From positions 56,768-120,767 of the forward strand of contig JAHEMM010000002.1 of assembly GCA_024643655.1 (NCBI GenBank): 64,000 bases of DNA, read 5' to 3'. Shown here piece after piece: positions 1 to 64,000 of the stretch (positions within the stretch are counted from its first letter, which is position 1; every line of letters begins with the position of its first letter). The position numbers and the translations under genes were made by a program. The stretch is from Chitinophagaceae bacterium (GTDB lineage Bacteria; Bacteroidota; Bacteroidia; Chitinophagales; Chitinophagaceae). The notes under the pieces are model-generated. The model was not told the origin of the DNA. It was given only the letters and a program-made list of their open reading frames with translations, and ran no database searches.

Positions 1-193
1 CAAGGCTATCTAGGTTTTCACTTCTTAACTGACTTATTTTTTGTTCACCTATTACCCAGCGAATGCTATCTACTATATTGGATTTACCACATCCGTTAGG
101 CCCAACAATTCCAGTAATATTATCGTCGAAACTAACAATAGTTTTGTCTGCAAAACTTTTGAATCCCTTTATTTCTAAGCTCTTTAATCTCAC
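1..193 (-). CDS. smc: Chromosome segregation protein SMC, N-terminal fragment (runs off left edge)
   Basis: Reverse-strand translation from a GTG at 193: VRLKSLEIKGFKSFADKTIVSFDDNITGIVGPNGCGKSNIVDSIRWVIGEQKISQLRSENLDSL; classic SMC N-terminus with Walker A GPNGCGKSN. Not in the ORF track. Confidence 0.93.
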   Translation of the reverse strand, partial: MRLKSLEIKGFKSFADKTIVSFDDNITGIVGPNGCGKSNIVDSIRWVIGEQKISQLRSENLDSL

Positions 194-418
194 TTTTTTT
201 CTGTTTAAGTCAGCAGCGAATTTACACTAAAGAGACTATAAACAAACTTTGGCTATCAGGCAGTTATTCACAATAATTAGTGAAAAATGTGAGAAGAAAA
301 TAAATCGATTCTGATGCTGAAGATTTTAAAACGCCGCCTAATATTTAATTCTTAGTTATTGACCCAAAAATTGACAAATTTCATACTGAAAAGCTCATGG
401 TTTTAGTACAAAATCAGG

Positions 419-709
419 ATGGTGTTACGTCAAATAAAACTTCAGTTCATAATTGCTTTTTTCATTTTGGCACAGTTTTTTAACCAACTTCTGAAAACAA
501 AACCATTGACACCAATATACACCTCCTATGCTACTAAAAAATTAGTATTGCAATTCGTAACGGAGAATATTAATATCAGAAAAAATACAACCTATTTATT
601 GAAAATGATATCAAAAAGGCAGATTGATAATATGTGGAAAAAAGTGTTCCACCTCTGCTTTGAAGCACAATTAAAAGGAAATAAAAAGGAACTCTTTAGC
701 AAAAACTAA
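419..709 (+). CDS. Hypothetical ORF, possibly spurious
   Basis: 96-aa ORF in a low-coding-density region; no recognisable motif. Confidence 0.2.
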   Translation: MVLRQIKLQFIIAFFILAQFFNQLLKTKPLTPIYTSYATKKLVLQFVTENINIRKNTTYLLKMISKRQIDNMWKKVFHLCFEAQLKGNKKELFSKN

Positions 710-957
710 TTCTCGCAATCTGTTTCAAAAAAACCAAGATCCGCAAGAATTATTTCAGCATCTGTATAATTCATAAGGCTTTTTTTCAAATTAGATCGTA
801 GTTCCTCTCTTGTTTCTTTAAATGAAGATTTTATCATAGAGAGTTTATAGGAATTTATCTTGAATATTGCTAAACGAGCTGTTTGAGAAGTAAAATCGTC
901 AATTAGATGAAACGCTTCAGCAATATGTGCCTGATCGTTGTAGTAAACCTGGTTCAT
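706..957 (-). CDS. Hypothetical protein (83 aa)
   Basis: Soluble, helix-rich ORF with plausible composition; no family recognised. Confidence 0.45.
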   Translation of the reverse strand: MNQVYYNDQAHIAEAFHLIDDFTSQTARLAIFKINSYKLSMIKSSFKETREELRSNLKKSLMNYTDAEIILADLGFFETDCEN

Positions 958-1137
958 ACAATCGGATATTGGTTTAAAAAGGAATGGACAACAAAAAAAC
1001 GTAACTAAAAATGTAAAATTGTAGTCAAGTATATGAAGAACAATCTTTTTTTCTGTAGGGACGTAGTTTAGTCAAGTTTACAAGTAGATTAACTAAGTAG
1101 AAAATCAGTTTGACAAATGAAACCAGGAATAGGAAAG

Positions 1138-1503
1138 TTAGTTTCCTTTATTTTCTACTTCTTCTTCGGGAGTATCTTCTGTTGATTCAGGAGGTGTAAT
1201 GTTTTTTATGGTAAGCAAGAAATCACCATTCAAACTTATATTAAATTGATACTGACGCATTAATGACCTAGTAGTCTCATCTTCTTGTAAAATTTCTATC
1301 AAATCTCTAGCCGGAACCGATTTGTTTATAGGGTTTAAACGACCCTTTATAACTTCCACATTAAAAGTAACTACTGGCTTTCTGAGCTTTGTAGTACGCT
1401 CAAAATCAATCCTATTTAGATTTACTGTTTGCTCTGCTTCAGCAGATTTTTTTAATAAAATTCGTATTACAGGTAAATATTTCTTCCAGGTGTAAGTGTA
1501 CAT
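1138..1503 (-). CDS. Hypothetical protein (121 aa)
   Basis: ORF with acidic C-terminus (PPESTEDTPEEEVENKGN) and plausible protein composition. Confidence 0.55.
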   Translation of the reverse strand: MYTYTWKKYLPVIRILLKKSAEAEQTVNLNRIDFERTTKLRKPVVTFNVEVIKGRLNPINKSVPARDLIEILQEDETTRSLMRQYQFNISLNGDFLLTIKNITPPESTEDTPEEEVENKGN

Positions 1504-1787
1504 TAAATATAATTATTTATTCTGCGCTGATAAATTTCAAGAAGTACGAAGGTCAGTTTTTATTTTTAGAAATACCCTTTTTTTGCTATTTAAATTGTAA
1601 AAAATGCCATTCTTTAGTTATTCAGCTGTTCTGAACCATTTTTAAATGCTTATCTTCACCAAGTTTCAGTTTAAAGCTTCACAAATAGTAAAATTCTTTA
1701 CTTTTTTCTTTCAACTGTACTTTATTTAAAAAACCGGTTTTATTACTTGAGTGCTATTTAATTTAAACCGGCACAACAATACATAAT

Positions 1788-2048
1788 ATGACGAACGAAC
1801 AGATCGAGAAATTTGTAACCCAACATAACAATGTTGATAAGGCGCCAGTAACTATCAGTTTTAAAACCAGATCGGCTATAACCGGCTTATTTATTAAAAC
1901 TGCTGATTATTCTGAATTAAGAGCTAAAAACTTATGGCGTATTGTAAATGGCGCCAGTATTGAAGAATATCAAAAATCTAAGGATTTGAACCTTGCCCGA
2001 ATTTTTAATGGCGTAGAATTCACTAGATTGAATGTTATCAATTCCTGA
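1788..2048 (+). CDS. Small hypothetical protein (86 aa)
   Basis: ATG-initiated ORF with good composition: MTNEQIEKFVTQHNNVDKAPVTISFKTRSAITGLFIKTADYSEL... Confidence 0.6.
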   Translation: MTNEQIEKFVTQHNNVDKAPVTISFKTRSAITGLFIKTADYSELRAKNLWRIVNGASIEEYQKSKDLNLARIFNGVEFTRLNVINS

Positions 2049-2118
2049 TTACTTCTTTATTCTCCCTTTTTTATTGGAAAGAAAAATTAATTTCCCGGTT
2101 AAATACCTACTTTAAAGT

Positions 2119-3288
2119 ATGAATTCCGGTGCAAGTAAATTTTTTTATGCTCGTTTGCCGGTAAATCACATACCGCTTGGCGAATTACTTACAGAAAATC
2201 ATTTATTCTTTTCTGTACCAGCAGATTGGCATGTATTAATAACAGATGTCAAGAAATCTACGGAAGCAGTAAAAAAAGGATTACATGAAACAGTAAACCT
2301 AGTTGCTACCGGGAGTATTGTTGCAGTACTCAATATTGCTCATGATAAAAACCTTTCAGTTCCCTATTTCTTTGGCGGAGATGGTGCTACTTTCATAGTA
2401 CCACATTTTATTTTGAAAGATGTATTAATCGCCTTATCCATACACCAAAAAAATACTTTTAAAAATTTCAATTTAAATTTACGGGTAGGACATGTCCCAG
2501 TTACAGAACTCTATCAAAAAGGACACTTGCTTTCCATATGTAAACTAAAAGCTGCTGAACAATATGCAATTCCAATAGTCTTAGGAAATGGTCTTTCAAT
2601 AGCAGAAAAAATCATAAAAGGTGAAGACTACCAATTGAATACACCTGTTTATCAAAAACAAGAGCTTGATTTAAGCGGTATGCAGTGCCGATGGGATAAA
2701 ATAAAACCACCTCAAAATTATAATGAAGTAGTAAGTCTTGTTGTAATTGCATGTGATGGGAATAAGCAAGCCAAAGTGTTTAAAAAGGTGATCGACTTTA
2801 TTGATGAAATATATGGCAAACCAGAAACCAGAACCCCAATTTCTGTAGCTAAACTAAAACTAAAAGCAACTTTAAAAAAGATCGGCGAAGAAATGAAAGT
2901 AAAGATTGGCGGCTATCGTCCATTGCTTGTTTTCAAAAATTGGTTGACGACAATGATGGGAGTTTTATATTTTAAAACAAAACCAGGTAAAAATTATTTA
3001 ACTCAATTAGTAGACTTTTCAGACACTCTTGTAATTGATGGAAAGATAAATACTGTCATATCCGGCACTAGTATACAAAGGGAGTTACTAGAAAATGCAT
3101 TAAATGAATTAGAGATAAAGAATGAAATTATCTATGGATTGTTTGTAAGCAAAGAATCTGTCATGTCCTGTTATGTTAGAAACATGGGCAACAATCATGT
3201 ACATTTTGTAGATGGCTCGGATGGTGGATATACAAAAGCGGCTGGTGTATTAAAAACCAAAATAACCTCATTTAATGCTAAAGATTGA
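2119..3288 (+). CDS. DUF3095 family protein (adenylate-cyclase-like fold)
   Basis: LITDVKKSTEAVKKGLHETVNLVATGSIVAVLNIA...FFGGDGATFIVP pattern typical of DUF3095. Confidence 0.8.
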   Translation: MNSGASKFFYARLPVNHIPLGELLTENHLFFSVPADWHVLITDVKKSTEAVKKGLHETVNLVATGSIVAVLNIAHDKNLSVPYFFGGDGATFIVPHFILKDVLIALSIHQKNTFKNFNLNLRVGHVPVTELYQKGHLLSICKLKAAEQYAIPIVLGNGLSIAEKIIKGEDYQLNTPVYQKQELDLSGMQCRWDKIKPPQNYNEVVSLVVIACDGNKQAKVFKKVIDFIDEIYGKPETRTPISVAKLKLKATLKKIGEEMKVKIGGYRPLLVFKNWLTTMMGVLYFKTKPGKNYLTQLVDFSDTLVIDGKINTVISGTSIQRELLENALNELEIKNEIIYGLFVSKESVMSCYVRNMGNNHVHFVDGSDGGYTKAAGVLKTKITSFNAKD

Positions 3289-3410
3289 TCAATACAAATA
3301 TTTCATTTTATACTTATAAATCAGTTAGTTTTTACTAAACTACATACAAATTCTCATCATAAGATAAAAGCAAATTAAAAATAGCTATATCTTTATAGCA
3401 AAATAATACT

Positions 3411-3566
3411 ATGTCACTGTTGAATCAAAATAGCAAAAAAGGGAAAAAGAAAGATGGGAAAAAAAATGCGCCAGCTTCTGGGAAAAGTTCAAAATTTATT
3501 CAAAAAACAAAGTCTTCTGGATTTGTAAGTAAACAATCTAACACTGGTTCTCAAAGAGGAAGTTGA
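3411..3566 (+). CDS. Small highly basic protein (51 aa)
   Basis: ATG ORF MSLLNQNSKKGKKKDGKKNAPASGKSSKFIQKTKSSGFVSKQSNTGSQRGS*; below the ORF-track length cut-off. Confidence 0.5.
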   Translation: MSLLNQNSKKGKKKDGKKNAPASGKSSKFIQKTKSSGFVSKQSNTGSQRGS

Positions 3567-3663
3567 TCCATCATTTCATATTCATTACTTTTTTTTATAT
3601 TTAATAATGTCAGGCAAATTAAAATTAGCTGGATAAGCCATTGTACTATGGCAGCAGATGCTA

Positions 3664-4380
3664 CTACCTTTTCAAAAATTTATTTTTTAATAATTTTTCC
3701 AAAACGTCATCCTTTTGACTACGGCTGATTGGTATATGTTGCTGGCCAATTAATATATCATTCCCTTCAATACTATCAACTTTTGATATACTAACGATAT
3801 AGGACTTGTGAACTTTGAAAAAATCATTTTTAGGCAAATAATCTTCAACCGATTTAAAAGTAAGGTACGTCATATATTTTTTTTCAATTGTATGTATTAA
3901 TACATAATTCTGAAGTGCTTCTACATACAATACATCTTCAAAAAGAATTTTAACAAGCTTGTTATCTGCCTTTATAAAAAAGTAGTTGGACGAAGCTGAT
4001 TCTTTGTCATTGGTTTCTCTTATTTCGTAAAACTCTTTAGCTTTTAAAACTGCTTTTAAGAAACGTTCAAATGAGATTGGTTTTACAAGGTAATCCAATG
4101 CATTCACTTCAAATCCTTCTAAAGCATATTGTGGATATGCAGTTGTAAAAATAACTGGAGGTGGAAGTTGTAGAGATTTAAAAAAAAGCAGACCTGATAT
4201 TTTAGGCATTTGAATATCCAAAAACAATAATTGAACATCCCCGCTATGCAGCAATTCAGTTGCCTTTAAAGGAGAATCAAATTCACCTATGAGATTTAAA
4301 AAATCAACATCACCAATATATTCCTTTAATCCTTTTCTTGCTAATGGCTCATCATCAATAATTACACAATTAATATTCAT
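3664..4380 (-). CDS. LytTR-family response regulator
   Basis: REC domain (VIIDDEPLARKGLKEYI...LLFLDIQMPKISGL...TAYPQYALEGFEVNALDYLVKPI) plus LytTR domain (YVEALQNYVLIHT...FFKVHKSYIVSISKVDSIEGNDILIGQQHIPISR). Confidence 0.95.
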   Translation of the reverse strand: MNINCVIIDDEPLARKGLKEYIGDVDFLNLIGEFDSPLKATELLHSGDVQLLFLDIQMPKISGLLFFKSLQLPPPVIFTTAYPQYALEGFEVNALDYLVKPISFERFLKAVLKAKEFYEIRETNDKESASSNYFFIKADNKLVKILFEDVLYVEALQNYVLIHTIEKKYMTYLTFKSVEDYLPKNDFFKVHKSYIVSISKVDSIEGNDILIGQQHIPISRSQKDDVLEKLLKNKFLKR

Positions 4381-5398
4381 GAATTTCCAGTTTTAACTTT
4401 ACAGTGAATTTATTCTCAATTTCGTTGATCGCCAATTGATGTTTTCCCGGATATAACAACTCCAACCTCCTTTTAACATTAGCAAGTCCAATACCACCAG
4501 ATACATTTTTGGTTACCGCTTCTGTACTATTTTCTACTATAAAACAAAACGATCCGTTTTCTCTGCTCATGTTAATTGTAACATCATTCGGCTTAGTTGT
4601 GTAATGGGAAATGTGCTTAAAAGCATTTTCGACAAATGGAATTAATAACAGTGGTTCAATTGTAAAACCCTTTACGTCTGGTGCACAAATAAATTTAACA
4701 CCATAGTTTTCGTCTTTTCTTATTTGCTGAAGTTCAGTATAATCTTTTATATAATGAATCTCTTTTTCAATAGGTATTTTCTCTCCATTCATTTCATAAA
4801 GCTGATATCTTAGAATTTCTGAAAATTGATGTAATGTTGTCCTTGCATCAGCATTATCCTTATTAATAAGAAAATAGATAGCATTTAGGGAATTGAAAAC
4901 AAAATGAGGATTGATTTGAGATTTTAGGAAATTTAGTTCTGCTTCAGCTTTTTCTTTTGCCGTTTCAGCCATTCGTTGTTGCAACTTCCCGTAGTCAAAA
5001 ATCAATTTTACTGCCGCACCTGCGATGACCAGAAAAAAGTGAGGTAGTATATTGTCATAAATCCTACTTTTTATATCAGAAGTCCAGGTATATAATGCTG
5101 GATTATCAATAATAATTCCAAGTATCCTCATTTTTATCATACTGCTTGAAAGTATAAGTACAATAAAAATGAAGCCAAACCAGAGGTATTTTTTTTTATA
5201 TAAAAATCTTGGAATTAATACAAAATTTGTTACATAAATCAAAAATGCAAGATCAACAACTTTGATAAGACTAACTAAAAATGCAATGCCTGAAGTAGCA
5301 TAATTTTCTCTTCTAAGAAAAAACCAACTACCTAACACCAACATCCAAAAAATGAAATGATGTAGTTTGTATTTTATAAAAAAAGATGCGTTTTGCAT
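4370..5398 (-). CDS. LytS/YehU-type sensor histidine kinase
   Basis: N-terminal TM helices; His_kinase motif ELNFLKSQINPHFVFNSLNAIYFLI and HATPase region; overlaps the regulator start by 11 nt. Confidence 0.94.
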   Translation of the reverse strand: MQNASFFIKYKLHHFIFWMLVLGSWFFLRRENYATSGIAFLVSLIKVVDLAFLIYVTNFVLIPRFLYKKKYLWFGFIFIVLILSSSMIKMRILGIIIDNPALYTWTSDIKSRIYDNILPHFFLVIAGAAVKLIFDYGKLQQRMAETAKEKAEAELNFLKSQINPHFVFNSLNAIYFLINKDNADARTTLHQFSEILRYQLYEMNGEKIPIEKEIHYIKDYTELQQIRKDENYGVKFICAPDVKGFTIEPLLLIPFVENAFKHISHYTTKPNDVTINMSRENGSFCFIVENSTEAVTKNVSGGIGLANVKRRLELLYPGKHQLAINEIENKFTVKLKLEIHEY

Positions 5399-5559
5399 TA
5401 TTCAAATTAAATGTACAAAATCTATTCTTTACAATAAGTTTACATATACTGCCTACTTTACATGACCAAACGTAATGCTGCTGTTTGTAAAGTAAAATAT
5501 ACAATTGATGTAAAAGAAGAAGCAAAAACGATACATCTGCTCAATTTTATAAAAAAAAT

Positions 5560-6219
5560 ATGAGAGTCATTATTTACATTTTACTAATTTGTCAATATTG
5601 TCTGATTGCTTGTGCACAAAACAATTCAAAATCAACAATAAAAAACCAGCCTTCAACCAGCGACTTAAGTGTTGGTGGTACTTGCGAAGGGTGCGAAGGT
5701 ATTTTTGAATCTCCGGTTCCATTTAATAGTTTAAATGCTATTGACACGCTGCCTGACTTTTATGAACCTGGACCAAAAATCGAAATAAGCGGAACGATAT
5801 ATCTTTCAGATGGAAAGACGCCAGCTTCTGAAATAATAATGTATCTGTATCATACAGATCAAGCAGGATTATATTCAAACGGCAGTAATTACTCTGTTTG
5901 GAGTAAGAGACATGGGTATATAAGGGGATGGATAAAAACAGATAAAAATGGATACTATAAATTTTACACACTTATACCAGCATCCTACCCGAATAGCAAC
6001 ATTCCAAAACATATACATCCTACTATAAAAGAACCAGGGAAAACAGCTTACTGGATTGATGATTTTGTATTTGAAAACGATCCTTTATTAACTGAAAAAG
6101 AAAAAAACAAAAAAAAGCCTGTTGGAGGAAATGGTGTTTTAGTATTAATAGAAAAAGATGGTTTTTTGAAAGCTTCACGAGATATAATTCTTGGGTTAAA
6201 TGTCGAAAATTATCATTAA
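5560..6219 (+). CDS. Intradiol ring-cleavage dioxygenase-like lipoprotein
   Basis: Lipobox-like CLIAC; ISGTIYLSDGKTPASEIIMYLYHTDQAGLYSNGS...RGWIKTDKNGYYKFYTLIPASYPNSNIPKHIHPTI, matching protocatechuate/catechol dioxygenase signatures. Confidence 0.83.
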   Translation: MRVIIYILLICQYCLIACAQNNSKSTIKNQPSTSDLSVGGTCEGCEGIFESPVPFNSLNAIDTLPDFYEPGPKIEISGTIYLSDGKTPASEIIMYLYHTDQAGLYSNGSNYSVWSKRHGYIRGWIKTDKNGYYKFYTLIPASYPNSNIPKHIHPTIKEPGKTAYWIDDFVFENDPLLTEKEKNKKKPVGGNGVLVLIEKDGFLKASRDIILGLNVENYH

Positions 6220-6232
6220 CAACTCGAAATGC

Positions 6233-6709
6233 TTATTTAATAAATAAATTTGCTTTCACTCGAAAATAACTAACATCTCTTTCTACTAGGTTGGCTATCA
6301 ATCCATTTACTTTCAAATTCCAATATTCAGTTTCCTTATTATAACTAACATCAATTGTACCGTTGGATAAAGAAATGTAAGATGCTTGTTCGCCAGATTT
6401 GAATGAATAAATGGCTTCAACTTCCATACTACCTCTAGAACCAGGCATAATATCATAAGTTCCTTCCTTCAGCCTTCTTGAATGGAAATAAAATGATACC
6501 AACTGCCCTTTCTGATCTACGGCTATTGTCAATTTCCCTCTTACTCTATACACTTTTAATAATGAGGGCCTGGCTTCGATAAAAAAATTGTTTGTGCTAA
6601 CAGTGTCCGTAATATACACAGGACAATTGCTTAAAGTTGAATCCCTATCTTCCTGTGCATTAAGATTGAATGAAAGAAGAATTAGTAGAAATATGATGAA
6701 GGTTCGCAT
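6233..6709 (-). CDS. Secreted hypothetical protein
   Basis: Signal peptide MRTFIIFLLILLSFNLNAQ; no domain recognised. Confidence 0.65.
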   Translation of the reverse strand: MRTFIIFLLILLSFNLNAQEDRDSTLSNCPVYITDTVSTNNFFIEARPSLLKVYRVRGKLTIAVDQKGQLVSFYFHSRRLKEGTYDIMPGSRGSMEVEAIYSFKSGEQASYISLSNGTIDVSYNKETEYWNLKVNGLIANLVERDVSYFRVKANLFIK

Positions 6710-6767
6710 TAATTAAAAATTGAGGGATAAAAAATACATATAATTATCAATATTCAGCTTTTTAGAC

Positions 6768-7430
6768 TTAACTATTTTTCTTTGTTTCTCTAACCCCAAA
6801 TAATAGGCTACCAATTCTTACCATATTACTTCCAACCTCTATTGCAATTTTGTAATCGCTACTCATTCCCATAGAAAGGATTTTCAAATTACCTAACTTA
6901 TCAAACATCGAATTTAATAATTGAAATTCACTTTTTACTTTAGCCATGTCGGTTGTAAAACTTGCCATACCCATCAAACCACTAATCCTAACATTTTTCA
7001 AATTAAGTTCTTCAGATTGTTTTATTGTTTCAATAAGTTCATGCATATCAAACCCAAACTTGGTGTCTTCCTGAGCAATGTGCATTTGAAGCAAACAATC
7101 AATTACTCTATTACTTTTTTCAGCTTGCTTGTTTATCTCTTTTAATAGTTTCAGACTGTCAACCCCATGTATCAGTTGCACAAAAGGAGCAATTAACTTT
7201 ACTTTATTGGTTTGAAGATGCCCAATAAAATGCCAATTTATATCATTTGGCAAAATCTCAGCCTTTTCAACTAATTCCTGAACATAATTCTCTCCAAAAT
7301 CTCTTTGCCCCAAATGATATAATTCCATTATATCATCTACAGGTTTTGTTTTAGAAACTGCAACTAATGTTACATTTTTTAGTCCAAGTTCATTTTTTAT
7401 TACCTGATAAGCATTTATATTTATAGCCAT
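6768..7430 (-). CDS. YggS-family pyridoxal phosphate-dependent protein
   Basis: LVAVSKTKPVDDIMELYHLGQRDFGENYVQEL...WHFIGHLQTNK...LSMGMSSDYKIAIEVGSNMVRIGSLLFG. Start probably ATG 7430 rather than 7463. Confidence 0.95.
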   Translation of the reverse strand: MAININAYQVIKNELGLKNVTLVAVSKTKPVDDIMELYHLGQRDFGENYVQELVEKAEILPNDINWHFIGHLQTNKVKLIAPFVQLIHGVDSLKLLKEINKQAEKSNRVIDCLLQMHIAQEDTKFGFDMHELIETIKQSEELNLKNVRISGLMGMASFTTDMAKVKSEFQLLNSMFDKLGNLKILSMGMSSDYKIAIEVGSNMVRIGSLLFGVRETKKNS

Positions 7431-7498
7431 AATTACAGCATAGTTGAAATGCAAAAGCCACAAGCTTTTGCTTATGGCTGAATAAGAAATTAATACGT

Positions 7499-8653
7499 TT
7501 ATTTCAAAATACTTCTGCTGATTACAATTCTCTGTACTTCACTTGTACCCTCATATATCTGTGTAATCTTGGCATCACGCATTAATCTTTCTACATGATA
7601 TTCTTTTACAAAACCATATCCACCATGAATTTGTACTGCTTCCACTGTCGTCCACATAGCTGTTTCAGAAGCATACACTTTTGCCATAGAAGAGCTTAAA
7701 GTATAATCAATATTATTGTCTTTTTCCCATGCCGCCTTTTGACATAACAATCTTGACGCTTCAATTCTTGTTGCCATATCTGCCAATTTAAACGCTATGA
7801 TCTGGTGATTCATAATCTCGGTACCAAACGCTTTTCTTGTTTTAGAATATTCTTTTGCCAGTTCATATGCACCGCTGGCGATACCCAATGCCTGAGAGGC
7901 AATTCCTATTCTTCCACCTGCCAATGTTTTCATGGCAAAAGTAAACCCGAATCCATCTTCTCCTATCCTATTTTCTTTAGGCACTTTTACATCATTAAAC
8001 ATCACAGTATGCGTATCACTACCCCGAATACCCAGTTTATTTTCTTTAGCAGCTACAACTACACCCGGCCAATCTTTCTCAACTATAAGGCAATTTATCC
8101 CTCTTGAACCCTTTGAAGGATCTGTTTGCGCCATTACTAGGTAAACAGAAGCCGTTCCACCATTGGTAATCCAATTTTTTGTTCCGTTTAATAAATAGTG
8201 GTCACCTTTATCTTCAGCAGTTGTTCTTTGTGATGTTGCATCACTTCCTGCTTCTGGTTCACTAAGCATAAAAGCGCCAATATATAATTCGCCATCTTTT
8301 CGACCCTGTGCCAGTGGTGTAAGGTATTTTTGTTTTTGCTCTTCATTTCCGTAAGCTTCGAGACCATAACAAACCAAACTATTATTTACACTTACTACAA
8401 CACTAACACTAGCGTCTACTTTACTGATTTCTTCCATAGCCAGAACATAGCTAATTGTATCCATTCCAGCTCCGCCATACTTAGGGTCTACCATCATACC
8501 AAGGAAACCTAATTCAGCTAATTTCATCACTTGTTCACGAGGAAATTGTTGTTTTTCATCCCTTTCAATAACGCCAGGCAAACAGTCGTTTTGAGCAAAA
8601 TCCCTTGCGGCTTTTTGAATCATTAGTTGCTCTTCATTTAATTGAAATAACAT
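7499..8653 (-). CDS. Acyl-CoA dehydrogenase
   Basis: Full-length ACAD: GAFMLSEPEAGSDA, NGTKNWITNGG, RDAKITQIYEGTSEVQRIVI. Confidence 0.97.
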   Translation of the reverse strand: MLFQLNEEQLMIQKAARDFAQNDCLPGVIERDEKQQFPREQVMKLAELGFLGMMVDPKYGGAGMDTISYVLAMEEISKVDASVSVVVSVNNSLVCYGLEAYGNEEQKQKYLTPLAQGRKDGELYIGAFMLSEPEAGSDATSQRTTAEDKGDHYLLNGTKNWITNGGTASVYLVMAQTDPSKGSRGINCLIVEKDWPGVVVAAKENKLGIRGSDTHTVMFNDVKVPKENRIGEDGFGFTFAMKTLAGGRIGIASQALGIASGAYELAKEYSKTRKAFGTEIMNHQIIAFKLADMATRIEASRLLCQKAAWEKDNNIDYTLSSSMAKVYASETAMWTTVEAVQIHGGYGFVKEYHVERLMRDAKITQIYEGTSEVQRIVISRSILK

Positions 8654-8894
8654 AGTAATATTCTTTTTTTAGAGTTGCAAAGATAAGGACAAAACAGCCG
8701 TTTACAGGAACTCAAAAGATTTGCAACTATTTATGAAACAACAAACTAATACTAGTTCACAGTAACTCTTTTTGAATTAACTTTGCAATCGGAAATTAAG
8801 GCTTGTTAACTAAAATGCTATCATCATTGCAATTTAGTTAAACTCAAAAAGCAATTGACAAATTTCATCTGACAAAAATTAATTAAGATAACCG

Positions 8895-9350
8895 ATGAAA
8901 AAGATACATATCATATTACTTGTTTTTATTGCAGGTTCGATCGCATTACTGATTAGCTTATTAAATACTGGTGCTACTTACGAAACTATAGCTGAGGCAA
9001 AAGCAATGCCTGGAAAATTTGTACATGTCGCCGTACGGTTAGACAAAAGTAAACCGGTGGAATTTGACGCCAAAAAAGACCCCAATTATTTAAGCTTTTA
9101 CGCAGTTGGTGTTGAAAATCCAGATCAAGCGATGAAAGTAATTTATCGTAACGGCGAAATCCCTAATCTTATGATTAGTGAAAGACTGGTTTTAAAAGGA
9201 AAATATATGGATGACAAGTTTGAATGTAAAGATGTACAGACAAAATGCCCATCCAAGTATAAAGAAGAAATGAAACCAACAGAGAAAAGCATTGAACAAA
9301 ATGCAGTAAATAACCCTGCTCCAGCAACCACGGCAGCAACAAATTATTAA
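8895..9350 (+). CDS. ccmE: Cytochrome c maturation protein CcmE-like heme chaperone
   Basis: N-terminal TM anchor and OB-fold core (...VIYRNGEIPNLMISERLVLKGKY...) with KCPSKYKEE at the heme-binding position; directly followed by ccmF. Confidence 0.85.
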   Translation: MKKIHIILLVFIAGSIALLISLLNTGATYETIAEAKAMPGKFVHVAVRLDKSKPVEFDAKKDPNYLSFYAVGVENPDQAMKVIYRNGEIPNLMISERLVLKGKYMDDKFECKDVQTKCPSKYKEEMKPTEKSIEQNAVNNPAPATTAATNY

Positions 9351-9356
9351 TCCGAA

Positions 9357-11822
9357 ATGGAGTATATCGGAGAGCATCTTTTACCAGGTCAACTTGGACA
9401 CTTTTTCATCGCACTTTCCTTAGTGGCATCTTTGATTGCAACTTTTTCTTATTTCAAATCAGCACAATCAAAAAATGATACAGATGCAACCTATTGGAAA
9501 AAATTAGCCCGCATTGCATTCATTACAGAAGTAATTTCAGTTTTTGCAATTTTTGCAATTCTCTTTTATATTATATCCAATCATTTATTTGAATATAAAT
9601 ATGCATGGCAACATAGCAGCCGATCCTTAGAAGTGAAATACTTGCTTGCATGTTTCTGGGAAGGACAGGAAGGTAGTTTTTTACTCTGGAGTATTTGGCA
9701 TTGCATATTGGGTTTAATATTAATCAAAACAAGTAAGAAATGGGAAGCCCCGGTTATGACGGTTGTATCCCTAATGCAATTTGCATTAGCCACAATGATT
9801 GCAGGCATTTATTTCTTTGGTTGGAAAATGGGTTCGAACCCTTTTATTCTTTTGAGAGATTCAGGTGTACTTGATAATGCTCCTGCTCTGCATATAAATG
9901 GTGATGTCGCACTTGGTTTACGTCAAGATTACATGCTATCAATCAAAGATGGCAATGACCTCAATCCACTATTACAGAATTACTGGATGGTGATTCACCC
10001 TCCCGTTTTATTTATGGGTTTCGCATCAACAATTGTTCCTTTTGCTTATGTAATCGCTGGTCTTTGGAAAAAGAATTTTGGGGAATGGACTAAACCTGCA
10101 CTTCCCTGGTCTTTATTTTCAGCTGCCGTTTTTGGCGTTGGAATAATGATGGGTGCCATGTGGGCATATGAATCATTGACTTTTGGAGGATATTGGGCCT
10201 GGGATCCGGTGGAAAATGCATCTCTAGTTCCCTGGTTGATATTAATTTCAGGCATTCATACTCTGCTCATTTATAAGCATACTGGTCATTCATTAAGAGC
10301 TACCAACTTATTCTTTATTCTTAGTTTCAGTTTTGTTATTTACTCTACTTTTTTAACCAGAAGTGGAATTCTTGGCGAAACTTCAGTACATGCTTTTACA
10401 GATCTTGGAATGAATTTGCAATTACTTGTTTTTCTTTTGATGTTTGTACTACCCTCTCTTACCCTTTTTGCTAAACGTTATAAAGAGATACCTACCATAC
10501 ATAAAGAAGAAAATACTTCATCAAGAGAATTTTGGATGTTTATCGGTTCTCTGGTTTTCTTTTTATCAGCATTAGTCATCATTAGCAAAACTTCGATACC
10601 CGTATTTAATAAAATTTTGGGCACTAAAATCGCTCCCCCTGAAAAAGCTGAATATTCATACAATCAGATAATGGTTTTTATATCGATCATCATTGCAATG
10701 TTGACAGCTGTTACGCAATATTTAAAATATAAAAGCACCCCTACTAAACTATTTCTTAAGAAAATATTGATCCCAACAATTATTGCAATTATAGTTGCCT
10801 CTCTAATACTTTTTGTTGGAAAAGTAAATTATGAAAAAGAAACCTACGGTTTCATGGTTGCTATCTGGCTGGCTGTAGCCTGCAGTGTGTATACGATAGT
10901 TGCCAATGCAGCTTATATCTGGTTAGGTATGAAAGGGCAATTGAATCTTTCTGGAGGCTCTATCTCACATTTCGGATTCGGTCTTGTCCTTTTAGGTATA
11001 CTCATTTCCTCTTCCAATAAAGAAGTACTTTCTAACAATATTGGAGGGATCCCGGCTCCTTTAGATAAAAATGAAGACCCAAGAGAAAACCTGACATTGG
11101 TTAAAGGGTTGACAGTAGACATGGGGAAGTATTCACTAACGTATGAAGGAGATTCTTCTCATCCCAAAAAACAACTTTCTTTTTATAAAGTAAGGTTTAA
11201 AAGTAAGGACGGAAAAGAAGAGTTTGTATTAACGCCTAATTCATTTGTAAATTATAAAGGGAATGAAGGATTGATGTCAAATCCTGATGCCCGTCACTAT
11301 TGGAATCATGATATTTTTACTTATATCACTTCTATCTCAAACCCCGATAAAACAAAAGACACCAGTACATTCAGGCCTAATGAATTGAAACTAAACGATA
11401 CTTTGTTCTATTCAAGCGGCTTTATTATTTATGAAAATTTAACACAAACTGAAAATCTGCCAGAAGATCTTTTCGGTAAAACTGGCTCATTGCATCAGGC
11501 TAGTCTGAAAATTCATTCCAAAACGGGTTCTATTTATTCAGTAGCGCCTAAATTGGCTATTGCCAAAGGCAATGAAATGTCTTTGCCAGATACCGTATTG
11601 GCAGAAAGTATTGTTTTACAATTGCAAAAGATAAATCCCGACAATAGCATTACACTGGGTATTAAAGAATCTAATGCCGTTATGGATTACATAACATTAA
11701 AAGCTTATAAATTCCCTTATATCAGACTACTTTGGTTTGGAGTTATTATTACTGCAATTGGTATCATTATAAGTATGGTTCGCAGAATCCAGTTAAACCG
11801 AAAGGAAAAAGAAACGTCTTAA
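9357..11822 (+). CDS. ccmF: Cytochrome c heme lyase subunit CcmF/CcsA family
   Basis: Multi-TM protein with WWD-type motif FGGYWAWDPVENASLVPWLILISGIHTL; 7 nt from ccmE. Confidence 0.95.
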   Translation: MEYIGEHLLPGQLGHFFIALSLVASLIATFSYFKSAQSKNDTDATYWKKLARIAFITEVISVFAIFAILFYIISNHLFEYKYAWQHSSRSLEVKYLLACFWEGQEGSFLLWSIWHCILGLILIKTSKKWEAPVMTVVSLMQFALATMIAGIYFFGWKMGSNPFILLRDSGVLDNAPALHINGDVALGLRQDYMLSIKDGNDLNPLLQNYWMVIHPPVLFMGFASTIVPFAYVIAGLWKKNFGEWTKPALPWSLFSAAVFGVGIMMGAMWAYESLTFGGYWAWDPVENASLVPWLILISGIHTLLIYKHTGHSLRATNLFFILSFSFVIYSTFLTRSGILGETSVHAFTDLGMNLQLLVFLLMFVLPSLTLFAKRYKEIPTIHKEENTSSREFWMFIGSLVFFLSALVIISKTSIPVFNKILGTKIAPPEKAEYSYNQIMVFISIIIAMLTAVTQYLKYKSTPTKLFLKKILIPTIIAIIVASLILFVGKVNYEKETYGFMVAIWLAVACSVYTIVANAAYIWLGMKGQLNLSGGSISHFGFGLVLLGILISSSNKEVLSNNIGGIPAPLDKNEDPRENLTLVKGLTVDMGKYSLTYEGDSSHPKKQLSFYKVRFKSKDGKEEFVLTPNSFVNYKGNEGLMSNPDARHYWNHDIFTYITSISNPDKTKDTSTFRPNELKLNDTLFYSSGFIIYENLTQTENLPEDLFGKTGSLHQASLKIHSKTGSIYSVAPKLAIAKGNEMSLPDTVLAESIVLQLQKINPDNSITLGIKESNAVMDYITLKAYKFPYIRLLWFGVIITAIGIIISMVRRIQLNRKEKETS

Positions 11823-11905
11823 ATTTAGCTTTTCCCAAACAGCATCTATTGTAGATTTGTTGTCTCATTTAGAAAAATGCAAATTGTATTTTAATTTTGC
11901 TTACA

Positions 11906-12604
11906 ATGAAGATGCTGCGCAAATTTTATTGCCTATTCATAATTCTGCTAATTCAGCCAGGCGGCAATGTTTTTGCACAAGTAGATACTACCGGACCTTT
12001 TGTTGACTCCACAAAATATGCCCTTGAATTGATGAAAGTACAGTCAAAAAAATGGGGGCCGAATGATACAATTTATGTTCCGGCAATCCTATATCAAAAT
12101 GAGATCGTCAATTTCAAAGAAGAAGGAATGGCCTGGATATCAAATCTTTCTCCTGAGAAGCTAGCCAAATTTATCAATGAATGGACAAGGCTTCGTAATG
12201 CCGTATATGTAACTTACCCCTATGCAAAAGTGGCTGGAGCAACCATAAATGATATCAATCAACAACTAGTTGGAGTGAATGGCAAAAAAGAAAGAAAGGC
12301 TAAAATCAAGTCGAGAGAAAAGGAATTAAAAAAACAGTTTGGAGATCCATTATCAAATCTTTCTGTTTATCAAGGCAAAATATTAATGAAGCTTATTAAT
12401 AGGCAAACAGGTAATAATTGTTATGAAATAATTAAAGAATATAAAGGCGGGGTAAATGCCCGGTTTTATCAAACTGTAGCATGGTTTGTTGGCGGCAACC
12501 TTAAACAGGATTGGGATACGAAAGAAAATTCCATGGATCGGCAGATTGAGAGTTTTGTAAAAGAAATTGACGGAAACTGGTACGGCAACCCTTATCGACG
12601 TTAA
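11906..12604 (+). CDS. DUF4294 domain-containing protein
   Basis: GPNDTIYVPAILYQNEIV...LRNAVYVTYPYAKVAGATINDIN...KEREKELKKQFG-like pattern (REKELKKQFGDPLSNLSVYQGKILMKLINRQTGNNCYEIIKEYKGG) typical of Bacteroidota DUF4294. Confidence 0.85.
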   Translation: MKMLRKFYCLFIILLIQPGGNVFAQVDTTGPFVDSTKYALELMKVQSKKWGPNDTIYVPAILYQNEIVNFKEEGMAWISNLSPEKLAKFINEWTRLRNAVYVTYPYAKVAGATINDINQQLVGVNGKKERKAKIKSREKELKKQFGDPLSNLSVYQGKILMKLINRQTGNNCYEIIKEYKGGVNARFYQTVAWFVGGNLKQDWDTKENSMDRQIESFVKEIDGNWYGNPYRR

Positions 12605-12654
12605 TTACCACTCTTAATTTTTTCCTTTATACATTTGAACAACAAATTTTAGAA

Positions 12655-13395
12655 ATGAAGGTAGATATACTTGCTATTGGCGTACATCCAGATGATGTTG
12701 AACTAGGTTGTTCCGGAACTATCATCAATGAAATAAAAAATGGGAAAAAAGTAGGCATTGTAGATTTAACACAAGGTGAATTAGGTACCAGAGGAACAAT
12801 TGATTCCAGATATGAAGAAGCAGCAAATGCTGCCATGATAATGGGAGTACAATGCAGGGAGAACCTAAAAATGAGGGATGGTTTTTTTGAAAATGATGAA
12901 ACCAATAAATTAAAACTTATTGCTGCTATACGTAAATATCAACCCGATATTGTAATTGGCAATGTGTTACATGACCGACATCCAGATCATGGCCGAGCTG
13001 GAAAAATGATTGCTGAGTGTTGCTTTTTAGCAGGGCTTACAAAAATTGAAACCAAGGATGAAGAAGGAAAAGAACAAGCAAGATGGCGACCATCGTATGT
13101 TTTGCATTATATACAAGACTGGTATCATGAACCAGATTTGCTTATCGACATCAGTAATGTTTTTGAACAACGCATGAAATCTATAGAGGCTTATGCTACA
13201 CAATTTCATTCCCCAGAAAATAAAGCTTCGACTGATCCGCAAACATATATTTCTACACCCGATTTTTTAGATAGTGTAATTGCCAGAGCCAGAATGTTTG
13301 GGAAAAGAATTGGTGTAAAATATGCGGAAGGTTTCATCACAGAAAAAAAGATAGGCATTAACTCTTTGGATGCATTGATTCAAAATGAAACTTAA
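12655..13395 (+). CDS. bshB1: Bacillithiol biosynthesis deacetylase BshB1
   Basis: DILAIGVHPDDVELGCSGTI...VGIVDLTQGELGTRGT...HDRHPDHGRAG...HYIQDWYHEPDLLIDIS. Confidence 0.94.
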   Translation: MKVDILAIGVHPDDVELGCSGTIINEIKNGKKVGIVDLTQGELGTRGTIDSRYEEAANAAMIMGVQCRENLKMRDGFFENDETNKLKLIAAIRKYQPDIVIGNVLHDRHPDHGRAGKMIAECCFLAGLTKIETKDEEGKEQARWRPSYVLHYIQDWYHEPDLLIDISNVFEQRMKSIEAYATQFHSPENKASTDPQTYISTPDFLDSVIARARMFGKRIGVKYAEGFITEKKIGINSLDALIQNET

Positions 13396-13524
13396 ACAAC
13401 TGTTAGTTGGTTTTGTTTAAGAAAACATGATCAAAATCACTTTTTTTTGTATCAAATTATACAATTCTTTAGCATATCCAATTACAGATTAAAGGTTATC
13501 TTTGCACATCTGAAATTAGTAACT

Positions 13525-14592
13525 ATGGCGAGCCCAAAATTCTCAAATACATCCCAATCATTTCATACGGAGCTTAAAAAAAGAATCAACGATTATTTTA
13601 AGCAAGCTGGTAAGTCAATGACCGGCAATTTTTCCCTTTATTTTAAAGCCATTTTATTAATTGTAAGTTTTTTATTCATATATGTACATCTTGTTTTTTA
13701 TACTCCAGCAACCTGGTTAGCAATAGTTGAATGTATTGTGCTCGGTGGGCTAACTGCCTCAATCGGTTTTAATGTAATGCATGATGGATTGCATGGCAGC
13801 TTTAGCCAAAAGAAATGGGTGAATGAAATGGCAGGATTAACACTTAATTTTTTGGGGGCAAATAATTTCATGTGGCGCAATAAACATAATATTATTCATC
13901 ACACTTATACTAATATTGAAGGTATTGATGACGATATAGAAGCTAAGCCATTATTACGTCTTTGTGAAACACAAAAACATTACAAGATTCATCGTTTTCA
14001 ACATTGGTATTTTTGGCTTGCCTATTCCCTATTATATATCTGGTGGGTATTATTTACTGATTATAAAAAATATTTTCTTGGAAGAATAGGACCAACACCT
14101 ATTAAAAAAATGAGTTTTGCTGATCATGTTTCATTCTGGGGCTTTAAACTATTACATGCCTTTTTGTTTTTTGCATTGCCAATTTATACGTTAGGATTTT
14201 CTACCTGGATTGTAGGCTTTCTGATTTATGGCATGTTCACAGGTTTTGTATTAAGTATTGTATTCCAATTGGCACATACTGTTGAAGAAACTCATTTTCC
14301 GCAAGCAAATGAAGGAACAGGCAAGATGGAAGACGAATGGGCTGTACATCAATTGAAAACGACTGCCAATTTTGCTACCCGTAATAAATTAATATCATGG
14401 CTTGTTGGTGGTCTAAACTTTCAGGTAGAGCATCATCTTTTCCCTAGAGTATCTCATGTTCACTACCCGGAAATAAGTAAGATTATTAAAAATGCTTGTA
14501 ATGAATTTGGCGTTCCTTATATAGAACATAAAAGAATGAGAATGGCTGTTGCATCTCATATCACTCATTTGAAAACATTAAGCCGAAAATAA
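13525..14592 (+). CDS. Fatty acid desaturase (membrane acyl-CoA desaturase)
   Basis: Histidine boxes HDGLHG, HNIIHH, QVEHHLFP; multiple TM helices. Start likely ATG 13525 (MASPKFSN). Confidence 0.93.
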   Translation: MASPKFSNTSQSFHTELKKRINDYFKQAGKSMTGNFSLYFKAILLIVSFLFIYVHLVFYTPATWLAIVECIVLGGLTASIGFNVMHDGLHGSFSQKKWVNEMAGLTLNFLGANNFMWRNKHNIIHHTYTNIEGIDDDIEAKPLLRLCETQKHYKIHRFQHWYFWLAYSLLYIWWVLFTDYKKYFLGRIGPTPIKKMSFADHVSFWGFKLLHAFLFFALPIYTLGFSTWIVGFLIYGMFTGFVLSIVFQLAHTVEETHFPQANEGTGKMEDEWAVHQLKTTANFATRNKLISWLVGGLNFQVEHHLFPRVSHVHYPEISKIIKNACNEFGVPYIEHKRMRMAVASHITHLKTLSRK

Positions 14593-14611
14593 TTTTAAAA
14601 TAAAAAAAATT

Positions 14612-14638
14612 AAAGCTGCTTTATGCAGCTTTTTTTAA
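14612..14638 (+). terminator. Rho-independent terminator downstream of desaturase
   Basis: AAAGCTGC-TTTAT-GCAGCTTT stem-loop followed by T tract. Confidence 0.85.
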
Positions 14639-14714
14639 TGAATAAACTTAATACTTGCCTTACTTTTGAATCAAATGAGAGAGATTACGTATTGCAAAAG
14701 AGAAAAAAATAAGA

Positions 14715-15761
14715 ATGACTGACCTTAGTAAACATGATCCTAATATTGTTGGAAATCCTGATAATAATATTTTTGGCCTACCAACTAATGAAGAGAATTC
14801 TAAATTAATCATTATCCCTGTTCCATGGGAAGTTACAGTAAGTTATGCTGCTGGAACTGCAAGAGCTCCAGAAGCAATATCAAAAGCAAGTTTGCAAGTT
14901 GATTTATTTGACCCTGACATTCCTGATGCTTGGAAACAAGGATTCTATTTGCGACCAATTGACAAAAAAATATTAATGAAAAGCGACTTTTTACGTAAAG
15001 AAGCTGAATTATATATTGACTACATATCAAGAGGTGATGATGTTGCTGCAAATCAGTTCATGAGTAAAGCACTAAGAGAAGTAAATGAAGGCGGTGAGTT
15101 TTTAAACACTTGGGTATATGAACAAACCAAAGATTTACTGGAAAAAGATAAATTAGTAGGCCTACTAGGTGGCGACCATAGTACACCTCTTGGATACTTT
15201 AAAGCAATAGCCGAAAAGCATGGAGATTTTGGCATTTTACAAATAGATGCTCATTTTGATCTTAGAGTAGCGTATGAAGGATTCAATTATTCTCATGCTA
15301 GTATTATGTACAACGCATTAACTGAGATCCCGGAATTAAAAAGATTAGTACAAGTTGGTATTCGGGATTTTGGAAGTGATGAATGGGAGTATGTAAAAAA
15401 TAGTAACTATCGCATTATTACCTACTTTGATAAGGAAATTAAAGACCGACAGTTTGAAGGGCAAACCTGGAAACATATTTCTGAAGAGATTATTGACAAA
15501 CTTCCAGAAAAGGTTTTCATAAGTTTCGACATAGATGGACTAGACAGAAAACTTTGCCCATTTACTGGCACACCCGTTCCGGGTGGATTTGAATTAGATC
15601 AGGTATTTTATTTATTTATGCAACTTTTGCACAGCGGTAAAAGGATTGTTGGATTTGATCTCAACGAAGTTGGAATTGGTGGCGATACAGATTGGGATGC
15701 TAATGTTGGCGCAAGAGCTTTGTATAAATTGTGTAATTTATTGGTAGCAAGTAACCCTTAA
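14715..15761 (+). CDS. Arginase/agmatinase/formimidoylglutamase family protein
   Basis: GGDHSTPLG, QIDAHFDLR, SFDIDGLDRKLCPFTGTPVPGG ureohydrolase motifs. Confidence 0.92.
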   Translation: MTDLSKHDPNIVGNPDNNIFGLPTNEENSKLIIIPVPWEVTVSYAAGTARAPEAISKASLQVDLFDPDIPDAWKQGFYLRPIDKKILMKSDFLRKEAELYIDYISRGDDVAANQFMSKALREVNEGGEFLNTWVYEQTKDLLEKDKLVGLLGGDHSTPLGYFKAIAEKHGDFGILQIDAHFDLRVAYEGFNYSHASIMYNALTEIPELKRLVQVGIRDFGSDEWEYVKNSNYRIITYFDKEIKDRQFEGQTWKHISEEIIDKLPEKVFISFDIDGLDRKLCPFTGTPVPGGFELDQVFYLFMQLLHSGKRIVGFDLNEVGIGGDTDWDANVGARALYKLCNLLVASNP

Positions 15762-15774
15762 TAAAATATACAAA

Positions 15775-16332
15775 ATGAATCAGTTTACATTCATTTTAAA
15801 AAATGAAAAAATCGCTTCTTATAAAAAATCCATACTTGCAATCATTGGATTAAACTTACTCTTTTTTATATATCTATCATATTCAACTAATAATAATTAT
15901 ATAAGAAATACAGCAATATTCGCAATTGCATTTACTCTTTTGAGTTATTTATTATCATATTTTCTGGAAAGAAAAAATATAGTATTCAGCGCTGTTTTTA
16001 CATCAGTAGCATTTTTCATTTTTTCATATTTCAAGCTACATCTTTGGTGGCAAGCAATTGCAATGCTTTTTATTCTTTTAATGTATTTATACTCTATTAG
16101 GATTTTACAAGTTATTATTACTGAAAAAATAATTATTTATCCATCATTCCCAAATAAACATATTCAATGGGAAATGCTTAATAATTTACTAGTAAAAGAC
16201 AACCTTTTAACGATTGATTTTAAAAATAATAAACTGATCCAATCAGAAATAATAGTTGAAAAGAAAGATGAAATAGATGATGAGAAAGAATTTAACGACT
16301 TTTGCAGACAACAATTGAATAAATGGGTTTAG
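15775..16332 (+). CDS. Membrane protein of unknown function
   Basis: Several hydrophobic helices then a soluble tail; 13 nt after the arginase-family gene and overlapping the radical SAM gene by 10 nt. Confidence 0.7.
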   Translation: MNQFTFILKNEKIASYKKSILAIIGLNLLFFIYLSYSTNNNYIRNTAIFAIAFTLLSYLLSYFLERKNIVFSAVFTSVAFFIFSYFKLHLWWQAIAMLFILLMYLYSIRILQVIITEKIIIYPSFPNKHIQWEMLNNLLVKDNLLTIDFKNNKLIQSEIIVEKKDEIDDEKEFNDFCRQQLNKWV

Positions 16333-17624
16333 AACAATCTCCATATATATTATATTCCGATGGCAAGGGAAACATTTTTGAAGACATTTCATTATATGTA
16401 GCTGGCCGAAGTGGCTGGGATGCTGTAGATATTCCAGCTGAAGATTGGATAGAGTTGCCTTTTGGTGGATCATTATATGAATTGCCTGGACGAAAAGGAA
16501 TAGGTATTGATGTTGAAACCGGTGAAATGCGATTATGCGAAAAAGGATTAGCAGTTGCTGCATTTGTACCTCCTGCTTATTCTGGTTTTTATATGGCAGC
16601 ATTTGAAAGTGATGCTGACGCACCAATATTACCTTTATTCTGTTATTCCGCGGCTGCCTGGTTAGATGGCAAATTTTATGTGCCTGCCGTAAGAATTGAA
16701 CAAGATATACGGCAAGATTGTGAGGGATATGATTCAGAAAAAGTAGCAGCTGGAGTAAACGATCTATTAAAACACTATCCGCATAACAGATTAGTAAGCC
16801 ATTTGGCAAATAACTGTGCATTAACTTATCAATGCCCTGCTGCAAGAAATTTTGCTCTAGGAAGATGGGAATGCCCAATTCCAGTTTCCCCGGCATGTAA
16901 TGCAAATTGTGTTGGTTGTATTTCATTACAACCTGATGAAGAAACGATTGTATCTCCGCAAGACAGATTGGCATTTAAACCTACGGCAGAAGAGATTGTA
17001 GAGTTCACAGTTCCTCATTTAGAATCAGCTCCCTATCCTATTGTTAGCTTTGGACAAGGATGCGAAGGCGAACCATTATTAATGTGGGAAACAATGCGGG
17101 ATGCAATAATAGAAATAAGAAAACATACCAAGAAAGGGAGTATCAACATTAATACAAACGGGTCAAAACCAGATGCCGTAAAAGCATTATGCGAAGCTGG
17201 GTTAGATTCGATAAGAGTAAGTACAAATTCTGTTCGGAAAGAAATTTATACCCCATATTATCGGCCTAACAATTATGTGTTTGAGGACATAGTTGAAAGT
17301 CTGAAAATCGTCAACAGTTTTGGAGGGTGGACATCAATTAATTTTTTTGTTTTTCCAGGCATGACTGACTCCATTGCAGAGTATGAAGCTTTGAGAAAGT
17401 TTATTAAAGAAACAGGGTTAAAAATGATACAATGGAGGAGTTTCAATATTGATCCAGATTGGTATTTAGGAAAAATTGGAGTTACTGATACTGGCGAATG
17501 TCTTGGAGTAAAGCAATTACAACAATTAATTAGAGAAGAATTTCCTGATCTGAAATATGGGTACTTCAATCCTCCTATTGAACGTATAAACGGAAAATTC
17601 GAAATGGATTTTGCACATCATTGA
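16323..17624 (+). CDS. Radical SAM protein with uncharacterised N-terminal domain
   Basis: CNANCVGC cluster motif (CxxxCxxC), SFGQGCEGEPLL, NINTNGSKPDAVKALCEAGLDSIRVS. Confidence 0.92.
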   Translation: MGLEQSPYILYSDGKGNIFEDISLYVAGRSGWDAVDIPAEDWIELPFGGSLYELPGRKGIGIDVETGEMRLCEKGLAVAAFVPPAYSGFYMAAFESDADAPILPLFCYSAAAWLDGKFYVPAVRIEQDIRQDCEGYDSEKVAAGVNDLLKHYPHNRLVSHLANNCALTYQCPAARNFALGRWECPIPVSPACNANCVGCISLQPDEETIVSPQDRLAFKPTAEEIVEFTVPHLESAPYPIVSFGQGCEGEPLLMWETMRDAIIEIRKHTKKGSININTNGSKPDAVKALCEAGLDSIRVSTNSVRKEIYTPYYRPNNYVFEDIVESLKIVNSFGGWTSINFFVFPGMTDSIAEYEALRKFIKETGLKMIQWRSFNIDPDWYLGKIGVTDTGECLGVKQLQQLIREEFPDLKYGYFNPPIERINGKFEMDFAHH

Positions 17625-17640
17625 TATTACGACCAACAGA

Positions 17641-18576
17641 ATGAAAAAAAAGTACTCGCAAAATAAAATTCTCGTTGGTGTAGTATTGGCAATTTTAGCA
17701 ACGATTATCTGGTCAGGCAATTTTATTATAGCCAGAAGTGCAAAAGACACAATTCCACCTGTTTCATTAGCATTCTATCGTTGGCTCACAGCCACTCTTA
17801 TATTACTCCCTTTTACATGGCAATTATTTATTAAAGAATTTGGAATACTTAAAACCCATTTTTTTTATTTCCTTCTAGTGGCAGTAACCGGAGTTTCAAT
17901 GTTCAACACTTTTGTATACATAGCTGGCCATACTACAGAAGCTATTAACATGGCATTACTTGGAACAACTACCTCACCAATCATATCTGTAATTCTCGCA
18001 AGAATTTTTCTTAAAGAATTAATTCCAGGGACAAGAATAATTGGTATGTTGATTTGTATTGCAGGTATCTTATTATTACTTAGCAAGGGTGACCTAAACA
18101 TTTTGTTATCATTTTCATTTACAGAAGGAGATTGGTGGATGCTGGCGGCTGCATTTACATTTGCTATTTATAATGTATGTGCAAAAAAGAAACCAGCAGC
18201 GATGAGTTCTAAAAATTTTCTATTTACTGTTTTTCTTATTGGCACGATAATTCTGCTGCCTTTTTATCTTATTGAGTTAAATAATAAAGGATCTTTTGAA
18301 ATTAATGGTACCAACCTGATTGCTATACTCTATTTGGGCTTAGGAGCTTCAGTTATTTGTTTTTTATTATGGAATGAATCAATTGCAAACCTTGGTGCAG
18401 GCAGAGCATCATTATTTGGCAACCTTATACCTGTTTTTAGTAGTATTGAAGCAGTCCTCTTTTTGAATGAAAAAATTTCTATTACTCATTTGATTAGCTT
18501 TATATTAGTAGTGATTGGTTTATTGATTGCCAATTTGAACATAAAATCATTTATTCAGGCTTTAAATAAAAAATAA
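17641..18576 (+). CDS. EamA/DMT-family transporter
   Basis: Ten-TM EamA pattern: LAILATIIWSGNFIIARSA...PPVSLAFYRWLTATLILLP. Confidence 0.94.
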   Translation: MKKKYSQNKILVGVVLAILATIIWSGNFIIARSAKDTIPPVSLAFYRWLTATLILLPFTWQLFIKEFGILKTHFFYFLLVAVTGVSMFNTFVYIAGHTTEAINMALLGTTTSPIISVILARIFLKELIPGTRIIGMLICIAGILLLLSKGDLNILLSFSFTEGDWWMLAAAFTFAIYNVCAKKKPAAMSSKNFLFTVFLIGTIILLPFYLIELNNKGSFEINGTNLIAILYLGLGASVICFLLWNESIANLGAGRASLFGNLIPVFSSIEAVLFLNEKISITHLISFILVVIGLLIANLNIKSFIQALNKK

Positions 18577-19761
18577 TTGTCGTACGTAATATCAAAGAGA
18601 ATTCTACCAATAATTGTAATCGCACAATTTGCAGGCACATCGCTTTGGTTTGTTGGTAATGCAGTTTTACCAGAATTAAAACAAACACTAGGTTTATCAC
18701 AATATGCTGTAAGTCATGTTACTTCAGCTGTAATGCTGGGTTTTATCGCTGGTACACTTGCTTTTGCCTTCTTCTCTTTAGCTGATCGTTATTCTCCTGT
18801 TAAGCTTTTCTTCATTTGTTCTTTATTAGGCGCCTTATCTAACTCTTCTGTAGCATGGTTAGCAAAAGACGCTTCATCATTATTTCTCTTGCGATTTATT
18901 ACTGGATTTTTTATAGCAGGTATTTATCCTGTTGGGATGAAGATTGCTGCCGACTGGTATGAAAAAGGCTTAGGGAAAGCCTTAGGATATTTATTAGGTG
19001 CTCTAATTCTTGGTACTGCGTTTCCTCATCTTTTAAAGAACAGAGATTTTGCATTACCATGGAAATCGGTTTTGTATTGTACATCTATTTTTGCAGCAAT
19101 TGGCGGAATGTTAATGATTTTATTTGTTGGTGACGGACCTTACCGCAAAAAATCAGGAGGCTTTCAGTGGAATGCTTTTGGTAAAATATTTTCATCTAAA
19201 AAATGGAGACAATCAGCTTATGGATATTTTGGACATATGTGGGAACTATATACTTTCTGGGGTTTCTTGCCAATTATACTTTTATTATATGCTTCAAAAA
19301 ATAAGGTTGATTTAAATATCCCGCTACTTTGTTTTCTTATAATTGGTATTGGAAGTATAAGTTCCATTATAGGCGGTTATCTTTCAAAAAATTGGGGTAG
19401 CGCAAAGGTGGGAATGACAGCATTATTTATTTCAGGTTTGTGTTGTATTCTTTCACCCTTCATTTATAATCTTCCGCCGCCATTTTTTCTTTCAATTCTT
19501 TTCATTTGGGGATTTACAGTTAGTCCAGACTCACCGCAATTTTCAACATTAGTAGCTCAATATGCACCAGATGGTTTAAAAGGAACTGCACTCACCATAT
19601 ATAACTCCATTGGATTCTTCATTTCTACGCTTAGCCTGATTATAATTGATAGAATATTTTATAGTGAAAGTTTTCTTGCGAAAGAAAACACAATGGGATT
19701 GCTTGGGCTTGGTGCATTATTTGGAATTCCTTCTTTAATAAAGCTTATACGTTCAAAATAA
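18577..19761 (+). CDS. MFS transporter
   Basis: 12-TM MFS pattern; TTG start immediately after the upstream stop codon. Confidence 0.9.
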   Translation: MSYVISKRILPIIVIAQFAGTSLWFVGNAVLPELKQTLGLSQYAVSHVTSAVMLGFIAGTLAFAFFSLADRYSPVKLFFICSLLGALSNSSVAWLAKDASSLFLLRFITGFFIAGIYPVGMKIAADWYEKGLGKALGYLLGALILGTAFPHLLKNRDFALPWKSVLYCTSIFAAIGGMLMILFVGDGPYRKKSGGFQWNAFGKIFSSKKWRQSAYGYFGHMWELYTFWGFLPIILLLYASKNKVDLNIPLLCFLIIGIGSISSIIGGYLSKNWGSAKVGMTALFISGLCCILSPFIYNLPPPFFLSILFIWGFTVSPDSPQFSTLVAQYAPDGLKGTALTIYNSIGFFISTLSLIIIDRIFYSESFLAKENTMGLLGLGALFGIPSLIKLIRSK

Positions 19762-19764
19762 AAA

Positions 19765-19788
19765 GTGCCAGATAATCAAATCTGGCAC
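19765..19788. terminator. Stem-loop terminator between convergent genes
   Basis: GTGCCAGAT-AATCAA-ATCTGGCAC, perfect 9-bp stem, between convergent CDS ends at 19761 and 19816. Confidence 0.8.
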
Positions 19789-19815
19789 CATTTAAGTATG
19801 TCAACATATAGTTTT

Positions 19816-20259
19816 CTAATCCAGACTTTCCTGACAATTATCTAACTTCATTTTCTCCATCTGTTTGGCAGCGCTATTCTTAGTTACTTCTACCATCTCC
19901 ATTCTTACCCTGGTAATACTTTGTTTAACGTTACATGCTACATAATAAGTTCCTCCTGCTTCTGCATCAATTTCTATTTCAGTTTCCTTTTTAAAAAGTC
20001 CGGCACCTCCGACCTTTGTGCTGATAGTATGTTTTCCAGGGGTAACTGTAAGCCGCATGTATTTGTTATTACTTAGTTTACATTTTTTTTCATCATCAAG
20101 AAATACTGCCCAGTTTGCACCAGCAGCGCCCCATTGTCCAACTCTATAAATATAAATGTAAGTAGTATCGCCATCAGGAGTCTGAACCCTTGCATTGGCA
20201 TCAACACCTGATAAAGAGCCAATAAGAGTAATTAATGAAGCAAATAGAAACTTTCGCAT
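19816..20259 (-). CDS. DUF2846-like secreted protein
   Basis: Signal peptide; YIYRVGQWGAAGANWAVFLDDEKKCKLSNNKYMRLTVTPGKHTIST...GTYYVACNV. Confidence 0.7.
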   Translation of the reverse strand: MRKFLFASLITLIGSLSGVDANARVQTPDGDTTYIYIYRVGQWGAAGANWAVFLDDEKKCKLSNNKYMRLTVTPGKHTISTKVGGAGLFKKETEIEIDAEAGGTYYVACNVKQSITRVRMEMVEVTKNSAAKQMEKMKLDNCQESLD

Positions 20260-20408
20260 AAAATATTTTTCTCAAATATAATCTGAAAAGTAAATCGAAA
20301 ATTCCTCTTTTGCTATCAAATTAAAAAAAATATTAACATTTCTTAAATAGGTATTTGTGCAAGTTGCACGGCATTTGCTTCGTTAATAACAGGTGTGAAC
20401 AACATTAG

Positions 20409-20440
20409 TTTGCATGCCAGAACACCAAAATGTAAATTTG
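20409..20440 (+). promoter_or_regulatory. Bacteroidota-type promoter (-33 TTTG, -7 TAnnTTTG)
   Basis: TTTG at 20409-20412, 20-nt spacer, TAAATTTG at 20433-20440. Confidence 0.65.
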
Positions 20441-20441
20441 T

Positions 20442-21320
20442 ATGAATAATTATTACACTATGTCGCAATCGCTTGATGTAAAGAATCGTACACAAGCAAC
20501 TTTAATAACGGTTGGATTTGCCGTTTCTGCAATACTGCTGATGTTTCTTCTTAAATGGAAGCTACCGGAGTTTGTAAAAACTATATATGAACCCGGAATT
20601 GAAGTTGAACTTAATTTGCCAGATGAACCAGAGTTATTAGCTGATGGCGGTGGCGGTGGTGGAAATCCGGTTCAAGCAACAGGAGCACCAGGCATTGCCC
20701 CTTACACACCTCCGGCACCTGGCGAAAATCAGGATTCAAAAGATATTGAAGAAAATAATGATCTAAGTAGTCCGGCTGTAACAAGACCTGTTGTATCAAA
20801 GCCAAAAGCTACAACTATAACAAATACATCAGTTGCGAAAACACCGCCTCAACCTGTAGTTGAAGTACCTGCTCCTAAAATACCAAAAGCAGTGCTTGGA
20901 AAAACAACAACAGGAACTGGAAAAGGTGGAGGATCAGCGGACGATTATGACAGAGCTGGTGGAAGTGGAACTGGTAGCGGTGTTGGAAACGGATCTGGTA
21001 CTGGTGGCGGAAGTGGAACTGGAAATGGTGGTGGAAACGGATCCGGATCAGGTAGTGGAAGCGGACCAAAAGTAATGGGTGGTGATCGAAAAATTATTCG
21101 TCATTATTCTTTTCAAGGAGAATTGGAAAAAGCAACTATTTACGCTAATGTAAGTGTTTCACCAGAAGGTAATGGACGATTTGTTAGCATTGCAAGAGGT
21201 TCATCCAGTAGCAATAACGCTTATAAAACTGCAATTATGCAATACCTTCAGAATATAAGATTTGACAAATCAGACCATGAATCAATGGTAACAGTCCGAT
21301 TTAATTTTGAAGTAAACTAA
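20442..21320 (+). CDS. TonB-like energy transducer with glycine-rich linker
   Basis: Single N-terminal TM, Pro/Gly-rich linker, C-terminal TonB_C-like domain (ATIYANVSVSPEGNGRFVSIARGSSSSNNAYKTAIMQYLQNIRF...). True start may be ATG 20460. Confidence 0.75.
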   Translation: MNNYYTMSQSLDVKNRTQATLITVGFAVSAILLMFLLKWKLPEFVKTIYEPGIEVELNLPDEPELLADGGGGGGNPVQATGAPGIAPYTPPAPGENQDSKDIEENNDLSSPAVTRPVVSKPKATTITNTSVAKTPPQPVVEVPAPKIPKAVLGKTTTGTGKGGGSADDYDRAGGSGTGSGVGNGSGTGGGSGTGNGGGNGSGSGSGSGPKVMGGDRKIIRHYSFQGELEKATIYANVSVSPEGNGRFVSIARGSSSSNNAYKTAIMQYLQNIRFDKSDHESMVTVRFNFEVN

Positions 21321-21342
21321 AAAGAATTCAACTAATTAATAT

Positions 21343-21384
21343 AGGGATGCTTTGCTAAAACCATTGCATCCCTTTCTTATTTTT
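21343..21384 (+). terminator. Rho-independent terminator of the TonB-like gene
   Basis: AGGGATGC (21343-21350) pairs with GCATCCCT (21366-21373), followed by TTCTTATTTTT. Confidence 0.75.
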
Positions 21385-21385
21385 G
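21351..21385 (+). promoter_or_regulatory. Candidate folC promoter (TTTG / TATTTTTG)
   Basis: TTTG 21351-21354, 23-nt spacer, TATTTTTG 21378-21385, 6 nt before the folC ATG. Confidence 0.55.
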
Positions 21386-21391
21386 TACTCC

Positions 21392-22762
21392 ATGGATTAC
21401 AAAGAAACGCTGGAATATTTATTTAGCCGATTACCTATGTTCAGTAGAATTGGTGCGGCAGCTTATAAAGCTGATCTCACTAATACAATTGAACTCTGCA
21501 AATCTCTGGGCAATCCGCATCAACAAATCAAAACAGTTCATATTGCAGGCACGAATGGTAAAGGATCAGTTAGCCATATGCTTGCAGCCATATTTCAATC
21601 CGCAGGTTACAAAACAGGTTTATATACTTCTCCTCATTTAAAAGATTTCAGGGAAAGAATTAAGATTGATGGGAACATGGTAAGTGAAGATTTTGTTATT
21701 GACTTTACAAAAAAAATAAACCCACTTATTGAACAATTGAGTCCAAGCTTTTTTGAAATTACTGTAGCCATGGCTTTCGACTATTTTGCTCAGGAAAAAG
21801 TAGATATTGCTATCGTTGAAACCGGGATGGGTGGACGATTGGATAGTACCAATATTATAACTCCCGAAATTTCAGTTATAACAAATATTGGTTTTGACCA
21901 TATGCAATTCCTTGGTGATACAATTGAAAAAATTGCTTTTGAAAAAGCTGGCATAATCAAAGCCGAAATCCCAACGATAATTGGTGAGATTACTCAGGAA
22001 ACAAAACCTGTTTTTGAAAAAGTAGCAATAACGAAAAAGTCGAATTTATCTTTTGCATCAGAAAAATTTCAAATAGAGGGAATGCATTGGTATAACAATC
22101 AATTTCACCTAACTGTATTTGAAAAAGAAAGCAGCAAATCTGAAACTTACCAACTTGATTTGACAGGCATCTATCAAAGTAAAAACTTATTAACTGTATT
22201 AACTTCTTGCAACATATTAAAAGAAAAAGGTTGGCTGATTAAAGATCAACACATCAAGGATGGATTACAAAATGTTAAAAAACTAACAGGTCTTTTCGGT
22301 CGCTGGGATGTTGTTCTTACAAATCCAACAATTGTGTTAGATGTAGCACATAATGCTGAAGGGATACAACAACTCTTACAACAAATTGAATTCACTCCAC
22401 ACAAACAACTTCATTTAATCTTAGGGATGGCAAAAGATAAAGACTATGATGAAGTGTTAAAAATATTACCAAAAAATGCAATTTATTATTTTACAAAAGC
22501 AGAAATTCCAAGAGCTTTACCCGAAGAAGAATTAACAGCAAAAGCAGCTTCATATAACCTGCAAGGAAAGTCTTTTATGAATGTAAATGCTGCCTTGTAT
22601 TCAGCTTCTACTAAAGCTGATAATGATGATCTTATTATTGTTTGCGGAAGTGTATTTTTAATTGGAGAAATAAGTTTGCAAAGTATTAAAGCTATCTGGG
22701 GAAAAGAAGGCGATGGGTCATCTGCTTTCCAACTATTTGAATTACTGGATTTTTTCGTTTAA
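21392..22762 (+). CDS. folC: Bifunctional folylpolyglutamate synthase/dihydrofolate synthase
   Basis: VHIAGTNGKGSVSHMLAAIFQSAGYKTGLYTSPHLKDFRERIKIDG; ETGMGGRLDSTNII; LDVAHNAEG. Confidence 0.96.
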   Translation: MDYKETLEYLFSRLPMFSRIGAAAYKADLTNTIELCKSLGNPHQQIKTVHIAGTNGKGSVSHMLAAIFQSAGYKTGLYTSPHLKDFRERIKIDGNMVSEDFVIDFTKKINPLIEQLSPSFFEITVAMAFDYFAQEKVDIAIVETGMGGRLDSTNIITPEISVITNIGFDHMQFLGDTIEKIAFEKAGIIKAEIPTIIGEITQETKPVFEKVAITKKSNLSFASEKFQIEGMHWYNNQFHLTVFEKESSKSETYQLDLTGIYQSKNLLTVLTSCNILKEKGWLIKDQHIKDGLQNVKKLTGLFGRWDVVLTNPTIVLDVAHNAEGIQQLLQQIEFTPHKQLHLILGMAKDKDYDEVLKILPKNAIYYFTKAEIPRALPEEELTAKAASYNLQGKSFMNVNAALYSASTKADNDDLIIVCGSVFLIGEISLQSIKAIWGKEGDGSSAFQLFELLDFFV

Positions 22763-22772
22763 TCTATCCGCA

Positions 22773-23330
22773 TCATATTTGGATGTAACCTAATTCCATT
22801 AAAGCATACAAAATACAACTAACATGCATTGCCTGAACAATCTTATTCTCTTTTAGTAACAGCTTCAATTCTTCAATCGTTAACAGCACTATCTCTATTT
22901 CTTCATTTTCATCCAGCTGCTGCTCTGTAATTTTCGTACCACCAGTGGCAAGAAACATATGCAAAAGGTTGCTGTTTGTAGAGGGATTGGGAGAAATTTT
23001 TCCTAGATACTTATAATCAGAAAAGGCATACCCCGTTTCTTCCAATAGTTCTCTTGCCACTGCTTCTTTGAAATTATTATCCGAATCATCTACACATCCT
23101 CCTGGAATCTCAATACAGTTTTCGCCCAAAGCATGGCGATACTGACGAACCATAACTACTTTACCTTCTTCCGTTATAGGCACCGCTCCTACCCAAGTAG
23201 GGAAATCATACACATAATAAGGATCAACAATTTTTCCTTGAGGTGTTTCACAAACTTCTTTACGAACTTTAAACCAGCGATCGTTAAAAAGTTTTTTGGA
23301 AGAAAGAGTTCTCCATTTAAGGTCTGCCAT
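22773..23330 (-). CDS. NUDIX hydrolase (ADP-ribose pyrophosphatase-like)
   Basis: Nudix box GGCVDDSDNNFKEAVARELLEETGY. Confidence 0.95.
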   Translation of the reverse strand: MADLKWRTLSSKKLFNDRWFKVRKEVCETPQGKIVDPYYVYDFPTWVGAVPITEEGKVVMVRQYRHALGENCIEIPGGCVDDSDNNFKEAVARELLEETGYAFSDYKYLGKISPNPSTNSNLLHMFLATGGTKITEQQLDENEEIEIVLLTIEELKLLLKENKIVQAMHVSCILYALMELGYIQI

Positions 23331-23363
23331 AAATTAATCTATACTATTAATAAGTACATTATA

Positions 23364-23903
23364 TCACCAACTCATTCTTTCTCGTAAAGCGGTAATATGT
23401 GCCACATGATGTTTACAGTGCCAGGCATACATCCCTAATAAAAACCAAAGCCGCATGGTCTTTTTATGTTCCGGATGAAAAACAGTACGATTGTTCCATT
23501 CATCATCCGTTACATACTTTAATGCTTCAAACCAACGGGCATGCAAAGCATGCAATAGTGTTGTAGAAATATTTATCGGAAGCTTCCTTACATCATTCAT
23601 TTCAGCCCATTGCTTTTCATCATACGTTTTAATAGTAGGGTTTTCTTCTGTTAATGCTACTTTAAATCTGCAATAGGCGTTCATATGACTATCTGCAATA
23701 TGATGTACTAATTGATGCACTGTCCATCCGCCTTCCCGATACGGTGTATATAATTGTTTTTCATCAAGATTTAATATTGCGTTCTCAAGATGTATCGGTA
23801 AAAACTTTATTTCAGCAAGCCATTCCACTTTTTGTTCAATTGAAAATGGTTTGGGTTCATATTCGCCAATCGGATAACGAGGGTCAATTACAACTGCGGA
23901 CAT
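23364..23903 (-). CDS. YfiT-family (DinB fold) bacillithiol transferase-like protein
   Basis: DPRYPIGEYEPKPFS...REGGWTVHQLVHHIADSHMNAYCRFK...WHCKHHVAHITALRERMSW, YfiT/BstA pattern with metal-binding His residues. Confidence 0.92.
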   Translation of the reverse strand: MSAVVIDPRYPIGEYEPKPFSIEQKVEWLAEIKFLPIHLENAILNLDEKQLYTPYREGGWTVHQLVHHIADSHMNAYCRFKVALTEENPTIKTYDEKQWAEMNDVRKLPINISTTLLHALHARWFEALKYVTDDEWNNRTVFHPEHKKTMRLWFLLGMYAWHCKHHVAHITALRERMSW

Positions 23904-23913
23904 AAGAATATTT

Positions 23914-24351
23914 TTATTTAACTATTTCTAAAAGTTCTACTTCAAATATCAAAGTAGCACCTCCCGGTATATCACTTCCAGCGCCTCTGTCGCCATATGC
24001 AAGATCAGAAGGAATCCATAATCGCCAATGGCTTCCTTCTTTCATCATAGGCAATGCAATTTGCCAACCTTTAATTAAAGCTTTTAATGGAGCAGAAAAA
24101 GGCTGACCTCTTTTAAAGGAATTGTCAAATTCTTTACCGTCCAGTAATGTTCCTTTATAATGTGCTTTTACGGTTGCATTTACATCGGGATATTCACCTG
24201 ATCCTTCTTTGATCACTAAATATTGTATCCCTTCAGGAATTTCTACAATTCCTTCTAATGATTTATTAGTTTCTAAAAAGGCAGCTCCTGCTTTTTTCTG
24301 TGCTTCAATTTTGTCTGACATATATTGTTTTAATTTATTTTGAATACTCAT
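23914..24351 (-). CDS. FKBP-type peptidyl-prolyl isomerase
   Basis: VKAHYKGTLLDGKEFDNSFKRGQPFSAPLKALIKGWQIALPMMKEGSHWRLWIPSDLAYGDRG. Confidence 0.96.
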   Translation of the reverse strand: MSIQNKLKQYMSDKIEAQKKAGAAFLETNKSLEGIVEIPEGIQYLVIKEGSGEYPDVNATVKAHYKGTLLDGKEFDNSFKRGQPFSAPLKALIKGWQIALPMMKEGSHWRLWIPSDLAYGDRGAGSDIPGGATLIFEVELLEIVK

Positions 24352-24387
24352 CCGATAATAGCTACTATTAAACTTTAAAAAATACTT

Positions 24388-25149
24388 TTAGGCTTCTCTC
24401 AGTGAATGGCCAGTTAAACCTATAAATACATCTTCAAGGTTTGCTAGTTTCATTTCTTTCTTACGATCAAAACCTGAAGCGATTAAATTATCAATTAATT
24501 GATCTGGCGTATCCAACGCAATAATATTTCCATCATCAATTATCGCTACTCTGTCACATAGATATTCCGCCTCATCCATATAATGGGTCGTAATGATGAC
24601 TGTTGTTCCTCTTTCTCTTATTTTTTTTATTAACTCCCAAAGATTTCTTCTTGCCTGAGGATCTAAACCAGTAGTCGGTTCGTCGAGAAAAATTACTCTT
24701 GGCGTATTAATTAATGTAGTGGCCACTGAGAAGCGTTGTTTTTGTCCGCCACTTAATTCTTTCACTTTTGCTTTGGCTTTGTCTTGCAAGTTAACCATGT
24801 CCAGCAATTCCATCGGATCAACTTTTCTATTATATAATCCGCAGAATAAATCGATTAACTGTATTAGATTCAACCCTGGGTAATAACCACTCGTTTGTAA
24901 CTGAACACCTATTATTTTTTTTATTCCACCTGGTGAAGCATCAAGATCTAATCCATCCACAATAACTTTACCACTTGTTTTTATACGCAATGTTTCAATT
25001 ATTTCCAATGTAGTAGACTTACCTGCGCCATTTGGACCTAATAACCCAAATATTTCACCTTCAACTACATCAAATGATATTCCTTTTACTGCTTTAAAAC
25101 TGCCATAGTTTTTAACAAGATCCTTTACAGAAATAATTATTTTTTTCAT
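24388..25149 (-). CDS. ABC transporter ATP-binding protein
   Basis: Walker A GPNGAGKSTT, signature LSGGQKQRFSV, Walker B VIFLDEPTTGLDP. Confidence 0.96.
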   Translation of the reverse strand: MKKIIISVKDLVKNYGSFKAVKGISFDVVEGEIFGLLGPNGAGKSTTLEIIETLRIKTSGKVIVDGLDLDASPGGIKKIIGVQLQTSGYYPGLNLIQLIDLFCGLYNRKVDPMELLDMVNLQDKAKAKVKELSGGQKQRFSVATTLINTPRVIFLDEPTTGLDPQARRNLWELIKKIRERGTTVIITTHYMDEAEYLCDRVAIIDDGNIIALDTPDQLIDNLIASGFDRKKEMKLANLEDVFIGLTGHSLREA

Positions 25150-25158
25150 TCAAAAAAA

Positions 25159-26166
25159 TTAATCGAGATAAGTTTCTAATTCTTCCATCATTTCCTTGCT
25201 ACCAATAAACATTGGTGTACGCTGATGTAATTCAGTAGGTATTATATCCAGAATTCGTTGTTTCCCATCAGTTGCTTTACCACCTGCTACTGCCATTATA
25301 AAAGCAAATGGATTACACTCATATAATAGACGAAGCTTTCCTTCGGGCCTCTCTATTGTTCCTGGATACATAAATATACCACCCTTGATCAGATTACGAT
25401 GTACATCAGAAACCATACTACCTATATACCGCTGGGTATAAGGGCCTCCATTGGTTTTATCTTTTTTCTGACAAGTAGTTATATATTTTTTTACACCTTC
25501 TTCATACTGGAAAAAATTTCCATGATTAACAGAATATATCTTTCCTGTATCTGGACATTTGAGGTTAGGATGACTTAACTCCCATTCACCTATTGCCGGA
25601 TCTAAAGTAAAACCATTCACCCCCCTTCTGGTAGCGTAAACCAACATAGTAGAAGATCCATAAACAACATAACCAGCAGCTACTTGTTGATTTCCCGGTT
25701 GTAAAAAATCCTCTTCTTTTACAACCGTACCAATTGGAGTTATTCTTTTATAAACAGAAAAAATAGTCCCAATTGAAACATTAACATCAATATTCGCACT
25801 ACCATCAAGTGGATCATACAAACAAACATATTTCGAATTAACACTCTTTGCATCTTCAAAAGCCACAAATTCATCCAACTCTTCACTTGCTATACCAGCA
25901 CAACTTATTCCATGTCTTAGAATACCAGTAAATTGATCATTTGCATAAATATCCAATTTTTTAACTTCTTCTCCCTGAACATTAATAGTCCCATAATCAC
26001 CAAGTATATCTACCAATCCTGCCTTATTAACTTCTACATTTACTCTTTTTGCAGCTAATCCTATATTCCTTAGCAAATTTGACAGTTCTCCAGTAGCATG
26101 AGGGAAGTCTCTAAGCTGTTGAATGGTAAATTCATCTAGTGTCTGTACTTTCCTGTTAATATTCAT
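25159..26166 (-). CDS. fbp: Fructose-1,6-bisphosphatase class I
   Basis: [24 protein letters not shown]...[24 protein letters not shown]...[23 protein letters not shown]. Start likely ATG 26166 rather than 26247. Confidence 0.96.
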
Positions 26167-26326
26167 TTTTGAAAGATTTAGATATTGACAAAAGTAAGGG
26201 ATTGGATGATAGTTTAAAAAGCCTCTATCAAAGATATACTCATGCAAGAAAATCTAAAAAACCCGGCATTTTAGCGACATTTGCAGACTTATTGATTGGC
26301 AGACAATAAAATCGATAATTTATAGC

Positions 26327-27589
26327 ATGAAGATTTTTAAATTCGGAGGAGCATCCGTCAGTAGCGTAGAAAGGATTCTAAACCTTGGACATATTATGAA
26401 ACATTGGGACAATGAAAAAATTGTCGTTATCGTTTCTGCGATGGGTAAAACAACCAATGCACTCGAAAAAGTTGTAGATGCATTTACAGCTAACAAACAA
26501 GAAGAAGCAATACAGTTGTTTAATCAAATCAAACAACAACACCTTTCTACAGCCAAATATGTATTAGTTACGCATTACTTAGCATGCGAAAAACAATTAA
26601 AAGATTTCTTTACAGAAGTAGAATGGCTACTTTATGATACGCCGGTTAGAGAATATGATTATTATTATGACCAGATAGTATGTGCTGGCGAATTATTTTC
26701 CACTTCCATTATTAGTGCTTTTTTGAACGAAATAGGGATTCAGAACAAATGGATTGATGTAAGAGATATTATTAGAACAAATGATGATTTTAGAAACGCC
26801 GAAATAGATTGGAATTTCACAAAGCAAAATGTCGATAAAATAGTAACCCCTTACTTTAACAATTATAAAATTGTACTAACGCAAGGTTTTATTGGTGCTA
26901 CTGATGAAAATGAAAGCACAACACTTGGACGAGAAGGAAGTGATTATACTGCAGCTGTATTTGCCAATCTTTTGGACGCAGAAAGTGTTACGATATGGAA
27001 AGATGTAGTAAGTGTAATGAATGCCGATCCTAAACAATTTGCAAAAGCTATTCCTATTGCAGAGTTAAATTATAAAGAAACATTGGAAATGGCTTATTAT
27101 GGCGCACAGGTTATTCATCCAAAAACAATAAAACCGCTTCAGAATAAGAGCATCCCACTGATTGTAAAATGTTTTATTGATCCAACATTGCCGGGTACAG
27201 AGATTCACAATAAAACTTTAAAAAAACTTCCCCCGATTATTGTATTAAAAGAAAATCAAGTTTTACTGAAAGTAACTACGAAAGATTTTTCTTTTGTTGG
27301 AGATCATGAAGTAAGACGGCTATATGAGCTCTTTGAAGGATTACATTTGAAGCCCAATCTTACACAAATTGGAGCAATCAGTTTTATTTGTGTTTTAGAT
27401 TTTTGGCCAGAAAAAATAGAAAAGCTAGCATTAAAAGCTTCAGAGTTTTTAAATGTTGAGCTTACAAAAGAGTTATCACTTCTTACCATTCGGCATTATA
27501 CAAAAGAAATATTTGAAGAGTTAACAAGCGAAAAAACAATTTTAATTCGCCAACAAACAATGGACACAATTCAGGTTTTGCTTAAATAA
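26327..27589 (+). CDS. Aspartate kinase
   Basis: MKIFKFGGASVSSVERI...TLGREGSDYTAAVFANLLDAESVTIWKDVVSVMNADPK. Confidence 0.94.
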   Translation: MKIFKFGGASVSSVERILNLGHIMKHWDNEKIVVIVSAMGKTTNALEKVVDAFTANKQEEAIQLFNQIKQQHLSTAKYVLVTHYLACEKQLKDFFTEVEWLLYDTPVREYDYYYDQIVCAGELFSTSIISAFLNEIGIQNKWIDVRDIIRTNDDFRNAEIDWNFTKQNVDKIVTPYFNNYKIVLTQGFIGATDENESTTLGREGSDYTAAVFANLLDAESVTIWKDVVSVMNADPKQFAKAIPIAELNYKETLEMAYYGAQVIHPKTIKPLQNKSIPLIVKCFIDPTLPGTEIHNKTLKKLPPIIVLKENQVLLKVTTKDFSFVGDHEVRRLYELFEGLHLKPNLTQIGAISFICVLDFWPEKIEKLALKASEFLNVELTKELSLLTIRHYTKEIFEELTSEKTILIRQQTMDTIQVLLK

Positions 27590-27593
27590 TGTC

Positions 27594-28784
27594 TCAAAGC
27601 TTTTCCACAGTAATTGTTTGGATCATTTTTTTAGCAACAGGTTTGTTATGTAAAATAGCAGGTTTCCAGGTACCCATATTTTCCATCCGGGTAATTAGTT
27701 CATCATTCAGATGATTGGTACCAGTAATACTTTTTAAAACTTTAAAATTAACCGGCACTCCATCTTTATCAATTATAAATTCTAATTGAACATATGTTTT
27801 CTTTACCCCTTTTGGTAAAAACTCTGCAACTTCCTGTCCTACATTATCAAGGTATATCATGAAAGCTTTGGCGCCTCCCGGGAATTCAGGCCATTGGTGT
27901 ACTGCCTCAACTAATTCACCTAAAACTCTGGTACGATGTGCTACAGGCGGCCTTTTAATGTCATTTTCAACCAGCAAATTTTTTGATTTTCTTGGTGGCG
28001 CATCATTGATAATATACTCACCTTCTTCATTAATCAATACGACCGGTATTTGTTTGTACTTTTCAAAATATTCAAACGCATCTTCCATCCGATCAGAGAA
28101 ATCTTTCAACTTTTGATTGATTTTAGTAAGGCCATCTAAATACTTAATACTTTTTTCTTTATTGTAAGCAATTGGGAAAATATGAACAGGAATAAAATCT
28201 TGCCCCTGACTTTTGCTAAATGCAGCCAACACATATAATTCGTCGATCTGCTTATCAGTAATTGGTATGCAACCAACCGTTACACAACTACCATGAATAT
28301 AAATAGCACTACCGGGTCTCTCAGCATCACTAAGAATTTTATCCGAAGCATTTGGATAGTTCAATCCCAATGATAAATAATAGTTGCTTTTTGGATTGAA
28401 TTCATTAATGTAATAAAATCCTTCCGGCACCTGATAATCACCTTCCATTCTTTTTGGCCCTAAAGTTCCTGCCAAAGCACAGACTTTGTAAGTTTTAAAA
28501 AGCTGAAACTTATCCTTTAAATCATTCTTAACCCAAACCTCCAACTGGCTATCGTACTTAAATGAACGGATGTACATATACTTTGCCGGCCATTCTATTT
28601 TTTTTTCTGCAAATTGCTTTTGCAATGTGTCCAATTTTCTTTCAAAAGCTTCGGTAGGTCGGGGGAAATTTCTTTGATAATCTATAAAAGAATACGAATT
28701 AGACCCTCCGCGGACAGCAGATGGTTGTGCAGAAATTGCTAATGTAGATCCAATTATAAAAGTAATTAAAATGAGGTTCTTCAT
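27594..28784 (-). CDS. L,D-transpeptidase (YkuD) with C-terminal TonB_C-like domain, secreted
   Basis: Signal peptide MKNLILITFIIGSTLAISAQ; YkuD active site IYIHGSCVTVGCIPIT; C-terminal VQLEFIIDKDGVPVNFKVLKSITG...NMGTWKPAILHNKPVAKKMIQTITVEKL resembles TonB_C. Confidence 0.85.
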   Translation of the reverse strand: MKNLILITFIIGSTLAISAQPSAVRGGSNSYSFIDYQRNFPRPTEAFERKLDTLQKQFAEKKIEWPAKYMYIRSFKYDSQLEVWVKNDLKDKFQLFKTYKVCALAGTLGPKRMEGDYQVPEGFYYINEFNPKSNYYLSLGLNYPNASDKILSDAERPGSAIYIHGSCVTVGCIPITDKQIDELYVLAAFSKSQGQDFIPVHIFPIAYNKEKSIKYLDGLTKINQKLKDFSDRMEDAFEYFEKYKQIPVVLINEEGEYIINDAPPRKSKNLLVENDIKRPPVAHRTRVLGELVEAVHQWPEFPGGAKAFMIYLDNVGQEVAEFLPKGVKKTYVQLEFIIDKDGVPVNFKVLKSITGTNHLNDELITRMENMGTWKPAILHNKPVAKKMIQTITVEKL

Positions 28785-28917
28785 ACTAGTTTCAATAAAA
28801 ATAACGATGATCAATAAATAATATTATTGACTTAATGGTAAACTATTCGTAAATATAATTAAAACGAAAGTTGTGTAATAATCGAAATGCCCGTTATTAA
28901 CAATTCTAACACAATGT

Positions 28918-30048
28918 TTACAAATTCCCTCTGGCATCCTGCTCTCTTTCTAGTGCTTCAAACAAGGCTTTGAAATTACCTTTTCCAAAACTTTGAGCAC
29001 CTTTACGTTGTATAATTTCGAAAAATAAAGTTGGTCTGTCTTCTAATGGCTTACTGAATATCTGCAATAAATAACCTTCGTCATCTCTATCAATCAACAC
29101 TCCTAATTTTTGTAGTGGAGCAAGGTCCTCATCAATTTTACCAACTCTGTCCAAAACAGTTTCATAATAACTTGCAGGAATATTCAAAAATTCAATCCCT
29201 CTTTTTTGTAATTCAGTTACAGTTGCTACAATATCATTTGTAGCTATGGCCACATGTTGTACGCCCTCTCCATTATAGAAATCAAGATACTCTTCTACCT
29301 GACTTTTCTTTTTCCCTTCTGCTGGTTCATTAATTGGGAATTTAACATACCCGTTTCCATTACTCATTACTTTACTCATCAAAGCAGAATATTCAGTAGA
29401 TATATCTTTATCATCAAAACTTAGGATATTTTTAAACCCCATCACTTCTTCATAAAATTTAACCCATGGGTTCATTTGATTCCAACCAACATTTCCAACA
29501 CAATGGTCCACATATAATAAACCAGTCGATTCGGGTTTATAATTAGATTTCCATTCCCTAAATCCTGGCATAAATACACCCTTGTAATTTTTACGCTCCA
29601 CAAAAATATGAACGGTATCTCCATACGTATGAATACCACTTAAAACTACTTCACCACTATTATCTTTTAACACTACTGGTTTCATGTATTCCTTGCCGCC
29701 TCTTTTGGTCGTTTCATCAAAGGCACTTTTGGCATCATCAACTTTTAAAGCAATTACCTTTACACCATCTCCATGTTTGTAAATATGGTCAGCAATCAAA
29801 TTATCAGATCTTAGCGGCGTCGTTAAAACAAATGTGAGTTTATTCTGGCTAATTACATAACTCACTTTATCCATTATGCCTGTTTCAGGTCCTGCATATG
29901 CTAATGATTCAAAACCAAATGCAGTTTTATAAAAATGGGCGGCTTGTTTAGCATTGCCTACATAAAATTCAATATAGTCAGTTCCATATAAAGGAAGAAA
30001 ATCCGTTGCAATAGCTGTTTTATTATCTGAAAGAGTTGTTGTACTCAT
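28918..30048 (-). CDS. hppD: 4-hydroxyphenylpyruvate dioxygenase
   Basis: YIEFYVGNAKQAAHFYKTAFGFESLAYAGPETG...VDHCVGNV...GVQHVAIATNDIVATV...LLQIFSKPLEDRPTLFFEIIQRKGAQSFGKGNFKALFEALEREQ. Confidence 0.97.
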   Translation of the reverse strand: MSTTTLSDNKTAIATDFLPLYGTDYIEFYVGNAKQAAHFYKTAFGFESLAYAGPETGIMDKVSYVISQNKLTFVLTTPLRSDNLIADHIYKHGDGVKVIALKVDDAKSAFDETTKRGGKEYMKPVVLKDNSGEVVLSGIHTYGDTVHIFVERKNYKGVFMPGFREWKSNYKPESTGLLYVDHCVGNVGWNQMNPWVKFYEEVMGFKNILSFDDKDISTEYSALMSKVMSNGNGYVKFPINEPAEGKKKSQVEEYLDFYNGEGVQHVAIATNDIVATVTELQKRGIEFLNIPASYYETVLDRVGKIDEDLAPLQKLGVLIDRDDEGYLLQIFSKPLEDRPTLFFEIIQRKGAQSFGKGNFKALFEALEREQDARGNL

Positions 30049-30247
30049 AGTCTTATAAGTTTATAATGAAAAAAGAGTAAAAAATCCTAAAATGAATTCA
30101 AGACCTGATCAAAGACTATCCATAGCCAAAGCCTCCATCAGCAAACTAAAATGCTGGCGACAATCAAAAAAACGCTTATGTGGATAATCAGGAAGCATAT
30201 GGCAAATTTAACTAAAATATCTTCCCCAATCCTTTAAGTTCACTGAT

Positions 30248-30255
30248 TATCTTTG
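30248..30255 (+). promoter_or_regulatory. Candidate -7 element (TATCTTTG) of purK
   Basis: TAnnTTTG match 5 nt upstream of the ATG at 30261; no clear -33 element. Confidence 0.45.
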
Positions 30256-30260
30256 CTCCC

Positions 30261-31400
30261 ATGCAAAAACCTTCGACTCAACTTAAAATTGGAATTCTCG
30301 GTGGCGGTCAGCTTGGCCGCATGCTTTTACAAGCTGCTGCTAATTACCCCGTAGAAACATATATACTTGAAAACGATGAGCAATGCCCGTCTGCTCACTT
30401 ATGTCATCATTTTACCAAAGGAGATATAAAGGATTTCGAATCTGTTTATAATTTCGGAAAAGAATTAAATGCTATAACTATTGAAATCGAGAATGTAAAT
30501 GTGGAAGCTTTAGAAAAACTGGAAGCTGAAGGCGTAAAAGTATATCCTAAACCATCTGTACTTAAAACGATAAAGAATAAAATTCTTCAAAAAGAATACT
30601 ATCAACTACACCAGATCCCAAGTCCTGAATTTATTGTAACAAACAACTTATCAGAATTAAATCAACAAGAAAGTTTTTTGCCTGCAGTACATAAAGTTGG
30701 CCAAGGAGGCTATGATGGAAAAGGTGTTCAACTGATTAAAACAAAAGAAGATTTATTAAAAGGGTTTGATGCTCCGGCAGTATTGGAGAAAATGGTACCG
30801 ATACATAAAGAGATTGCCCAAATGGTTGCAATAAATGAGAAAGGAGATACAGCTTTATATCCACCTGTAGAAATGAAATTTGACCCCTATCTTAATTTGC
30901 TGGATTACCAGATTTGTCCTGCAGAAATGGATCAAAAAACTTTGTGGAAAGTAGAAGCCATTGCATTATCAGTAGTTCGAAATTTTAAATCCCCTGGGAT
31001 TTTTGCTGTTGAATTATTTATAGATAAAGATGGAAATGTATTAGTAAATGAAACAGCACCAAGAGTACATAATAGCGGACATCATACCATCGAAGCACAC
31101 TATAGCTCTCAGTTTGATATGCTATGGCGCATCATGCTTAATTATCCATTAGGCAATACGGATGCAATTCTTCCTTCCATAATGGTCAATTTAATTGGCG
31201 CAGATGGCTTCTCTGGTGAGGCAAAATATGAAGGGCTGGAAGAAGTTCTAAAAATCGAAAATGCTTTTGCTCATATTTATGGTAAAAAGCAAACAAAACC
31301 AGGACGAAAAATGGGACATGTTACCATTTTGAGTAAAGAAAAACAGGAACTCATTCATCAATCGAACAAAGTAAAGAACACTTTGTTTGTAAAATCTTGA
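30261..31400 (+). CDS. purK: 5-(carboxyamino)imidazole ribonucleotide synthase
   Basis: IGILGGGQLGRMLLQAAANYPVETYILENDEQCPSAHLCHHFTKGDI...NETAPRVHNSGHHTIEA. Confidence 0.97.
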   Translation: MQKPSTQLKIGILGGGQLGRMLLQAAANYPVETYILENDEQCPSAHLCHHFTKGDIKDFESVYNFGKELNAITIEIENVNVEALEKLEAEGVKVYPKPSVLKTIKNKILQKEYYQLHQIPSPEFIVTNNLSELNQQESFLPAVHKVGQGGYDGKGVQLIKTKEDLLKGFDAPAVLEKMVPIHKEIAQMVAINEKGDTALYPPVEMKFDPYLNLLDYQICPAEMDQKTLWKVEAIALSVVRNFKSPGIFAVELFIDKDGNVLVNETAPRVHNSGHHTIEAHYSSQFDMLWRIMLNYPLGNTDAILPSIMVNLIGADGFSGEAKYEGLEEVLKIENAFAHIYGKKQTKPGRKMGHVTILSKEKQELIHQSNKVKNTLFVKS

Positions 31401-31419
31401 AAACCATTTATCCAAGTAT

Positions 31420-31471
31420 GAAGCCGTTGATACTTTCCGAAAATTTGGAGAAAGTAAAAGGCTTCTTTTTA
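31420..31471 (+). terminator. Rho-independent terminator after purK
   Basis: GAAGCC...TACTTTCC / GGAGAAAGTA...GGCTTC long stem-loop followed by TTTTT. Confidence 0.75.
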
Positions 31472-31540
31472 CGTCTTTGTAATACGATTATACTTTAATT
31501 TTTAGTCCCTTATATTTAATTACTATTGCACCAACCATTT

Positions 31541-32602
31541 ATGAGACTTTTTATAGTACTTTTTTCATTTATATCCTTTTTATTACCGGCCTGTGGCGGA
31601 AATGATAAAAAGGATGCTTCAAAGCAATCGACCGGTGGTTCTAAAAGATCTCAGGCCATTACAGTTGACGGGTATATTGTTAAGCCACAGCTTTTTCAGG
31701 AAAACATTGAAGTACCGGGGAATATCGTTGCTAATGAAGTAGCAGAGATTCATCCAGAAGTATCTGGACGAATTGTTCAACTAAATGTTGCTGAAGGTAG
31801 ATATGTAGGAAAAGGTACTGTGCTTGCGAAATTATACGACGGTGACCTGAGAGCTCAACTCAATAAATTACAGATTCAATTGGCATTAGCTCAGAAAACT
31901 GAAGAACGACAATCTCAATTGTTGAAGATTCAAGGCATCAGCCAACAGGATTATGATATCAGCTTATTACAAGTAAATAGTTTGAAAGCCGATATTGGGA
32001 TATTACAAACAAGTATCTCAAGAACTGTTGTAAGAGCCCCATTCAGCGGAAAATTAGGTTTGAAAAATATCAGCCCCGGTGCTTATGTGTCTCCCGCTAG
32101 TATCATTGCAATTATTAACCAGACGGATATATTGAAATTAGATTTCACCATTCCTGAAAAATATATTGACCAGATAAAAATAGGCCAGTTGGTGACATTC
32201 ACATATGAAGGTTCTAACAAAGAACTTGGCGCCAAAATTATTGCAACAGCATCCAACATTACGGAAAACACAAGGAGCTTAACAGTAAGAGCTACCGTAA
32301 TAGGAAAAAATTATGGTTTGCTACCCGGCACTTTTGCAAAAGTCAATTTAAGTTTTGATCCGGATCCAAATGCATTATTAGTACCATCGCAGGCAGTATT
32401 ACCACAGGCAAGGGGAAAGAAAATTATTCTATATAAAGCAGGTACGGCCATTTTTGCTGATATCACAACAGGTGTAAGAGATTCCTCGAGAGTGCAGATA
32501 CTGGATGGTTTAGTGGCAGGCGATACAATCGTGGTGACTGGACTATTAAGTGTACGGCCGGAAGCAAAAATTCAGATAAGAAAAATAGTAAATGATCAAT
32601 AA
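31541..32602 (+). CDS. RND efflux periplasmic adaptor (membrane fusion protein), lipoprotein
   Basis: Lipobox LLPACGG; VSGRIVQLNVAEGRYVGKGTVLAKLYDGDL...VVRAPFSGKLGLKNISPGAYV. Confidence 0.95.
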   Translation: MRLFIVLFSFISFLLPACGGNDKKDASKQSTGGSKRSQAITVDGYIVKPQLFQENIEVPGNIVANEVAEIHPEVSGRIVQLNVAEGRYVGKGTVLAKLYDGDLRAQLNKLQIQLALAQKTEERQSQLLKIQGISQQDYDISLLQVNSLKADIGILQTSISRTVVRAPFSGKLGLKNISPGAYVSPASIIAIINQTDILKLDFTIPEKYIDQIKIGQLVTFTYEGSNKELGAKIIATASNITENTRSLTVRATVIGKNYGLLPGTFAKVNLSFDPDPNALLVPSQAVLPQARGKKIILYKAGTAIFADITTGVRDSSRVQILDGLVAGDTIVVTGLLSVRPEAKIQIRKIVNDQ

Positions 32603-32707
32603 TCAATTTAGAATTTAGTAAAGTGCTAAATAGAATTACAGGACGATGAAGTGTGCGACGCAACGAAAGATGGTAGAAGCAAAGTCGGTGGTAACAAAAA
32701 TATTTTC

Positions 32708-35700
32708 ATGAACATTTCAGAATTAAGTTTACGGAGACCTGTATTGGCCATTGTGATGAATATTCTCATCATTGTATTTGGCATTATCGGTTTCAGGTTT
32801 TTAGGAATAAGAGATTATCCTGCTATCGATCCTCCAAACATAAGTGTACGAACGTCCTATCCCGGTGCAAATGCTGATATTATAGAAACACAGATTACTG
32901 AACCCTTAGAAAAAGCAATAAATGGGATAGCTGGAATAAAAAATATCACATCTTCCAGTAGCAACGGTAGTAGCAATATCAATGTTGAATTTAATCTGGG
33001 AATAGATTTAGAAGCAGCGGCGAATGATGTAAGAGACAAAGTATCGCAGGCACAACGTTCGTTGCCTGATGATCTTGATTCACCCCCTGTTGTATCGAAA
33101 GCAGATGCGAGTTCTGAATCGATTTTATCAATGACCGTACAAAGTAATACCCGTAATCAGCTACAAATCACAGAATATGCTAATAATGTATTAGTAGAAC
33201 GATTACAAACCATACCAGGTGTTAGTGGTATTCAGATCTGGGGCGAAAAAAGATATGCAATGCGCATCTGGATAGACCCTGCTAAACTGATTGCTTATGG
33301 CATTACTTCCAATGATGTGCAAGCCGCTCTGATTAGAGAAAATGTAGAGTTACCATCTGGCAAACTATCTGGCAATAATACAGAGTTAACTGTTAGGACT
33401 TTCGGTCGGTTGAATACTGAAGATGAATTCAATAACCTGATTGTAAAAAATATAAACGGTGCTGATATTCGGTTGCTGAATATTGGCGAAGTAGTATTGG
33501 GTCCTGAAAATGATGAAACCATGTTGAGGGGAAACGGCACACCTATGATAGCATTGGCAGTTGTACCTCAACCGGGATCTAACTATGTAGCCATATCCGA
33601 TGAATTTTATACCCGATTAGATCAAATCAAAAAGGATGTTCCGGAGGATATAAGTATCAACATAGCACTGGACCAAACAAAATTTATTAAGAGAGCTATA
33701 CTTGAAGTAGAAGAAACTTTGATGATTGCCTTCTTACTTGTAGTAATGATCATTTATTTATTTTTCAGAGAATGGATCATTGCTATTCGGCCATTGATAG
33801 ATATTCCTGTATCCTTGATTGGAGCATTCTTTATAATGTATCTGGCAGGATTTACCATTAATGTTCTCTCCTTATTGGCCATTGTTTTGGCCACAGGCCT
33901 TGTAGTAGATGATGGTATTGTAGTAACAGAGAATATTTATAAGAAGATGGAGAAAGGCATGAACAAATGGCAAGCTGCGCTGGAAGGCTCAAAAGAAATA
34001 TATTTTGCCGTTATTGCCACATCAATCACACTAGCAGTCGTTTTTTTACCAATTGTTTTTTTACAAGGATTTGTAGGAAGGCTTTTCCGGGAATTTGGAA
34101 TTGTAGTGGCAGGTGCTGTATTAATTTCCGCTTTTGTTTCCTTAACACTAACCCCTGTTTTGAATGTAAAATTAAGTAAGAAAAACCCTCATAAACATTC
34201 CTGGTTCTACAATAAAACTGAGCCTTTCTTTCGCTGGTTGGAGAACAGTTATCAATCACTCCTTAAAAAATTTATGGGAGTAAGAAAAATGGCCTGGATT
34301 TTAGTGGGACTTTGTGGTGCTGCAATATTTTTTGTAGGAAGAACATTGAAATCAGAACTTGCTCCAATGGAAGACAGAAGTCAGTTCAGGCTTTCGCTTT
34401 CTGCTCCTGAAGGGACCTCGTTTGACGCAATGGATAAATATGTGACAAATTTATCTGACTTTATTATAGACTCTGTTCCCGAAAAACAATTAGTATTAAC
34501 AGTAACTTCTCCAGGATTCACCGGTTCTGGCAATGCCAATACTGGTTTTTTAAGAGTAACATTGGTTCCTCCCACTGAAAGAAGCCGATCGCAAAAGGAA
34601 ATTGTGGAAATGGTAAATAAGAACCTCCCAAAATTTAATGAAGGAAGAGCATTTGCCATCGAAGAACAAACAATATCTGTAAGTCGTAGAAGTGGGCAAC
34701 CTGTTTCTTTTGTTGTTCAGAATAATAATTTTGAAAAGCTCACAGCCATTATCCCTAAAATTTTGGAAGAAACAAGACAAAGTGATGTTTTGTTGAATGC
34801 AGATGTTGATCTTAAATTCAATAAGCCTGAATTAAGAGTAGAGATCGATCGCTTGAAAGCAGCGGAACTTGGTGTAACTGTTAACGATATTTCTCAAACA
34901 TTACAATTGGCTTATAGTAACAGAAGGTTAGGTTTTTTTACCAAAGATGGAAAACAATACCAGGTATTAGGACAAGTGGCCAGAAATGACAGAGATGAAC
35001 CTAATGACTTAAAAACATTATTTGTACGCAACAACAGGAATGAGATGATAAGCCTTGATAATCTTGTTACTACATTTGAATCAAACACACCTCCAACTAT
35101 TTATCACTTTAACAGGTATAAATCATTTACTATATCCTCCAATATTCAGCCTGGCAAAACTTTAGGTGATGGTATTGAAGAAATGGAGAGAATTGCAAAT
35201 AAATTACTCGATGATACATTTGCGACCTCCTTATCAGGTTCCTCTAGAGATTTTAAAGAAAGTAGCAGCAATATTAGTTTTGCATTCTTACTGGCTTTAT
35301 TATTAATATTCTTAATTCTTGCCGCACAATTTGAAAGTTTTGTTGACCCTTTGATTATCATGTTTACTGTGCCTTTAGCCATTGCCGGCGCTGTATTATC
35401 ATTAAAATTATTTGGACAAACATTAAATATTTTTTCTCAAATTGGAATGATAATGTTGATTGGCCTGGTAACAAAGAATGGTATTCTGATCGTTGAATTT
35501 GCCAATCAAAGTCAGAAGAAAGGAATGAAAAAAACAGAAGCTGTAATTTTTGCAGCAACACAACGTTTGAGACCTATTTTGATGACAAGCCTTGCCATGT
35601 CACTAGGAGCATTACCACTCGCCTTATCGCTTGGCGCTTCATCAACAAGCCGGATGCCACTTGGTATTGTTATTGTCGGAGGTATATTATTCTCGCTGGT

Positions 35701-35824
35701 ATTAACCCTTCTGGTCATACCTGCGATATACTCTTTTTTATCAACTAAAAAGAAGGAAAGTGAAATAGAAAAGTATACAAGCATTGTATCCAAAAATGAG
35801 ATCCACCATTCAGATCAATTATAA
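32708..35824 (+). CDS. RND efflux transporter permease (AcrB/MexF-like)
   Basis: MNISELSLRRPVLAIVMNILIIVFG...RDYPAIDPPNISVRTSYPGANADIIETQITEPLE; full-length HAE1 pattern. Start likely ATG 32708. Confidence 0.97.
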   Translation: MNISELSLRRPVLAIVMNILIIVFGIIGFRFLGIRDYPAIDPPNISVRTSYPGANADIIETQITEPLEKAINGIAGIKNITSSSSNGSSNINVEFNLGIDLEAAANDVRDKVSQAQRSLPDDLDSPPVVSKADASSESILSMTVQSNTRNQLQITEYANNVLVERLQTIPGVSGIQIWGEKRYAMRIWIDPAKLIAYGITSNDVQAALIRENVELPSGKLSGNNTELTVRTFGRLNTEDEFNNLIVKNINGADIRLLNIGEVVLGPENDETMLRGNGTPMIALAVVPQPGSNYVAISDEFYTRLDQIKKDVPEDISINIALDQTKFIKRAILEVEETLMIAFLLVVMIIYLFFREWIIAIRPLIDIPVSLIGAFFIMYLAGFTINVLSLLAIVLATGLVVDDGIVVTENIYKKMEKGMNKWQAALEGSKEIYFAVIATSITLAVVFLPIVFLQGFVGRLFREFGIVVAGAVLISAFVSLTLTPVLNVKLSKKNPHKHSWFYNKTEPFFRWLENSYQSLLKKFMGVRKMAWILVGLCGAAIFFVGRTLKSELAPMEDRSQFRLSLSAPEGTSFDAMDKYVTNLSDFIIDSVPEKQLVLTVTSPGFTGSGNANTGFLRVTLVPPTERSRSQKEIVEMVNKNLPKFNEGRAFAIEEQTISVSRRSGQPVSFVVQNNNFEKLTAIIPKILEETRQSDVLLNADVDLKFNKPELRVEIDRLKAAELGVTVNDISQTLQLAYSNRRLGFFTKDGKQYQVLGQVARNDRDEPNDLKTLFVRNNRNEMISLDNLVTTFESNTPPTIYHFNRYKSFTISSNIQPGKTLGDGIEEMERIANKLLDDTFATSLSGSSRDFKESSSNISFAFLLALLLIFLILAAQFESFVDPLIIMFTVPLAIAGAVLSLKLFGQTLNIFSQIGMIMLIGLVTKNGILIVEFANQSQKKGMKKTEAVIFAATQRLRPILMTSLAMSLGALPLALSLGASSTSRMPLGIVIVGGILFSLVLTLLVIPAIYSFLSTKKKESEIEKYTSIVSKNEIHHSDQL

Positions 35825-35830
35825 ATTCAT

Positions 35831-37153
35831 TTGAAGATTATGAGAAATTTTCTATTACTAATACAGCTACTAATTTTATCCGCAACTTCATCTGCACAGC
35901 AATTATTAACTATTGAACAAGCTATTGCAACAGCACTTAAACAAAATTTTGATATTCAATTATCAAAAAATGATTCCGCTGTAGCTGCTCTTGACTACTC
36001 TTTTCGCAATGCCGTTTTTCTTCCTAGAATAAACGGAACGTTTGGATCTAACTGGACTAATAATAATCAGAATCAAAGATTTCAGGATGGCACACAAAGA
36101 AAACTAAATGACATCAAGTCTAATAACTTCAATGGAGCCATACAATTGAATTGGGTTTTATTTGATGGATTAAAAATGTTTGCTACCAGAGATAAAGCCA
36201 AAGAATTTATTTCGCTTGGAGAATTAGGCATTAAAAATCAGGTTATCAATACAATTGCCAGCATAGTACAAAATTATTATGCTATAGTAAGACAGAAACA
36301 ACAATTGATTGCAATTGATGAGCAAATATCTCTAAACGAAGAACGGGTAAAACTTGCGCAATACAAGTTGGATATTGGAGTTGGGGCGAAACCAGATGTA
36401 TTACAAAGCAAAGTTGATTTGAACACCCAAAAAGCTTTAAAACTAAGTGAAGAAAACTTAATGATACAATTCCGGGAACAGTTGAATCAGGTTATGAATA
36501 TTGAAGCAAAAAGTAATTATTCAGTTAGCGATTCTATACCAATAAACTTGGAGCTTTCTTTGTCAGATATCAAAATGAATTTAGAAAATAAAAACCCAAT
36601 ATTATTGATTACTCAAAAAAATATTGATATTGCCAGATATACATTAAAGGAAAGAATCGCAGAAAAATACCCTACTTTTTCCCTTAATTCTGCTTATAGC
36701 TATGCAAGAACAAATAATAAAGCAACAGTTAACCCTTTTCAACCACTATATAGCCGGAACTTTGGAAGAAACATAGGTTTTTCTTTATCGGTACCCATCT
36801 TGAATAATTTTACAACAAAACGACAGATAAAACAAGCAGAACTGGATATTCAATTCCGTCAACTTGAATATCAAAACCAACTAACTCTTTTAGACTTCAG
36901 TATTATTAATGCTTATAATGACTATGAATTACAAACAAAAGCTCTAAAACTTGAAGAAGAAAATATTTTATTAGCAAAAGAAAACGTAGCGATTGTTTTT
37001 GAAGTGTACAGGCTTAATTCTACTACATTAATTCAATTAAAAGAAGCACAGAAAAGTTTACAAGATGCTCAAACCCGACTGATTAATGCAAGATTTAATA
37101 CAAAACTTGCAGAAACTGAATTAATGAGATTAAAAGGTGATTTGCTTAAATAG
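35831..37153 (+). CDS. TolC family outer membrane efflux protein
   Basis: Signal peptide; LTIEQAIATALKQNFDIQL and OEP repeats; 6 nt after the RND pump. Confidence 0.95.
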   Translation: MKIMRNFLLLIQLLILSATSSAQQLLTIEQAIATALKQNFDIQLSKNDSAVAALDYSFRNAVFLPRINGTFGSNWTNNNQNQRFQDGTQRKLNDIKSNNFNGAIQLNWVLFDGLKMFATRDKAKEFISLGELGIKNQVINTIASIVQNYYAIVRQKQQLIAIDEQISLNEERVKLAQYKLDIGVGAKPDVLQSKVDLNTQKALKLSEENLMIQFREQLNQVMNIEAKSNYSVSDSIPINLELSLSDIKMNLENKNPILLITQKNIDIARYTLKERIAEKYPTFSLNSAYSYARTNNKATVNPFQPLYSRNFGRNIGFSLSVPILNNFTTKRQIKQAELDIQFRQLEYQNQLTLLDFSIINAYNDYELQTKALKLEEENILLAKENVAIVFEVYRLNSTTLIQLKEAQKSLQDAQTRLINARFNTKLAETELMRLKGDLLK

Positions 37154-37204
37154 TTTGTACTTGTTGATTTGTTTAATGTAGTTAATTTTGTCAAAACAAT
37201 CTGC

Positions 37205-37717
37205 ATGAATCCACTCGTAGGAATAATTATGGGAAGTGACAGTGATTTGGCCACTATGCAATCAGCTTCTGAGATTCTTAAACAATTTGACATTCCACAT
37301 GAAGTAACGGTAGTTTCAGCTCATCGTACTCCGGAAAGAATGATGGAATATGCAAAGTCTGCGAAAACAAGAGGCCTAAAAGTAATTATTGCCGGCGCTG
37401 GGGGATCTGCACATTTACCAGGAATGGTAGCTGCTGTAACTTCTCTTCCGGTAATTGGCGTTCCAATAAAATCATCTAATTCAATTGATGGATGGGATTC
37501 TGTCTTGTCCATTTTGCAAATGCCTAACGGCGTACCAGTAGCCACCGTTGCTTTAAATGGGTCAAAAAATGCTGGTATATTGGCGGCTGAAATATTAGGT
37601 ACATTTAATGAACAGATTTCACAAAAAGTAGCCGACTATAAAACCTCGCTTACTACTGAAGTAATTGTAAAAGTGGAAAAGATGAAGAACGCTGGATGGG
37701 AGAATAAGTTTGATTAA
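37205..37717 (+). CDS. purE: N5-carboxyaminoimidazole ribonucleotide mutase
   Basis: [73 protein letters not shown]. Start ATG 37205. Confidence 0.97.
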
Positions 37718-38648
37718 AAATATGGTTCGATATTTTATTTTCTTATTTACTATAACATTATTTTTTTCTTGCGGCAATAAAACTCTTTTAGAAGAAGTAA
37801 AAATACTTCCTTCCTACCCTTCCTCTTCCGGTATTGAATACTTTAACAATCAGTATTTCATAATTGGTGATGATGCGAAAAATTTATTAATACTTGATAG
37901 CAACCTGACTAAAGTGGATTCAATCCCAATGTATCCATTCTCTGAACAACGTATTCCTAAATCTGTAAAAGCAGATCTTGAATCAATTGGAATTACAAAA
38001 GACAATAAACTACTTATACTTGGCTCAGGCTCTCTTTCTCCATTTAGAAATACAGGATGGCTAATTTCTCCAAATAAAAAAGAAAAAGAATTTATCCATC
38101 TCGATACATTTTATCACCGATTGCTATTGTATGGGATAAAAGAAATTAATATCGAAGGCTTTTGTTCATTATCCGAAGGTATCCTACTATCTAACAGAGG
38201 CAATAAAGGTTACCCAAAAAATCATTTGATTATTACAAATGAAAAATTCTGGCTCAATCAAACAAATACGCCAATTTCTACTATAAGTATTGGCATTAAT
38301 AAAGACAGCTCAAAATTTAGTGGGATTTCTGGAATTACTTATTCATCAAAGAGTGACCGTTTATTGCTAACTGTTTCAACTGAGGACACAAAAAACAATA
38401 TTGATGATGGGGCAATTGGGAAAAGCTATATCTGGATAATTAAAAATTTTACTTCAAAAAGAAAATGGAAAGCAATTAATCCGGACATTATGATAGACCT
38501 TGAAGCAATTGATCCGCGGTTTAAAGGACAAAAGATAGAATCAATCTGCATTACTAAGGAAACAACAAACTTTCTACAACTGGTGTTAGTTGCTGACAAT
38601 GATAACGGAAGCAGTACTCTCTTTAAGATAGTTTTAGAAAAAGATTAA
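37710..38648 (+). CDS. Hypothetical lipoprotein, beta-propeller-like
   Basis: Lipobox TLFFSCGN; repeated beta-rich segments. Confidence 0.7.
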
Positions 38649-38727
38649 TTAAATTATAGCATTACTAAACTATTTATAGTATTTTTCATGTGTAACCTGC
38701 TCTCTGTAAATACCATAACACCACGAC

Positions 38728-40917
38728 ATGAGAAATATATTCTGTCTTTCAACCCTGTTTATTATTAGCACATTTTCTTTACACACAAGTGCTCAAACTC
38801 CGCTAAAATTCAGGGATACAACAATCAATGGTTCACAAACATTTGCTATTGTTGTTGGTGTTTCGGAATATAAATATGTTCGACCATTAACGTATGCTGA
38901 TAAAGACGCCATTTTATTCAGCGATTACTTAAAATCTCCCGGAGGTGGAAATGTAAAAGACGAAAATATTTTCACATTACTGAATGACGAAGCTTCTAAT
39001 TCAAATTTCTGGACAAAAGGATTTCAATGGTTGAAAGCAAAGCAGCTACAAAAAGGTGATAAGCTTTTCATTTACCTGGCTGGTCATGGAGATGCAATTG
39101 ATGAAGATCAGTTTTTCTTTCTTGGTTACGATTGTAATCCTGAAGGTGATAAAAACAATTATCTTGTTAGCGGAACAATCCAATTATTTAATCTGAAGAA
39201 AAAGATTAAAAATGAAACAGCAAAAGGTGTAGAAGTATTTTTTATCATGGATGCTTGCCGTTCTAATGAATTACCGGGAGGAATTGCCGGGCAAAGTTTT
39301 TTAAATACAGCTATATCTGAAAAGAAAGCTGGCGAAATAATCATGCTGGCTACCGGTGCAGGGCAGGAATCATTGGAAGACAAGTCCATTGGTACCGGTC
39401 ATGGCCTATTTACATATTATTTAGTAGATGGGCTTAGTGGAGTTGCAGATACAGATGGAGCAGCAGATTATAAAGTTACTTTTAAAGAAATTCAATCATA
39501 TGTTGATAAAAATGTCCCTTCGGTTGCCGAAGAACGTTTTAAAAGAAAACAAGATCCTTATTTCTGTTGTAATGAAAATAGTGATAAAGTAATCAGCAAT
39601 GTTGACCCTGTTTATTTGGAAAAATGGTTAAAAACAAAAAAATCTCAAAATTCGGGGGGAGGCAACTCCTTTAACGGATTTTTTAATTCAACTACCAGCC
39701 ATCATTTTGTTGATACAATATTGGTTGAAACATATAATCAATTTAACCGGGCAATAAAAAATAAAAATATTACAGGTAATAAATCCGCTGAAGAATATTT
39801 TCAGCAATTAGCAGCAAAATATCCGGGCAATCCTTATACATTGGATGCCAAATCAACACTTACGGTCAACTACATTGATTTTGCCCAGGCAAAAGTTGAC
39901 CGCTATCTTTCTTGTTCAGAAACACTAACCAGTAAGCTTAAGCAGGAAAATTCAGAAGCAGCTATCCGATTAGAAAAAGCGATAAACTATGTACGGGAAG
40001 ATGATGAAGATTTTGCAAATTCATTAAAGGGAAGATTGTATTTATTAAAAGCAAGTGGTGATAATCCTTCCGCTGCAATTTCGTTTCAAAATGCGTATAC
40101 TGCTCTTTCAATTGACCCTAACGGAGCTTATATACAAAATAAACTTGCATTACTTCATTTTGATAATAATAATAAAGACAGTGCTTTATTTTATGCCAAT
40201 AAGGCTGTAAATACTGCGCCTAACTGGAAGTGTGCATTAACAACATTAGCGTTGGTACAAAATGCTGCCAATAAGAAACCCGATAACAAAAATGTAAAAA
40301 AGAATTCACCTTTTAGAAAAGTTAGTTTTGGTGCTACCATTGGCGGAGGTCTTAATCAGTCGAACCCAACTTATTCCGGTAATGCTAATACCGGCTATAT
40401 AGATGTAAGATCCACCACAGCTCCGGTATTTGATCTCGGTGTGATTGCTCAAATAAATATCGGTGGAAATATTTTTATTCGACCATCTGCTACTGTTAGT
40501 TTTGAAAACACTGATATTAATTTTATAAGAAGACTTCAAACAGGCGGCCAGGAAATTACAGAAACAATAGGATTAAAAGGAACGAATGCAAACATTGAAC
40601 TACCTTTTATTATACAGTTCTCTTCAAAAAACATAGCTCCCTATATTATGCTTGGGCCATCATTCAGCTATACAGTGAACCAGAATGCCACTACGGCAGA
40701 TATATTACCGGTAAAAAAATCATTACTTAACGGAAATGGTGGTTTTGGTGTAGATATAGGTTTAGGCAAATCAGGACTTTCATTATCGCCTGAAGTAAAA
40801 TATACAGCAGGCTTTTCTGATATTAAAGACCCCAATGGTACAAGCTCTTATGCGGGAGCATTATCTTCCTTAAAGAAAAATAGTTTTTCATTTAATTTGT
40901 ATTTGAGAAAAAGGTAA
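38728..40917 (+). CDS. Caspase-family (C14) domain protein with C-terminal outer-membrane beta-barrel-like domain
   Basis: QTFAIVVGVSEYKYVRPLTYADKDAILFSDYLK...LFIYLAGHGD (His120)...FFIMDACRS (Cys177); middle TPR-like region; C-terminal Gly/aromatic strand repeats (FGATIGGGLNQSNPTY...FIRPSATVSFE...FSFNLYLRKR). Confidence 0.87.
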   Translation: MRNIFCLSTLFIISTFSLHTSAQTPLKFRDTTINGSQTFAIVVGVSEYKYVRPLTYADKDAILFSDYLKSPGGGNVKDENIFTLLNDEASNSNFWTKGFQWLKAKQLQKGDKLFIYLAGHGDAIDEDQFFFLGYDCNPEGDKNNYLVSGTIQLFNLKKKIKNETAKGVEVFFIMDACRSNELPGGIAGQSFLNTAISEKKAGEIIMLATGAGQESLEDKSIGTGHGLFTYYLVDGLSGVADTDGAADYKVTFKEIQSYVDKNVPSVAEERFKRKQDPYFCCNENSDKVISNVDPVYLEKWLKTKKSQNSGGGNSFNGFFNSTTSHHFVDTILVETYNQFNRAIKNKNITGNKSAEEYFQQLAAKYPGNPYTLDAKSTLTVNYIDFAQAKVDRYLSCSETLTSKLKQENSEAAIRLEKAINYVREDDEDFANSLKGRLYLLKASGDNPSAAISFQNAYTALSIDPNGAYIQNKLALLHFDNNNKDSALFYANKAVNTAPNWKCALTTLALVQNAANKKPDNKNVKKNSPFRKVSFGATIGGGLNQSNPTYSGNANTGYIDVRSTTAPVFDLGVIAQINIGGNIFIRPSATVSFENTDINFIRRLQTGGQEITETIGLKGTNANIELPFIIQFSSKNIAPYIMLGPSFSYTVNQNATTADILPVKKSLLNGNGGFGVDIGLGKSGLSLSPEVKYTAGFSDIKDPNGTSSYAGALSSLKKNSFSFNLYLRKR

Positions 40918-40928
40918 TATATATATTT

Positions 40929-42530
40929 CTACTTCTGTATAAGTACTGCAAACTCCTGCTCCAAGGTCAAGGATTGATCGTATAGTAGTTTGATAAAATC
41001 ATTGCCGTATTTAGCATAATAATAAGTAAAATTTTCATGCCGTTCTTGCAACCCATTGCCAGGGAATAAATGTGATTTAAATTTTTGAATTTGCCGCAGT
41101 TGATCTGCAAATTTCCTTTTTTCTGCCCGCAACATTTTCTTTTCCAATTCCAGCAAGCGGTAAATTGCTTTTGATTTCAAAGATTCAACATGCTTTTCTA
41201 ATGTAGCATCAATTGTTATTGCCTGCTCTTTAAATGAATCATATAACTCTTCAACAGAACTTAGTGTGCCATTTATTTTTGTATTATTCTTACTTTCCTT
41301 TATCACAAGTCGATTCAATAATTCCTGTTCGGGAAAAAATGAATCTTCAACAGAAATATTTAGCTTACTCAAAAGTGTTTTCCATTTTTCTTCAACTAAC
41401 AAAAATGAATTGCGTAATACAAGTACTGGATAAGGCACTTTATAATATTCAAATAATGCTTTTAATTGCAACCAGTAAGCAGTTTCCCCTCCACCACCGA
41501 TGAATACAATATTAGGTAAAATCATTTCCTGATACAGTCCACGAAGAATAACATTCGGGCTAAACCTGTCAGGAAATAACTCTAATTCCTTCAATAACTC
41601 TTCCTGAGTGAATCTTTCATTTCCATTCAACACTTTCCAAACTCCGTTTTCCATTTCAATTCTATCTCTTCGATCATCTTTAAGATAGAATAAATTGATC
41701 TCTCTCGGATTCGCCTGTACTTTATATTTTGCTGCAGCAAGATCCTCAATTGATTTTTCTACTATACCCGATGCCTTTTGCTGAAGCAAGTCTTCTTTAA
41801 ACACATTTACTAATTGGCTTTTTAAAAGTGGATTATCTGGTTTCAAAATAATCAGGCCATATTCACCAAATAATGTATTTACAAATTGAAAAGTAGCTTG
41901 TTCAATATTTACTCCTTCCTTATAAGCAGCTTTAATAATATTTATAATCTCATTACCATGTGCAAGCACTGATAACTGACCTTCCATAGCTGTAATCAAC
42001 TTCAAAAGAGGCTTATCTACTTTCATCCTCCCTACAGCTCCTTTTTGGCTTGTTTCCCAAACCAATTTTTCACCCCCCAGATGTATATGATTTAATTCAT
42101 CCAGATCAGCGTCTTCAGAGCCAATATAGAATACAGGAATAAAATTATATTCTGGCAAAGATGTTTTTAAGCTATCTGCCAATTTTAATACATGAATAAT
42201 CTTATAAATAAAATAAAGCGGGCCTGTAAAAATATTATTCTGATGTGCGGTAGTTATGGTGAATGTATTTTCGGATAAAAGCGATTCAATATTCTTTTTT
42301 ACTTTATCCGTACTATCAATTGACTCATATTGCTTTTTCAATTCTTCAACCAATACCTTTCTCTTAGTTACAAAGCCCTGGCGTTCAACAATTGCTTTTT
42401 TAATGCCTTGTATAGAAGGGGGGTGTGAATAAAATGGTTTTATAGTATCTGCTTGATCTATATAATCTAAAACGATTTTTGAAAAAACGCCTGTTTGCCG
42501 GTAAGGTATTCTGGTAGATTTACAATCCAT
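40929..42530 (-). CDS. bshC: Bacillithiol biosynthesis cysteine-adding enzyme BshC
   Basis: FTITTAHQNNIFTGPLYFIYKIIHVLKLADSLK...FIPVFYIGSEDADLDELNHIHLGG...GGGGETAYWLQLKALFEYYKVPYPVLVLRNSFLLVE. Confidence 0.96.
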   Translation of the reverse strand: MDCKSTRIPYRQTGVFSKIVLDYIDQADTIKPFYSHPPSIQGIKKAIVERQGFVTKRKVLVEELKKQYESIDSTDKVKKNIESLLSENTFTITTAHQNNIFTGPLYFIYKIIHVLKLADSLKTSLPEYNFIPVFYIGSEDADLDELNHIHLGGEKLVWETSQKGAVGRMKVDKPLLKLITAMEGQLSVLAHGNEIINIIKAAYKEGVNIEQATFQFVNTLFGEYGLIILKPDNPLLKSQLVNVFKEDLLQQKASGIVEKSIEDLAAAKYKVQANPREINLFYLKDDRRDRIEMENGVWKVLNGNERFTQEELLKELELFPDRFSPNVILRGLYQEMILPNIVFIGGGGETAYWLQLKALFEYYKVPYPVLVLRNSFLLVEEKWKTLLSKLNISVEDSFFPEQELLNRLVIKESKNNTKINGTLSSVEELYDSFKEQAITIDATLEKHVESLKSKAIYRLLELEKKMLRAEKRKFADQLRQIQKFKSHLFPGNGLQERHENFTYYYAKYGNDFIKLLYDQSLTLEQEFAVLIQK

Positions 42531-42614
42531 ATTAAGCTTAGCAATACATATTTTAAATAAACTTGTTGCAAAAATAAGAACTTGACTATGATACTTCTAA
42601 CTACTCAAGATATT

Positions 42615-43865
42615 TTAACTAAACCGTTCAACAGTGAAGGGCTTTATATCCATACTAAGTGATTTGTTATTCACTATCTCATCTACCAGTTTCCCAGTTC
42701 CTGCACCAAGACTTAAACCCAACATGGAATGACCGGTAGCTATTGTTAAATTTTTAATTTTACCAACTCTGCCTATATAAGGCAATCCATCTGCAGAACA
42801 AGGCCGATATCCATACCAAATTTTTTCTTTCGGAGGCAACGGTACATCAAAATCCGGATAAAATCGTTTCACTGCATCAAGAATTCCTTGTACCCTATTC
42901 ATTCTTGGCGGCGTTTTATGTGAGGTGATTTCCATGGTACCTCCAAAGCGAATTTTATTTCCACCCATTGGAGTTATTGCTGCCCGCCCTTCAATTAATA
43001 CTGACGGATAGTTTACTTTATAAGGAGAATCCTCTAACGTAACAGAATAGCCTCTGCCAGGCATCAACGGAATTTTAACAGATAATAATTTAGCAGTTTG
43101 CCTGCCCCAGGAACCAGTTGCTAATACAATTTCATTAGCATCATAAGCATTATCAGTTGTAATTACTTTTGTAATTGCTCCACCTGTTGTTTCAAAACTA
43201 ACCACTTCCTGCTCAGAAATTAATTGAACCCCATTTTTCTTTAAATGACTGATTAAATTCTGCATTAATTTATTAGGATAACAATGTGCGTCACAATTAA
43301 AGTGAATTGCACCTTTAGCATTTATAGTAGTATTCGGTTCCAATGCTTGTAATTCTTCTTTGGATAATAATTTAGTATCCGACAATCCTAATTCTAACGC
43401 TTTTTCTACAGTATGATTAGCATGCTCCTCTCCTTTTTCTGTTTGAAATATTTCCAATAAACCTTTCTTCTCATATGCAAAATCAAAATCAGGAGTATTT
43501 AACCATGATTCATATTCCTTTTTACTTAAGAGTGCAATATCCCGCAAAGGTTCAGCAGCATTATTTACATGCTCTTTTGTTGCACTTTTCATAAATTTTA
43601 ATCCCCAGGAAATAAGATTCCAATCCATTCTTGGCTGTACATAAAAAGGACTTTTAGAGTTCCACATCCATTTCAAGCCCTGTTTTACAATACCGGGTGT
43701 GGCCAAAGGAATAAAATGGCTGGGACATATATATCCACAATTACCATATGAGCAGTTATCAGAAAAATCACCTTTATCAATCACTGTAACCTGCCATCCA
43801 GATTTTTGTAAATAAAATGCAGTGCTTAATCCAATAATGCCGCCACCTATTACAATTGCCTTCAT
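42615..43865 (-). CDS. FAD-dependent D-amino-acid dehydrogenase (candidate D-hydroxyproline dehydrogenase)
   Basis: AIVIGGGIIGLSTAFYLQKSGWQVTVIDKG; DadA-like C-terminus GYRPCSADGLPYIGRV...TGHSMLGLSLGAGTGKLV; adjacent to proline-racemase-family gene. Confidence 0.88.
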   Translation of the reverse strand: MKAIVIGGGIIGLSTAFYLQKSGWQVTVIDKGDFSDNCSYGNCGYICPSHFIPLATPGIVKQGLKWMWNSKSPFYVQPRMDWNLISWGLKFMKSATKEHVNNAAEPLRDIALLSKKEYESWLNTPDFDFAYEKKGLLEIFQTEKGEEHANHTVEKALELGLSDTKLLSKEELQALEPNTTINAKGAIHFNCDAHCYPNKLMQNLISHLKKNGVQLISEQEVVSFETTGGAITKVITTDNAYDANEIVLATGSWGRQTAKLLSVKIPLMPGRGYSVTLEDSPYKVNYPSVLIEGRAAITPMGGNKIRFGGTMEITSHKTPPRMNRVQGILDAVKRFYPDFDVPLPPKEKIWYGYRPCSADGLPYIGRVGKIKNLTIATGHSMLGLSLGAGTGKLVDEIVNNKSLSMDIKPFTVERFS

Positions 43866-43880
43866 ATAAATAAAATGAGT

Positions 43881-44843
43881 TTATAATTCAATTACCATCT
43901 CCTGTTCTGCAACACTATAACCAGCTTTCTTCAATTTTGTTTTTTCCGTTGATTCTTTTTTCAGCAATGGATTAGTATGATTAAAATGTATAAATACAAT
44001 TTTCGATCTTACTGAATCGGGTAAACCAGCAAACATTTTCATACTTTCTTCTACAAATGGATGTGGCACCTCACTCATATCTCTTCCTTGCAATTCGCCA
44101 TTAGCATAAAAAGTACCATCCAACAATGCAATATCAACTTTTTCAATTTCATTAATGATATTCCTTTCCCATTTTTCCCATTTATCAATGTCAGGAATAA
44201 ATAATATTTTCTTTTTTGAGGATTCAATGACAAAACCAACCGTTTCTGAAAACTCATCCCTATGCGGTACTCGTAAGGGAGTAATTTTAAAAGATGAATT
44301 TACGGTAAAACTGCTATCAGCATTTATTAGCCTCAATTCAATATTATTCAACTTCACTAATTGACTCCAGGGTCCATTGTTTCGAATAAATGAATCCAAT
44401 CTTGGCCTTGTATAAACAGGAACAGCATTTGCTCCCATTGCTTCTTTCCCTAATTGCATTAATCCGGTATAATGTCCTATATGAGCATGGGTAATAAATA
44501 TTCCATCGGGAGAATAATCATTCTTTTCATTTAAATAAGGCTGTAACAGGTGTAACTGTTCCGTTATATCCGGTGATGCTTCAAATAACCAATACTGATT
44601 GCTTTTCCTATCAACCAATGCTAAACTTGTAATATACTTTTTTTCTTCCAGGCCGTTCCAATAGGCGGCGCAACAATCCTTTGTACAACCAATCTGCGGA
44701 AAGCCAGCATCCTGGGCTGTGCCAAGAACAACTAAGAAATGATCGGGTAAATTTTTTATTCTATTGTTTGTAGTAGAATCAACTTTAGTTTCACACCCAA
44801 TAATTAAAGATGAAGCCAATAAAAGAAAAATTAATATTCTCAA
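43881..44843 (-). CDS. MBL-fold hydrolase, PqqB-like, predicted lipoprotein
   Basis: Lipobox LIIGCE; VVLGTAQDAGFPQIGCTKDCCAAYW and FITHAHIGHYTGL resemble PqqB. Confidence 0.83.
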   Translation of the reverse strand: MRILIFLLLASSLIIGCETKVDSTTNNRIKNLPDHFLVVLGTAQDAGFPQIGCTKDCCAAYWNGLEEKKYITSLALVDRKSNQYWLFEASPDITEQLHLLQPYLNEKNDYSPDGIFITHAHIGHYTGLMQLGKEAMGANAVPVYTRPRLDSFIRNNGPWSQLVKLNNIELRLINADSSFTVNSSFKITPLRVPHRDEFSETVGFVIESSKKKILFIPDIDKWEKWERNIINEIEKVDIALLDGTFYANGELQGRDMSEVPHPFVEESMKMFAGLPDSVRSKIVFIHFNHTNPLLKKESTEKTKLKKAGYSVAEQEMVIEL

Positions 44844-44855
44844 AATTATATCGGT

Positions 44856-45857
44856 TTATATTACTTGAAAACCATAAGCATAAGGATCATCTTCCTTATC
44901 AATCCAAATTGTATTGTATCCGTAAACTTTCGCCCAACCTTCAACAGAAGGTCGAATAGCAGGTTTGTCATTTACTTTCAGTTCTTCTTCAATCCTCCCG
45001 ACAAATTTACTTCCAATAATACTCTCATGAATAAACTCGTCTCCTTTTTTTAGTTTCCCTTTCGAATACCATTGCGCCATTCTTGCTGAAGTACCTGTAC
45101 CGCAGGGTGAACGATCTATTGCTTTTTCTCCATAAAAAACTGCATTCCTAGCTGTGGATTTTTTATCTTTTGTGTCGCCTGTCCATAAAATATGTGAGCA
45201 ACCTTTTATTGTTTCATCTTCGGGATGAATGAAATCAAATTTCGCATTTATATTTTTTCTTAACTCTCTGGCCCAGGCGATTAACTTATCGGCTGAATAA
45301 TAATCTATTCCTTTAAAATTTTTCTGGATATCCACAATTGCATAAAAATTTCCGCCATAAGCAACATCTACAACCAGTTCTCCCAATTCAGGACAATCAA
45401 CCAAAAGTTCTGATGAATGAAGAAAGGAAGCAACATTGGTCAATTTTACACTTTTTACTTTTTCATCTTGGGTTTGAAAGACAATATTAACCAACCCGGC
45501 TGGTGTCTCCATTTTAACAATTCCTGGATTTTTACATTGAATTAATCCATGCTCAATTGCAATAGTGATTGTACCTATTGTACCATGACCACACATTGGA
45601 AGACATCCGCTTGTTTCAATAAATAAAACTGCAACATCATTTTCTGGATCATGAGGCGGATATAAAATACTTCCACTCATCATATCGTGTCCTCTGGGTT
45701 CAAACATCAAACCAGTTCTTATCCAGTCATATTCGCTTAAAAAATGTTGTCTTTTTTCACTCATATTTTTACCTTGCAAATCGGGCCCACCATCTTTAAC
45801 TAAGCGAACAGGGTTGCCACAGGTATGCGCATCAATACAATTAAAAATATGCTTCAT
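44856..45857 (-). CDS. 4-hydroxyproline epimerase / proline racemase family
   Basis: IDAHTCGNPVRLV; MCGHGTIGTITIAIEHG; DRSPCGTGTSARMAQWYSKGKL (both catalytic Cys present). Confidence 0.93.
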   Translation of the reverse strand: MKHIFNCIDAHTCGNPVRLVKDGGPDLQGKNMSEKRQHFLSEYDWIRTGLMFEPRGHDMMSGSILYPPHDPENDVAVLFIETSGCLPMCGHGTIGTITIAIEHGLIQCKNPGIVKMETPAGLVNIVFQTQDEKVKSVKLTNVASFLHSSELLVDCPELGELVVDVAYGGNFYAIVDIQKNFKGIDYYSADKLIAWARELRKNINAKFDFIHPEDETIKGCSHILWTGDTKDKKSTARNAVFYGEKAIDRSPCGTGTSARMAQWYSKGKLKKGDEFIHESIIGSKFVGRIEEELKVNDKPAIRPSVEGWAKVYGYNTIWIDKEDDPYAYGFQVI

Positions 45858-45894
45858 CAGTTTTTTGTAAATTCGTTTTCAATAATTATCTAAA

Positions 45895-47178
45895 ATGGAA
45901 ACTTACGGCAAGATACTACTCATAGCGATGCCAGCCTTTTTACTCTTGGTACTTTTTGAAAAATGGTATGGATGGCGTAAAGGAAAGGATACCGTTCGTA
46001 ATATGGACATGATCAGCAGCCTGACCAGTGGCGTAACCAATGTAACCAAGGATGTAATTGGCCTATATTTTATTGTTTTATCTTATCCTTTTTTTCTACA
46101 TAATTTATCCATTACAAAAATCGAGTCTTCTATTCCAGTTTATATTATTGCATTTATTGCATTGGACTTTGCCGGGTATTGGGTACATCGCCTTCAGCAT
46201 GTAACAAATTTTTTCTGGAATGGCCATATTGTACATCATAGCAGCGAAGAGTTTAATCTTGCCTGCGCATTAAGACAAAGCATTTCCTCTATTGTAAAGA
46301 CATTTGCAATTTTTCTGTTACCAGCTGCATTACTTGGAGTGCCACAAGAAGTAATTGCAATAGTTGCTCCGTTACATTTATTCGCTCAATTCTGGTACCA
46401 TACTCAACATATAAATAAAATGGGATTTTTAGAAAAGCTGATTGTTACTCCATCTCATCATCGGGTACACCATGCTATAAACCCGGAATACATTGATAAA
46501 AACTATGGTCAGATCTTTATTTTCTGGGATTTTTGGTTTGGAACTTTTCAAAAAGAGTTGCCAGATGTGCCACCCGTATATGGAATTACCAGACCTGTTC
46601 GCACCTGGAATCCAATAAAAATAAACTTTCAACATATCTGGCTTTTGATTAAAGATGCCTGGAGAACCAAAAACTGGAAAGACAAATTTACACTATGGTT
46701 TAAACCAACAGGTTACAGACCTAAAGATGTAGCAACACAATACCCGATTTATAAAATTGACGATGTGTATCATTTTGAAAAATACGATACACAAACATCA
46801 GTGTCATTGAATCGCTGGTGTTGGATCCAATTAATTTTACTATTAATTTTCATAAGCTATATGTTTGGGAATATCGCTTTATTAAATAGTCAAGATCAGA
46901 ATTATATTTTTTGGTATGGGAGTTTTATTTTTTTAACTGTATACGCATTAACAGACTTGATGGATAGAAATTCTTCCGCAATCGTTTGGGAAACTATTAG
47001 AAGCGGATTAGGAGTATACTTTATATACCAACAGCAGGATTGGTTTGGCGCAAGCACATTTATACCCAACATACAATATTTGCTTTGTGCTTATTTTATT
47101 ATTTCCATAATAATTACAGCATTCTTTGTAATAAAGCATAAAAAAGAAGATAGCATCTCCTTATCAACAGCTTCTTAG
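45895..47178 (+). CDS. Sterol desaturase / fatty acid hydroxylase superfamily membrane protein
   Basis: HRLQH, HIVHHSS, TPSHHRVHHAINPEYIDKNYG histidine clusters with TM helices. Confidence 0.93.
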   Translation: METYGKILLIAMPAFLLLVLFEKWYGWRKGKDTVRNMDMISSLTSGVTNVTKDVIGLYFIVLSYPFFLHNLSITKIESSIPVYIIAFIALDFAGYWVHRLQHVTNFFWNGHIVHHSSEEFNLACALRQSISSIVKTFAIFLLPAALLGVPQEVIAIVAPLHLFAQFWYHTQHINKMGFLEKLIVTPSHHRVHHAINPEYIDKNYGQIFIFWDFWFGTFQKELPDVPPVYGITRPVRTWNPIKINFQHIWLLIKDAWRTKNWKDKFTLWFKPTGYRPKDVATQYPIYKIDDVYHFEKYDTQTSVSLNRWCWIQLILLLIFISYMFGNIALLNSQDQNYIFWYGSFIFLTVYALTDLMDRNSSAIVWETIRSGLGVYFIYQQQDWFGASTFIPNIQYLLCAYFIISIIITAFFVIKHKKEDSISLSTAS

Positions 47179-47180
47179 TT

Positions 47181-48668
47181 TTACGCTATTTTGTTTTTTG
47201 ACAACTCCCCATTAACTGTTCTCCATATCGCCAAAGGGTTTTCATTCTTTAATTCATCCGGTAACAATTCATTTTCCCAGTTTTGAAATGAAAGAGGTCT
47301 TACAAATCTTTTAATTGCATCTGGCCCTACAGCTGTAAATCTCGAATCAGTAGTAGAGGGGAATGGGCCTCCATGATGCATGGCTTCACAAACTTCAACT
47401 CCGGTTGGTACAGCATTTAAAATAAACCGACCACAAATATTTTTTACGGCATCTATCAACCCTTCATTCTCTTTAATATCATTTACAGACCCCATTATTG
47501 TAGCCGTCAATTGTCCTTCAATCTGTTTCGTTACCTTTTGCATTTCTTGTAAATCCTTACACTTTATGATCAGTGAATATGGACCAAAGACTTCCTGATG
47601 CAATAAAGGGTTATTCATAAAAGCTGTTGCAGTCGCAGTTGCTACCGTTGGAATTCCTTCATACATAAGGGGTTCTTTTTCTGCTACAGCAACTGTTTCT
47701 ACATCCGGCTGCGATAAACTATTTGCTCTTTTTTCAATGTAATTTTTAAATATTCCGGTATTTAACATTGCTGCTGGTGTAGCATTTTTGATCGCTATTG
47801 ATAAAGAACTTATGAATTTATTGAGATCCTCATTATCAATTCCAATTATCAATCCTGGGTTTGTGCAAAATTGTCCAACACCCAACGTAATTGAACCTGC
47901 ATACATTTCAGCTATTTCCGTAGCAGATGTTCTCATTTTTTCAGGTAATAAGAAAACTGGATTTATGCTACTCATTTCTGCAAATACGGGAATGGGCTCT
48001 TTTCGTTGATTGGCAATTTCATACAAGGCTTTTCCTCCTCTAATTGATCCGGTAAAACCAACCGCTTTTGTAAATGAATTCGCTACCAAAGCTTGGCCCA
48101 CCTCAAATGTTTCACTATGTATATGTGAAAAAATACCTTCAGGCATATAGCAATCTGCTGCAGCTTTTAATATTGCACGGGCAACCAGTTCACTGGTCTT
48201 TGCATGTTCAGGATGTGCTTTTACTATTACTGGACAACCGGCTGCAAATGCACTGGCAGTATCTCCGCCAGCTGTTGAATAAGCAAAAGGGAAATTTGCT
48301 GCACCAAATACTACAACAGGACCAAGCGGAATAAGCATTTTTCTGATATCAGGTTTTGCCGGAATTGATTCTTTCACTCCTGTATTTATTCTTATATCCA
48401 ACCAATCGCCTTTTTCGCAGGCATCAGCATAAGATGTTAATTGATACATAGTTCTAGCTCTCTCATTCTTTAACCTTGCCATTGGTAGATTAGTTTCACT
48501 CATCGCTACTTCCAGCAATTCGTCTCCACAAGCTTCCAATTCTTTCGCAATAGCTCTCATAAAGTCTGCTCTTTGCTTCAAACTCATTTTACGATAAATA
48601 TGAAATGCCTGCCAGGCTTTGCTCATTATAGCATCTACGGCTGCAACTGCTGTGTATTGAATAGTCAT
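47181..48668 (-). CDS. Aldehyde dehydrogenase (2,5-dioxovalerate/alpha-ketoglutaric semialdehyde dehydrogenase type)
   Basis: GPVVVFGAANFPFAYSTAGGDTASAFAAGCPVIVKAHPEH; FTGSIRGGKAL; GQFCTNPG. Start likely ATG 48668. Confidence 0.92.
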   Translation of the reverse strand: MTIQYTAVAAVDAIMSKAWQAFHIYRKMSLKQRADFMRAIAKELEACGDELLEVAMSETNLPMARLKNERARTMYQLTSYADACEKGDWLDIRINTGVKESIPAKPDIRKMLIPLGPVVVFGAANFPFAYSTAGGDTASAFAAGCPVIVKAHPEHAKTSELVARAILKAAADCYMPEGIFSHIHSETFEVGQALVANSFTKAVGFTGSIRGGKALYEIANQRKEPIPVFAEMSSINPVFLLPEKMRTSATEIAEMYAGSITLGVGQFCTNPGLIIGIDNEDLNKFISSLSIAIKNATPAAMLNTGIFKNYIEKRANSLSQPDVETVAVAEKEPLMYEGIPTVATATATAFMNNPLLHQEVFGPYSLIIKCKDLQEMQKVTKQIEGQLTATIMGSVNDIKENEGLIDAVKNICGRFILNAVPTGVEVCEAMHHGGPFPSTTDSRFTAVGPDAIKRFVRPLSFQNWENELLPDELKNENPLAIWRTVNGELSKNKIA

Positions 48669-48935
48669 AATTTGATTTAATTTTTTCAAAAATACATTTT
48701 AATACTTTGCAAAAATGGTTAATAAGTACTTAAACAGATTTAGAATTTATATCGCTTTATTATCTTTCTTTGTTAAAATTTAAAAGTGCCCATTTACGCC
48801 TGGATTCAATCGCCCACATCACAAATAAATTATTTTTTAATCTGCTTTTTTTAGCTTACATTAAGAGAGTAAACTAAAACCAGATTTGAAAACCAACAAT
48901 ATATCAATTTTCAAATTTTATCCCCATTAATTTTT

Positions 48936-50276
48936 ATGAATCTAAATGAAATCGGCTTAGAAAAAAAGCCTGTTAGCTCTAGCTTATCGGAAGATTTAGT
49001 TAACCGTAGAAAAGCAATTGTAGCTAATGGTGTAGGTATTTATAGTATAACTACAGCAGCCCATGCACATAAAGGAATAATTACCGATGTTGATGGAAAA
49101 GAGTATGTTGATTTTGGCGGAGGTATAGGTGTTCTTAATGCTGGTCACACCCCCCAATCTGTTGTAAAGGCCATTCAAGCACAAGCTGAAAAATTAATTC
49201 ATGCCTGTTTTCATATTTCTACATACGAAGTCTATGTTGAACTATGTGAAAAATTAGCAGCTATTTTGCCACATGGTGATGAGACAAAAGTAATGTTGAC
49301 TAATTCAGGTGCCGAGTCGGTTGAAAATGCTATAAAAATAGCCAGACAAGCAACTAAACGTTCAGCAGTTATATGTTATACAGAAGCTTTTCATGGCAGA
49401 TCATTGATGGCTATGACACTAACTTCTAAGATAAAATATAAAACGAATTGTGGTCCATTTGCTCCAGAAGTGTACCGCCTTCCCTTTCCTGATTATTATC
49501 ATTATGGAAAAGGCTTAACAGAAGATGAATTCATTGATCAGGAACTACTGAGGTTAGAAAATACTGCAAAATCAATGATTGATCCGGAAAGTATTGCTGC
49601 TATCATTATTGAATTAGTTCAGGGTGAAGGAGGATTCAATGTTGCACCTCCCCGCTATGTAGAAGGGTTGAGAAAATTTTGCGATAAACATGGCATTGTT
49701 TTGATCTTTGATGAAGTTCAAAGTGGATTTTGTCGTACAGGTAAGTGGGGTGCAATGAATCATTATTCTGTATTACCTGACATTTCAACTTGGGCAAAAT
49801 CGATGGGATCTGGTATGCCGATTGGAGCCGTTATCGGTAAAAAGGAAATAATGGATGGCGCGGCACCCGGCACTCTTGGTGGAACATATTTAGGTAATCC
49901 TGTTTGTTGTGCTGCTTCCATAGCAACCATTGCTTTCATGGAAGCTGAAAATTTGAATGAGAGAGGTATGGAAATTAGTAAGATTGTGGATGATCGGTTT
50001 AATAAAATGAAACAAACTTTTTCTTGTATTGGTGATGTAAGAGGGTTAGGAGCTATGCAAGCAATTGAATTTATAAAGAATAGCAACCCCGCCGAACCTG
50101 ATGGTGAATTGGCTAACAATTTAGTAAATGCATGTTTGAACAGGGGCCTTATTTTAATAGGTGCAGGCACGAATGGGAATGTAATTCGATTGTTATCGCC
50201 ATTGGTTATTACAAATGAAAATTTAAATAAAGGAATAGATATTATTGAAGAAGAATTAAAAAAACTAACAAATTAA
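48936..50276 (+). CDS. Class III PLP-dependent aminotransferase (GABA/omega-aminotransferase-like)
   Basis: FGGGIGVLNAGHTPQSVVKAI; TNSGAESVENAIKIARQATKRSAVICYTEAFHGRS; LIFDEVQSGFCRTGKWGAMNHY; WAKSMGSGMPIGAVIGK. Confidence 0.94.
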   Translation: MNLNEIGLEKKPVSSSLSEDLVNRRKAIVANGVGIYSITTAAHAHKGIITDVDGKEYVDFGGGIGVLNAGHTPQSVVKAIQAQAEKLIHACFHISTYEVYVELCEKLAAILPHGDETKVMLTNSGAESVENAIKIARQATKRSAVICYTEAFHGRSLMAMTLTSKIKYKTNCGPFAPEVYRLPFPDYYHYGKGLTEDEFIDQELLRLENTAKSMIDPESIAAIIIELVQGEGGFNVAPPRYVEGLRKFCDKHGIVLIFDEVQSGFCRTGKWGAMNHYSVLPDISTWAKSMGSGMPIGAVIGKKEIMDGAAPGTLGGTYLGNPVCCAASIATIAFMEAENLNERGMEISKIVDDRFNKMKQTFSCIGDVRGLGAMQAIEFIKNSNPAEPDGELANNLVNACLNRGLILIGAGTNGNVIRLLSPLVITNENLNKGIDIIEEELKKLTN

Positions 50277-50279
50277 ATT

Positions 50280-51176
50280 ATGAAGCCATTCTCAATCGCA
50301 GGAATTCAAATGCATGTTTCAGCCGGACATAGTAATGTTGAAATGATGAAACACAAAATTGAAGTATTAATGTCAGTTTACCCTTGGGTACAAATGATCG
50401 TTTTTAGTGAATTAAGTCCTTTTGGACCTTTGACTGTTCATGCACAGGAATTCCCAAATAAAGTTGAATCTGATTTTTGTGCTATCGCCAAAAAACATGG
50501 TATTTGGCTAATACCCGGAACCATGTTTGAAAAAAAAGATGTTCGAATTTTAAATACCGCAAGTGTCATAAATCCTCAAGGTGAAATTGTTGGTCGTTAT
50601 AATAAACTATTCCCTTTTTATCCATATGAGGCGGGTGTTACAGGTGGCGACCAATTTTTGATTTTTGAAGTACCGGAAATTGGTCGTTTTGGGATTACTA
50701 TTTGTTATGATATGTGGTTCCCAGAAACTTCAAGAACGTTGGCAACTCAAGGTGTTGAAGTAATCATTCACCCTACCCTTACTGGTACAATTGATCGAGA
50801 TGTAGAACTAGCCATTGTACAGGCCACTGCAGCCATAAACCAATGTTATGTTTTTGATATTAATGGTTTAGGTGATGGTGGAACTGGACGTTCTATTGTT
50901 TGTGGACCAGATGGAAGAGTGCTATATCAAGCTAGCACAGGCGAAGAAATGATTCCGATAGAAATAGATCTTGAAAGAGTGCAACGTAGCCGTGAGAACG
51001 GGGTGCTTCGATTAGGTCAACCATTAAAAAGTTTTAGAGACCGGAATATAAGTTTTGATATATATTCCAAAAATCCAGATTACTTGAATTCACTTGGCCA
51101 ACTTATCAAGCCAACAAGAATGAATTTGGAAAAAATAAACACTGTATTACAAGCAGAAGTACAAGAATTAAAATAA
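50280..51176 (+). CDS. Carbon-nitrogen hydrolase (nitrilase superfamily)
   Basis: Catalytic triad contexts FSELSPFG, YNKLFPFYPYE, ICYDMWFPE. Confidence 0.93.
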   Translation: MKPFSIAGIQMHVSAGHSNVEMMKHKIEVLMSVYPWVQMIVFSELSPFGPLTVHAQEFPNKVESDFCAIAKKHGIWLIPGTMFEKKDVRILNTASVINPQGEIVGRYNKLFPFYPYEAGVTGGDQFLIFEVPEIGRFGITICYDMWFPETSRTLATQGVEVIIHPTLTGTIDRDVELAIVQATAAINQCYVFDINGLGDGGTGRSIVCGPDGRVLYQASTGEEMIPIEIDLERVQRSRENGVLRLGQPLKSFRDRNISFDIYSKNPDYLNSLGQLIKPTRMNLEKINTVLQAEVQELK

Positions 51177-51233
51177 ATATAAGTTAATTCATAATTAAAA
51201 TTGAAAATCTTATATTAAGCGAAAGATGAAATC

Positions 51234-54023
51234 ATGGGAAAAACAACAGAGTTCAAATTAGTAAGTAGCCAATTCTATAATGTAAATCAATATAGAATGA
51301 AAGTGTGGTCTTTGCTCAAAATTCAATCATACGAATTAAATGCAGCGAATGATGACAACCAGATGCTACATACTGAAATTGAGCAACATTTAAAAATATT
51401 AAAAACACTAGAGCTTTATTGGGCATTTCCAGGAGTGGAAATTATGAGCAGTCTGAATCAGTTACATAAGCAAAAAGAATATGTATTACTGGCAAAAGCA
51501 ATTTCAGATATTAATAGATTATTAGTAAGTGAAGATTATAGGCACAATCCAAGATCTCACAGTCTTTTAAGTTATTTCAATCCAAAAAAAGAAACTACAA
51601 ACGCTGATAAAAAGAATCGAAAAAAATATTTTGAAGTTCTTTTTACAGATACTTTATCTGCAAAAGAAGAACAGCGAATGAAAGAAAAGTTAATAGAGCT
51701 TAGGGGTGAGAAAGAAGATTTTACATATAACGCTTTGTTTTCTAAATCTTTCCAGGACACATTAATAGCATTATTATTTAATCCAAATATTCAAGTTTGT
51801 GTAATACGTTATGGCGTATTGTTTGAATCAAACAATATTAATAGTATCATTAAGCCTTTTATTGCACAAGTATTGAATCATAAAATTGATGCAAAAAGTG
51901 ACAAAACTTTAGGTGTTTTATTGGGTGAAGCTATTAGAAAATTACGTCCTGAACTTGATTTGTATTATGTAACTGACACGCCAATCAGCGGTTTGTCAGA
52001 TAGTGCTTTACAAAATTTCAAGCGCATATTTTATAGAAAAGAGGATTTACAAGAATTACATTTAACTATTCTAATGGGGCTTAAAGAACGATTTGTAACC
52101 CCTTTCTATACCGCTTTAAAAGAATATAGTAAAAAACCAACAGGCGTATTCCATGCCATGCCGGTATCCAGAGGTAACTCTGTTTTTAAATCGAACTGGA
52201 TAGATGATTTTGGTGAATTTTATGGCCGGAATTTATTCCTGGCTGAAACTTCTTCAACTACCGGAGGACTTGATTCCTTGTTGCAACCTACAGGACCTTT
52301 AAAAAAAGCACAGGAGTTGGCTTCAAAAGCATTTGGCTCCCGTCATACTTTTTTTGCAACAAATGGCACATCAACTTCTAATAAAATAGTGCTACAAGCA
52401 TTAATTGAACCAGATGACATTGTGTTGATTGATAGGGACTGTCATAAATCACATCATTACGCAATGGTCTTGGCAGGCGCTACTGTTGTTTATCTTGACT
52501 CCTACCCTTTACTTAAGTATTCCATGTATGGAGCTGTCCCCCTTTCTACCATTACAAGTAAACTATTACAATTAAAAGATGCTGGTAGATTAGATAAAGT
52601 CAAAATGGTCATTCTTACAAATTGTACATTCGACGGACTAGTTTATAATGTAGAGAAAGTAATGGAAGAAATTCTGGCCATAAAGCCAGACATGATTTTT
52701 TTATGGGACGAAGCCTGGTTTGCTTTTGCTGCATTTACTAAGACTTATAAGCAACGAACTGCAATGTTCATCGCAGATAAATTGTATAATAAATTCAGAA
52801 GTCCAGCTTATCAAGCTGCTTATAAAAAGCAACAAGCTTTATTAGCAAAAAAGAAATCTAAAGAGTCAATAATTCCTGTAATGCCTGATCCTGAAAAAGT
52901 GAAAATTCGGGTTTATTCTACACAGTCAACACATAAAACACTTTCGTCTTTTAGACAAGGTTCCATGATTCATATATGGGATGAAGAATATGAAAGAAAA
53001 ACTGAAGGAAATTTTCATGAAGCTTACATGACGCATACTTCAACATCTGCCAATTATCAAATTCTTGCTTCTTTAGATATAGGCAGAAGGCAAGTAATGT
53101 TTGAGGGATATGAATTAGTTGAAAAAAGTATTGAAATGGCGATGCTTATAAGAGCAAAAATTAATGACCATCCAAAACTTAAGAAATATTTTTCAGTTCT
53201 GACAATAAAAGACCTAATACCAAATACATACAGACAATCTGGACAAGAAGAATATTATAATACTGAAACAGGTTGGAAGCGACTTGAAAATGCATGGGAA
53301 AATGATGAGTTTGTACTCGACCCAACTAAAATCAATTTGTATATAGGTAAAACAGGAATTGATGGAGACACTTTTAAGAATAAATTCCTAATGGATCAGT
53401 TCAGTATTCAGATTAATAAAACGTCCAGGAATACAGTACTGTTTATGACAAATATCGGCACTACAAGAAGCTCAGTCAGCTATCTTATTAGTGTATTACT
53501 AAATATAGCTGATCAATTAGATCATAGAGTAAACACCCTAAATACAGAAGAGAAGAAAATTCTTGATAACGAGATACATTCCCTAACTCATAACACTCCG
53601 CCATTACCTGACTTTAGTTATTATCATGATTACTTCAGACCAGTTATGGGTATCCCGGGAGGCAACATACGTAAAGCCTACTTTTTAGCCTATAAAGAAC
53701 ATACTTGCGAGTATATTCAACTTTCAAATTGCGATGCGGCGATGAAAAAAGGAAGAAAAATAATTTCAGCATCTTTTGTAATACCTTATCCACCAGGTTT
53801 CCCTGTATTAGTCCCTGGTCAAGTTATGACAAAAGAGATTCTGGATTTTCTACTTGCTTTAGATGTAAAAGAAATTCATGGTTATCGCCCAGAACTTGGT
53901 TTAAGAGTTTTTAAAAACCAAGTTCTTGATGCAGAATACCCACAAATTGATATTGGAAAAAAAAGCAGTATCAAGCAAATTTCAAATGGAACAAAAAAGA
54001 AAACTATTAAAAAAATAAAGTAA
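51234..54023 (+). CDS. Orn/Lys/Arg decarboxylase-like fold-type I PLP enzyme (929 aa)
   Basis: AFGSRHTFFATNGTSTSNKIVLQALIEPDDIVLIDRDCHKSHHYAMVLAGA; LWDEAWFAFAAF; PLP-lysine motif STQSTHKTLSSFRQGSMIHI (Lys568). Confidence 0.9.
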   Translation: MGKTTEFKLVSSQFYNVNQYRMKVWSLLKIQSYELNAANDDNQMLHTEIEQHLKILKTLELYWAFPGVEIMSSLNQLHKQKEYVLLAKAISDINRLLVSEDYRHNPRSHSLLSYFNPKKETTNADKKNRKKYFEVLFTDTLSAKEEQRMKEKLIELRGEKEDFTYNALFSKSFQDTLIALLFNPNIQVCVIRYGVLFESNNINSIIKPFIAQVLNHKIDAKSDKTLGVLLGEAIRKLRPELDLYYVTDTPISGLSDSALQNFKRIFYRKEDLQELHLTILMGLKERFVTPFYTALKEYSKKPTGVFHAMPVSRGNSVFKSNWIDDFGEFYGRNLFLAETSSTTGGLDSLLQPTGPLKKAQELASKAFGSRHTFFATNGTSTSNKIVLQALIEPDDIVLIDRDCHKSHHYAMVLAGATVVYLDSYPLLKYSMYGAVPLSTITSKLLQLKDAGRLDKVKMVILTNCTFDGLVYNVEKVMEEILAIKPDMIFLWDEAWFAFAAFTKTYKQRTAMFIADKLYNKFRSPAYQAAYKKQQALLAKKKSKESIIPVMPDPEKVKIRVYSTQSTHKTLSSFRQGSMIHIWDEEYERKTEGNFHEAYMTHTSTSANYQILASLDIGRRQVMFEGYELVEKSIEMAMLIRAKINDHPKLKKYFSVLTIKDLIPNTYRQSGQEEYYNTETGWKRLENAWENDEFVLDPTKINLYIGKTGIDGDTFKNKFLMDQFSIQINKTSRNTVLFMTNIGTTRSSVSYLISVLLNIADQLDHRVNTLNTEEKKILDNEIHSLTHNTPPLPDFSYYHDYFRPVMGIPGGNIRKAYFLAYKEHTCEYIQLSNCDAAMKKGRKIISASFVIPYPPGFPVLVPGQVMTKEILDFLLALDVKEIHGYRPELGLRVFKNQVLDAEYPQIDIGKKSSIKQISNGTKKKTIKKIK

Positions 54024-54027
54024 AAAC

Positions 54028-55557
54028 ATGGATATAAAAATTGAAAAACAGGATAAGAAAGGACAAGTGAAATCAACGATAAAAAAGAATAATAAAAAAC
54101 AAAAACCGCTAAAAGGCATATCGGATATTCGTCGTTTTTTTTACACAAATGATAAACCTATATATTTTATTAGTGCCACTAATTTTAATTTATTAGGAGC
54201 TGATGAATGGGTAAAGGGCTTTAAATTCATTACTTATATCAATTGCTTCAATCACCAGCATCCAAATGTGTTTACTCCAAAAGAAGAATTACCACATGCG
54301 GAGTTCGAAAGTATTGAAGACATAAATAATTATCTGTTAGAGCATAAAGAGGTAGTAGATTATATACGTAGTCGTGGAGAAGGGGGAAAAGCATTATTGT
54401 TGATGTTCGATGAAAAAACTGAAGAACTGGCAAAAAAATTAGGTCTTGAGATTTGTTTCCCATCTGCAAAAATGCGGACTCAAATGGATAACAAGGTTAA
54501 TACTAACCGGATAGCGGAAAAAGCTGGTGTGCCTTGCGTACCAAATGTTTTATCAAAAGTAAATAGCTATGAACATCTTTGTAAAATCAGCAAACACCTT
54601 GGAAAAGACTTAGTGATTCAAACCCCGTTTGGAGATTCCGGCCATACCACATTTTTTATTTCTAATGAAGAGGAATATAAAAAACATGAAGAAGAAATAC
54701 TGAAAGAAGTTGAAGTGAAAATAATGAAACGTATCAATTGTCGGGGCTCAGCTATTGAAGCTTGTGTAACCAGGCATGGTACTATTGTTGCTCCTTTGAT
54801 GACAGAATTAGTAGGCTTTAAAGAATTAACTCCATATAAAGGTGGTTGGTGTGGAAATGAAATTTATCCTGAAGCATTCACTGCTTCAATTAGAAGAAAA
54901 GCAAGAGAATATACACAGCTTTTTGGCGATCAGTTAAGGAAAGAAGGATACAAAGGATATTTTGAATTGGATTTTTTGATAGATCAGGATACAAAAGAAA
55001 TTTATCTTGGTGAATTAAATCCGAGAGTAACAGGTGCAAGCTCTATTACCAATCATGCAGTATTTGCATTATCAGATATGCCTCTTTTCCTATTTCATTT
55101 AATGGAGTGGATGGATTATCCTTATACATTGAATGTAAAAAGAATTAATGCCAGATGGGCAAAAAAAGAAAACATTGATAGCTGGGGGCAGCTAATTGTA
55201 AAGCATACTGCTGAAACAGTTGACAAAATAACTAAGGCGCCAAAAAGTGGTATATATAAAATGAACCAAGATGGCACTATTACATATGCCAGATTAGATA
55301 CACATAGAAGAGCTGTAGAATCAGAAGAAGAAGCATTTTTTTTACGAATATTGGATAAAGATAATTATCAATATGAAGGTGCAGATTTAGGCATTTTAGT
55401 AATGCGTGGAAGGTTGATGACAAATAAATTCAAGCTTAATAAAAGGGCCGAGCAATGGATAAATGCAATCCGTGCAGAATTCACATCTGAACCATATGTC
55501 AATGACAATTCTACGGAACATAAACCTTTAGAGATCGGAGGTTTTAAATTGATGTAA
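54028..55557 (+). CDS. ATP-grasp ligase (carboxylase-like)
   Basis: KMRTQMDNKVNTNRIAEKAGVPCVPN; DLVIQTPFGDSGHTTFFI; GYFELDFLIDQDTKEIYLGELNPRVTGAS. Confidence 0.87.
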   Translation: MDIKIEKQDKKGQVKSTIKKNNKKQKPLKGISDIRRFFYTNDKPIYFISATNFNLLGADEWVKGFKFITYINCFNHQHPNVFTPKEELPHAEFESIEDINNYLLEHKEVVDYIRSRGEGGKALLLMFDEKTEELAKKLGLEICFPSAKMRTQMDNKVNTNRIAEKAGVPCVPNVLSKVNSYEHLCKISKHLGKDLVIQTPFGDSGHTTFFISNEEEYKKHEEEILKEVEVKIMKRINCRGSAIEACVTRHGTIVAPLMTELVGFKELTPYKGGWCGNEIYPEAFTASIRRKAREYTQLFGDQLRKEGYKGYFELDFLIDQDTKEIYLGELNPRVTGASSITNHAVFALSDMPLFLFHLMEWMDYPYTLNVKRINARWAKKENIDSWGQLIVKHTAETVDKITKAPKSGIYKMNQDGTITYARLDTHRRAVESEEEAFFLRILDKDNYQYEGADLGILVMRGRLMTNKFKLNKRAEQWINAIRAEFTSEPYVNDNSTEHKPLEIGGFKLM

Positions 55558-55566
55558 GTTTGCAAA

Positions 55567-56562
55567 ATGGTTGTACAGTTTACCTGTGTAGAGGAAAATA
55601 ATCCAGGTGAAAAATGGCTGGCTCTTTTTAATAAGACCTGGCCATTTTATCAACAATGGTTTTTATCAGAAGAGCTTGGTGCCAGAAAAGGGTATCTAAG
55701 CTCTTTTGATAGATTACAGCATTATATGCCGGAATTAATACCAATTTACATTCAGCTTACACAATTAGTAGGTGGCGGTGATATAGAATCCAGATTCTTA
55801 ACTATGTACTGTCCCCCACCTTACATGTCAGGATGCTCTCAAATGTATTGGGGCAAAGGCGAACCTTTTCTAATAAGAAATTATGATTATAACCCTAAAC
55901 TCATCGAAGGAGTATTATTAAAAACTAATTGGCTTAAACCAGTTATTGGAATGAGCGATTGTAATTGGGGACTACTAGATGGTATGAATGCTGATGGACT
56001 TTCAGCATCACTTGCATTTGGTGGAAAAAAAGTTTCAGGTGAGGGCTTTGGTATACCATTAATTATTAGATACCTATTAGAAACAACTTCTAATGTTGCA
56101 CAAGCAATTGCCCAATTAAAATTAATTCCTGTTCACATGCCATATAATATCACCTTGGCTGATAGTACAGGAAATTTTGCAACAGTTTTTGTTGCTCCGG
56201 ATAAAGAACCCGTTATTACTAACTCACCATCTGCCACCAATCACCAAAGTGTAGTTGAGTGGCAAGATTATGCGAGACTAACTGGAACTGTAGAGAGGCT
56301 AAATTTATTGGAATCAGTTCAACTTAATACCTTTGAAACGGAGCAATCAATTGTTGAAAAATTTTTATCTCCGCCCTTATTTTCAAGTAATTATAATAGA
56401 AATTTTGGCACACTTTATACCAGCCAATATTATTTAAATCAAAAAAAGGTTTGTTTATATTGGCAACACAAAAGATACATCGTTCAATCTTTTTTATCTT
56501 TTCATGAAGAAAACATTTCAATTGACCTTGCCGTACAACCTGTAGTAAACCAGCTACTATAA
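55567..56562 (+). CDS. C45-family (AAT-like) Ntn acyltransferase/hydrolase
   Basis: MSGCSQMYWGKGEPFLIRNYDYNP; NWGLLDGMNADGLSASLAFGGKKVSGEGFGIPLIIRYLLETTSNVAQAIAQLKLIPVHMPYNITLADSTGN. Confidence 0.88.
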   Translation: MVVQFTCVEENNPGEKWLALFNKTWPFYQQWFLSEELGARKGYLSSFDRLQHYMPELIPIYIQLTQLVGGGDIESRFLTMYCPPPYMSGCSQMYWGKGEPFLIRNYDYNPKLIEGVLLKTNWLKPVIGMSDCNWGLLDGMNADGLSASLAFGGKKVSGEGFGIPLIIRYLLETTSNVAQAIAQLKLIPVHMPYNITLADSTGNFATVFVAPDKEPVITNSPSATNHQSVVEWQDYARLTGTVERLNLLESVQLNTFETEQSIVEKFLSPPLFSSNYNRNFGTLYTSQYYLNQKKVCLYWQHKRYIVQSFLSFHEENISIDLAVQPVVNQLL

Positions 56563-57456
56563 ATTGGGCCTGTTTTTTATTCCTTCGTTAATGATATTTA
56601 ATACTTCCTCTCTCTCTTCTCCTATTAAGGCCAACCGCGGAGCTCTAACGTATTCGCTACCTATTCCTGCTTGTGCTTCTGCTAATTTAATATACTGTAC
56701 CAACTTTGGATGAATATCTAATTCCAGTAATGGCATGAACCAACGATAGATTTTTGTTGCTTCTACGATATTCCCTGACTTTACTAAGTTGAATATAGTT
56801 ACAGTTTCCTTTGGGAATGCACAAACCAATCCTGCTACCCACCCATCTGCACCCAGGCAAAGTTCTTCCATTGCAATTGTATCTACACCACAAAGAATCT
56901 TATAGCGATCATCAAAGCGATTTTTCAATCTAGTTACATTTGATACATCCCTTGTTGATTCTTTTATTGCAGTTATATTTTTACATACTTGCAATTCATC
57001 AAACATATCAAGCGTAACTTCAATTTTATAATCAACTGGATTATTATAAATCATTATTGGCAAATCCGTAGCCTCAGCAATTGTTTTAAAATAAGTTACT
57101 GTTTCACGGTGATCTGATTTATATCGCATTGGTGGTAATATCATCAACCCCTGAGCTCCCCACTCTTTTGCTAAAGATGCCTGATGCAAAGCTTCTTTTG
57201 TAGAACCTTCTGCAATATTAATAACGACAGGCACCTTGCCTTTTACTTTTTCAATAGCAAATTTTACTAATTTTTCTTTTTCATCAGTTGTAAGTACACT
57301 AGCTTCTCCTAAAGTACCTCCTAATACAATCCCTTCTACACCAGCATCCAATTGAACATTCAGATTCTTTTCAAATAATGGCAAATCAAGTTTATCATCA
57401 GCTGTAAACTTTGTTGTAAGAGCAGGAAAAACGCCTTTCCATTCAAATTTTGACAT
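56557..57456 (-). CDS. Dihydrodipicolinate synthase/N-acetylneuraminate lyase family protein (candidate pyrroline-4-hydroxy-2-carboxylate deaminase)
   Basis: GVFPALTTKFTADDKLDLPLFEKNLNVQLDAGVEGIVLGGTLGEASVLT; PIMIYNNPVDYKIEVT; ITAIKEST. Confidence 0.92.
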   Translation of the reverse strand: MSKFEWKGVFPALTTKFTADDKLDLPLFEKNLNVQLDAGVEGIVLGGTLGEASVLTTDEKEKLVKFAIEKVKGKVPVVINIAEGSTKEALHQASLAKEWGAQGLMILPPMRYKSDHRETVTYFKTIAEATDLPIMIYNNPVDYKIEVTLDMFDELQVCKNITAIKESTRDVSNVTRLKNRFDDRYKILCGVDTIAMEELCLGADGWVAGLVCAFPKETVTIFNLVKSGNIVEATKIYRWFMPLLELDIHPKLVQYIKLAEAQAGIGSEYVRAPRLALIGEEREEVLNIINEGIKNRPNL

Positions 57457-57629
57457 ATGTGTAATTATTATAGGGTAAAAATAACGTTTTCATTGGCATG
57501 CTGCAATTTTAGTATCGCAACCAGGAAAATTTTTGAAAAAATAGCTGCATTTATTATCACTTTATACAAGATGAATTCTCTTTAATATTTTCCAATATCT
57601 TTACCCCCATCATAAAAATATTCATCAAT

Positions 57630-60600
57630 ATGAAAACATTTTTTACCCACCTTTTAGCTCTTTTCTTGTTTTTAACCCCATTGCTGTTATCTGCACAGGG
57701 AAAAAATAATTATTCAATTCAGCTGCATGCTGGAACTTTTACACCAGCTGAAAATGTAAATGACCTTTCGAAAAATTCTTCCTTGTTTCAAAATAGCTTA
57801 TTTCTCGATAAACACTATGTAACGATTCAGTTTCATAAATTACCTGATGCCGCTGCAAAAGCTAGGATTGAAGCTGCTGGAATTAGTCTTGGAGATTATA
57901 TACCTAATATGGCGTATATGGCTTCAGTTTCTTCATCGCTAGATTTAAATACATTAAAGGAGTTTAATGTAAGAAGTGTAATACAATTTACAAATGATCA
58001 AAAAACTACTCCCGATATACTGGCAGGTAATTTTCCTCAACATGCAATAAAATCAATTAACACTGTAGATTTGAATATTGTTACTTATGAAAAGATAAGT
58101 GCTACAAAGATTGCCACAGTTTTAAAAACTTTAGACGCTTCAATTTTAGCAGACAATCAGGTATTTAGAAGTTTTGTTATCCGTCTGCCTCAAAATAAAG
58201 TGAATAGTCTAATTGGATTATCTTTTATTCAGTGGGTTGATCCCATTTCTCCTCCCAATAAATTAGAAAACTTACCAGGTCGAACGTTACATCGAGTTAA
58301 TATTTTGCAAGAAGGCATCCGTAATCTCAATGGAGAAAATATTAATATCGGACTTTGGGATGGAGGATCTGTTTTTACTTCGCATTTGGATTTTTCACCT
58401 GCAGGGAGAGTAACTGTCGAAAGAGCAGGTGGAGTTTCATCTCATGCAACACATGTGGCCGGCACTATTACCGGCAAAGGTTTAGTAAATCCAATTGCAA
58501 AAGGTATGGCTCCCAATGCCAGACTTTACAACTGGGACTTCAATACAGATATTCAGGCTGAGATGGCAATAGAAATACCTGCAAAAAATCTGTTGGTAAG
58601 TAGTCATTCTTATGGATTTAGTTTTTCAGGTGCTTGTAACTTAACAAATAGTCTTTTAGCATATGAATCTAGAAGCAGGGCTACAGATATTAATCTAAAT
58701 AATAATCCATCTCACTTACATGTCCATTCTGCAGGTAATTCCGGCGGATCTTGCACTGGTGGATTTCATACGATTACGGGTAGTGGGAAACCTGCAAAAA
58801 ACAATTTAGTTGTATCAAATGTTACAACTTTTGAAGCAATTGCAGGATCAAGTAGCAGAGGACCTGTAAGTGATGGAAGAATAAAGCCAGAAATAAGTGC
58901 AATGGGTACCAGCGTATTTTCAACCGGTACCTCTACAACAAGTTATGCTACTATGACTGGAACATCCATGTCAACACCCGGTGTTTCCGGAACTTCAGCT
59001 TTATTATATCAACGATATAAGCAGTTAAATGGAAATGCAAATCCTCCATCTTCTTTAATTAAGAATATTATTTGTAATGCAGCTGAGGATTTAGGCAATT
59101 CGGGTCCAGATTATACTTTTGGTTTTGGCAGATTAAATGCACTTACATCCGTAAAAATTTTGGAAGATAATCGGTATGCAGTAAATTCAGTTACAACAGG
59201 TACATTTAATGATGTTAACATTACAATACCGTCAGGGACAGTTAGTTTAAAAGTAATGCTAACCTGGAATGATCCTGCGGGAGCATTAAATGCAAACCCA
59301 GCTTTGGTTAATGATTTAGATTTGACTGTAATAAATGGCGCAACAACTACTTTACCATGGATTATGGATAAAAACAATCCATCTTCTCTAGCAACAAGAG
59401 GAATTGACACTTACAGTAATATTGAACAGGTAACAATTGATAACCCTGCTGCAGGCACTTACACATTAAAAGTAAATGGCACTTCAGTTCCTATTGGTGC
59501 CAATCAACAATATTCTTTGAGCTGGATTATCGAACAGCAATATATAGAAGTATTATATCCGAATGGAAGTGAAAATTTCAGCCCGGGAAGTACACAGACG
59601 ATTACATGGGATAATGCAGGTATTACTTCAAACCAAACTGTAGAATATTCTTTAAATAATGGTGTAAACTGGACAACTATTTCAAGCTCTATTCCAGCTA
59701 CAACAACTAGACTAAACTGGACTGTTCCAACTGCGAATACTTCCACTGCATTAATTAGAGTAAGTAGTGGCGGATTAACTGACATAAGTGATGCTAATTT
59801 TAGTATTCTAGGAACTCCATCTAGCTTATCAATCGGAGCTCCAAGTTGTACTGCAGGAGAAGTAACTTTTACCTGGTCTGCAATAGCCAACGCAACTGAA
59901 TACGATATTTATTTACTGAATCAAGCTACTGGTGTTTATTCAGTAGTTGCACCAAATATTGCTGGCACTTCGTTTACCTTAACGGGACTTACACCTGGAG
60001 CAAGTTTATGGTTTGCACATACAGCAAAAAATAGCACTACAGGTACAGTAAGTGAAAGGTCTATTCCTGTTAATGCAACTGTTTCTACTGGTGGTGGCGG
60101 ATTGGGAACTATTGGTTCAATCACTGGAAATACTACCATTTGTGGTACCACAAATGGTATTCAATATTCTGTTCCTGTGGTTTCAGGTGCAACAAATTAT
60201 ACATGGACTGCTCCTCCAGGTGCAGTAATTGCCAGTGGGCAAGGTACAAATACGATTACCATCAACTATACCGCAGGAAGCAGTAACGGCAACTTAACAG
60301 TTTTTGCTTCCAATGGAAGTTGCCAAACATCAACAGCAACACTTGCAATATCTGCAAGTAGTTCTGGTATTGTTGCTCCAACAAGCGGAGGAAATCAATC
60401 AGTTAATGTTTGTTCGGGTGCTTCTATTCCTACACTAACAGCAACAGCAACTACTACTGCAGGCAATACAATAGTTTGGTACAATGCCGCAACTAATGGT
60501 ACTGTAGTTACTAACCCTACATTAAATACTGTTGGAACAATTACATATTTTGCAGCAAGCCGAAATACAACTACCGGTTGCGAAAGTTCAACAAGAACTG

Positions 60601-61571
60601 GTGTTACATTAACAATTATTGCAATCCCTTCTGCTTCAATAACAGCAAGTGGAGCCACAACTTTCTGTCAGGGAGGTTCAGTAATGTTGACTGCAAATGC
60701 TGGCACATCCTATTTGTGGAGTAATGGAGCTACATCTCAATCTATTACAGTTACTACAACTGGAAATTATAATGTTTCTGTAACTACTGGCACATGTAAT
60801 AGTACTAGTCCATCTTTAAATGTAATAGTTAATCCTTTACCAATAGCAACTATAACAGCAAGCGGTCCATTAAGTTTCTGTGAGCCAAGTAATGTTATTT
60901 TAACTGCTTCTACAGGTAACAGTTGGTTATGGAGTAATGGTGCTACATCACAATCAATAACAATTTCAACTGCTGCAGCATCTGGTATATATACAGTAAG
61001 AGTTACCAATGCTGCAGGCTGTTCTGCTACATCTTCTGGCACAACAGTAGCTGTAAGTCCTAGACCGAACGTTTCCATTTCGGCTGCTCCTTTCACCAAA
61101 TTGTTTCCGGGATTGACAACTACACTTAGTTCAACAATTACACCAGCCGGTTCTTATACTTATAGCTGGCGAAATGGCCCAACAGTTGTTACTGGAGCTT
61201 CAGCTTCTTCATTACCTGTTACCATAAATGAATTAGGAAGCTATACTCTAATTGCAACTAATAGTGGAGGCTGTAGCAATACTTCAAATTCAATTGTAAT
61301 TGGTGATTCTGCAACAAGCAAGTTATTCATCATGCCAAATCCAAATGATGGACAGTTTCAGGTAAGTTATTATAGTGCAGCCAATACTTCATTCACAATG
61401 GTCATATATGACTCGAAAGGTGCACAAGTTTACAATAGACCTTATACTATAATAACCCCTTACCAGAGAATGGATGTTGATATTAGAAAATACAATGCAG
61501 GTATTTATACAATTGCAATAATTGACAAAACTGGCAAGCGATTAGCTTATGGGAATGTACTGATCAATTAA
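57630..61571 (+). CDS. S8 subtilisin-like serine protease with Ig-like modules and T9SS type A sorting domain
   Basis: Signal peptide; catalytic contexts NIGLWDGGSV, SSHATHVAGTITG, MTGTSMSTPGVSGTSALL; C-terminal FIMPNPNDGQFQVSYYSAANTSFTMVIYDSKGAQVY...YNAGIYTIAIIDKTGKRLAYGNVLIN. Confidence 0.95.
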   Translation: MKTFFTHLLALFLFLTPLLLSAQGKNNYSIQLHAGTFTPAENVNDLSKNSSLFQNSLFLDKHYVTIQFHKLPDAAAKARIEAAGISLGDYIPNMAYMASVSSSLDLNTLKEFNVRSVIQFTNDQKTTPDILAGNFPQHAIKSINTVDLNIVTYEKISATKIATVLKTLDASILADNQVFRSFVIRLPQNKVNSLIGLSFIQWVDPISPPNKLENLPGRTLHRVNILQEGIRNLNGENINIGLWDGGSVFTSHLDFSPAGRVTVERAGGVSSHATHVAGTITGKGLVNPIAKGMAPNARLYNWDFNTDIQAEMAIEIPAKNLLVSSHSYGFSFSGACNLTNSLLAYESRSRATDINLNNNPSHLHVHSAGNSGGSCTGGFHTITGSGKPAKNNLVVSNVTTFEAIAGSSSRGPVSDGRIKPEISAMGTSVFSTGTSTTSYATMTGTSMSTPGVSGTSALLYQRYKQLNGNANPPSSLIKNIICNAAEDLGNSGPDYTFGFGRLNALTSVKILEDNRYAVNSVTTGTFNDVNITIPSGTVSLKVMLTWNDPAGALNANPALVNDLDLTVINGATTTLPWIMDKNNPSSLATRGIDTYSNIEQVTIDNPAAGTYTLKVNGTSVPIGANQQYSLSWIIEQQYIEVLYPNGSENFSPGSTQTITWDNAGITSNQTVEYSLNNGVNWTTISSSIPATTTRLNWTVPTANTSTALIRVSSGGLTDISDANFSILGTPSSLSIGAPSCTAGEVTFTWSAIANATEYDIYLLNQATGVYSVVAPNIAGTSFTLTGLTPGASLWFAHTAKNSTTGTVSERSIPVNATVSTGGGGLGTIGSITGNTTICGTTNGIQYSVPVVSGATNYTWTAPPGAVIASGQGTNTITINYTAGSSNGNLTVFASNGSCQTSTATLAISASSSGIVAPTSGGNQSVNVCSGASIPTLTATATTTAGNTIVWYNAATNGTVVTNPTLNTVGTITYFAASRNTTTGCESSTRTGVTLTIIAIPSASITASGATTFCQGGSVMLTANAGTSYLWSNGATSQSITVTTTGNYNVSVTTGTCNSTSPSLNVIVNPLPIATITASGPLSFCEPSNVILTASTGNSWLWSNGATSQSITISTAAASGIYTVRVTNAAGCSATSSGTTVAVSPRPNVSISAAPFTKLFPGLTTTLSSTITPAGSYTYSWRNGPTVVTGASASSLPVTINELGSYTLIATNSGGCSNTSNSIVIGDSATSKLFIMPNPNDGQFQVSYYSAANTSFTMVIYDSKGAQVYNRPYTIITPYQRMDVDIRKYNAGIYTIAIIDKTGKRLAYGNVLIN
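60711..60966 (+). repeat. Two tandem Ig/PKD-like modules in the protease gene, sharing a near-identical ~42-nt core
   Basis: TATTTGTGGAGTAATGGAGCTACATCTCAATCTATTACAGTT (60711-60752) versus TGGTTATGGAGTAATGGTGCTACATCACAATCAATAACAATT (60924-60965). Confidence 0.75.
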
Positions 61572-61585
61572 AAAATAATAATTAT

Positions 61586-61622
61586 AAAAAAAGCCAACCT
61601 TCATTACAAGGTTGGCTTTTTT
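61586..61622. terminator. Rho-independent (likely bidirectional) terminator after the S8 protease
   Basis: AAGCCAACCTT-CATTAC-AAGGTTGGCTT flanked by A and T runs. Confidence 0.9.
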
Positions 61623-61747
61623 ATAGAAATGAAAATTTTCTTAAAAGAATGTAGGTGAGTAATTAAATGACAAAGCCGGTTATAAAACTAATATCATCCA
61701 CTTACAATAATATAACACTCGAACTTTACTTACTTTAGGGTCCCTTA

Positions 61748-63475
61748 TTACCGCTGAAAAAAGACTTTGCTGATTTTTCCGCTTTCAATAATATATATGG
61801 CAGTTGCATAAATTGGTTTTTTACCAGGATCAAAAAAGACTTCTTCCTGATCGATTACCATATTGCCCTGCACAATGCGGTTCAATAGATTACAATGTAA
61901 TCCTGGAGTATTTGTTAGAAATTGATACTCATCCCGCATTTGCTTTTTCCCTTTCATTTGTAGTTTATCAGGAAATTGATATATTTCTACATCCTCTGCA
62001 TATGGCTCTAAAAATGCTTCCAGGTTATGTGCATTATAAGCATTGAGTTGTTGCTGAGCCAATGTAGCCGGATCGTTTTTTATAAATGAAGAGGGCTTAA
62101 AGGGTACGCCTTTATTAATTACATACTCTACAGTCTTCCAATTGGCAATGTCATCCAATGGATTTTTAGTAAGCAATACCATATTGGCTAATTTTCCTTT
62201 TACAATACTTCCCCATTCTTTCTCTTGCCCTACCATTTTAGCACCGTTGATAGTGGAAGCTTCAAGCAATTGCCAGTTGGTCATGCCAGCTTGTTGCATG
62301 GCTTTTAATTCTTCAAAATAAGAACCGGCATGTTGTGTGCCGATATTTCCTGCATCAGTACCGGTAGCGATGGTAACGCCACCTTCATTTAAGATTTTAA
62401 AATTGGCATACATAGTAGCCAGTTCTTTTTTATCTTTTTCTTTTTGTGCAGGCGAAGCTATTACATTAATATACTTAGCAGCAATGGCTGTATCTGGTTT
62501 AGGATACTCAAGTATTGTAGAAACCGTTGTAGGACTAGAAATATTTAATTCGTCGTTAGAAAAGTGATAAACCCCTCCTAATGATTTGTTGTAATTTCCA
62601 GCTACAACTAATGTTGGACAAAGAACAGTTTTATTTTTCTTTAGTAGTTGTACAAAATCATTCGTGATGAGTTCATCATCGACGCTATGTACAAGGAAAT
62701 CAGCACCAGCCTCAATTGACAACTGCGCAGTGATTAGTTGCGTTGCATGTACTGCTACTCTTAAATTATATTTATGCGCTTCATCTATTGCCGCTTTTAC
62801 CAAAGGCAAATTCTTTCTTGCTCCTTTTTCCAGATCTTTATCCAAAACAATATACCATATCTTAATAAAATCTGTACGAAGAGGTAGCTGATCTCTTACG
62901 GATTGACGAACACCTTCTTCCGTTTGCATGAATGCGAATGGCGCTTCATTACCTAAGTTTTTATACGGCTCAGGAATATATGTGGTGAGCAATGGCCCAG
63001 TCATTCGAATCAATGGTGCATAGGTTTTAGTTAGGAATGAATCTCGCTGCGAAAGAAAATTGAAAGAAGCGCCTACATCAATTACTGAAGTGATTCCAAT
63101 GCTGCAATATCGACGCAGAAAGTCTTCCATATTATTATGCACCCAAGCCAATTCTTTTTCATGCGACTGATATTTTCTCAAATCAATTACATCCGGTCGG
63201 GCATACATACCTCCACTTTGAAAGAAATGAACATGAGCATCAGTAAGACCGGGCATTAGATATTTGCCGGATCCATCAATTACAACAGTACCATCGGGTA
63301 GTTTGAATTTAATATCTTTTGCAACAGTTACAATTTTTCCATCAAGGGCTAATACAGTTTGACCTGTTAATAGTTTTTTATTTTCTACATCAAGAACATT
63401 AACATTTTTAATTAGTACTTGTGCAGTGAGGGATTGAACCATAGTGAAACTGATAAGGAAAAGTAGCAGGCGCAT
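61748..63475 (-). CDS. Secreted amidohydrolase with C-terminal SnoaL/NTF2-like domain
   Basis: Signal peptide; YLMPGLTDAHVHFFQSGG; IATGTDAGNIGTQHAGSYFEELKAM; C-terminal QQQLNAYNAHNLEAFLEPYAEDVEIYQFPDKLQMKGKKQMRDEY resembles SnoaL-like. Confidence 0.88.
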   Translation of the reverse strand: MRLLLFLISFTMVQSLTAQVLIKNVNVLDVENKKLLTGQTVLALDGKIVTVAKDIKFKLPDGTVVIDGSGKYLMPGLTDAHVHFFQSGGMYARPDVIDLRKYQSHEKELAWVHNNMEDFLRRYCSIGITSVIDVGASFNFLSQRDSFLTKTYAPLIRMTGPLLTTYIPEPYKNLGNEAPFAFMQTEEGVRQSVRDQLPLRTDFIKIWYIVLDKDLEKGARKNLPLVKAAIDEAHKYNLRVAVHATQLITAQLSIEAGADFLVHSVDDELITNDFVQLLKKNKTVLCPTLVVAGNYNKSLGGVYHFSNDELNISSPTTVSTILEYPKPDTAIAAKYINVIASPAQKEKDKKELATMYANFKILNEGGVTIATGTDAGNIGTQHAGSYFEELKAMQQAGMTNWQLLEASTINGAKMVGQEKEWGSIVKGKLANMVLLTKNPLDDIANWKTVEYVINKGVPFKPSSFIKNDPATLAQQQLNAYNAHNLEAFLEPYAEDVEIYQFPDKLQMKGKKQMRDEYQFLTNTPGLHCNLLNRIVQGNMVIDQEEVFFDPGKKPIYATAIYIIESGKISKVFFQR

Positions 63476-63554
63476 AATCTTTATATTTTTTTGGAATGGC
63501 TAGGAATTTCTATTTGTGAAATTGTTCAAAATCTTCGAAAAATATCGTACACAT

Positions 63555-64000
63555 TTAGTTGTCAATTAAACGTCGATGATAATTGATTTGTCCCAGATGA
63601 TAGTTTAAATGACCTGATAGATGTAATAAAAAAAGCTCATAAGTAATTGGTTCGCCAAAGACTTGCAAAGGATATTCATTCTCTAACATATCAATTGACA
63701 TACTTTCAAGGGATTGTTGAACAATAGAATCAACTTCTTCGATATTTCTAATTAAGACATCTCTTGAAATACTTTTTGAAGCAAACTCTTCTGGCCTATT
63801 TCTTATATAGCCTGTTTTACCGATAGTAGCACCAATAAAACTATTAAGGTTTCCAATCAGATGTAAACACAGATTACCTGCAGAGTTAGAAATTCCAACT
63901 TTTGTCTCCCATAAATTCGATTCGCTTTTATACAAAGTCAACTCTTCCTTAAGCTTATTTAAATCTCGGGAAAAGAGTAGTTGTAAGCTTTTAATAACCA
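63555..64000 (-). CDS. DinB-family (DUF1572-like) protein, start truncated by right window edge
   Basis: Frame is open to the edge: (M)VIKSLQLLFSRDLNKLKEELTLYKSESNLWETKVGISNSAGNLCLHLIGNLNSFIGATIG...LSGHLNYHLGQINYHRRLIDN. The last bases suggest an ATG straddling position 64000/64001. Confidence 0.82.
   Translation of the reverse strand, partial: VIKSLQLLFSRDLNKLKEELTLYKSESNLWETKVGISNSAGNLCLHLIGNLNSFIGATIGKTGYIRNRPEEFASKSISRDVLIRNIEEVDSIVQQSLESMSIDMLENEYPLQVFGEPITYELFLLHLSGHLNYHLGQINYHRRLIDN

Follow-up and report, generated by a model that had tools for sequence, protein, structure and literature searches.

The gene at positions 38728..40917 (+ strand) of the 64,000-nucleotide stretch of Chitinophagaceae DNA analysed here (the window) raises the question of what a caspase-type protease does when it appears to be built onto an outer-membrane barrel: on which side of the membrane would it work, and on which proteins? 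We think it probable (roughly 0.6) that the product of this gene, here called A, is a periplasmic, outer-membrane-tethered protease of the metacaspase type that acts on envelope or exported proteins. The evidence for each part of this prediction, and the other readings that it has to be weighed against, are set out below.

Domain architecture of A

The domain layout given in the initial annotation, a signal peptide, an intact C14 dyad, a TPR-like middle and a C-terminal outer-membrane barrel, was borne out by the sequence, by profile matches and by a structural model. The open reading frame encodes 729 amino acids, and its orthologues, intact or cut by contig ends, lie at the same locus; the orthologue alignment comprises 18 sequences in all. 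From the N-terminus, and all on the + strand, A has a signal peptide (residues 1-22; 38728..38793), a Peptidase_C14 caspase domain (residues 39-288; 38842..39591; Pfam PF00656, 2.6e-14, 53.9 bits versus a cut-off of 21.4), a TPR-like helical region (residues 330-515; 39715..40272), and a predicted eight-stranded, PorT-like outer-membrane barrel (residues 532-728; 40321..40911). Pfam matches to TPRs are weak in the window's copy; the model is confidently helical over residues 330-515. Based on these results, we conclude that A combines a caspase-type protease with a predicted PorT-related eight-stranded outer-membrane barrel, and that TPR helices link the two.

The signal peptide ends in a signal peptidase I site (...TSA↓Q), with cleavage predicted before Gln23. 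This Gln is invariant in the orthologue alignment, and 17 of the 18 orthologues have an [AGS]-Q motif. The site therefore agrees with the Q-rule for signal peptidase I substrates in Bacteroidota (PMC5837995). A lipobox is absent from A, which leaves the barrel as the sole evident anchor.

Each domain of A is under purifying selection. The ratio dN/dS was 0.02-0.13 in three close pairs of sequences and was low in all three domains, indicating that the protease and the barrel have both been maintained. In one pair that was saturated at synonymous sites, the value for the barrel reached 0.26. Five non-catalytic cysteines (136, 280, 281, 396 and 502; window 39133-40233) are invariant in 18 of 18 orthologues, with Cys280 and Cys281 forming an adjacent pair, and disulfides involving these five residues in the periplasm are possible. 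A promoter scan found 14 matches, with 14.3 expected.

Relationship of the barrel to PorT

By sequence comparison, the barrel of A is best described as a diverged relative of PorT/SprT. The initial annotation had assigned the C-terminal region to porin-family barrels; the barrel held up and the family did not. In the AlphaFold model of the full protein, eight long strands lie within residues 532-728, with a block pLDDT of about 74-92, and the Foldseek matches of this model include the barrels of OmpW, NspA, and OmpA, with TM-scores by target of up to 0.66. The NCBIfam model for PorT/SprT (NF052311) matched residues 504-726 with 64 bits, under its equivalog cut-off of 125, and it also matched eight of eight orthologous barrels, at 40-79 bits. 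The family OMP_b-brl_2 (PF13568) scored 33.6 bits on the window's gene against a gathering cut-off of 27, and seven of eight orthologous barrels also exceeded this cut-off. With a profile made from the fusion barrels, the ten PorTs tested all scored 44-57 bits, whereas the eight further OMP_b-brl_2 barrels in the window's genome stayed below 12 bits, and hhalign aligned the fusion barrel to PorT with a probability of 97.9% (E 6e-13, 19% identity). The PorT-specific profile match rules out a generic porin. The window's genome encodes a separate, true PorT (183.9 bits). The C-terminus of A (YLRKR) is without the terminal aromatic residue that is typical of many barrel proteins.

PorT is an outer-membrane component of the type IX secretion system (T9SS), of unknown function (PMC7463736, PMC7906972). 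A barrel that is specifically related to PorT could dock at the outer-membrane machinery of that system, where the caspase would trim cargo or parts of the machinery in a way broadly similar to the action of PorU, a clan CD peptidase, on cargo. A true PorT is kept in all 14 of the genus genomes tested, as this reading would have it. However, many members of the genus keep PorT and have no fusion, so that A could be at most an accessory and is not a core part of the system. In addition, the barrel scores far under the PorT equivalog cut-off, no T9SS gene was recognized beside A, and no PorU sortase (NF033707) scored above its cut-off in the window's genome or in one relative (G018). Taken together, these points make a type IX accessory role rather unlikely. 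Both of those genomes keep PorT, a full PorU is present in four relatives, and the missing PorU of the window's genome may reflect a gap in the assembly.

Orientation of the caspase

We place the caspase most probably in the periplasm and not at the cell surface. The initial annotation had anchored the caspase in the outer membrane and allowed it to work on surface or periplasmic proteins; the anchoring agrees with the predicted barrel, and of the two settings the periplasm is favoured, since both termini of an eight-stranded barrel are normally periplasmic. Alternatively, the N-terminal part of the protein might be exported or threaded by the barrel, and the caspase would then be active outside the cell in the manner of an autotransporter or surface protease. 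Foldseek with the full model does rank the autotransporter EstA first, with a poor TM-score (0.15-0.17). However, a classical autotransporter is expected to have a twelve-stranded C-terminal translocator, and the eight long strands modelled in A are too few; such a barrel should have its N-terminus on the periplasmic side; and the TPR-barrel layout of BcsC, also among the Foldseek matches of the model, is periplasmic. We therefore regard surface display as improbable. BcsC and similar proteins resemble A in joining periplasmic TPRs to a C-terminal outer-membrane barrel, and differ from it in having a larger exporter barrel of an unrelated family and no protease.

Distribution, locus and origin of the fusion

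The caspase-barrel fusion occurs at one locus in 18 genomes, all from one Chitinophagaceae group, and no second such fusion was found among 249 genomes of the order or in a 396-genome sample of the phylum. Within the genus, A is present, in full or cut by a contig end, in 12 of 35 genomes, and one further genome (G031, same contig as L021) has a decaying copy with stops. In this decaying copy, from a lake genome (L021:5977-7234, G031:C20), the caspase part is open, the rest is broken by stops, and the DUF6929 gene next to it is still open. The barrel profile matched in 65 of the 396 phylum genomes; apart from the window's own gene, the matching open frames were all 199-327 aa long. In the caspase relatives that we looked at, the C-terminal part is made up of TPRs or of another tail without a barrel (several of these loci are cut before the C-terminus). 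On these grounds we rejected the idea that the fusion is a common Bacteroidota architecture.

The order of genes at the locus is constant: RND-tolC-purE-DUF6929-A-bshC. In seven members of the genus without A, purE adjoins bshC, and in two other genera DUF6929 alone lies between purE and bshC. A concatenated tree of the flanking genes groups the carriers of A together. A plasmid or phage origin was rejected: the plasmid collection yielded distant caspases that cover the caspase part alone, and the viral collection yielded no confirmed relative; no close relative of A was found in either.

A looks like an old duplicate, with a PorT-like barrel in place of a long TPR array, of another exported caspase in the same genome, B. 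B (L068:636-5407, G000:C20) has 1110 aa, with a signal peptide, a caspase domain, a long TPR array, and no barrel. In a tree of caspase-TPR proteins, A stands apart from B, and B is the form found in other genera, which suggests the direction of the duplication. The split between A and B is older in this tree than the split from genus g45 (support within A is weak), implying either that A was lost afterwards or that it evolved faster. B and a gene for a CHASE2 membrane protein form a divergent pair in 13 loci, which include three genera; at two loci (L016 and L017) the sequence starts too near B to show CHASE2, and L085 has none in its short flank. The pair recurs in other genera of the family, and we consider B and CHASE2 a candidate for a conserved module of sensor and protease.

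Elsewhere, caspase homologues take part in stress, death or defence pathways, and the initial annotation had proposed stress, death or immunity signalling as one possible role for the protein. An activated, tethered caspase could damage the envelope or trigger a lethal cascade, and the pairing of paralogue B with a sensor-type membrane protein would fit such an effector. For A itself we found nothing pointing there: its locus is a fixed, housekeeping one, the plasmid and viral contig collections gave nothing close to it, and no toxin- or defence-type partner was recognized beside it. We judge this role to be quite improbable, somewhat more so than surface display.

The whole caspase set of the window's genome appears to be exported, judging from the N-termini. 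All five C14 caspases found there start with a plausible signal peptide: the window's gene, B at L068, L069:4381-6840, L070:1693-3744, and L070:5352-9143. The last two belong to a cluster (L070:1693-11787, G000:C103) that comprises a 683-aa C14 protein with a weak DUF4384 match, a 1263-aa WD40-caspase, and, beside them, an 837-aa protein whose N-terminus resembles a signal peptide and which contains repeated segments.

The neighbouring DUF6929 protein

The gene next to A (37710..38648, + strand) encodes a DUF6929/phytase-like protein (Pfam PF22000, 7.6e-51) that is a predicted lipoprotein in the carriers and, with its conserved synteny, a candidate partner. A pattern search found a lipobox in DUF6929 of 13 of 15 carrier loci, and L010 and L023 show the equivalent Cys by eye; the lipobox of the window's own protein reads FFSC. 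In the DUF6929 comparison (window 37710-38648 and L131-L148), 15 of 16 genes from genomes without A showed no lipobox or evident signal peptide, and the remaining one (L148) was ambiguous. That DUF6929 changes compartment together with A speaks for a functional link between the two proteins; the carriers form one clade, so the change amounts to about one event. Of 20 genus genomes checked, only the three with A, the decaying copy included, yielded a full-length DUF6929 relative; in G020 a short, weak match lies close to the end of a contig. Against the link, DUF6929 stays intact in G031 while the fusion decays.

A duplicated PorT-type barrel might have been recruited to put the caspase at a type IX or outer-membrane protein export site, for caspase-driven maturation or quality control of exported proteins, with DUF6929 made into a lipoprotein partner. 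We offer this as a speculative scenario and, as with the type IX role above, think it rather unlikely.

Active site and predicted specificity

The catalytic dyad of A is intact, as the initial annotation had stated. His120 (LAGHGD; 39085..39087) and Cys177 (DACRS; 39256..39258) are invariant in 18 of 18 orthologues and also in 28 distant exported caspase-TPR homologues of the same order. The dyad is placed as in C14 proteases: a family profile (alignment A2, built from 20 diverse members) aligns GHG and D-x-C with the motifs of yeast and trypanosome metacaspases, and it matches the metacaspases of yeast (3.1e-10) and Candida glabrata and trypanosome MCA2. A scored 50.2 bits against the EACC1-associated caspase model (NF047832), under the cut-off of 140 bits.

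The predicted cleavage sites of A lie after Arg or Lys, and not after Asp. In TbMCA2, Asp95 and Asp211 accommodate basic substrates (PMC6426788). Asp60 (38905..38907) and Asp175 (39250..39252) of A line up with these two residues, are invariant in orthologues and distant homologues, and are the predicted acids of the S1 pocket; two acidic S1 residues for a basic P1 are the mark of C14B. The invariance of both metacaspase S1 acids is the basis of the prediction. It also speaks, together with the invariant His and Cys, against a pseudo-protease scaffold that binds basic peptides without cutting them, which we consider very improbable even though pseudo-orthocaspases exist in other phyla, as such variants are rare in Bacteroidetes (10 of 1078; PMC6426788).

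Calcium is possibly a cofactor. An EF-hand-like acidic loop (residues 241-254; 39448..39489) follows the domain core; it has the canonical form in many distant homologues, whereas A and the proteins closely related to it have two additional residues there. D241, D247, and E254 of this loop are invariant among the orthologues of A, and the loop may bind Ca2+.

The folds of the two ends of A were modelled with different confidence. The barrel is confident, and the active-site half of the caspase has low pLDDT in two AlphaFold models made from shallow alignments. Foldseek with the model of the caspase domain ranks metacaspases first, though pLDDT is low around the active site.

Discussion

Our preferred reading of A is that of a tethered, periplasmic protease, and we propose the following mechanism. 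A would be exported by Sec and then cut by signal peptidase I. The C-terminal PorT-related eight-stranded barrel would insert the protein into the outer membrane, with the TPR helices and the metacaspase-type domain hanging from it into the periplasm. There, His120 and Cys177 would cut substrates after Arg or Lys, and Ca2+ may serve as a cofactor. Binding of a substrate or partner is predicted for the TPR region, with the neighbouring DUF6929 lipoprotein as the leading candidate, and the TPRs, perhaps with DUF6929, would choose the substrates. The most likely role of A would then be to process or degrade, in a limited or regulated way, proteins of the periplasm or outer membrane, or exported ones, close to the outer membrane.

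Parts of A are familiar from known proteins. The exported caspase-TPR proteins of Bacteroidota (B and its relatives) have a signal peptide, a C14 domain with the same dyad, and a TPR middle, as A does; they have longer TPR arrays or other non-barrel tails in place of the barrel, and B is paired with CHASE2, whereas A is paired with DUF6929. A has in common with orthocaspases and metacaspases (MEROPS C14B; yeast Yca1, TbMCA2) the HC dyad, two S1 acids, and profile and fold matches, and differs from them in being exported and fused to TPRs and an outer-membrane barrel. With PorT/SprT (NF052311) it has in common an eight-stranded barrel and PorT-specific sequence similarity, but its barrel is only about 19% identical, scores under the equivalog cut-off, and is fused to a protease, and the true PorT is a separate protein. 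In the portion of a survey of bacterial metacaspases that we draw on, TPRs are among the commonest partner domains, some operons have OmpA-domain neighbours, and no barrel fusion is mentioned (PMC3501461). We found no report of a caspase-barrel fusion in the open-access literature. Exported caspases with TPRs are known and poorly studied; what is new here is the fusion of such a caspase to an outer-membrane barrel related to PorT.

Little is known of what caspase homologues do in bacteria, and in A a location is written into the protein. A points to bacteria that may keep a caspase on the inner face of their outer membrane. The barrel would keep the protease there, which would narrow the range of possible substrates and make function testable. 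A is also a natural PorT relative that is physically tied to a protease, in a family whose own role in the T9SS is unknown.
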